Part shown: positions 1 to 34,695 of the stretch, piece by piece
How the letters are laid out: every line of letters starts with the position of its first letter
How positions within the stretch are numbered: the first letter of the stretch is position 1
Assembly (NCBI GenBank): GCA_001603115.1
Contig: LVBG01000031.1
Span: forward strand, 1-34,695
Source: Spirochaetales bacterium Spiro_05
Lineage (GTDB): Bacteria > Spirochaetota > Spirochaetia > Sphaerochaetales > Sphaerochaetaceae
Reading direction: 5' to 3'
DNA length: 34,695 nt
Notes under the pieces: generated by a model
Told to the model about the DNA's origin: nothing
Database searches by the model: none
What the model saw: the letters and a program-made list of their open reading frames with translations, nothing else
Position numbers and translations under genes: made by a program

Positions 1-286
1 TTATGAGTATGAGAATCATGAACCAGTTATGAAGATAATATCTTGTAAAGAAGAGAGTTATCGTGAATTATGGCCTTTAGGTGGTCCTCGTTGAACCAGT
101 TTTTGGAGTCAAAACCATTTGCTGTGTCAAAATGATACATTCTTTCGGCCGTTGAGTAGTGTGAGGGTGCAGATTGCCCCAGCAAGGTGTTTGTGCGGGA
201 TGCAAGCAAGCAACTCTTGCTGGTGAAAAATTTATAAAACAATACTATATAAACAAATAAAGTCTTTGTGTTGTGCTGAATGGAAC
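1..286. other. Gene-free stretch upstream of hsp20
   Basis: No convincing gene is visible here. An 88-codon minus-strand reading frame (27-293) has no recognisable domain, is rich in low-complexity hydrophobic residues at its start, and overlaps the hsp20 promoter, so I do not call it. The stretch is AT-richer than the genes that follow. It contains an inverted repeat at 179-223, described separately, which could be an activator site or the end of an upstream transcript. Confidence 0.5.
179..223. repeat. 8-bp inverted repeat upstream of the hsp20 promoter
   Basis: CCAGCAAG at 179-186 is matched exactly by CTTGCTGG at 216-223, with 29 nt between. The centre lies about 85-90 bp upstream of the -24 element of the hsp20 sigma-54 promoter, a distance typical for enhancer-binding activators. 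It could equally be a hairpin at the end of an upstream transcript, but there is no clean T-run after it. Function is inference. Confidence 0.35.
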
Positions 287-303
287 TTGGCACGCTTGTT
301 GCA
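287..303 (+). promoter_or_regulatory. Sigma-54 (RpoN) type promoter of hsp20
   Basis: TTGGCACG (287-294), a 4-nt spacer and TTGCA (299-303) match the -24/-12 consensus TTGGCACG-N4-TTGCW at every position, with the invariant GG and GC dinucleotides correctly spaced. Transcription would begin near 312-314, leaving a leader of about 50 nt before the hsp20 start at 364. No comparable sigma-70 promoter is obvious nearby. RpoN itself is not in the window, so its presence in this genome is assumed. Confidence 0.7.
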
Positions 304-363
304 GTGTACTTAATGAACCCGATGAGGGCAGAAAACAGAACAACAAGAACACGGAGGTGTACT

Positions 364-789
364 ATGAAATACTTGGCTAAAAGAAACTATGATTCCCCGA
401 TGGTGTCAGCATTTGACTCGCTGTTCGACAACATGCTCGGCGATTGGGGCCTGCTGCCTTCCAGAATGCCTGCCGTTGACATTACCGAAACATCGGATGC
501 ATATGTCCTTGAGGCGGAGCTTCCTGGGTACAAGCAGGAGGATGTGAAGGTGAGTGTAGAGAAGCATGTTCTGAAGCTCAGTTCCGCCAAACAGAGCAGC
601 AAGGAAGAGAAGGACAAGAAGCGTTTGGTTTCTGAGCGCTGCTACCAGTGCTTCGAGCGCTCTTTCACGCTTCCTGAGGATGTGAACGAGCAGAAAATCG
701 AGGGAGAGTTTGCCGATGGCATTCTCAAGCTCACCCTTCCCAAAATGGAAGTGGCAAAGCCCAAAGCAATTGAAGTGAAAATCAAATAA
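364..789 (+). CDS. Hsp20 family small heat shock protein
   Basis: This 141-aa protein is a small heat shock protein, an ATP-independent holdase that binds unfolding proteins in the cytoplasm and passes them to ClpB/DnaK-type refolding machinery. A short N-terminal arm precedes an alpha-crystallin domain at about residues 36-130, including an A-x-L-P-G segment near 51-55 and the closing G-I-L-K-L-T-L-P block near 119-126. The C-terminal I-x-I/V tail motif is IEV at 137-139. I chose the ATG at 364 because GGAGGTG (353-359) sits just upstream; an upstream in-frame ATG at 280 would overlap the promoter and add 28 non-homologous residues. The gene stands alone behind a sigma-54 promoter, and clpB lies 2.3 kb downstream. 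Confidence 0.93.
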   Translation: MKYLAKRNYDSPMVSAFDSLFDNMLGDWGLLPSRMPAVDITETSDAYVLEAELPGYKQEDVKVSVEKHVLKLSSAKQSSKEEKDKKRLVSERCYQCFERSFTLPEDVNEQKIEGEFADGILKLTLPKMEVAKPKAIEVKIK

Positions 790-814
790 GTGGTTGAAGA
801 ACCATCCTGTACTT

Positions 815-842
815 GCAAGGCCCCGCATCCGCGGGGTCTTGC
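815..842 (+). terminator. Probable terminator hairpin of hsp20
   Basis: A 12-bp stem (815-826 with 831-842, one G-U pair) with a 4-nt loop begins 25 nt after the hsp20 stop codon. Only TTT follows, so it is a weak intrinsic terminator by tail but a stable hairpin. It also separates hsp20 from the convergent peptidase gene that ends at 845. Confidence 0.6.
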
Positions 843-844
843 TT

Positions 845-2284
845 TCAGAAGGTGGTGATCAGGTGGTTATAGAAGTGCTTGGCCAAGGCGATGTTCTCGC
901 ATCCGATCCGCTCATCGGGGCCGTGCATGCGCGCTATTTCTCGCTTGTCCATCCTCGCTGGGGTGAAACGGAAGACTTGGTCGCAGAGCGCTTGGTACTT
1001 GCGTGCATCGGTGGCTCCGAGCATGAGATAGGGGGTGACCAAGGCTTCGGGAAAGGTGGCGAGGATGGTGCTTTTCAACGAAGTGAAGACCTCGGTATCG
1101 GTTCGGCTTACCAGGGAAGGTGGGGTATGGCGAAGAACGCTGACCTGGATGGAAGGGTCGGCGAGTGTACGCTTCACCCATGCAATCGCCTCCTCTTGCT
1201 TCTGGCCGGTCAGAAGGCGGATATTCACTTGGGCTTTTGCTTCCAAGGCAATGACGTTGCTTTTGTCACTGGCACTGACGACGGTGGGAACCACGGTCGT
1301 GCGTATCAAGGCATTGAGGGTGGGGTTCTTGGAGAAGAGGGAGAAGAGCACCTGTTTGAAGAGTGCTGGATTGAGAAAGAGCAGGCTGTAGCCGAACGGC
1401 CCCTGTTCTCCCAGGCTCTTGAGCATCGAGCGCACCGGTTCGGTCAGGAAGGGACGCATCTGGTGTCTCTCCAAGCGGGCAAGTCCCTGGGAAAGCGTCC
1501 CCAGAGCGGTAGGAAATGAGGGGGTGGAGGAGTGCCCGGCTTCCCGTTTGACTGAGAGTTCGAGATCAAGATACCCCTTCTCTGCAACTCCCACCACGGC
1601 AATGCTCTGCTTGAAGCCCTTGATGTAGTTCTGACTCACCACGCCGCCCTCATCGAGGACCAAGGAGAAATGCAACCCTTGCTCGGCAAACCATGAGGCG
1701 ATGCGCGTTGCTCCTTCGCCGGATGCGTTGCACTCTTCGTCGCATCCAAAGGCTAGGTACCAAGTGCGGTGAGGTTGCTCTCCTCTTTGAAGCATCTCTT
1801 CACATGCTTCCAAGATTGTTATCACTTGCAGCTTGCAGTCAAAGCTTCCCCGACCCCAGACATATCCATCAGCAATGTGTCCTGCAAACGGAGGGTGAGT
1901 CCACTCATTTTCCACAGCTCCTACGACATCGAGGTGGGCCGTGAGCAGTGCAGGTTCACTGGATGTATCCTTTCCCTCGAAGCGATATACAAGGTTGTAG
2001 GATCCAAGTTCGGGATCGGTGATGCGCATGGTTTCGCACAAGCTGTAGGTCTTGGAGAGCAGCTGTTGCAAACGAGTGAAAGCCTCCCAATCGGTTGCGT
2101 CCGCATTTTCCTGTGAAATGGTCCTGCATCCGATCGCCATAGAGAGCGCTTGCTCAGCATGGGGGTCGCGCACTGCTTTGGGGCCTTGGGCGCTGGAGAG
2201 TGTTGTCTCCCTTTGCATGAGTGTCTTGGCTGTCAGAATAAGCAGGAAAAGCAAAAGGACAGAGCCCAGAAGGGAGAAAAGCAT
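845..2284 (-). CDS. Membrane-anchored M20 family metallopeptidase (carboxypeptidase PM20D1/Cps1-like)
   Basis: This 479-aa protein is a di-zinc M20 family hydrolase of the large carboxypeptidase/aminoacylase type; the exact substrate cannot be told from sequence. Residues 1-23 form one hydrophobic segment (uncleaved anchor or signal), so the catalytic part probably faces the periplasm. Metal and catalytic residues are visible: H117 and D119 (AHLDVV), D149 in RGSFDCK, E183-E184 in GCDEE, D211 in LDEGG, and H454 in MHGPDE. The usual D-D-K motif reads D-C-K, but the metal-binding Asp is kept. GGAG precedes the start. The gene is divergent from a TetR regulator across 99 bp, which suggests control by it. 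Its end is convergent with hsp20. Confidence 0.85.
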   Translation of the reverse strand: MLFSLLGSVLLLFLLILTAKTLMQRETTLSSAQGPKAVRDPHAEQALSMAIGCRTISQENADATDWEAFTRLQQLLSKTYSLCETMRITDPELGSYNLVYRFEGKDTSSEPALLTAHLDVVGAVENEWTHPPFAGHIADGYVWGRGSFDCKLQVITILEACEEMLQRGEQPHRTWYLAFGCDEECNASGEGATRIASWFAEQGLHFSLVLDEGGVVSQNYIKGFKQSIAVVGVAEKGYLDLELSVKREAGHSSTPSFPTALGTLSQGLARLERHQMRPFLTEPVRSMLKSLGEQGPFGYSLLFLNPALFKQVLFSLFSKNPTLNALIRTTVVPTVVSASDKSNVIALEAKAQVNIRLLTGQKQEEAIAWVKRTLADPSIQVSVLRHTPPSLVSRTDTEVFTSLKSTILATFPEALVTPYLMLGATDARKYQALCDQVFRFTPARMDKREIARMHGPDERIGCENIALAKHFYNHLITTF

Positions 2285-2315
2285 GGTGAATCTCCAAATG
2301 CGTTCTAGTGTTTTT

Positions 2316-2337
2316 TACAGTATAATGCTATATTGTA
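2316..2337. promoter_or_regulatory. Imperfect palindrome, candidate TetR-type operator
   Basis: Nine-base arms at 2316-2324 (TACAGTATA) and 2329-2337 (TATATTGTA) pair at eight of nine positions around ATGC. The site lies midway between the divergent peptidase and TetR genes and overlaps the -10 element of the minus-strand promoter, so an occupied site would block that promoter. Binding by the neighbouring TetR protein is inferred from layout alone. Confidence 0.5.
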
Positions 2338-2346
2338 GAACAACAA
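2319..2346 (-). promoter_or_regulatory. Promoter of the M20 peptidase gene
   Basis: Read on the minus strand, TTGTTG (2341-2346) and TATACT (2319-2324) are separated by 16 bp, giving a start about 27-30 nt upstream of the peptidase ATG. It overlaps the palindrome at 2316-2337. A TATAAT on the plus strand (2321-2326) could serve the TetR gene but lacks a good -35 box. Confidence 0.5.
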
Positions 2347-2383
2347 TACTTTTTCCGCCAGGTACATACGGGAGATTCGACTG

Positions 2384-2989
2384 ATGCCCAAGAAGATAGA
2401 TCATGAGCTAAGAAAGGAGAAAATCCTGCAAACTGCCCTCAAAGTGTTTGCAAGGGAGGGGTATCGCGACTCAAACCTCTCCTTGATCGCCACCGAGTGT
2501 GGCATCTCCCGGCCAACCATCTATCAGTACTTCAAGGACAAGGAAGAGATCTACTACTATGCCGTGAAACTGGTGACCGGCAGGATGTTTAACAAGTATG
2601 CTTCCTTTGCCTGGTCGACCGACCAGGATTATGTCTGCCGCATCACCACCATCTGCCTTGACATCATGCAGACAGCCAATGAGCATGACGGGGAATTGAC
2701 CAGCTTGGTGGATGTCATGCTGCAGATGAAGAAAGAAGGCAGGGATTTCAACGAGATCGTCCTCAGGCGGACGGCCAAGCTCACGATCCTGTTCAAGCGC
2801 CTTCTCAGGATGGGGGTCAAGGCTGGGGATATCATTGAGTGTGATGTGAACAAGGTGGCCGATCATCTCTTGCTTCTGCTGGAGTCCTCGTGCTTCCAGG
2901 TAGCATTCCTCGATACCTTCGATATGAAGCTCAGCCAGCAGTTGGTCAGCACCTATCTGGAATTCTACCGCCCCAGGCCTCGTTCCTAG
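2384..2989 (+). CDS. TetR/AcrR family transcriptional regulator
   Basis: This 201-aa protein has the standard TetR layout. The DNA-binding domain fills roughly residues 8-55, with the helix-turn-helix at 31-50 ending in the hallmark T-I-Y-Q-Y-F-K-D-K block. A longer helical C-terminal part forms the ligand-binding and dimerisation region and has no family-specific signature I recognise. The ATG at 2384 follows GGGAG at 2370-2374. The gene is divergent from the M20 peptidase, which it probably represses along with itself, since a palindrome lies between them. clpB starts 90 bp downstream on the same strand with only a short hairpin between, so some read-through into clpB is possible. Confidence 0.88.
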   Translation: MPKKIDHELRKEKILQTALKVFAREGYRDSNLSLIATECGISRPTIYQYFKDKEEIYYYAVKLVTGRMFNKYASFAWSTDQDYVCRITTICLDIMQTANEHDGELTSLVDVMLQMKKEGRDFNEIVLRRTAKLTILFKRLLRMGVKAGDIIECDVNKVADHLLLLLESSCFQVAFLDTFDMKLSQQLVSTYLEFYRPRPRS

Positions 2990-3019
2990 CCGATAGGCAC
3001 AATTCTCACTATATTTGTT

Positions 3020-3047
3020 GTGTACAGGAATGAACCCGTCAGGGTTC
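3020..3047 (+). promoter_or_regulatory. Leader element before clpB, shared with hsp20
   Basis: GTGTAC (3020-3025), AATGAACCCG (3029-3038) and AGGG (3041-3044) recur in the same order and nearly the same spacing upstream of hsp20 (304-309, 312-321, 325-328). Here GAACCC (3032-3037) and GGGTTC (3042-3047) also form a 6-bp hairpin with a 4-nt loop, which may end the TetR transcript or structure the clpB leader. A weak TATATT at 3010-3015 could be a -10 box. No CIRCE-type repeat is present. Confidence 0.4.
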
Positions 3048-3079
3048 GGTTGCTTCATACCCAAAGGTGAGGAGTATCC

Positions 3080-5653
3080 ATGAATAGTGACAAAATGACC
3101 ATCAAATTACGGCAGGCCATTGGTGATGCCGACATGCTTGCCCATGATCGTGGTAATGCAGAGATAACCTCAGAACATCTTCTGCTTGCCCTGCTTGCCC
3201 AGAAAGAGGGGCTGTTGCCCCCACTCTTCGAACGCTTGGGAGTACCCACCCAAATGGTGGTGGGCAAGCTCACCGAGCTTGTGGACAAGCTACCCAAAGC
3301 ATATGGCGCAAGTGCTCAGCGCTCCCTTTCTGCGCAGCTGGGCAATCAGCTGTATGCCGCCGAGAAAATCGCTTCAGATTTCAAGGACCAGTACCTGAGT
3401 GCAGAACATGTCCTGCTTGCCATACTCGAGGATGGATCGGCTGCAGGCAAGGCTCTGAAGAGCTTGGGGGTGAGCAAGGATTCTGTCATGCAGGCCTTGC
3501 AGACAATCAGGGGAAACCAGTCCATCCAAAGCGAAGACCCCGAGAGTCGGTACCAGGCTCTAGAAAAGTATTGCAAGGACATGACCGCCCTGGCCAGACA
3601 GGGTAAGCTCGATCCGGTCATCGGACGGGACGAGGAGATTCGGCGTCTGATGCAGGTTCTCTCACGCAGGACGAAGAACAATCCGGTGCTCATCGGAGAG
3701 CCGGGTGTGGGAAAAACGGCCATTGTTGAAGGGCTGGCCCAGCGTATTGCCGGCGGTGACACCCCTGAGTCCCTGAAAAATAAGCGTATTCTCAGTCTTG
3801 ATGTGGGTGCTCTGGTTGCAGGTGCGAAGTTCCGAGGCGAGTTTGAGGAACGCCTGAAGGCTGTGGTGAAGGAAGTCACCTCCAGTGAGGGTGCCATCAT
3901 CCTCTTCATCGATGAGCTGCACACCATCGTCGGGGCGGGAGCGAGCGAAGGGTCCACCGATGCTTCCAACCTGATCAAGCCGGCTTTGGCGAGAGGCGAG
4001 CTCCATGCCATTGGGGCAACGACCTTGGACGAGTACCGCAAGTTCATTGAGCCTGACAAGGCTCTGGAACGACGTTTCCAGCCGGTCTACACCAAGGAAC
4101 CCTCGGTTGAGTCGACCATTGCCATCCTCAGGGGGCTGAAGGAACGCTATGAGGTTCACCACGGGGTGAGGATCAAGGACGAAGCCTTGGTTGCGGCCGC
4201 AACGCTGAGCAACCGGTACATCACCAACCGCTTCCTTCCTGACAAGGCCATTGACTTGGTTGATGAGGCTGCAAGCCAGCTGAAGATGGAGATTGAGAGT
4301 CAGCCGGAGGAACTTGATCAGATAGAGCGAAAGATCCTGCAGCTGAACATCGAGGAGCAAGCCCTGTCCCGAGAGACTGACAAGGCGAGCAAGGATCGGC
4401 TGGAGAAGCTGCACAAGGAGAGGAGCGAGCTGCAGGGAAGGCGCGATGCCATGCATCTGCAGTGGGGCAACGAGCGTTCGTTCATCGCCAAGCTGAGGGA
4501 GAGCAAGGCTCAGCTTGAGCAGTTGAAGGTGGAAGAGCAGCGGGCAGAGCGGGATGGGGATCTTGCCAAGGCTGCACAGATCAAGCACGGCCAGATTCCC
4601 CAGCTTACCAAGGAGATTGCGAGCATGGGTGAGCAGCTTGCCGGTGTACAAACCGAAGGCAAGCAGATGCTCCGTGAGGAAGTCAGCGAGGACGACATCG
4701 CCCGGATAGTGAGCAACTGGACAGGAGTTCCCGTTGCGAAGATGAAGGGCAGTGAGATGCAGAAATACCTGCAGCTGGAAAAGACGCTCTCTGAACAGGT
4801 GGTGGGCCAAAACCAAGCCATCGGGGCGGTCAGCAATGCCATCAGGAGGAACAAGGCTGGGATCGGCGATGAGCACAAGCCCTTGGGAACCTTTCTGTTT
4901 GCCGGGCCTACCGGGGTGGGAAAGACGTTGCTTGCCAAGGTGCTCGCCCAATTTCTTTTTGATGATGAGAAAGCTCTCACCAGGATCGATATGAGCGAGT
5001 ATATGGAGAAGTTCTCGGTCAGCAGACTCATCGGAGCTCCTCCGGGGTATGTGGGCTACGACCAGGGAGGCCAGCTTACCGAGGTGGTCAGGCGGCGTCC
5101 CTACTCGGTCATCCTCTTTGATGAGATTGAGAAGGCGCATCCTGATGTCTTCAATGTGCTTCTGCAACTGCTTGATGACGGAAGGCTCACCGATGGACAG
5201 GGCAGGGTGGTCGATTTCACCAATACGGTGATCATCATGACCAGCAACCTGGGCAGTCAGCAGCTGCTCTCCTCTTCCTCTCATGAAGAAGGATCGAAAG
5301 TGGTGATGGAGATCATCCACAACTCCTTCAAGCCTGAATTCATCAACCGTCTGGACGAGATCATTGTCTTCGAGCGGTTGGGAAGTGAGCAGGTCCGCAA
5401 GATTGTCTCGTTGCAGCTGCAGATGCTTGCCAAGAGGCTTGAGAAGCGTGGCTTCCGCCTGAGTTGGGAAGAAGCTGTGGTGGATGCCCTCTATGAGGAG
5501 GGGTATGATCCAGTCTACGGAGCCCGTCCGATCAAGCGTGCGATACAGAGACTGGTTGAGAATCCGTTGTCAGTGCAGCTGCTGTCCGGAGCATTCTCTC
5601 CTGATTCCTCCATCCACCTCGTCCGATCGGGTGATCAGATCATTGCTCGGTAG
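3080..5653 (+). CDS. clpB: ATP-dependent disaggregase ClpB
   Basis: This 857-aa protein is ClpB, the hexameric AAA+ machine that pulls proteins out of aggregates with DnaK. The N-terminal double Clp domain covers about residues 1-150. The first ATPase module has Walker A GEPGVGKT at 206-213 and Walker B LFIDELH. The coiled-coil middle domain (about 400-530) separates ClpB from ClpA/ClpC-type partners. The second ATPase module has Walker A GPTGVGKT at 609-616, followed by [13 protein letters not shown]. No ClpP-docking loop is evident, and the length is typical. GGTGAGGAG lies upstream of the ATG at 3080; an internal ATG at residue 6 is a weaker alternative. Its last 14 bp overlap the convergent nucleotidyltransferase gene. 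Confidence 0.97.
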
Positions 5654-6212
5654 CGAGCAGATGGTGATAGGCCTCGAGGGTATCGATGTCGGTGACGTAT
5701 GCCGCGTCCTCCACCTCGAGGCGCTGGGTGGGATACCTGCTGAGCAAGGAACGCATGGAGAAGGGGAGTTTTTCCTCAAGGATGATCTGCCTGAATGAAG
5801 GGCCCAGCAACACGGGGTGCCCAAAATGCCCTTGGAAGCTGGGCCTTACCACGTCCATATGTGCGTTTTCGGCGATCCAGTGATAGTGCTGTTTCCCAAT
5901 GAGCGGCATATCAGCCAAGGAGATGAAGAAAGGCTCATCCTGCGAGAGATGACGGGCGCCTATCTGGGTTGAGCTTCCTTGTCCCAGCAGATAATCGGGG
6001 TTGTGGACGATCAACAGTGAATGGCAAGCCAGTGCCTTGAGGTGTTCGGCCACCTCGTCAGATCGGTAGCCGGTTACCACGATGGTGAACAAGCCCGCCT
6101 CAAGGGATGATCGGACTGCATTGGCAACAATGCTGGTTCCCTGATAGGGAAGCAAGAGTTTTCTGCCTTCGCTGCGTGAGCCCAATCCAGCAGCCAACAG
6201 GATATTTTGCAT
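5640..6212 (-). CDS. MobA-like NTP transferase (molybdenum cofactor cytidylyltransferase-type)
   Basis: This 190-aa protein has a single nucleotide-diphospho-sugar transferase fold of the MobA/MocA kind. The N-terminal nucleotide-binding loop is L-A-A-G-L-G-S-R at residues 6-13 with the conserved lysine at 18 (GRKLLLPYQG). Later blocks H-N-P-D-Y and F-I-S-L-A-D-M-P resemble those around the metal-binding aspartate in MocA-type enzymes that attach CMP (or GMP) to molybdopterin for xanthine-dehydrogenase-like enzymes. No molybdenum genes are nearby, so the substrate is uncertain. AAGGAAG precedes the ATG. The gene is divergent from the DUF554 gene and overlaps the end of clpB by 14 bp. Confidence 0.8.
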   Translation of the reverse strand: MQNILLAAGLGSRSEGRKLLLPYQGTSIVANAVRSSLEAGLFTIVVTGYRSDEVAEHLKALACHSLLIVHNPDYLLGQGSSTQIGARHLSQDEPFFISLADMPLIGKQHYHWIAENAHMDVVRPSFQGHFGHPVLLGPSFRQIILEEKLPFSMRSLLSRYPTQRLEVEDAAYVTDIDTLEAYHHLLATEQ

Positions 6213-6221
6213 GGTTCTTCC

Positions 6222-6250
6222 TTGAGTGAGTTATGCAAACGTATTATACT
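6222..6250 (+). promoter_or_regulatory. Strong promoter of the DUF554 gene
   Basis: TTGAGT (6222-6227) and TATACT (6245-6250) are exactly 17 bp apart. Transcription would start near 6257, only about 4 nt before the start codon at 6261. The minus-strand complement of ATTATA at 6243-6248 gives TATAAT, a possible -10 box for the divergent nucleotidyltransferase gene, so the two promoters may overlap back to back. Confidence 0.65.
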
Positions 6251-6260
6251 CGATGCCATT

Positions 6261-6989
6261 ATGATTGCCACCTATTTCAACGCCCTCATGGTCATCCTTG
6301 GATCCCTTTTAGGACTTATTGTCAAGAACAAGCTCAAAGCTTCCTATCAGGAAGTGGTGTTCACCTCTTCCGGCCTGATCACGCTGGTGATTGGCATCTC
6401 GATGGCCATGCAGACCGGCTCGTACCTGATCCTGCTCTTCTCTGTGGTCATCGGCGGTTTCATCGGCTATGCGCTTCGCATTGAGGAAGGGGTGCTTGCC
6501 CTGGGCTCATGGATGGAAAGAAGGCTGAGCAAGGGAAAGGGGAGCGCTGAGAGTGCGCGCAACTTTGCCCTGGGATTTTTGAATGCCTCTCTGCTGTTCT
6601 GCTCCGGTGCGATGACGGTAGTGGGATCCATTCAGGCAGGAACGGTGGGTGACTACCAGCTGATCCTGGTAAAATCGATCATGGACGGTTGCATGGCGAT
6701 CATCTTCAGCTCAATCTATGGTATCGGCGTGATGGCCAGTGCCCTCTTCATCCTGCTCTACCAAGGGTTCTTCACCCTTGCAGGCGGCTTCATCGCACCA
6801 GTTCTTGGAGATGCAGGGATCACCGAGCTTGCTGCGGTGGGCGGGGTGCTGTTGATGATGATTGGGTTTTCCTTGCTTGATGTACGAAAAAGCAAGGCAG
6901 GCAATTTCATGCCTGCCATGGTAATAGCACCGCTGCTGGCGCTGCTTGCTCCCCATCTTACTGGTATACTTTCTTCTCTCGGTCTGTAG
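6261..6989 (+). CDS. DUF554 family membrane protein
   Basis: This 242-aa, very hydrophobic protein belongs to the DUF554 family of inner-membrane proteins, whose function is not established (some relatives are called putative transporters). About seven membrane segments are visible, starting at residues 5-21. The hallmark block L-L-F-C-S-G-A-M-T-V-V-G-S-I-Q-A-G lies near 109-125. I start at 6261 because the family begins with this short M-I-x-T-x-x-N-A-L pattern; a longer frame from 6207 would add 18 polar residues and begin upstream of the promoter. No Shine-Dalgarno sequence precedes 6261, consistent with a leaderless transcript. Its end overlaps the convergent regulator gene by 32 bp. Confidence 0.85.
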   Translation: MIATYFNALMVILGSLLGLIVKNKLKASYQEVVFTSSGLITLVIGISMAMQTGSYLILLFSVVIGGFIGYALRIEEGVLALGSWMERRLSKGKGSAESARNFALGFLNASLLFCSGAMTVVGSIQAGTVGDYQLILVKSIMDGCMAIIFSSIYGIGVMASALFILLYQGFFTLAGGFIAPVLGDAGITELAAVGGVLLMMIGFSLLDVRKSKAGNFMPAMVIAPLLALLAPHLTGILSSLGL

Positions 6990-7323
6990 CAATACAGTTC
7001 TTGTAGCTGGTGAGGAAGCACCAGATGAAATCCAACTCTCTTTCATCGAACTGTTCGATGAGAGAGAGGATTTCTTGTTTGCGGTCTTTTGGCCGCTCGC
7101 AGACGTCTTCATCCTCACGATACCCTTTGGTATACCCGAACTCAAGTTCTTCAAGTCCCAGACCGGTCAGCTGCGAAAGACGCAGCAATACATGCATAGG
7201 GGGTCTTCTGTCGGCATGAATCCAACTGGAAAGTGTGCTGCGCTTTACTCCCAAGACCTTTGCCAGGTCCACCACAGTAGGGGAGTGCAGTAGAATTTTC
7301 ATGCGTTCCCAGAATTTTTGCAT
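6958..7323 (-). CDS. Small helix-turn-helix (Xre/Cro-like) regulator
   Basis: This 121-aa protein has an N-terminal Cro/CI-type helix-turn-helix at about residues 17-38 (V-V-D-L-A-K-V-L-G-V-K-R-S-T-L-S-S-W-I), followed by a helix reminiscent of DNA-binding phage repressors. A charged linker near 68-83 leads to a C-terminal helical part with E-R-E-L-D-F-I-W-C-F, seen in many small Xre regulators. The target is unknown. An alternative start at residue 8 has a somewhat better ribosome site (GGGA). Palindromes just upstream (7352-7371, 7386-7399) suggest autoregulation. It overlaps the end of the DUF554 gene by 32 bp. Confidence 0.75.
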   Translation of the reverse strand: MQKFWERMKILLHSPTVVDLAKVLGVKRSTLSSWIHADRRPPMHVLLRLSQLTGLGLEELEFGYTKGYREDEDVCERPKDRKQEILSLIEQFDERELDFIWCFLTSYKNCIATDREKKVYQ

Positions 7324-7351
7324 GCTCTGAATATAGCAGTCGGAAGATGCG

Positions 7352-7399
7352 AATGACGAGATATTGTCATTAAAATATAGTATTTTCTAATACATTAGA
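7352..7399. promoter_or_regulatory. Two palindromes, candidate operators of the Xre-like gene
   Basis: AATGAC (7352-7357) and GTCATT (7366-7371) form one inverted repeat with an 8-nt spacer. TCTAAT (7386-7391) and ATTAGA (7394-7399) form a second one around AC. Both lie 30-75 bp upstream of the regulator's start codon in an AT-rich 119-bp spacer between its gene and the glgP terminator. They differ in sequence, so one protein may not bind both. Confidence 0.4.
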
Positions 7400-7442
7400 T
7401 ATCTCTATTATATGCAGAAATTTATGAGAGGCCCCAATGACG

Positions 7443-7475
7443 AAAAAACATCACCCCTTGGGGATTGGGGTGATG
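7443..7475 (-). terminator. Intrinsic terminator of glgP
   Basis: On the minus strand a 9-bp stem (7467-7475 with 7449-7457, sequence CATCACCCC/GGGGTGATG) is followed directly by six T residues (7448-7443). It begins 22 nt after the glgP stop codon. This is a textbook Rho-independent terminator. Confidence 0.9.
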
Positions 7476-7496
7476 AAAATTCGGCAGGATGCTGTT

Positions 7497-10010
7497 CTAC
7501 TTCCGTTTTGCTGCATCTGCAAGCGCAGTATCGAGGGACGTATCCTTTTCAACCGGACAAGGTGCAATATCCCAGATATCCTTGGCATATTGGGCGATGG
7601 TCCGGTCACTGGAGAACTTCCCGCTCGCGCTGATGTTGAGCACCGCTCTACGGTTCCACTCCATGTTGTCACTCTTGTAGAGTTCACGTGCCATGCGGTG
7701 TGCATCCCGGTACATGCCAAGATCGGCAAAATGGTAATAGCGGTCCCCTTCTTCAAAAAGGCTCCGGCGCAGCGGTTCGAAGATGTTTGGCTCATTCACG
7801 TTGAAGTAACCGCTGAACAAGAGGTCGACGATACGTTTGATCTGCTCGTCCGCCATAACACGGGAGAACGGGTCGTAGCCAAGGCTGAGCTTGGTGATCT
7901 GCTCTTCAGTATGGCCGAAGATGAACATGTTTTCGCTGCCTACCTCTTCGGCGATTTCCACATTTGCACCATCCATCGTACCGATGGTCAGAGCCCCGTT
8001 TGCCATGAATTTCATGTTTCCGGTGCCGGATGCTTCGGTGCCTGCAGTTGAGATTTGCTCGGACAGGTTGGTGGCTGGGATGATCAGCTCAGCCATCGAG
8101 ACACGATAGTTGGGCATGAAGTGCACAGCAAGCTTGTTCTTGGTGGCTGGGTCGGCGTTGATGACCTTGGCGATGTTGTTGATGAGCTTGATGATAAGCT
8201 TTGCATTGACATAGCCTGGGGCAGCCTTGCCACCGAAGAGGAAGGTGGTGTGTTCCATCTCCTTGGTAGCCTCACCCCCGTTCTTGAGATCTGTATAGAT
8301 GAGCAGGATGTTCAGGGCGTTGAGCAGCTGTCGCTTATACTCATGGATTCGCTTGACCTGCACATCAAAGAACGAGTCAGGATTGATGATGATGTTGCTC
8401 TCCTGCTTCAGGAATGCTGCTGCCCGAACCTTGTTCTCCTGTTTGATCTTTTCGAAGTCACCCAAGAAGTTCGTATCCTTGGAGAAGGCTTCAAGCTTGG
8501 CTATCTGGCTATAGTCGGTGATCCAGCCATCACCGATAGCGCTGGTGATCAAGGATGCCAGCTTGGGGTTGGATGCAAGCAGCCAGCGCCGCTGGGTAAT
8601 CCCGTTGGTCTTGTTGTTGAAACGATCGGGATAGATGAGGTTGAACTGGGGGAACATCGTTTTTTTCAACAGCTGGGAGTGCAGCTCTGCAACACCATTG
8701 GTGCTGTGGCTTCCCACGATGGCAAGGTTGGCCATACGAACCTGCTTGGGGTTCGACTCCTCGATGATGCTGATCTTGCTGAGCATCTGTGGCTGGAGCG
8801 GGAAGTAGGCGACTGCCTGCTGGAGGAATCGGTGGTTGATTTCGTAGATGATCTGCAAATGCCTGGGAAGTATCTTCTGCAGCATCGGCAACGACCACTT
8901 CTCCAAGGCTTCAGGCATCAGGGTGTGGTTGGTGTAGCCCATGGTTCGCACGGTGATATCCCAGCTCTGGTCCCAGTCGAGGTTCTCCTCATCGAGAAGA
9001 ATGCGCATCATTTCAGGGACAGCCAGGGAAGGGTGGGTATCATTGAGCTGGATGGCGGCAAACGAAGGGAAGGTTGACCAGTTCTGCTTTTCCCGCTTGA
9101 AGCGCCTGACAATGTCTGCAAGCGAACAGGCAACAAAGAAGTACTGCTGCTTGAGCCTGAGTTCCTTGCCCATATACAGGGTATCATTGGGATAGAGGAC
9201 CTGGCTGAGGTTCTCCGCCGATATCTTCGAACGCACTGCCTCGGTATAGTCTCCGTCGTTGAATTCGTGGAAATTGAACTCTTCCGGGCTTTTTGCTGAC
9301 CAAAGGCGCAAGGTGTTCACCGTCTTGCAGCCGTAACCGATGATCGGGGTGTCGTAGGCAATGCCCTGGACAATCTCTGAACCGGACCACTTGAATTGGT
9401 CACGGCCGTGATCGCGGATTACCTGCACCTCACCACCAAACTGGACAGGATAGACCACATCGGGTCTGATCACTTCCCAAGGGTTGCCATCACGCAGCCA
9501 GTTGTCAGGTTGCTCGGCCTGCCAGCCGTTCTTGATCTGCTGGCGGAAGATGCCATAGTTGTATCTGATGCCGTAGCCGTAGGCCGGGATTTCCAATGTG
9601 GCCAGAGAGTCGAGGAAACAGGCGGCCAGCCTTCCCAGTCCCCCGTTTCCCAAGCCGGCGTCCGGTTCGACTTCGCTGAGTTCCTCGTAGGTGTAGCCGA
9701 GGGAGGAGAGGGCTTTGCGAACCTCCTCCTCGATGCCGAGATTGATGATGTTGTTGGTCATGGCACGACCCATCAGGAATTCAAGGCTGAGGTAGTAGAC
9801 GCGCTTTGCGCTCTTCTTGCGCTGGGTTTTGCGACTCTGGTTCCACTGATGGATGATCCGGTCACGAACGGTAAGGGCTAGTGCTGTATAGCGACCCTCT
9901 TGGGTTGTATGGTACATATCTGCGTCTTGGCTGTATTTCAAATGTTCTGCAAAGTCTTGTGCAATGTCATTCGCAGTATGGCCATAACGAGTCTTTTGCT
10001 GGTCCTTCAT
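7497..10010 (-). CDS. glgP: Glycogen/starch/maltodextrin phosphorylase
   Basis: This 837-aa protein is a family GT35 phosphorylase that removes glucose-1-phosphate from the ends of alpha-1,4-glucans using pyridoxal phosphate. The cofactor lysine is K667 in the E-A-S-G-T-G-N-M-K-F-M-A-N-G-A block (659-673). Other conserved segments are the N-terminal Y-Y-L-S-L-E-F-L-M-G-R, the D-A-G-L-G-N-G-G-L-G-R-L-A-A-C-F-L-D-S loop, and K-T-N-G-I-T-Q-R-R-W-L. Length is normal for the family. GGAGT precedes the ATG. The gene is alone, with its own promoter and terminator, and no other glycogen genes are in the window. Confidence 0.97.
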   Translation of the reverse strand: MKDQQKTRYGHTANDIAQDFAEHLKYSQDADMYHTTQEGRYTALALTVRDRIIHQWNQSRKTQRKKSAKRVYYLSLEFLMGRAMTNNIINLGIEEEVRKALSSLGYTYEELSEVEPDAGLGNGGLGRLAACFLDSLATLEIPAYGYGIRYNYGIFRQQIKNGWQAEQPDNWLRDGNPWEVIRPDVVYPVQFGGEVQVIRDHGRDQFKWSGSEIVQGIAYDTPIIGYGCKTVNTLRLWSAKSPEEFNFHEFNDGDYTEAVRSKISAENLSQVLYPNDTLYMGKELRLKQQYFFVACSLADIVRRFKREKQNWSTFPSFAAIQLNDTHPSLAVPEMMRILLDEENLDWDQSWDITVRTMGYTNHTLMPEALEKWSLPMLQKILPRHLQIIYEINHRFLQQAVAYFPLQPQMLSKISIIEESNPKQVRMANLAIVGSHSTNGVAELHSQLLKKTMFPQFNLIYPDRFNNKTNGITQRRWLLASNPKLASLITSAIGDGWITDYSQIAKLEAFSKDTNFLGDFEKIKQENKVRAAAFLKQESNIIINPDSFFDVQVKRIHEYKRQLLNALNILLIYTDLKNGGEATKEMEHTTFLFGGKAAPGYVNAKLIIKLINNIAKVINADPATKNKLAVHFMPNYRVSMAELIIPATNLSEQISTAGTEASGTGNMKFMANGALTIGTMDGANVEIAEEVGSENMFIFGHTEEQITKLSLGYDPFSRVMADEQIKRIVDLLFSGYFNVNEPNIFEPLRRSLFEEGDRYYHFADLGMYRDAHRMARELYKSDNMEWNRRAVLNISASGKFSSDRTIAQYAKDIWDIAPCPVEKDTSLDTALADAAKRK

Positions 10011-10048
10011 AAGGAACTCCTTGTAATTATAACAAATACGTGTGATAA

Positions 10049-10077
10049 ATTATATCTGATTGCGGAATTCTGAGCAA
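10049..10077 (-). promoter_or_regulatory. Promoter of glgP
   Basis: On the minus strand TTGCTC (10077-10072) and TATAAT (10054-10049) are separated by exactly 17 bp, predicting a start near 10042 and a leader of about 30 nt before the glgP ATG. A further TTATAATT lies closer to the gene but has no good -35 partner. Confidence 0.65.
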
Positions 10078-10113
10078 CCGGTCCAAGTTTTTCCCCTTTC
10101 TCAGTGGTGCGTA

Positions 10114-10142
10114 TTGACAAAAACCATGCACTCTGGTAAGTT
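10114..10142 (+). promoter_or_regulatory. Promoter of the tRNA-Thr/rpmG/secE/nusG transcript
   Basis: TTGACA (10114-10119), a 17-bp spacer and TAAGTT (10137-10142) form a strong -35 with a moderate -10. Transcription would start near 10149, about 50 nt before the tRNA. It is the only clear rightward promoter before rplK, so it may drive a long transcript into the ribosomal protein genes. Confidence 0.6.
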
Positions 10143-10198
10143 TGCTTCTGCGTGTTGAAGGCAGATGCATCTCGTACTTTGTCTTGCATGCAACCGAC

Positions 10199-10271
10199 GC
10201 CCTTGTAGCTCAGTCGGTAGAGCACCACCATGGTAAGGTGGGGGTCAACGGTTCAAATCCGTTCGAGGGCT
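10199..10271 (+). tRNA. tRNA-Thr (GGT)
   Basis: A complete cloverleaf is readable. The acceptor stem GCCCTTG pairs with CGAGGGC (one G-U), the D-arm is GCTC/GAGC, the anticodon stem is CCACC/GGTGG with loop ATGGTAA, and the T-arm is AACGG-TTCAAAT-CCGTT. The anticodon GGT reads ACC/ACU threonine codons. The discriminator base is T and CCA is not encoded. Seven T residues follow at 10273-10279. Confidence 0.95.
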
Positions 10272-10335
10272 CTTTTTTTATCCCCTTCCGGTTTAGTAGG
10301 ATGGGTAGAGGTGAAAACTCACCGAGGAGCATGAA

Positions 10336-10515
10336 ATGGGTGATGCAAAGAAGAAAGGTCCCGTGGAGAAAATAGCTCTCCAGTGCACCGAATGCAAGCA
10401 GAAGAACTATACAACCGAGAAGAATCGGCGAAACACTCAAGGTAAGCTTGAGTTGAACAAGTATTGTCCGTTTGAGCGCAAGCACACCTTGCACCGCGAG
10501 ACAAAGATCAAATAG
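10336..10515 (+). CDS. rpmG: 50S ribosomal protein L33
   Basis: This 59-aa protein is L33 of the large subunit, near the E site. The core runs from [14 protein letters not shown] to the [18 protein letters not shown] end. Zinc-binding L33 has two C-x-x-C knuckles. Here the first is intact (C17, C20), but the second reads C44-P-F-E47, so the fourth ligand is glutamate. I start at ATG 10336, 8 nt after GAGGAG; an ATG at 10331 is in another frame. It sits between two tRNA genes, directly after tRNA-Thr. Confidence 0.93.
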
Positions 10516-10522
10516 GTAGTTT

Positions 10523-10625
10523 GATCGAGAAGCAAATAGGCCAATAGCTCCAATTGGTAGAGCGCTGGTCTCCAAAACCGGATGTTGAGGGTTCGAGTCC
10601 TTCTTGGCCTGTCTGCTTCTCGATC
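10523..10625 (+). repeat. 12-bp inverted repeat enclosing tRNA-Trp, followed by a T-run
   Basis: GATCGAGAAGCA (10523-10534) is exactly complementary to TGCTTCTCGATC (10614-10625). The two arms stop 3 nt before and 2 nt after the tRNA-Trp ends, so in the transcript they would form a stalk stacked on the acceptor stem. TTTTT follows directly at 10626-10630. This looks like a processing stalk (RNase III or E cleavage that frees the tRNA) and could also act as a partial terminator before secE. Confidence 0.75.
10538..10611 (+). tRNA. tRNA-Trp (CCA)
   Basis: The acceptor stem AGGCCAA pairs with TTGGCCT, the D-arm is GCTC/GAGC, the anticodon stem CTGGT/ACCGG carries loop CTCCAAA with anticodon CCA, and the T-arm is GAGGG-TTCGAGT-CCTTC. 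The discriminator is G, as expected for tryptophan tRNA. CCA is not encoded. It lies between rpmG and secE inside a 12-bp inverted repeat. Confidence 0.96.
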
Positions 10626-10647
10626 TTTTTCCACAAGGAGCCTTTTC

Positions 10648-10827
10648 ATGAAGAAGCTTATCAAGTATTTCAAGGAGTCTCACCAGGAACTGAAAAAGGT
10701 TGTCTGGCCCTCCCGTGAAGCTGTCATTTCTTCCACTAAGGTCGTACTTGTCTCCACGGTGCTTGTCGCAATATTCCTTGGGTTGGTGGATTTCCTCCTC
10801 CTCAAGGGTGTGTTGTTCGTACTGTAA
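10648..10827 (+). CDS. secE: Preprotein translocase subunit SecE
   Basis: This 59-aa protein is the short, single-span form of SecE, which clamps SecY in the membrane translocon. An amphipathic N-terminal helix with the family block S-H-Q-E-L-K-K-V-V-W-P-S-R-E (about residues 11-24) precedes one membrane segment at about 30-55. The ATG at 10648 follows AAGGAG; a frame from 10582 would run through tRNA-Trp and is rejected. nusG starts 9 bp downstream, the usual secE-nusG pairing. Its partner secY is at 33336 in the same window. Confidence 0.93.
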   Translation: MKKLIKYFKESHQELKKVVWPSREAVISSTKVVLVSTVLVAIFLGLVDFLLLKGVLFVL

Positions 10828-10836
10828 GGCGGCACC

Positions 10837-11397
10837 ATGGCAAAGGGCTGGTACGTAGTACATACTTATTCGGGTTATGAACAGAAAATTGAGCGAATCA
10901 TCAACAAGATGCGCGAGACCGATACGGACTTCGCGCTCGTCTGTTCTGAAGTGAAGGTCCCTTTTGAGACCGTCGTGGAAGTGAAGGACGGGGTGAGGCG
11001 CGATGTCAAAAGGAAAATCCTTCCTGGATACATTCTTGTAGAGCTCGACCTGCCCGACAACAGCTGGAAGACTTGGTGCTCCCAGATCAAGCGCATTCAG
11101 GGAGTGACAGGATTTGTTACTCCCAATGACAGCATCAAGCCGCAGCCGCTCTCTTCCGGAGAGGTGAAAAGCCTTTTCCAGAAGACCGGCGATCTTCCTG
11201 CTGAAAAAGTGTTCAAACCCAAACAGACTTTTTCTGTGGGTGAACAGGTGAGAATCATCGAAGGGCCGTTTGACTCCTTCACTGGCGTCATTGAAGAAGT
11301 CAACCTTGAAAAGGCTCGCATGCGGGTCAGTGTTGGTATCTTTGGACGCTCCACTCCGGTTGAGGTGGATTTCCTGCAAGTAGAAAAGATTCTGTAG
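10837..11397 (+). CDS. nusG: Transcription termination/antitermination protein NusG
   Basis: This 186-aa protein binds RNA polymerase and links it to Rho or to the ribosome through S10. The NGN domain begins W-Y-V-V-H-T-Y-S-G-Y-E at residues 5-15 and continues to about 120, including the L-P-G-Y-I-L-V block. The KOW domain follows with V-R-I-I-E-G-P-F-D-S-F-T-G-V-I-E-E-V (about 137-154). Length is standard, with no large insertion. The spacer from secE is 9 bp and contains little of a ribosome site, suggesting translational coupling. Confidence 0.97.
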   Translation: MAKGWYVVHTYSGYEQKIERIINKMRETDTDFALVCSEVKVPFETVVEVKDGVRRDVKRKILPGYILVELDLPDNSWKTWCSQIKRIQGVTGFVTPNDSIKPQPLSSGEVKSLFQKTGDLPAEKVFKPKQTFSVGEQVRIIEGPFDSFTGVIEEVNLEKARMRVSVGIFGRSTPVEVDFLQVEKIL

Positions 11398-11469
11398 TCG
11401 TCTTTTGGACTGGATGGCTGCACGAGAGTTTTCTGATTTTTTACAACCGAGTCCATTTGTGTGTGATTA

Positions 11470-11526
11470 CTCCCTCATCACTGTATGAGGTGGGAGCCTG
11501 ATCGTATGACAGGCGTTAAGACCAGC
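11470..11526 (+). promoter_or_regulatory. Structured leader of rplK-rplA, candidate L1 operator
   Basis: The 186-nt nusG-rplK spacer holds a hairpin (CTCCC and TCAT at 11470-11478 with ATGA and GGGAG at 11485-11496, 3-nt bulge) and a second one (CCTG 11497-11500 with CAGG 11510-11513). The GTGGGAG-stem-ACCA arrangement at 11490-11524 resembles L1-binding mimics found before rplK in other bacteria, in which L1 represses its own operon. This rests on resemblance from memory. The rest of the spacer shows no clear promoter. Confidence 0.45.
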
Positions 11527-11583
11527 GCGAAATCGAAAAACTTCCTGGTATTTTGGGAGTGATTGTCGCGTAAGGAGAGAAAC

Positions 11584-12015
11584 ATGGCAAAGAAAAAGGT
11601 AACTGCAGTCATCAAATTGCAGTGCCCTGCCCAGAAGGCTACGCCGGCACCCCCGATCGGGCCCGCGCTTGGACCCCATGGTGTCAGTGCCCCCAAGTTT
11701 GTCCAGGAGTTCAACGACAAGACGAAGAACTACGAAGCTGGACTCATTCTTCCCGTCATCATTACTGTGTATGCAGACAAGAGCTTCACGTTCATCCTGA
11801 AGACTCCTCCTGCCGCCGTGCTCATCAAGAAAGCTCTTGGTCTGACCAGCGGTAGCGGAAGTCCGAACAAGGTGAAGGTTGGTAAGCTCTCACAGGCACA
11901 GCTGACTGACATTGCAACGACCAAGTTGGAAGATCTCAATGCAAATGACATTGAGGCTGCCAAGAAGATCATTGCAGGAACTGCCCGCAGCATGGGCGTA
12001 GAGGTGGAGCAGTAA
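11584..12015 (+). CDS. rplK: 50S ribosomal protein L11
   Basis: This 143-aa protein is L11, which binds the GTPase-associated centre of 23S rRNA with L10 and is the target site for thiopeptides. The N-terminal domain carries [10 protein letters not shown] at about 21-30, including the prolines known to affect thiopeptide binding; the C-terminal RNA-binding domain includes the G-T-A-R-S-M-G-V end. ATG 11584 follows AAGGAGAG. rplA starts 1 bp after the stop, so the two are coupled. Confidence 0.97.
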
Positions 12016-12016
12016 G

Positions 12017-12706
12017 ATGAAACACGGAAAGAATTATCGCGAATGCATCAAGAAAGTTGACCGTGCAAAGCTCTACACCTTCGAAGAGGCTGCTGCCTTG
12101 GTGAAGGACATTGCCTTTGCAAAGTTCGATGAGACGGTGGAAGTATCCGTCAAGCTGACTTTGAAGAAGAGCCAGAGTGTCCGTGACACCGTAGTTCTGC
12201 CCAACCAGTTCTCCGCCCAGAAGCGCGTACTCGTATTCGCAAAGGGTGAAAAGGCTGAGGAAGCTCGCGAGAATGGCGCCGCTTATGTTGGCGACGACGA
12301 CTTGATCGAGAAGATCCGCGGCGGCTGGATGGATTTTGATGTGGCAGTCGCCACCCCTGACATGATGAAGGACGTAGGTCGTCTCGGTCCCATCCTGGGC
12401 CGCAGAGGCTTGATGCCGAACCCCAAGACCCAGACGGTTACCTTTGATATCAAGGGAGCTCTTGCTGAGCTGACCAAGGGTCGTGTCGAGTTCCGCTCTG
12501 ACAAGACCAACGTCATTCACCTTCCCATCGGAAAGGTTTCCATGGATCCGGCTCTGGTGAGCGAAAACGCTCGCGCCGTGGTCAAGGAAATCGTCCGCAA
12601 GAAGCCTTCTGACGCTAAGGCTGACTTCGTGGTCAGCATCGCTCTTTCCTCCACCATGGGTCCGGGCGTCCGGGTCAACGTGAAGGATATGACGGCTTCG
12701 GTATAA
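12017..12706 (+). CDS. rplA: 50S ribosomal protein L1
   Basis: This 229-aa protein is L1, the mobile stalk protein at the E site and, in many bacteria, the repressor of the rplK-rplA message. Conserved segments include the domain II block [15 protein letters not shown] near 128-142 and the end [10 protein letters not shown]. Full length. Its ribosome site lies in the last codons of rplK. It is followed 15 bp later by rplJ, too close for a separate L10-binding leader of the enterobacterial kind. Confidence 0.97.
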
Positions 12707-12721
12707 GAGGAGATGCACACT

Positions 12722-13246
12722 ATGGATTACAAGACTCGTATCACCCCCGCCAAGGAAGAGGCCGTCAAGCAGCTGAAGGATGAGTTCAGCCAGTACACCG
12801 GGTACATCTTCACCGACTACCGCGGAATGACTGTCGAACAGATCACCAACCTGCGCAGAACCCTGATGAAAAAGGATGCTGCATACCGGGTTGTGAAGAA
12901 TCGTTTTGCAAAGATTGCCCTGACCGAGCTCAACAACCAGGCTGATGAACAGCTGGTTGGTCCTACCGCCATCGCACTTGTTCGCGGAGATGAAGCAAAT
13001 ATCGTCGCCAAGGACCTGTTCGCAATCGGCAAGGAAGGTGCTCCTCTCAAGGTGAAGGGCGCTATGCTCGATGGAAAATACTTCTCCCCCGAGGAAGTGG
13101 AGGCTTTCAGCAAGCTCCCGACCAAGTTGGAGTTGATTGCTTCCTTGATGGGCACCATGAAGGCACCCGTGCAGAAGCTGGCGGCAACATTGCTTGCCTA
13201 TGTCGAAAAGAATGGCGGCTCTGTTTCCGCCACCGAAGAGAACTGA
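12722..13246 (+). CDS. rplJ: 50S ribosomal protein L10
   Basis: This 174-aa protein is L10, which anchors L7/L12 dimers to the ribosomal stalk. The N-terminal RNA-binding part includes the Y-T-G-Y-I-F-T-D-Y-R-G-M-T-V block, and the C-terminal helix that holds L7/L12 ends near residue 160. I start at ATG 12722, nine nt after GAGGAG; an ATG at 12713 directly abuts that site and would add only three residues. It ends 70 bp before rplL. Confidence 0.95.
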   Translation: MDYKTRITPAKEEAVKQLKDEFSQYTGYIFTDYRGMTVEQITNLRRTLMKKDAAYRVVKNRFAKIALTELNNQADEQLVGPTAIALVRGDEANIVAKDLFAIGKEGAPLKVKGAMLDGKYFSPEEVEAFSKLPTKLELIASLMGTMKAPVQKLAATLLAYVEKNGGSVSATEEN

Positions 13247-13247
13247 A

Positions 13248-13286
13248 CACAGTCTTAGTCTTCACAGGTAACCTGCTATGACTGTG
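13248..13286 (+). repeat. Hairpin between rplJ and rplL
   Basis: CACAGTC (13248-13254) pairs with GACTGTG (13280-13286), and inside it CAGG (13265-13268) pairs with CCTG (13272-13275). The hairpin fills most of the spacer and ends 15 nt before the rplL ribosome site (AAGGAG). It could set the high relative translation of L7/L12, or be an RNA processing site. Function is inferred. Confidence 0.5.
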
Positions 13287-13316
13287 CAGACAAAATTTGT
13301 ATAAGGAGAAGATAAT

Positions 13317-13700
13317 ATGGCTACAAAAGAAGAGATTTTGGAATCGATCGCAAGTATGTCCGTCATGGAAGTCGCTGACCTCATCAAGATGATGGAAGAG
13401 AAGTTTGGTGTGCAGGCAGCTGCCGCCGCCGTTGCTGCAGGCCCCGTTGCTGAGGTTGCTGCTGCGGTGGAAGAGCCCACTGAATTCAACGTCATCCTCA
13501 AGGCTTGTGATCCCGCAAAGAAGATTGCAGCAATCAAGGAAGTTCGCGCCATCACCGGTCTCGGCCTGAAGGAAGCGAAGGAACTTGTTGAAGCTGGTGA
13601 CAAGGTTGTCAAGGAAAGCGCCAGTAAGGCCGATGCCGCAGCTCTCAAAGAGAAGCTCGAGGCAGCTGGTTGTACTGTCGAAGTAAAGCCCGTTGACTAA
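13317..13700 (+). CDS. rplL: 50S ribosomal protein L7/L12
   Basis: This 127-aa acidic protein is L7/L12, the multicopy stalk protein that recruits translational GTPases. The N-terminal dimerisation domain (about 1-32) is joined by an alanine-rich hinge (about 38-55) to the C-terminal factor-binding domain, which contains [21 protein letters not shown]. Length and order are typical. AAGGAG precedes the start. A structured spacer separates it from rpoB. Confidence 0.97.
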
Positions 13701-13710
13701 TCTGAGTCGG

Positions 13711-13737
13711 GGGAGGCGGCCCTCGCGGCCGTTTCCC
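13711..13737 (+). terminator. Attenuator-like hairpin after rplL
   Basis: An 11-bp stem (13711-13721 with 13727-13737, two G-U pairs) with a 5-nt loop begins 10 nt after the rplL stop. A T6 run occurs 9 nt further on (13746-13751), too far for a classical terminator. Partial termination or RNase cutting here would lower rpoBC relative to L7/L12, as is known between rplL and rpoB in enterobacteria. Confidence 0.55.
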
Positions 13738-13779
13738 TGCTCGCGTTTTTTGCAAGTGGGCAAACGCCCGGTTTAGTGA

Positions 13780-13802
13780 GCCACCGGATAGACACCGGTG
13801 GC
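13780..13802 (+). terminator. Second hairpin in the rplL-rpoB spacer
   Basis: GCCACCGG (13780-13787) and CCGGTGGC (13795-13802) form a perfect 8-bp stem with a 7-nt loop. A small GGGC-AAAC-GCCC hairpin lies just before it (13758-13769). No immediate T-run follows, so processing or attenuation is more likely than full termination. The remaining spacer up to rpoB carries no clear promoter. Confidence 0.45.
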
Positions 13803-13870
13803 CTATTGTGTCTTTCGTTTTCCTCTTCACTGAGGATACTGTCTGCTTCTGAATTGACTTTGGAGGGTAC

Positions 13871-16800
13871 ATGATGGTTGCCAACGGCAAATCCATAACA
13901 CGCACGTACATCGGTTCTGAATTACATGAAGTCTGTGAACTTCCCAACTTGATCGGAATCCAGCTTGATTCCTATGAAAGGTTTCTCCAGCTGGAGCGCA
14001 TCATGCAGGGTATGAACCCGGATTCGTCGTACGGGCTTGAGGAAGTGTTCCAGTCGACATTTCCCATTGACAGCCCCAATGGTGAGATGCGTCTCGCCTA
14101 CAAGGGCTATACCATTGATTATGATAACATCAAATTCTCCGAAACGGAGTGCAAGAAGAAAGGTCGTTCCTACAGTGTACCCATAAAAGTCACGATCAGC
14201 CTCGAGTTCTCCAACGGAGAGATGAGAGAGAAGGAGATTTTCTTCGGAGATATCCCGCTGATGACCGATCGAGGTACCTTTATCATCAATGGTGCCGAGC
14301 GCGTCGTGGTCAGCCAGATTCACCGCTCACCTGGTGTGATTTTTTCCAACGAGAAGGATGTGTACTCTTCGAGAATCATCCCGTATCGCGGCAGCTGGCT
14401 GGAATTTGAAATTGATGACAAGAAGCATCTGATCTTCACCAAGATCGATCGCAAGAAGCGTATTCTCGGTACGCTCTTCCTGCGCGCAATCGGCTTCGAT
14501 ACCCGAGAGAAGATTCTTGAGCAATTCTATGCAGGGGAGGCCGTTGAGCTTGCTGACGACTCCGACCTGAAAGGCCGCCTCGAGAACCGCTACCTGTTCA
14601 AGGATGTATATGCACAAGTGGACGGAGTACAGAAGAAAGTACTGCGCGCCGGCGACATGCTGCATGCCCACGAAATCGATGAATTGCTCAAGCTCAAGGT
14701 ACACACCGTCGAGTTGATCAACCTTCGTGGCGAGGGCACACTGCATAGTGATATGATCCTCAACTGTTTCGAGATTGAGGATGCAAAGTATACCCGCGAG
14801 GGTTGTGATGAGCCCACCAAGGAAGATGTCCTCTCCCCGATCTTCTCCGTGCTTATGCCCGGTGAGATGATTGCCATCGAGCGAGCGGAGAAAGACCTTC
14901 CCGATATGTTCTTCTCAAACCGCCGCTATGATCTCGGTTCCGTGGGTCGCTACAAGTTCAACAAGAAGTTTGGAAGCGGTACAGAAGAGGAAGAGGAGAA
15001 TGCTTCCACCGACCTTACGGTTCTCACCCCCGCCGATATCGTCAATACCATGGCATTCCTGATCAAGGTGTTCATCCGCGAGGAGAACGTCGATGATATC
15101 GACCACCTTGGCAACCGCCGTGTCCGTTCGGTAGGGGAACTGTTGCAGAATGCACTGAAGAGTGCGTTTGCAAGGATGGAGAGAATCGCAAAGGAGCGCA
15201 TGAATCTGGAGACCGGTTCGGTCAAGCCCCAGGATCTCATCTCCATCAAGCCGATCGTCGCCGCCATCAAGGAGTTCTTCGGCAGCAGCCAGTTGTCCCA
15301 GTTCATGGACCAGGTCAACCCGCTTGCTGAGCTGACCCACAAGAGAAGGCTCAACGCACTCGGCCCCGGTGGTCTGAGTCGTGACCGTGCAGGCTTTGAG
15401 GTCCGCGACGTTCACTACACCCACTATGGCAGGATTTGTCCCATTGAGACTCCAGAAGGTCCGAACATCGGTCTGATAGTCTCATTGGCCAACTATACTC
15501 GCATCAACCAGCATGGCTTCTTGGAAACCCCCTACCGCAAGGTTGTGAACGGGGTGGTGTCCAAGCAGTATCGCTATCTTGATGCAAACGATGAGGAGAA
15601 GTTCTTCATCGCCCAGGCCTCCGCCCCCATCGATGAGCAGGGTAACTTCATCGACAATGAGGTTCCTGTTCGCCGTAGCGGTGACTACTCAACCAAGCCT
15701 CCCGCCGACATCAAGTATATGGACGTCGACCCGAAGCAGGTTATCAGTGTTGCCGCCTCCTTGATTCCTTTCCTCGAGCACGACGACGCAAACCGCGCCC
15801 TGATGGGTTCGAACATGCAGCGTCAGGCTGTCCCCCTTGTCTTCCCCGAAACCCCGCGTGTTGGTACCGGTATGGAGTGGAAGACTGCCTATGACAGCGG
15901 TGTATTGGTAAAGGCAAAGAGAAGCGGTACGGTCACCTACGTCAGTGCTGACAAGATCCATATCCAGCCCGATGATCCTGATTTTGCAGGAATGCCGGAT
16001 ATGTATGAGGTTCAGAAGTACCAGAGGACCAACCAGGACACTTGCTTCAACCAGAAGCCGATCGTTTCGTTCGGCCAGCATGTTGAGGCTGGGGATGTCC
16101 TTGCTGATGGTCCTGCCACCCAGAGTGCAGAACTTGCTCTCGGACGAAATATCCTGGTAGGGTTCGTACCTTGGAATGGGTACAACTATGAGGACGCCGT
16201 TCTCATCAGTGAGCGCGTGGTAAAGGATGATATCTTTACTTCTGTGCACATCAAGGAGTTCTCCACCGATATCCGTGAGACCAAGCTCGGACCTGAGAAG
16301 CTGACCAGGGATATTCCCAACACCAGCGAAAAGATGCTCGAGCAGTTGGATGAGGATGGCATTGTCCGCATCGGTACCATGGTCCGCCCCGGTTCCATCC
16401 TGGTCGGAAAGGTAACCCCGAAGAGTGAGAGCGATACGACTCCCGAGTTCAAGTTGCTCAACTCAATCTTCGGTGAGAAGGCCAAGGAGGTACGTGATAC
16501 CTCCCTGAAAGTTCCCCATGGAACAGAAGGTACGGTCATCGATATCCAGCGGTTGAAGCGCAGCAACAATGATGAGCTTCCTCCTGGTGTCGAGGAGACG
16601 GTGAAGGTTCTCATTGCCACCAAGCGAAAGCTTCGCCAGGGTGACAAGATGGCAGGCCGCCATGGTAACAAGGGTGTTGTCAGCCGCATTCTTCCTGAGG
16701 AAGATATGCCGTATATGGAAGATGGCACTCCCCTCGATGTCTGTCTCAACCCCTTGGGCGTTCCTTCGCGAATGAACATCGGACAGTTGATGGAGACCCA

Positions 16801-17392
16801 GCTCGGTTGGGCAGCTGTAAAGCTTGACAAGTGGTATTCGACCCCGGTCTTCCAGAGTGCAACGATGGGCCAGATCGAGGAGAGGATGCGCGAGGCAGGT
16901 CTTCCTGAGAACTCGAAGACAGTGTTGTACAACGGTCTTACCGGTGTGCCATTTGTCAATCCGGTATTCTGCGGGTACATCTACTACCTGAAGCTGCACC
17001 ACTTGGTCGATGACAAGATGCATGCTCGTTCCACTGGTCCCTACTCGCTGGTAACCCAGCAGCCGCTTGGTGGTAAGGCCCAATTCGGTGGTCAGAGACT
17101 TGGTGAGATGGAAGTATGGGCGCTGGAGGCCTATGGTGCTGCAAATACCTTGCAGGAGCTGTTGACCATCAAGAGTGACGACATGAACGGTCGTGTAAAG
17201 ATATACGAGAGTATCGTCAAGGGAGAACCGGCCACTACTGCAGGAATGCCCGAGGCATTCAATGTATTGGTTCAGGAGATCCGCGGCTTGGCTCTGGATA
17301 TGTCTGTGTATGACTCCAAGGGTCGGCAGGTGCCCCTTACCGAACGTGATGAAGAGTTGATCGCCAAGCAGTCGAAAGGCTCCCTCAACTAA
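13871..17392 (+). CDS. rpoB: RNA polymerase beta subunit
   Basis: This 1173-aa protein is the beta subunit, which forms one jaw and half of the active centre of RNA polymerase. The rifamycin pocket (about 474-500) reads [26 protein letters not shown], and [11 protein letters not shown] follows. The R-H-G-N-K-G active-site block and the C-terminal clamp segment are intact. The subunit is shorter than the E. coli one, lacking its large lineage-specific insertions. Asn495 occupies the position of E. coli Ser531. GGAGGG precedes tandem ATGs at 13871 and 13874; either may be used. rpoC follows after 15 bp. Confidence 0.98.
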
Positions 17393-17407
17393 CCAGGAGA
17401 AGTACGG

Positions 17408-21688
<4,281 letters not shown>

Positions 21689-21691
21689 CCT

Positions 21692-21802
21692 GTACGCCTG
21701 TCGGCGTGCTGGTTTTCCTGGGAAGATTCGTGGAAAAACCATACCACTGTGTCCATGCTGGGTACGGATTTTACATACGACGTGCTGCCCGTAGGGCGGC
21801 AC
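21692..21802 (+). promoter_or_regulatory. Structured spacer between rpoC and rpsL
   Basis: Three hairpins occupy the 174-nt spacer. The first pairs 21692-21698 with 21703-21709. The second pairs TGGTTTTCC (21710-21718) with GGAAAAACCA (21732-21741), one base bulged. The third is a 9-bp stem (21782-21790 with 21794-21802) with a GTA loop. None has a proper T-run, and no strong promoter is visible. The region may attenuate or process the message, or form a leader for the S12/S7 genes. Confidence 0.5.
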
Positions 21803-21862
21803 AGGCCCCCGCTTTTGTGAGAGGTGGTGGACCAAAGAAAGAAAAGGGAGTGTGTCTACAAG

Positions 21863-22237
21863 ATGCCTACTATTAATCAGCTGATCAGAAAGGGAAGGAA
21901 GAGTGTCGTAAACAAGACCAAGTCCCCAGCCCTTGAAGGTTGTCCCCAGAAGCGTGGTGTTTGCACCAGGGTTATGACCGTCACCCCGAAGAAGCCGAAC
22001 TCTGCACTGAGAAAGGTTGCACGTGTGCGCCTTTCAAACGGCATTGAGGTTACCGCCTATATCCCCGGTATTGGCCACAACCTGCAGGAGCACTCGGTTG
22101 TTCTTCTGCGCGGTGGAAGGGTCAAGGACCTTCCTGGTGTTCGTTACCACATTGTTCGCGGTGCCAAGGATACCCTCGGTGTTGCAGATCGCAAGAGAAG
22201 TCGCTCCAAGTATGGTGCCAAGCGGCCCAAGGCTTGA
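21863..22237 (+). CDS. rpsL: 30S ribosomal protein S12
   Basis: This 124-aa protein is S12, part of the decoding centre. The [11 protein letters not shown] block (41-51) and K88 in R-V-K-D-L-P-G are wild type, so no streptomycin-resistance change is seen at the usual lysines. The conserved C-P-Q-K-R-G-V-C segment is at 27-34. I start at ATG 21863, which gives the family's M-P-T-I-N-Q-L; a frame from 21824 adds 13 non-homologous residues. The ribosome site (GGGAG) is somewhat distant. Confidence 0.97.
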
Positions 22238-22252
22238 TAGGGAAGGAGATAG

Positions 22253-22726
<474 letters not shown>

Positions 22727-22740
22727 AACCAAAACAGATG

Positions 22741-22780
22741 AAAAACCGGCTTTTTCTTACGAAAAGGTCGGTTTTTCTTT
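22741..22780 (+). terminator. Strong intrinsic terminator after rpsG
   Basis: A 16-bp stem (22741-22756 with 22761-22776, with G-U pairs) and a TTAC loop ends in a T-rich tail (TTTTTCTTT). The A-rich 5' arm makes it look bidirectional. It closes the rpoBC-rpsLG transcript just before the tuf promoter. Confidence 0.92.
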
Positions 22781-22806
22781 ATCTTTATGGAATTAGTCTG
22801 CATCGC

Positions 22807-22835
22807 TTGACATAAAAAGTGCTTTCGCATATAGT
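22807..22835 (+). promoter_or_regulatory. Strong promoter of tuf
   Basis: A consensus TTGACA (22807-22812), a 17-bp spacer and TATAGT (22830-22835) predict transcription from about 22842. With the terminator upstream, it makes tuf and the following S10/spc genes an independent unit. Confidence 0.85.
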
Positions 22836-22841
22836 GCTTAA

Positions 22842-23117
22842 GGTGTCCGCATAGGTATACCCATGCGGTGCTATGAAGAGCCAAACCGATTATTGCAGAA
22901 GCAATGATAAGGTGGTTTCAGGCAGTACGAAGTTTTTTATAAAACTTATACTATGTCGTCAGGGTGGATTCTCCAGACCTGCCGACCTCTGGAATCCTCT
23001 TATGAATTTGTTTCCCCATAATTAGTTTGTCTCAATAGGAATGGTAAAGGCTTTGGGCCTTTATGAGCACATATTAATTATTTTTTGTGACAGTCAAAGA
23101 AACGTCACAAGGAGGAA
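22842..23117 (+). ncRNA. Long structured leader RNA of tuf
   Basis: The predicted leader is about 280 nt, far longer than a simple untranslated region. Helices read by eye are: 22847-22868 (CCGCAT/ATGCGG); a composite arm 22868-22928 closed by GTGCT/AGTAC with CC/GG, AAACC/GGTTT and an 8-bp ATTATTGC/GCAATGAT tip; 22930-22947 (AAGTTTT/AAAACTT); 22966-22997 (10 bp with a 2-nt bulge); 23045-23063 (TAAAGGC/GCCTTTA); and 23085-23110 (TTGTGAC/GTCACAA), which ends exactly at the GGAGG site. I recognise no known riboswitch, SRP RNA, RNase P or tmRNA signature. It may be a regulatory leader or a processed small RNA. Confidence 0.55.
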
Positions 23118-23120
23118 ATG

Positions 23121-24311
23121 ATGGCAAAAGAGAAATTTCAGAGGACGAAGCCACACGTAAACGTAGGAACCATCGGTCACGTTGACCATGGCAAGACTAC
23201 CCTTACCGCCGCAATTACCATGCATTGTGCAAAGCTGTTTGGCGACAAGGCTCTTAACTACGACGCAATTGACAACGCCCCTGAGGAAAAAGAGCGTGGT
23301 ATCACCATCAACACCAGACACGTTGAGTATCAGTCCACCAATAGGCACTATGCTCACGTTGACTGCCCGGGACACGCTGACTACATCAAGAACATGATCA
23401 CCGGTGCTGCACAGATGGACGGCGCCATCATCGTCGTTGCAGCAACTGACGGTGCCATGGCACAGACCAAGGAGCACATCCTTCTTGCTCGCCAGGTTGG
23501 TGTACCCTGTCTCGTTGTTTTCATCAACAAGTGTGACCAGGTTGACGATCCCGAGTTGATCGACCTCGTTGAGGAAGAGATGCGCGACCTGCTTCGCGAT
23601 TACGGTTTTGACGGCGACAACGCTCCTGTCATCCGCGGTAGTGCCTATGAGGCCATGACCCAGCCGGACAACCCCGAAGCAACCAAGTGCCTTGACGAAC
23701 TGCTTGATGCCATGGATAACTTCATTCCGCTTCCGGAGCGCGCTGTTGACCAGGCCTTCCTGATGCCGATTGAGGACATCTTCTCCATCTCCGGTCGTGG
23801 TACTGTTGTTACGGGTCGTATCGAACGCGGTATCATCAAGGTCAACGAGCCCGCTTCCATCGTCGGTATCCGCGAAACCCGCGACACCGTCGTAACCGGC
23901 GTTGAAATGTTCAACAAGCTGCTCGACGAAGGTCAGGCTGGTGATAACATTGGCGCACTGCTCCGCGGTGTTGACAAGAAGGACGTTGTTCGCGGCCAGG
24001 TTCTGGCAAAGCCCAAGTCCATCCAGCCCCACGCCAAGTTCCTTGGTACCGTATACGTACTGAGCAAGGACGAAGGTGGCCGTCACTCACCGTTCTTCGG
24101 TGGCTACCGCCCGCAGTTCTATTTCCGCACCACTGACATCACTGGTACGGTAAACCTGCCCGAAGGCAAGCAGATGGTTCTGCCTGGTGACCACACTGAT
24201 ATCATCGTTGAGCTCATTCACCCTGTCGCCATGGACAAGGGACTCCGCTTCGCTATCCGCGAGGGTGGTAGGACCGTTGCTTCTGGCCAGGTTACCGAGA
24301 TTGTCGAGTGA
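23121..24311 (+). CDS. tuf: Elongation factor Tu
   Basis: This 396-aa GTPase delivers aminoacyl-tRNA to the ribosome. The P-loop is G-H-V-D-H-G-K-T at 19-26, followed by D-C-P-G-H and N-K-C-D. Domains II and III are complete, including [19 protein letters not shown] prefer ATG 23121 (M-A-K-E-K-F), matching the family; the adjacent ATG at 23118 is also possible. GGAGG at 23111-23115 is preceded directly by a hairpin. The neighbour to the right is rpsJ rather than fusA upstream, as in some other spirochaetes. Confidence 0.98.
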
Positions 24312-24326
24312 TTTTTTGACGAATGT

Positions 24327-24365
24327 CTTGCCATCATCGGCTGATGATGGCAAGGCCCGTTTTTT
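24327..24365 (+). terminator. Hairpin with T-run between tuf and rpsJ
   Basis: A perfect 12-bp stem (24327-24338 with 24343-24354) with a GGCT loop is followed after 5 nt by six T residues (24360-24365), which run straight into the rpsJ ribosome site GGAGG. The displaced T-run suggests partial termination, which would make more EF-Tu than S10-operon message. No promoter for rpsJ is visible in the 63-bp spacer. Confidence 0.75.
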
Positions 24366-24374
24366 GGAGGAATA

Positions 24375-24683
24375 ATGGCTAAAGAAAGAATTCGAGTAAG
24401 GTTGAGAGGCTTTGATATTGAGCTGGTTGAGCAGAGCTCCAAAGCTATCGTTGAAACTGTTGTCAGGGCTGGTGCCACTGTATCAGGTCCTGTTCCTCTC
24501 CCGACTCGTGTCAATAAGTACACTGTCCTGAGATCGCCCTTTGTCAATAAGAAGTCTCGCGAGCAGTTCGAGATGAGAACCCACAAAAGGTTGATTGACA
24601 TTTTGGATCCTACATCAAAAGTCATGGATGCCCTCATGAAGCTTGAGCTCCCTGCCGGTGTGGATGTAGAGATTAAACAGTAA
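24375..24683 (+). CDS. rpsJ: 30S ribosomal protein S10
   Basis: This 102-aa protein is S10 of the 30S head, also NusE, the partner of NusG and NusB in antitermination. It begins [14 protein letters not shown] and contains the G-P-V-P-L-P-T-R loop near 39-46, conserved for ribosome contact. GGAGG sits 6 nt upstream of the ATG, right after the tuf attenuator. First gene of the S10 block. Confidence 0.97.
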
Positions 24684-24700
24684 GAGAGTTGAGGTAAGAG

Positions 24701-25321
24701 ATGTTAGGGCTTATCGGCAAAAAAGTTGGAATGACACAGGTGTTTGATGCGCAAGGCAGGCTGACACCAGTGACTGTAATAAAAATTGAGGGCAATGTTG
24801 TTGTCACGGAACGTACCGAGGAAAAGAATGGCTATGAAGCCACCGTCCTTGGCACCGGCGACAAGAAGAAAAGCACTATCACCAAGCCATATGCTGGCCA
24901 GTTCAAGGAAGTATGTGAACCGAAGCAGCATGTCATTGAGTTCCGCGATTACGAGAAGGAAGTCAAGGTCGGCGAAGTGTTGGGCGTGGATATATTCAAG
25001 GACATCTCCTTTGTGGATGTTACCGGAACCTCGAAAGGCAAGGGTTATGCTGGTGGTATGAAGCGTCATGGCTTTGGCGGTGGACGCGCCACTCACGGCT
25101 CCAAGTTCCATCGTGATATCGGTGGTACTGCAATGTCTTCCACCCCTGCCCGCACGTTCAAGGGTACCCGGATGGCTGGCCACATGGGTAATGAGAGGAC
25201 GACGGTACAGAACCTGAAGGTCGTCCGTGTCGATGAAGAGATGCAGGTCCTTATGGTTAAGGGTGCAATCCCTGGCCCCGCCCAGAGTGTCGTCATCGTC
25301 AAGAAAGCGATCAAGAAGTAG
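24701..25321 (+). CDS. rplC: 50S ribosomal protein L3
   Basis: This 206-aa protein is L3, an early assembly protein whose long loop reaches the peptidyl transferase centre. It begins [13 protein letters not shown]. The central loop contains [13 protein letters not shown] and G-H-M-G-N-E-R-T-T, the part near the tiamulin/linezolid pocket. GAGGT precedes the start, 17 bp after rpsJ. Length is typical. Confidence 0.97.
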
Positions 25322-25332
25322 GGGCGAGATAT

Positions 25333-25962
25333 ATGGAAACCAAAGTCTTTTCTATCGACGGCAGTGAAGTCAGGACCATCGTGTTGAACGACGAAGTCTT
25401 CAACAGGGAGGTCAGTGACGGATCCATTTACTATGCCGTAAACAACGAGCTTGCAAACCGCCGCGTCGGTACTGCATGCACGAAGACCCGCGCTGAGGTC
25501 CATTACAGCAATGTGAAACCATACAAGCAGAAGGGAACCGGCAATGCACGTGCTGGTGACAAGAAGTCCCCTGTCTGGGTTGGTGGTGGTACGATTTTCG
25601 GACCCAAGCCGCGTGATTACAGTTACACGCTTCCCAAGAAGATGAAGAGGCTTGCTATGAAGAGCCTGCTCTCATTGGGCGTGAAAGAAGAGCGCCTTGT
25701 TGTTGTCGAGGATTTTTCCATCGAGGGCGGCAAGACCAGGGATCTGAACCAGATCATCAAGAATTTCGTCAAGGATGAGACCAGAACCATCCTGATCCTG
25801 AAGGATGACGATGAGATGATGCGCCGCGCTGCGAAGAATATTCCGTACCTGCGTGTCCTTTCATACAACAGGCTTTCCGCAAAGGAACTGCTGTATGGGA
25901 GAAAGCTCCTGGTTCTGGAAGGTGCCGCTAAGAATCTCAACGATTTCTACGGCGACAAATAA
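25333..25962 (+). CDS. rplD: 50S ribosomal protein L4
   Basis: This 209-aa protein is L4, which lines the peptide exit tunnel and can regulate the S10 operon in some bacteria. The tunnel loop is recognisable around [14 protein letters not shown] (about 62-75), followed by [13 protein letters not shown]. No change typical of macrolide resistance is evident. The spacer after rplC is 11 bp with a GGGGCGAG-like ribosome site. Confidence 0.96.
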
Positions 25963-25973
25963 GGGGACCGGAA

Positions 25974-26276
25974 ATGAGAGCAGACCAAGTTATCATTGAG
26001 CCCGTACTGAGCGAAAAAACAAATATTGCTCGTGAGGGCGAAATCAAAAAGTACACGTTCAAGGTCCGCATGGACAGCAACAAGTTCCAGATCAAAGCTG
26101 CCGTCAAGGAGCTGTTTGGGGTTGAAGTTGCCGATTGCAACGTGATGATTGTGAAGGGCAAGCCTAAGTATTCCCGCGGTAAGGGTGGTAGCATCCTTGG
26201 TAACACCGGTGATTGGAAGAAGGCTGTCGTAACCTTGGCCAAGGGTGAAACCATCCAGGCCATCGAAGGCGTATAA
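25974..26276 (+). CDS. rplW: 50S ribosomal protein L23
   Basis: This 100-aa protein is L23 at the tunnel exit, where trigger factor and SRP dock. It has the family's [10 protein letters not shown] start (residues 7-16) and the V-K-E-L-F-G-V-E-V core block. The tail is ordinary in length. The ribosome site GGGG is in the 11-bp gap from rplD. Confidence 0.96.
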
Positions 26277-26290
26277 GGAGAAGTTGGAAC

Positions 26291-27115
26291 ATGGCTCTTA
26301 AAACTTACAAGCCCAATACTCCAGGCCTTCGCCAGAAGACCACCTTGGTCTTCAGCGAGCTGACTGCCACCAAGCCTGAGAAGTCCTTGACCATTGGCCT
26401 CACCAAGAAGGCAGGTAGGGATACCTTTGGGCGCATCAGCGTTCGCCGTAGAGGCGGCGGCCACAAGCGTGCATATCGTATCATCGATTTCAAGCGCGAC
26501 AAGTACGGGATTCCCGGTACGGTCAACACAATCGAGTACGATCCGAACCGCAGTGCAAACATCGCTTTGGTATTCTATGCCGATGGTGAGAAGCGCTACA
26601 TGATCGCTCCCAAGGGCCTGACAGTCGGTACGACCGTCATCAGTGGACCTGACGCCCCCATCCAGAGCGGAAATGCTCTTCCTTTGAAGAACATTCCTCT
26701 CGGTCTGATGGTACACAACGTCGAGCTTACGCTCGGTCGCGGTGGTCAGCTGGTTCGCAGTGCTGGTCTGGGTGCAACGCTCGTTGCCAAGGAAGGGGAC
26801 TATGTCACCCTCCGCCTCCCCTCTGGTGAGATGAGAATGGTGTTCGGCGAATGCTACGCTACCCTCGGGCAGCTCGGCAACGAAGATCACATGAACGTCA
26901 GCCTCGGAAAGGCCGGTGCAAGTCGCCATCTTGGAAGAAGGCCGAAGGTTCGTGGTGTTGCGATGAACCCGATCGATCACCCACATGGTGGTGGTGAAGG
27001 CAAGACCGCAGCAGGACGCAACCCTGTTACCCCATGGGGTAAGCCGACCAAGGGTGGAAAGACCCGATCCAAGAAGAAACCTTCCGGTGCATTCATCGTC
27101 AAGAAGCGGAAGTAG
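26291..27115 (+). CDS. rplB: 50S ribosomal protein L2
   Basis: This 274-aa protein is L2, needed for subunit joining and peptidyl transferase assembly. The C-terminal part carries the highly conserved [13 protein letters not shown] block with the histidine implicated in peptidyl transfer, then [16 protein letters not shown] precedes the start. Full length. Confidence 0.98.
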
Positions 27116-27124
27116 GAGTAGAAA

Positions 27125-27397
27125 GTGGCTAGATCAATCAAGAAAGGTCCTTTTATTGAGAAGAAACTGTATAAGAGGATTCAAGAGTCTCTAAAGACGA
27201 ATCAGAAGCAGATGATCAAGACTTATTCCCGCTGTTCTACGATCATCCCTGAAATGGTGGGGTTCACGATTTCCGTGTACAACGGAAAGACCTGGATTCC
27301 TGTATATGTTACGGAAAACCTGGTTGGACACAAGCTCGGCGAGTTTGCTCCTACCAGAATCTTCCGCGGGCACGCTTCCGACAAGAAGGTCGGTTAA
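27125..27397 (+). CDS. rpsS: 30S ribosomal protein S19
   Basis: This 90-aa protein is S19 of the 30S head, near the A-site finger. It starts at a GTG codon (27125): the family begins (M)-A-R-S-I-K-K-G-P-F, and no in-frame ATG gives that. The P[13 protein letters not shown] core and the [10 protein letters not shown] end are intact. AGGAG lies just upstream, 9 bp after rplB. Confidence 0.96.
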
Positions 27398-27400
27398 GAG

Positions 27401-27775
27401 ATGGGTACTAATATGGAAGAAAAGAAAGGTTATTCAGCGACTGCCAAGTATCTGATGGTATCTCCTTCCAAGGTTCGCCCCGTCGCCAATCTTGTTCGGA
27501 ATAAGTCGTATGTGGAAGCAGTTGCAATTCTTGAGGCCATGCCCCAGAAGGGATCGAACCTGATCCTGAAGGTATTGCAATCCGCTTGTGCAAATGCACT
27601 TGATCAGAACAAGAAGCTCGATGAAGAGAACCTTGTGGTCAAGGAATTGCAGGTTAACGAGGGTCCGAGGCTCAAGAGAGTCTGGCCGAGATCCCATGGA
27701 AGACGGGATATTCTGCTTAAGAGGATGTCGCACATTACCGTCGTCGTTGACGAAAAAGCAAGCGTGAGGAAATAA
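27401..27775 (+). CDS. rplV: 50S ribosomal protein L22
   Basis: This protein of up to 124 aa is L22, whose beta-hairpin reaches into the exit tunnel. The block S-P-S-K-V-R-P-V-A-N-L-V-R near 21-33 and the hairpin region E-G-P-R-L-K-R-V-W-P-R-S-H-G-R are clear. The start is uncertain: ATG 27401 has no room for a spaced ribosome site, while ATG 27413 (M-E-E-K-K-G-Y) follows a weak GAG. Its stop is followed immediately by the rpsC start. Confidence 0.94.
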   Translation: MGTNMEEKKGYSATAKYLMVSPSKVRPVANLVRNKSYVEAVAILEAMPQKGSNLILKVLQSACANALDQNKKLDEENLVVKELQVNEGPRLKRVWPRSHGRRDILLKRMSHITVVVDEKASVRK

Positions 27776-28483
27776 ATGGGCCAGAAAGTTAATCCTATTG
27801 GACTCCGTCTTGGAGTCAACAAGACCTGGAAGTCCAAGTGGTATGTGGACCCCAGGGAGTATGCGGACACCCTGCATGAAGACCTGAAGCTGAGAAAGGC
27901 TTTGGTGGAATGCCCGGAAGTCCAGGGTGCTGAGATTTCGGATGTGGAAATCATTCGTAAGCCCCAGCGCATCACGATCGTGATCACAACCAGCCGCCCC
28001 GGCATCATTATCGGAAGCAAGGGTGCAAATGTTGAGAAGCTTGGTGCACGCCTGCAGAAGCTTTCCAACAAGAAGGTACAGATCAAGATCAAGGAGATCA
28101 AAAAGCCTGAGGCTGACGCCCAGCTGATCGCCATGAACGTTGCCAAGCAGCTCATGTCCCGCGGTTCTTTCCGCAGAGCAATGAAGACTGCTGTTTCCAA
28201 GGCAATCCAGAGTGGTGCACAGGGTGTTAAGATCCGGCTCTCCGGTCGTATCGGTGGTGCAGAAATTGCACGCTCAGAGTGGATGAAGGAAGGACGCGTT
28301 CCTCTTCATACCCTGCGCAGCGACATCGATTACGGATTTACCACGGCAAACACTACCTTTGGTGTCATCGGCGTCAAGGTTTGGGTTTTCAATGGTGAGA
28401 TCTACGATCGTGCAGTCAAAGAAGACGCCGGTGGGCTGGTAAGAAAGCCCAGCAAGAGCGAAGGCGTTGAGGCAAGGAGTTAG
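27776..28483 (+). CDS. rpsC: 30S ribosomal protein S3
   Basis: This 235-aa protein is S3, at the mRNA entry channel with helicase activity. It begins M-G-Q-K-V-N-P-I-G-L-R-L-G. A KH domain with the G-x-x-G loop (R-P-G-I-I-I-G-S-K-G) lies near 74-83. The C-terminal domain includes G-R-I-G-G-A-E-I-A-R-S-E. ATAA-ATG shows direct coupling with rplV. Confidence 0.97.
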   Translation: MGQKVNPIGLRLGVNKTWKSKWYVDPREYADTLHEDLKLRKALVECPEVQGAEISDVEIIRKPQRITIVITTSRPGIIIGSKGANVEKLGARLQKLSNKKVQIKIKEIKKPEADAQLIAMNVAKQLMSRGSFRRAMKTAVSKAIQSGAQGVKIRLSGRIGGAEIARSEWMKEGRVPLHTLRSDIDYGFTTANTTFGVIGVKVWVFNGEIYDRAVKEDAGGLVRKPSKSEGVEARS

Positions 28484-28489
28484 TAGGCC

Positions 28490-28906
28490 ATGCTTAGTCC
28501 AAAGAGAATCAAATACAGAAAGAGGCAGCGTGGTACCACCGATGGTGTTGCCCACCGCGGTAATACCATTGCTTTCGGTGAGTTCGCTTTGCTCGCGCTT
28601 GAGCCGAAGTGGATAACCAACCGCCAGATTGAGGCAGCTCGTATCGCCATGACCCGTCACATCAAGCGTGGTGGTAAGGTTTGGATCAGGATTTTCCCTG
28701 ACATGCCCTACACCAAGAAGCCTGCTGAAACCAGACAGGGTAACGGTAAGGGTTCCCCCGAAGGCTGGGTGGCCGTGGTAAAGACCGGTGCTGTGATGTT
28801 CGAGATGGGTGGCGTAAGCGAAGAATTGGCACGTGAAGCATTGGCTCTTGCAGCGTCAAAGCTTCCGATCAAGACAAAGTTTGTCGCCAGAAGGGAAGTG
28901 GAGTAA
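28490..28906 (+). CDS. rplP: 50S ribosomal protein L16
   Basis: This 138-aa protein is L16, which positions A- and P-site tRNAs and aids late 50S assembly. It begins [11 protein letters not shown] and contains the [17 protein letters not shown] block and the [11 protein letters not shown] segment. Length is typical. It follows rpsC after 6 bp. Confidence 0.97.
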
Positions 28907-28910
28907 GAGT

Positions 28911-29117
28911 ATGAAGAATTCATATACAGATTTAACCCTTGATGAGCTGGTAGCCAAGAAGGAACAACTTCATAAGGAGTACTTTGACCTTCGCATGGGC
29001 AGAGTGCTCGGGCATGTGGAGAATCCGCTGGCTGTTCGTACCATCAGGAGGAACATCGCTCGTGTGAATACCCGCATTCGCGAATATGAGCTCGGAATCC
29101 GGAAAGCGGCAAAGTAA
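28911..29117 (+). CDS. rpmC: 50S ribosomal protein L29
   Basis: This 68-aa protein is L29, a two-helix coiled protein next to L23 at the tunnel exit. It has the E-L-V-A-K-K-E-Q-L-H-K-E-Y-F-D-L-R and R-T-I-R-R-N-I-A-R blocks. I start at ATG 28911, 4 bp after the rplP stop, with GGAG overlapping that stop; a frame from 28833 would overlap rplP by 74 bp and is rejected. Confidence 0.95.
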   Translation: MKNSYTDLTLDELVAKKEQLHKEYFDLRMGRVLGHVENPLAVRTIRRNIARVNTRIREYELGIRKAAK

Positions 29118-29132
29118 GGGAGAGCGATTCAG

Positions 29133-29384
29133 ATGGAAGTTAACAAGAAAAGTTTTACCGGCCAGGTGGTCAGTGACAAGATGGATAAGACGATTGTCGT
29201 CGCCATCTCCTCCAGAAGACTGCATCCCCTGTACAAGAAGTATGTGACCACCACCAAAAAGGTGAAGGCACATGATGAACGCAACGAGGCCAATATCGGC
29301 GACACTGTGCGTGTTGTTGAAAGCCGCCACATCAGCAAAGACAAGTGCTGGCGTCTCGTGCAGATCGTCGAGCGCGCTCGGTAA
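29133..29384 (+). CDS. rpsQ: 30S ribosomal protein S17
   Basis: This 83-aa protein is S17, an early 16S rRNA-binding OB-fold protein. The [16 protein letters not shown] start region, the H-P-L-Y-K-K-Y segment and [10 protein letters not shown] are all family hallmarks. AGGGAG precedes the start. Last gene of the classical S10 set. Confidence 0.96.
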
Positions 29385-29399
29385 TAGGAGAAAGACGAT

Positions 29400-29765
29400 A
29401 TGGTACAGATGCAGACGTATTTGAATGTAGCGGACAACAGTGGTGCCAAGCAGGTGCAGTGCATCAAAGTTCTTGGCGGTAGCCACCGGTATGTAGCCGG
29501 CGTTGGTGATATCATCGTCGTTGCTGTTAAGAACGCACTGCCCCACGGCGCCATCAAGAAAGGTGACGTCATGAAGGCCGTAATTGTTCGTACGAAAAAG
29601 GAATACCGCAGACCTGACGGTACCTATATCAGGTTCGATGACAACGCATGCGTTATTATCGATGCCAACAATAACCCGCGCGGTAAGCGCATCTTCGGGC
29701 CCGTAGCAAGAGAGCTGCGTGACAAGTACATGAAGATCGTTTCTCTCGCGCCGGAAGTGTTGTAG
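29400..29765 (+). CDS. rplN: 50S ribosomal protein L14
   Basis: This 121-aa protein is L14, at the subunit interface, where RsfS binds. It contains [10 protein letters not shown] near 7-16 and the [16 protein letters not shown] block. ATAGGAG lies 10 nt upstream of ATG 29400. It opens the spc-type block with no visible promoter of its own. Confidence 0.96.
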
Positions 29766-29777
29766 GAGTGTGTGCAC

Positions 29778-30083
29778 ATGAAGCTTAAAAAGAACGACAC
29801 CGTATTGATTATTGCAGGTAAGGACAAAGGAAAGACCGGCAAGATCGTTAAGGTAGACCGTGAGAAAGAAAGGGTCGTCGTCCAGGGTGCCAACATGGTC
29901 AAGAAGACCATGAAAAAGAAGAATCCGCAGGATAAGGGCGGCATTATGGAAATTGAGGCAGCAGTGCACATTTCCAATGTTGCGTACGTCACCAGCAAGG
30001 GTGAGCCTACCAGGATCGGGTACAAGTTTGATGAAAGCGGCAAGAAAGTCCGCTATGCCAAGAAAACCGGGGAAGTAATCTAA
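29778..30083 (+). CDS. rplX: 50S ribosomal protein L24
   Basis: This 101-aa protein is L24, an assembly initiator. Its KOW motif reads [14 protein letters not shown] near 9-22. I start at ATG 29778, 9 nt after GGAG (29765-29768); an in-frame GTG at 29772 is too close to that site. The last base of its stop codon is the first base of the rplE start, giving tight coupling. Confidence 0.95.
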
Positions 30084-30634
30084 TGGAAAAATTTGTACCA
30101 AACCTCAAAACTAAATACCTCGAGACAGTAGCTCCGGCTCTGTTCAAGGAACTTGGCTATTCCTCCAAGATGCAGGTCCCTGCCCTCGAAAAGATTGTCG
30201 TCAGTGTTGGTGTCGGTGAAGCTATTGTCAACAAGAAGCTTCTCGATGCAGCGGTGAAGGAACTTGAGCAGATCACCGGCCAGCATGTACTGAAGACCAA
30301 GGCCAGAAAGTCCATTGCTAACTTCAAGGTCCGTGAGGGCCAGGAAATTGGCGCCATGGTTACCCTTCGCGGTGACAACATGTGGTTTTTCCTGGAGAGG
30401 CTGATCAGTATCGCCCTTCCCCGTGTCAAGGACTTCAAGGGTGTAAAGCCCAATGCCTTTGATGGTCATGGAAACTATTCGCTCGGCGTTACCGAGCAGA
30501 TTATTTTCCCGGAAATCGACTTCGATAAGATCGAGCGTGTCAGCGGCTTCAACATCGCCATTGTTACGACCGCGAAGACCGATGAAGAAGGCTTTGCCCT
30601 GCTTGAGAAGCTTGGCATGCCCTTCAGCAAATAA
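30083..30634 (+). CDS. rplE: 50S ribosomal protein L5
   Basis: This 183-aa protein is L5, which binds 5S rRNA and contacts S13 and P-site tRNA. Conserved blocks include [14 protein letters not shown] near 73-86 and the [11 protein letters not shown] segment. Its ATG overlaps the rplX stop (TAATG), so translation is coupled. Confidence 0.97.
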
Positions 30635-30646
30635 GGGTGGAGACAT

Positions 30647-30832
30647 ATGGCAAAGAAATCAATGATCGTAAAGGCCAATCGGGAGCCCAAGTTCAGTACC
30701 AGACACGTCAATCGCTGCAGAGTTTGTGGCAGACCCCGTGGCTATATGCGCCAGTTCGATATGTGCAGGATCTGCTTCCGCAAATTGGCAAGTGAAGGCC
30801 AGATTCCTGGTGTTACCAAATCCAGTTGGTAG
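30647..30832 (+). CDS. rpsZ: 30S ribosomal protein S14, zinc-binding type
   Basis: This 61-aa protein is the short S14 with four zinc-ligand cysteines: C24 and C27 (C-R-V-C) and C40 and C43 (C-R-I-C). The family blocks R-H-V-N-R-C and [10 protein letters not shown] are present. It differs from the longer zinc-free S14 (rpsN) of enterobacteria. GGTGGAG precedes the ATG. Confidence 0.96.
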
Positions 30833-30841
30833 GAGAGAAAA

Positions 30842-31240
30842 ATGGCTGTAAGTGATCCAGTTGCTGATATGCTGACCAAAATCAGAAATGCTAGTTTGGC
30901 TAAGCATGAGAAAGTAGATATTTCCACTTCGAAGATGAAGCTTCAGATTGTCAAGATTCTGAAGAATGAAGGGTATATCAAGAACTTCAAGAAGGTCACC
31001 AAGGATGGGATTTCCTATATCCGCGTCTTCTTGAAGTATGATGAAACGCAAGGTCCTGTATTGCACGGGATTGAACGCATTTCCACTCCCGGCCGCCGGA
31101 TTTATACCGGTTATCGGGATATGCCCCGTGTGTACAACGGACATGGTGTCGTTGTAGTCTCCACTTCTACTGGTATCATCACCGGTAAGAAGGCGACTGA
31201 GAACAAGGTCGGTGGTGAGCTGATCTGCTCTATTTGGTAA
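30842..31240 (+). CDS. rpsH: 30S ribosomal protein S8
   Basis: This 132-aa protein is S8, a primary 16S binder and, in E. coli, the repressor of the spc operon. It begins [17 protein letters not shown], and the [10 protein letters not shown] block and [11 protein letters not shown] near the C-terminus are intact. GGAG precedes the start, 9 bp after rpsZ. Confidence 0.97.
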
Positions 31241-31251
31241 GGTGGTAAGAA

Positions 31252-31797
31252 ATGTCCAGAATTGGAAAATTGCCGATCACAGTACCGCAAGGGGTCAAGG
31301 TTGCCATCGCCGATGGTGTCATCAATGTTGAAGGTCCCAAGGGAAAGCTGAACTGCCCGACCCGTCCTGAAGTGGTTATCGCCATTGAAGGTTCGGAGAT
31401 TACGGTTCAGCCCAAGGATGAGTCCAAGGAAGCCAATAGCTTTCAGGGTCTCTACCGCCAGCTGATCAACAACATGGTCATTGGAGTCTCCCAGGGATAT
31501 TCCAAGACTTTGCTGATCAACGGTGTTGGATATCGTGCCGACCTGAAGGGTGACCTGTTGACACTTAACCTTGGATACTCCACTTTGATCGAAGTGAAGC
31601 TTCCTGAGGGAATCACTGCTACGCTCGAGAACCCGAACAAGGTTACCCTCAGTGGCATTGATAAGCAGCGTGTTGGTCAGACTTGTGCTGAGATTCGTTC
31701 TCTCCGTGGTCCTGAGCCGTATAAGGGCAAGGGTATCCGGTATGAGAACGAGGTTATCCGCCGCAAGGCCGGTAAGACCGCTTCGGCAAAGAAATAG
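31252..31797 (+). CDS. rplF: 50S ribosomal protein L6
   Basis: This 181-aa protein is L6, near the sarcin-ricin loop. It begins M-S-R-I-G-K-L-P-I-T-V-P and has two repeated domains. The C-terminal signature G-P-E-P-Y-K-G-K-G-I-R-Y near 154-165 is present. Length is standard. Confidence 0.97.
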   Translation: MSRIGKLPITVPQGVKVAIADGVINVEGPKGKLNCPTRPEVVIAIEGSEITVQPKDESKEANSFQGLYRQLINNMVIGVSQGYSKTLLINGVGYRADLKGDLLTLNLGYSTLIEVKLPEGITATLENPNKVTLSGIDKQRVGQTCAEIRSLRGPEPYKGKGIRYENEVIRRKAGKTASAKK

Positions 31798-31813
31798 TGG
31801 GTAGGTAAGAAAG

Positions 31814-32173
31814 ATGAATAGAGTAATCGATAAGAGAAAGAAGCTTGCTCGGCGAAAGCATCACATTCGCAAGAACCTCTCCGGCACTGCCAGCAGGCCG
31901 AGAATGAGCGTTTTCCGCAGCAACTCCCACATGTATGTTCAGGTCATCGACGATGTAGCAGGCAGCACTCTTGTAGCAGCCAGCACCATGGAAGGTGAAC
32001 TGAAGGGCTTGAAGAACACGGTATCTGATGCTGCAAAGCTTGGGGAGACCATTGGAAAGAGAATGCTTGAGAAGAACATCGATACTTGTGTGTTCGACCG
32101 CAATGGCTATCTGTTCCACGGCATTGTCAAGGGCATCGCTGACGGCGCACGCAAAGCCGGCGTTAAGTTCTAG
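31814..32173 (+). CDS. rplR: 50S ribosomal protein L18
   Basis: This 119-aa protein is L18, which binds 5S rRNA with L5. The basic N-terminus (R-K-K-L-A-R-R-K-H-H-I-R-K) and R-M-S-V-F-R-S-N-S-H-M-Y-V-Q-V-I-D-D near 36-53 mark the family, and it ends with G-I-A-D-G-A-R-K-A-G. TAGGTAAG precedes the start, 16 bp after rplF. Confidence 0.96.
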   Translation: MNRVIDKRKKLARRKHHIRKNLSGTASRPRMSVFRSNSHMYVQVIDDVAGSTLVAASTMEGELKGLKNTVSDAAKLGETIGKRMLEKNIDTCVFDRNGYLFHGIVKGIADGARKAGVKF

Positions 32174-32182
32174 GGGGAAACT

Positions 32183-32695
32183 GTGGAAAGATCAAGAGAT
32201 AGAGATAAAGACAGAAACGACGGGTACGTAGAGAAGCTGATCAAGCTCAATCGCGTTGCCAAGGTTGTAAAGGGTGGTAGAAGGTTCTCCTTCTCCGCAC
32301 TGGTTGTTGTAGGTGATCAGAATGGCAAGGTCGGATATGGATTCGGCAAGGCCAATGATGTCACTGAGGCAATCCGCAAAGCCGTCGATCGCGCTAAGGC
32401 TAATATGATCGTAGTTCCCGTGAAGAAGACTTCCATTCCTCATGAGATCGTGGGCAATTACAAGAGCGCCAGTGTGCTGCTCAAGCCCGCAGTTCCCGGT
32501 ACTGGTGTCATCGCCGGTGGGGCTGTGCGTGCTATCTGTGATGCATGTGGTATCAACGACATCCTGAGCAAGTCTCTGGGTTCGAAGAACTCCATCAACA
32601 CGGTGAAGGCTGCCTTTGATGCGCTTGAGCATCTGTTCGATGCGAAGGTCGTGGCCAAGAATCGGGGCAAGTCCCTGAGTGAGATGTGGGGGTAA
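32183..32695 (+). CDS. rpsE: 30S ribosomal protein S5
   Basis: This 170-aa protein is S5, at the mRNA entry and the spectinomycin site. It starts at GTG 32183 after GGGGGA. The segment [15 protein letters not shown] near 24-38 carries the usual loop lysine/glycines linked to spectinomycin sensitivity, and G-Y-G-F-G-K-A follows. An internal start would cut into conserved sequence, so GTG is preferred. Confidence 0.95.
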
Positions 32696-32699
32696 GATG

Positions 32700-32888
32700 A
32701 TGGCTGAAGCAAAGAAGATCAAGGTAACCCTGGTCAGAGGGCTCTCCGGTACCCTGCCCAAACAGCGCAGGACCGTTAAGGCTCTTGGACTTGGCAAGAT
32801 TTCCAGCTCGGTTGTACATGATGCCACTCCCGCTAACCTCGGGATGGTCCGTGTAGTTGCACACCTTGTGAAAGTCGAGGAGATGTAA
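32700..32888 (+). CDS. rpmD: 50S ribosomal protein L30
   Basis: This 62-aa protein is L30, with the family's K-V-T-L-V-R-G-L-S-G start and L-G-L-G-K-I-S-S-S-V-V core. Tandem ATGs lie at 32697 and 32700. I choose 32700, since GGGGG (32688-32692) is then 7 nt away and the protein begins M-A-E-A-K-K-I. The ribosome site overlaps the rpsE stop. Confidence 0.93.
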   Translation: MAEAKKIKVTLVRGLSGTLPKQRRTVKALGLGKISSSVVHDATPANLGMVRVVAHLVKVEEM

Positions 32889-32889
32889 G

Positions 32890-33321
32890 ATGGGACAGAT
32901 CAATGCACCGAAGGGTGCCAATACCAAAAAAACGATCGTAGGTCGTGGCGCTTCATCGAAGGGTCGCTCCTGCGGTAGGGGTCACGATGGACAGAACTCC
33001 CGCTCCGGCGGTGGTGTCCGTCTTGGCTTTGAAGGCGGTCAGATGCCTCTGTACCGCCGTGTCGCAAGAAGGGGTTTCTCGAACAGCGTATTCAAGCAAG
33101 AGTATGTGGTCGTGTCCCTCGATGTGATTTCTGCCAACTTCGAAGATGGAGATGTAGTTACCCTCGACGCCCTTAAGGACGCTGGGTTGGTCAAGGGATA
33201 CGATGCACAGGCCAAAATCCTGAGCAACGGCGAACTTACCAAGAAGGTAGTCATTGACGGACTGAAGGTTTCCGCAAGCGCAATCGAGAAGATTAAGGCT
33301 GCGGGCGGCGAAATCAGATAA
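32890..33321 (+). CDS. rplO: 50S ribosomal protein L15
   Basis: This 143-aa protein is L15, a late assembly protein. It has the glycine-rich N-terminal tail (G-R-G-A-S-S-K-G-R-S-C-G-R-G-H-D-G-Q-N-S) and G-G-Q-M-P-L-Y-R-R-V near 49-58. It starts 1 bp after rpmD and precedes secY as usual. Confidence 0.96.
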   Translation: MGQINAPKGANTKKTIVGRGASSKGRSCGRGHDGQNSRSGGGVRLGFEGGQMPLYRRVARRGFSNSVFKQEYVVVSLDVISANFEDGDVVTLDALKDAGLVKGYDAQAKILSNGELTKKVVIDGLKVSASAIEKIKAAGGEIR

Positions 33322-33335
33322 CAAAGAAGGGCTTT

Positions 33336-34652
33336 ATGGCAAACTCCTTAGTTGAGATGTATAGAATCAAGGATCTTCGCAAGAAGATTTTCATAACCCT
33401 GGGCCTGCTGATCGTCAGCAGGATCGGGGCGGTGATTCCTATTCCTGGGATTGATCCGGAAGTTCTGAAACTGTTTTTTCTTTCACAGAGTTCCAGTTCC
33501 AACATCGGTCTTACCGAGTATCTGAACTTTTTCTCTGGCGGAGCATTTTCCAACTTCTCACTCTTTATGCTTGGTGTCATGCCGTACATCAGCACTCAGA
33601 TTATTGTGCAGCTGTTGATGTTGGTCTTGCCCTCGCTGAAGAAGCTGGCTCAGGATCCGTCAGGCCATAAGAAGATCCAGCAGTACACCAGATATGGTAC
33701 GATTGTCGTTTGTCTTGTTCAGTCGTATGTTGTAACCATCTACGCCAACTCCATTCCCGGCGTGATGACGATGGGCGTCCTGCCGTTCACGTTGATTGCT
33801 ATGCTCACCGTGACCACCGGCTCGATGCTTTTGATTTGGATCGGCAATAAGATCACCCAGTGGGGTATCGGAAACGGTATCAGCTTGTTGATCTTCGCCG
33901 GTATCGTCGCAAGATTCCCCGAGGCCGTCTCGGTCCTGTTCAGAAGCATCTCCGCGGGTGTCCTGAACCCGATCGTCGTCTTGGTGGTCTTTGTGATGTT
34001 TTTGGTGGTTGTCGCTCTCGTCGTGTATGAAGAGCAGGGCGTCCGCAAGATTCCTGTAAACTATGCCAAGCGCGTGGTAGGCCGGAAGATGTATGGTGCA
34101 CAGAGCACATACATCCCCATCAAGGTCAACCCCTCTGGTGTTATCCCGGTAATCTTTGCGAGTGCATTGCTCTCGTTCCCGCTGCAGATCGCCACTACCT
34201 TGGGCCCGGAAGTAAGGTGGCTTGCCGCCTTTGCCAACTGGCTGAATCCGCAGGGTGCCCCCTATCTGATTATCTACGCCCTGTTGATCATAGCGTTTGC
34301 TTTCTTCTATACGCAGGTGTCAATGAACCCGGTTGAGATGGCCAAGCAGATTCGTGAGAACGGTGGCTCGGTACCTGGAGTACGGTCCGAGAAGCTTGAG
34401 GAGTACCTTACCAGGATCCTTAATCGCATCGTCCTTCCCGGCTCCATTTTCTTGGCTTTCATTGCCTTGATTCCCACGCTGGTACAGAAGTTCTTCAACT
34501 TCCCCTCGACGGTGGCCATGCTTTTCGGTGGAACGTCACTGCTGATTCTTGTCGGCGTTGACTTGGATACCATGCGCCAGATTGAGGGTGTCATGAAAAT
34601 GCACCACTACGATGGGTTCAATGTGGGTAGCAGAAAGTCAAAACATATTTAG
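33336..34652 (+). CDS. secY: Preprotein translocase subunit SecY
   Basis: This 438-aa protein forms the protein-conducting channel with SecE. Ten membrane segments can be traced. The plug and lateral-gate region includes M-L-G-V-M-P-Y-I-S-T-Q-I-I-V-Q-L near 81-96, and the cytoplasmic loop needed for SecA has the family block K-Y-A-K-R-V-V-G-R with N-Y in place of K-Y (about 241-249). G-N-G-I-S-L-L-I-F near 182-190 is conserved. GAAGGG precedes the ATG. Confidence 0.97.
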   Translation: MANSLVEMYRIKDLRKKIFITLGLLIVSRIGAVIPIPGIDPEVLKLFFLSQSSSSNIGLTEYLNFFSGGAFSNFSLFMLGVMPYISTQIIVQLLMLVLPSLKKLAQDPSGHKKIQQYTRYGTIVVCLVQSYVVTIYANSIPGVMTMGVLPFTLIAMLTVTTGSMLLIWIGNKITQWGIGNGISLLIFAGIVARFPEAVSVLFRSISAGVLNPIVVLVVFVMFLVVVALVVYEEQGVRKIPVNYAKRVVGRKMYGAQSTYIPIKVNPSGVIPVIFASALLSFPLQIATTLGPEVRWLAAFANWLNPQGAPYLIIYALLIIAFAFFYTQVSMNPVEMAKQIRENGGSVPGVRSEKLEEYLTRILNRIVLPGSIFLAFIALIPTLVQKFFNFPSTVAMLFGGTSLLILVGVDLDTMRQIEGVMKMHHYDGFNVGSRKSKHI

Positions 34653-34667
34653 GCTAGGAGCTAGAAC

Positions 34668-34695
34668 ATGAAAGTAAGAGCAAGTGTCAAACCGA
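34668..34695 (+). CDS. rpmJ: 50S ribosomal protein L36, partial (cut by window end)
   Basis: Only nine codons are visible (M-K-V-R-A-S-V-K-P), but this is the standard N-terminus of L36, a small zinc-binding protein, and its place right after secY is the usual one. TAGGAG lies 8 nt upstream. The zinc ligands lie beyond the window end. Confidence 0.85.

Follow-up and report, generated by a model that had tools for sequence, protein, structure and literature searches.

EF-Tu ranks among the most abundant proteins of bacteria, which need several times more of it than of ribosomes; in E. coli, the tufB gene is under autogenous control by EF-Tu. To our knowledge, how the EF-Tu level is set apart from that of neighboring ribosomal proteins has been little studied outside E. 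coli. This work presents a leader RNA of the EF-Tu gene (tuf) from a 34,695-nt stretch of spirochaete DNA (referred to here as the window), taken from a 2.3-Mb draft assembly. Its likeness to tufB would be one of regulatory type, namely control of EF-Tu after transcription. Among described leader RNAs, the L4-controlled leader of the E. coli S10 operon (PMC10931766, in the part of its text covered) is likewise a long structured leader heading a translation operon in a similar gene neighborhood. However, the spirochaete leader precedes tuf rather than rpsJ, which follows tuf, and a consensus scan of it gave no terminator-like site that could serve attenuation. The S10 r-leader of Firmicutes is also a cis-acting RNA near rpsJ (main text of PMC7247131), whereas the spirochaete element precedes tuf; the comparison made here is one of gene position. 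Ribosomal-protein leader candidates in general (main texts of PMC7247131 and PMC11109978) share with it the character of a conserved structured leader of a translation gene with a limited phylogenetic range, and candidates of this kind include Treponema leaders before the L7/L12 and L20 genes (main text of PMC8040213). In contrast to these, the spirochaete RNA stands upstream of an elongation-factor gene, and no rRNA mimicry was found in it.

A published description of a spirochaete tuf leader was not found in open main texts, the scope of this search, with supplements outside it. The terms “tuf” and “elongation factor” occur zero times in the main texts of PMC11109978, PMC8632094, PMC8040213, and PMC7247131, and “tuf” occurs zero times in the covered text of PMC12223175; the covered text of PMC10931766 mentions tufA and no spirochaete leader. 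The survey in PMC8632094 covers Spirochaetes genomes, and its supplement may hold an unnamed motif. We therefore place the leader as an undescribed RNA among the structured leaders of translation genes, unusual in that it stands on an elongation-factor gene in several families of one class.

The tuf leader is real and evolutionarily conserved: it has a recurrent promoter and 5′ end, a core with compensatory changes in the P2 inner stem and in P4, a P8 stem that covaries within the family, and a consistent association with tuf. We consider it probable that it is a cis-acting RNA of the EF-Tu gene over much of Spirochaetia, in which an effector-bound core would shift access to the Shine-Dalgarno sequence so that tuf translation follows demand. 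Coordinates of all features are given in Table 1.

Table 1. Features of the tuf leader and its surroundings, in positions of the window
Feature	Position	Strand	Basis
Terminator-like hairpin 3′ of rpsG, parting the leader from the upstream operon	22740-22777	+	Consensus scan
Leader promoter, TTGACA - 17 nt - TATAGT	22807-22835	+	Site scan; similar site in family leaders
tuf leader RNA	22842-23120	+	Start inferred from promoter and conserved 5′ end
P1, variable 5′-end hairpin (GGUGUCCGCAU...AUGCGGUGCU)	22842-22871	+	Predicted fold; AAGGTGTC-like 5′ end conserved, hairpin sequence variable
P2 core motif, GAGCC-AA-ACC-G-[stem]-AA-GGU-GGUUU	22878-22918	+	Inner-stem covariation; motif class-wide
P2 outer pairs, GAGCC/GGTTT and ACC/GGT, with 2-nt AA bulge	22878-22882/22914-22918 and 22885-22887/22911-22913	+	Conservation
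P2 inner stem, ATTATTGC/GCAATGAT	22889-22896/22901-22908	+	Covariation
P5, junction-closing helix CAG/CUG	22919-22991 (22919-22921/22989-22991)	+	One-sided changes only
P3, U-rich hairpin AAGUUUU/AAAACUU	22930-22947	+	Predicted fold; alignment uncertain in relatives
P4, hairpin GUCG/CGAC + CAGG/CCUG within conserved CUAUGUCG...CGACCUCUGG	22955-22986	+	Covariation
Conserved single-stranded AGUUUGUCUC, candidate Shine-Dalgarno partner	23024-23033	+	Conservation; predicted pairing
P7, hairpin UAAAGGC/GCCUUUA	23045-23063	+	Nearly invariant in 56 aligned family sequences
P8, stem UUGUGAC/GUCACAA adjoining the Shine-Dalgarno sequence	23085-23110 (23085-23091/23104-23110)	+	Covariation
tuf Shine-Dalgarno sequence, AGGAGG	23110-23115	+	Sequence; low predicted mean accessibility
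tuf (EF-Tu)	23121-24311	+	Start codon revised to 23121
Terminator-like hairpin with T run in the tuf-rpsJ gap	24325-24366 (hairpin proper 24325-24356, T run after)	+	Predicted fold

From the sizes and order of the open reading frames and the established gene order, we take the gene run of the window to be rplK-rplA-rplJ-rplL-rpoB-rpoC-rpsL-rpsG, the leader, tuf, rpsJ, rplC, rplD, and onward to secY; tuf, rpsG, rpsJ, and rplC were used as gene queries, and the remaining names follow from order and length. The sequence-only reading had proposed that a consensus promoter opens a leader of about 280 nt at this place, and comparison bears this out. With 11 of 12 consensus matches, the site is the sole promoter-like one in 22300-23500, in a sequence where the promoter count by itself is not above chance (one found; shuffles mean 1.4). 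Among the Sphaerochaetaceae leaders with enough upstream sequence (57 of 58), 56 carry TTGACN, 15 to 19 nt, and TAnnnT (or a CA variant) ahead of the core, with an actual spacing of 17 to 19 nt; when the upstream regions were dinucleotide-shuffled 100 times, the pattern turned up in 0.67 of 57 on average and never in more than 3. The one testable leader without the pattern is L185. The family promoters stand a few nucleotides before a conserved A(A)GGTGTC-like 5′ end and, because both recur in the family, we place the likely transcription start at ~22841-22842. A start near 23080, which would leave a short leader, is unsupported in sequence, since the scan of 22300-23500 gave no promoter-like site there at the threshold used. 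The leader runs for ~280 nt up to the tuf start codon. The ORF listing opens tuf at ATG 23118; the Shine-Dalgarno spacing and the retention of the second ATG alone in many relatives outside the genus (CTGATG, ACGATG, GAGATG) led us to place the start at 23121. In the consensus scan of 22300-23500, the only terminator-like site was the one on the rpsG side, with none inside the leader; control of translation or of mRNA life is therefore favored over attenuation.

The leader fold (22842-23130) has a predicted energy of -91.5 kcal/mol (z = -5.0; 0 of 200 shuffles as good) and in the prediction comprises at least six helices, as had been read from the sequence. For 15 family leaders the mean z-score was -3.1 (13 at -2 or below), compared with -1.5 for 15 other 280-nt windows (6 at -2 or below, one at -5.1). 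The leader is thus not strongly singled out, and its folding z-score alone is weak evidence.

Within the Sphaerochaetaceae, the leader together with the first part of tuf was used as a DNA query and matched 121 of 139 family genomes at E ≤ 0.001, a figure distinct from the number of leaders because many of the weaker matches cover just the tuf coding sequence or its close approach. Among hits without a full locus, 60 further upstream regions were fetched by place. In all, 90 distinct upstream regions were aligned, followed by a thinned set of 60, from which L152 and L177 were omitted for want of a core-pattern match (leaving 58); L184 and L185, which are without the 3′ blocks, were also omitted from both pair-count alignments (leaving 56). 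Most sequences share one order of blocks: the AAGGTGTC-like 5′ end, GAGCCAAACC-stem-GGTGGTTC, the U-rich hairpin, CTATGTCG-hairpin-CGACCTCTGG, AGTTTGTCTC, TAAAGGC/GCCTTTA, and a stem against AAGGAGG.

Covariation in the tuf upstream regions of related spirochaetes had been named in advance as the check on this structure, and it was found both in the core and in P8. Across the junction core (22878-22994) in alignment A1 (n = 56), 87.1% of 1649 cells form standard pairs, 17 of 30 pairs have changed on both sides, and 161 cells carry double changes, compared with a mean of 57.5 in shuffles and at most 72 with slid partners; the covariation score is 0.314 versus at most 0.115 when slid, on a structure drawn from the same alignment that was used for counting, which favors that structure. 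Double changes support the P2 inner stem well, and P4 has them in 6 of 8 pairs, with 89.9% of cells paired. The outer P2 pairs CC/GG and ACC/GGU hardly vary and so rest on conservation, not on covariation. P5 has 94.0% of cells paired and no double changes, and P3 has 56.1%, in an uncertain alignment. RNAalifold independently gave P4 and paired other columns elsewhere; in particular, it joined the CCA of GAGCCAAACC to the UGG that the drawn structure assigns to P5. This UGG therefore has two possible partners, CCA/CAG near 22919-22921 or the CCA of GAGCCAAACC. Both options are retained in nearly all of the 56 relatives and are mutually exclusive, and they could constitute a switch.

The sequence-only reading had drawn a composite arm at 22868-22928 with three nested pairings, all of which occur where it put them. 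The ATTATTGC/GCAATGAT pairing is the covarying inner stem of P2. The other two did not stand: AAACC/GGTTT is present, but comparison favors GAGCC/GGTTT with ACC/GGT around the AA bulge, and in relatives the strands of GTGCT/AGTAC fall into separate elements, one into the variable 5′ hairpin and the other into the hairpin that follows.

Among the well-conserved bases of the core are some that are unpaired or lie in internal loops (the AA bulge, and CUAU in the family), and they bear on whether the element could be passive, with 5′ hairpins stabilizing an abundant tuf mRNA and a stem presenting the Shine-Dalgarno sequence without any effector. Such a role would suit a highly expressed gene like tuf, and P1 does begin at the inferred 5′ end, with P7 and P8 being simple hairpins. 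However, the conservation of unpaired core bases exceeds what stability needs, which disfavors a mere stabilizing hairpin, and we regard a passive element as unlikely. The alignment also bears on a leader peptide or upstream ORF with incidental structure. While short ORFs can be seen by inspection in the window leader, loop lengths differ between relatives by non-multiples of three, and the sole conserved ATG, in CTATGTCG, reads ATG in 42 of 56 sequences, TTG in 6, AAG in 5, and ACG in 3; this explanation is very improbable.

At the 3′ end of the leader, P8 has 98.7% of its cells paired (n = 56) and 14 double-change cells, compared with at most 2 in slid controls; GTGAC/GTCAC, for instance, changes to GTGGC/GCCAC. 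The adjoining GGAGG is predicted to be mostly paired, with a mean unpaired probability of 0.24 over 58 leaders. Its predicted partners vary by leader and are often a U-rich sequence 5′ of P8 or a stretch 70 to 120 nt upstream, at the location of AGUUUGUCUC. The pairing between AGUUUGUCUC and the Shine-Dalgarno sequence showed no covariation, and its predicted form, UCUC/GAGG with a G-U pair, is weak. Outside the family, a stem with at least 5 Watson-Crick pairs lies beside the Shine-Dalgarno sequence in 22 of 52 loci, against ~11 expected from shuffles, and is thus a less general feature than within it; in one group of Treponema loci, GUGUC- and GACAC-type strands flank the Shine-Dalgarno sequence (by inspection).

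Two divergent family members of genus g46, L184 and L185, keep the core and are without P7 and the family form of P8. At the P8 place, inspection shows another short stem in L185, and L184 has a CCCC able to pair with its Shine-Dalgarno region. Their retention of the core suggests that it is the essential part of the RNA.

Beyond the family, the distribution was followed with a model, R1, built from alignment A1, and with simple patterns. In the window's own genome, where 150 of 334 first-look candidates were scored, R1 gave a single match up to E 10. At E ≤ 0.01 it matched 40 of 392 phylum genomes, 36 of them within Sphaerochaetaceae; in three genomes from two other families (G059, G498, and G056) the match ends 124 to 134 nt before tuf. 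The match in G297, weak (E 1e-3) and 1244 nt from the tuf start, was taken as chance. When R1 was run up to E 5 on 80 named loci fetched by rpsG, it gave 36 matches, 13 strong (E < 1e-5) and 23 weak (E 0.014 to 1.8), of which 35 sit 31 to 255 nt upstream of tuf; the exception, in L127, lies on the opposite strand, outside the tuf upstream region. In eight of the loci (L065, L066, L068, L070, L073, L078, L088, and L089) the rpsG-tuf gap measures 878 to 2377 nt, and there the match ends 100 to 118 nt before the tuf start. Because this position relative to tuf is kept, the element in these loci evidently stays with tuf and not with rpsG.

A simpler motif, CCA[AG]ACC followed after 8 to 170 nt by [AC]GGTGG, is present in the 400 nt before tuf in 54 of the 65 named loci with tuf, mostly from Spirochaetia; members of the window's family and one probable chimera are counted among the 65, and 11 are without the motif. 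The reverse complements gave 0 of 65, and 100 rounds of dinucleotide shuffling gave 0.09 of 65 on average and at most 1; of 1620 other windows from these loci, 6 had the motif. The chimera, L134 (JAISLI010000036.1, labelled Desulfovibrio), carries a spirochaete-type rpsG and tuf leader with apparently no rpsJ after tuf and, by inspection, rpmG, tRNA, secE, and nusG look-alikes on the 3′ side. It is probably a contig joined within tuf and was dropped as evidence for S10 linkage, while still being counted in the 54 of 65.

The CC-AA-ACC/GGU-GG part of P2 is retained in Treponema. A stricter Treponema-form pattern, written from upstream-of-tuf sequences with hits not restricted to tuf, was run on 385 whole genomes, which may overlap the named loci. 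It matched 30 genomes once each, every hit lying 181 to 330 nt upstream of tuf, and the same pattern reversed matched once in the 385; in the sampled genomes of the window's family it gave no match. All of these distribution figures are minimum values, as R1 fits the family and the genome-wide pattern fits one Treponema form.

The two lineages pair in slightly different registers, and matched and mismatched strand energies were therefore used outside the family. Of the 52 named loci with tuf outside the family, the pattern, whose form excludes short loops, fitted 36, and these yielded 34 distinct inner stems. These pair with their own partners at -7.37 kcal/mol, compared with -4.66 kcal/mol for exchanged partners, a difference equalled in 0 of 2000 permutations. 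The 30 genome hits supplied 23 distinct stems, a sampling that partly overlaps the set of 34, with values of -6.91 and -5.99 kcal/mol (again 0 of 2000). As both sets enter related sequences separately, these figures are not strict probabilities. Outside the family, the outer flanks paired with their own partners no better than with exchanged ones (674 of 2000 permutations did as well).

We infer that an effector binds the core. It would most likely be a protein produced along with the translation machinery, and EF-Tu and ribosomal proteins are the leading candidates. Bound and free states of the core would differ in Shine-Dalgarno access through P8 and the pyrimidine-rich AGUUUGUCUC, and tuf translation would thereby follow demand; the direction and level of control are likewise parts of the proposal. 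Should EF-Tu be the effector, free EF-Tu in excess of aminoacyl-tRNA would bind the core and mask the ribosome binding site. The element is found upstream of tuf only (G297 being one weak exception), which agrees with such feedback, as does the hairpin after tuf, which would allow EF-Tu to be controlled apart from S10. Against it, Rfam scans gave no tRNA match in the leader and hence no visible tRNA-like fold. Feedback by EF-Tu is a possibility that we hold as doubtful.

The absence of a known RNA class, claimed from the sequence, was confirmed against Rfam 15: no family reached its gathering score in the leader, and up to E 10 the leader strand gave just one fragment of a lncRNA (MIAT; E 9.3, 9.7 bits against a gathering score of 75), which is not above chance. 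A match to Alpha_RBS lay on the opposite strand (E 0.2, 15.7 bits versus a gathering score of 38) and was rejected. A conserved junction with conserved unpaired bases could in principle belong to a metabolite or ion riboswitch or to a T-box-like tRNA sensor, and segment AAGGUGGUUCC resembles the T-box bulge sequence. However, no Rfam riboswitch or T-box matched up to E 10, and the consensus scan gave no terminator-like site in the leader. The GGUGGUUC strand, moreover, forms base pairs in the conserved fold, and its sequence differs among relatives (GGUGGAAC, GGUGGAGC). We judge a sensor of this kind to be quite improbable.

Mimicry of rRNA was sought at the level of sequence, with one model and one to three genomes, a scope that structure-only resemblance would escape. 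With filters off, R1 gave chance-level matches in three rRNA stretches (best E 2.3), and ten conserved segments compared without gaps to one rRNA operon of one genome gave none better than 60 shuffles. One of these R1 matches, the striking CCAAACCG...AGAGGUGG in the 23S of one spirochaete, was set aside, since the Rfam structure line pairs both strands with other, distant 23S strands. The 9-mer GAUAGGUGG, common in the Treponema form, is present in the 23S rRNA of two of three genomes (the third being in the opposite orientation, with one strand scanned). The 23S stretch that contains it is presumably part of the L1 stalk, where the rRNA partner strand is unlike the complementary leader strand. 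That mismatch, together with the Sphaerochaetaceae form, which reads GAUAAGGUGG, led to this candidate being dropped.

These comparisons bear on a further reading, in which the core is the target of a protein from the tuf-S10-spc run (e.g., L4, S8, or S10) that represses the operon in the manner of L4 on E. coli S10. Ribosomal-protein operons often carry structured leaders of this type (PMC10931766 and PMC7247131, in their covered text), and in every fetched locus on which the two genes were located, rpsJ lies downstream of tuf in the same orientation, usually at a distance of 45 to 85 nt (with exceptions at 15, 23, and 114 nt). However, similarity to rRNA was not above chance (R1 E ≥ 2.3 in the three stretches, and the ten segments in one genome), and a repressor would mainly hit EF-Tu because of the terminator-like hairpin between tuf and rpsJ. 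Such repression may be entertained tentatively.

The hairpin itself stands just before the rpsJ Shine-Dalgarno sequence in the window. A fold of -15 kcal/mol or better is reached by 96 of 98 distinct tuf-rpsJ gaps, all but L124 and L130; the mean is -25.4, compared with -15.2 in shuffles, and 71 gaps have a T run by the rule applied. In places the two arms of the hairpin have changed in concert: most of the genus has GTCTTGCC/GGCAAGAC, and L064 has AGTCTCGC/GCGAGACT. In sequence, it looks like a terminator or attenuator that parts EF-Tu output from the S10 operon, and it may determine how much EF-Tu is made relative to ribosomal proteins. This hairpin weakens the earlier suggestion that the leader transcript also feeds the S10 and spc genes, and because of it the leader may act mainly on EF-Tu. 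On a more speculative note, the CCARACC/GGUGG core might be an old feedback site for EF-Tu or for a gauge ribosomal protein, which together with the hairpin would set EF-Tu apart from the ribosomal proteins; we put this forward as a conjecture that we consider less likely than not. If feedback does operate, this would be, as far as we know, the first case of an RNA family that accompanies an elongation-factor gene through much of a bacterial class.

A conserved RNA on tuf alone in many spirochaete families offers a definite site for finding a regulator of EF-Tu, and leader and hairpin together bear on the question of how the ratio of EF-Tu to ribosomes is set. For genome annotation, it would add a new RNA family in Treponema, Sphaerochaeta, and their relatives. 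Two observations concern its outer range. Three loci (L085, L087, and L109) lack the CCARACC/GGUGG motif upstream of tuf and have in common another leader (GGATGGCTGAACAGATCCGCTGA with its flanks), perhaps a second leader type or a very divergent form. Treponema loci such as L123, L132, and L136 have further blocks 3′ of the core (GTGTGTCTGCGAA..., TTCTGGCTTAAAGTGCARCACATAA), which resemble in their order the AGTTTGTCTC and GAGCACATA blocks of the family.
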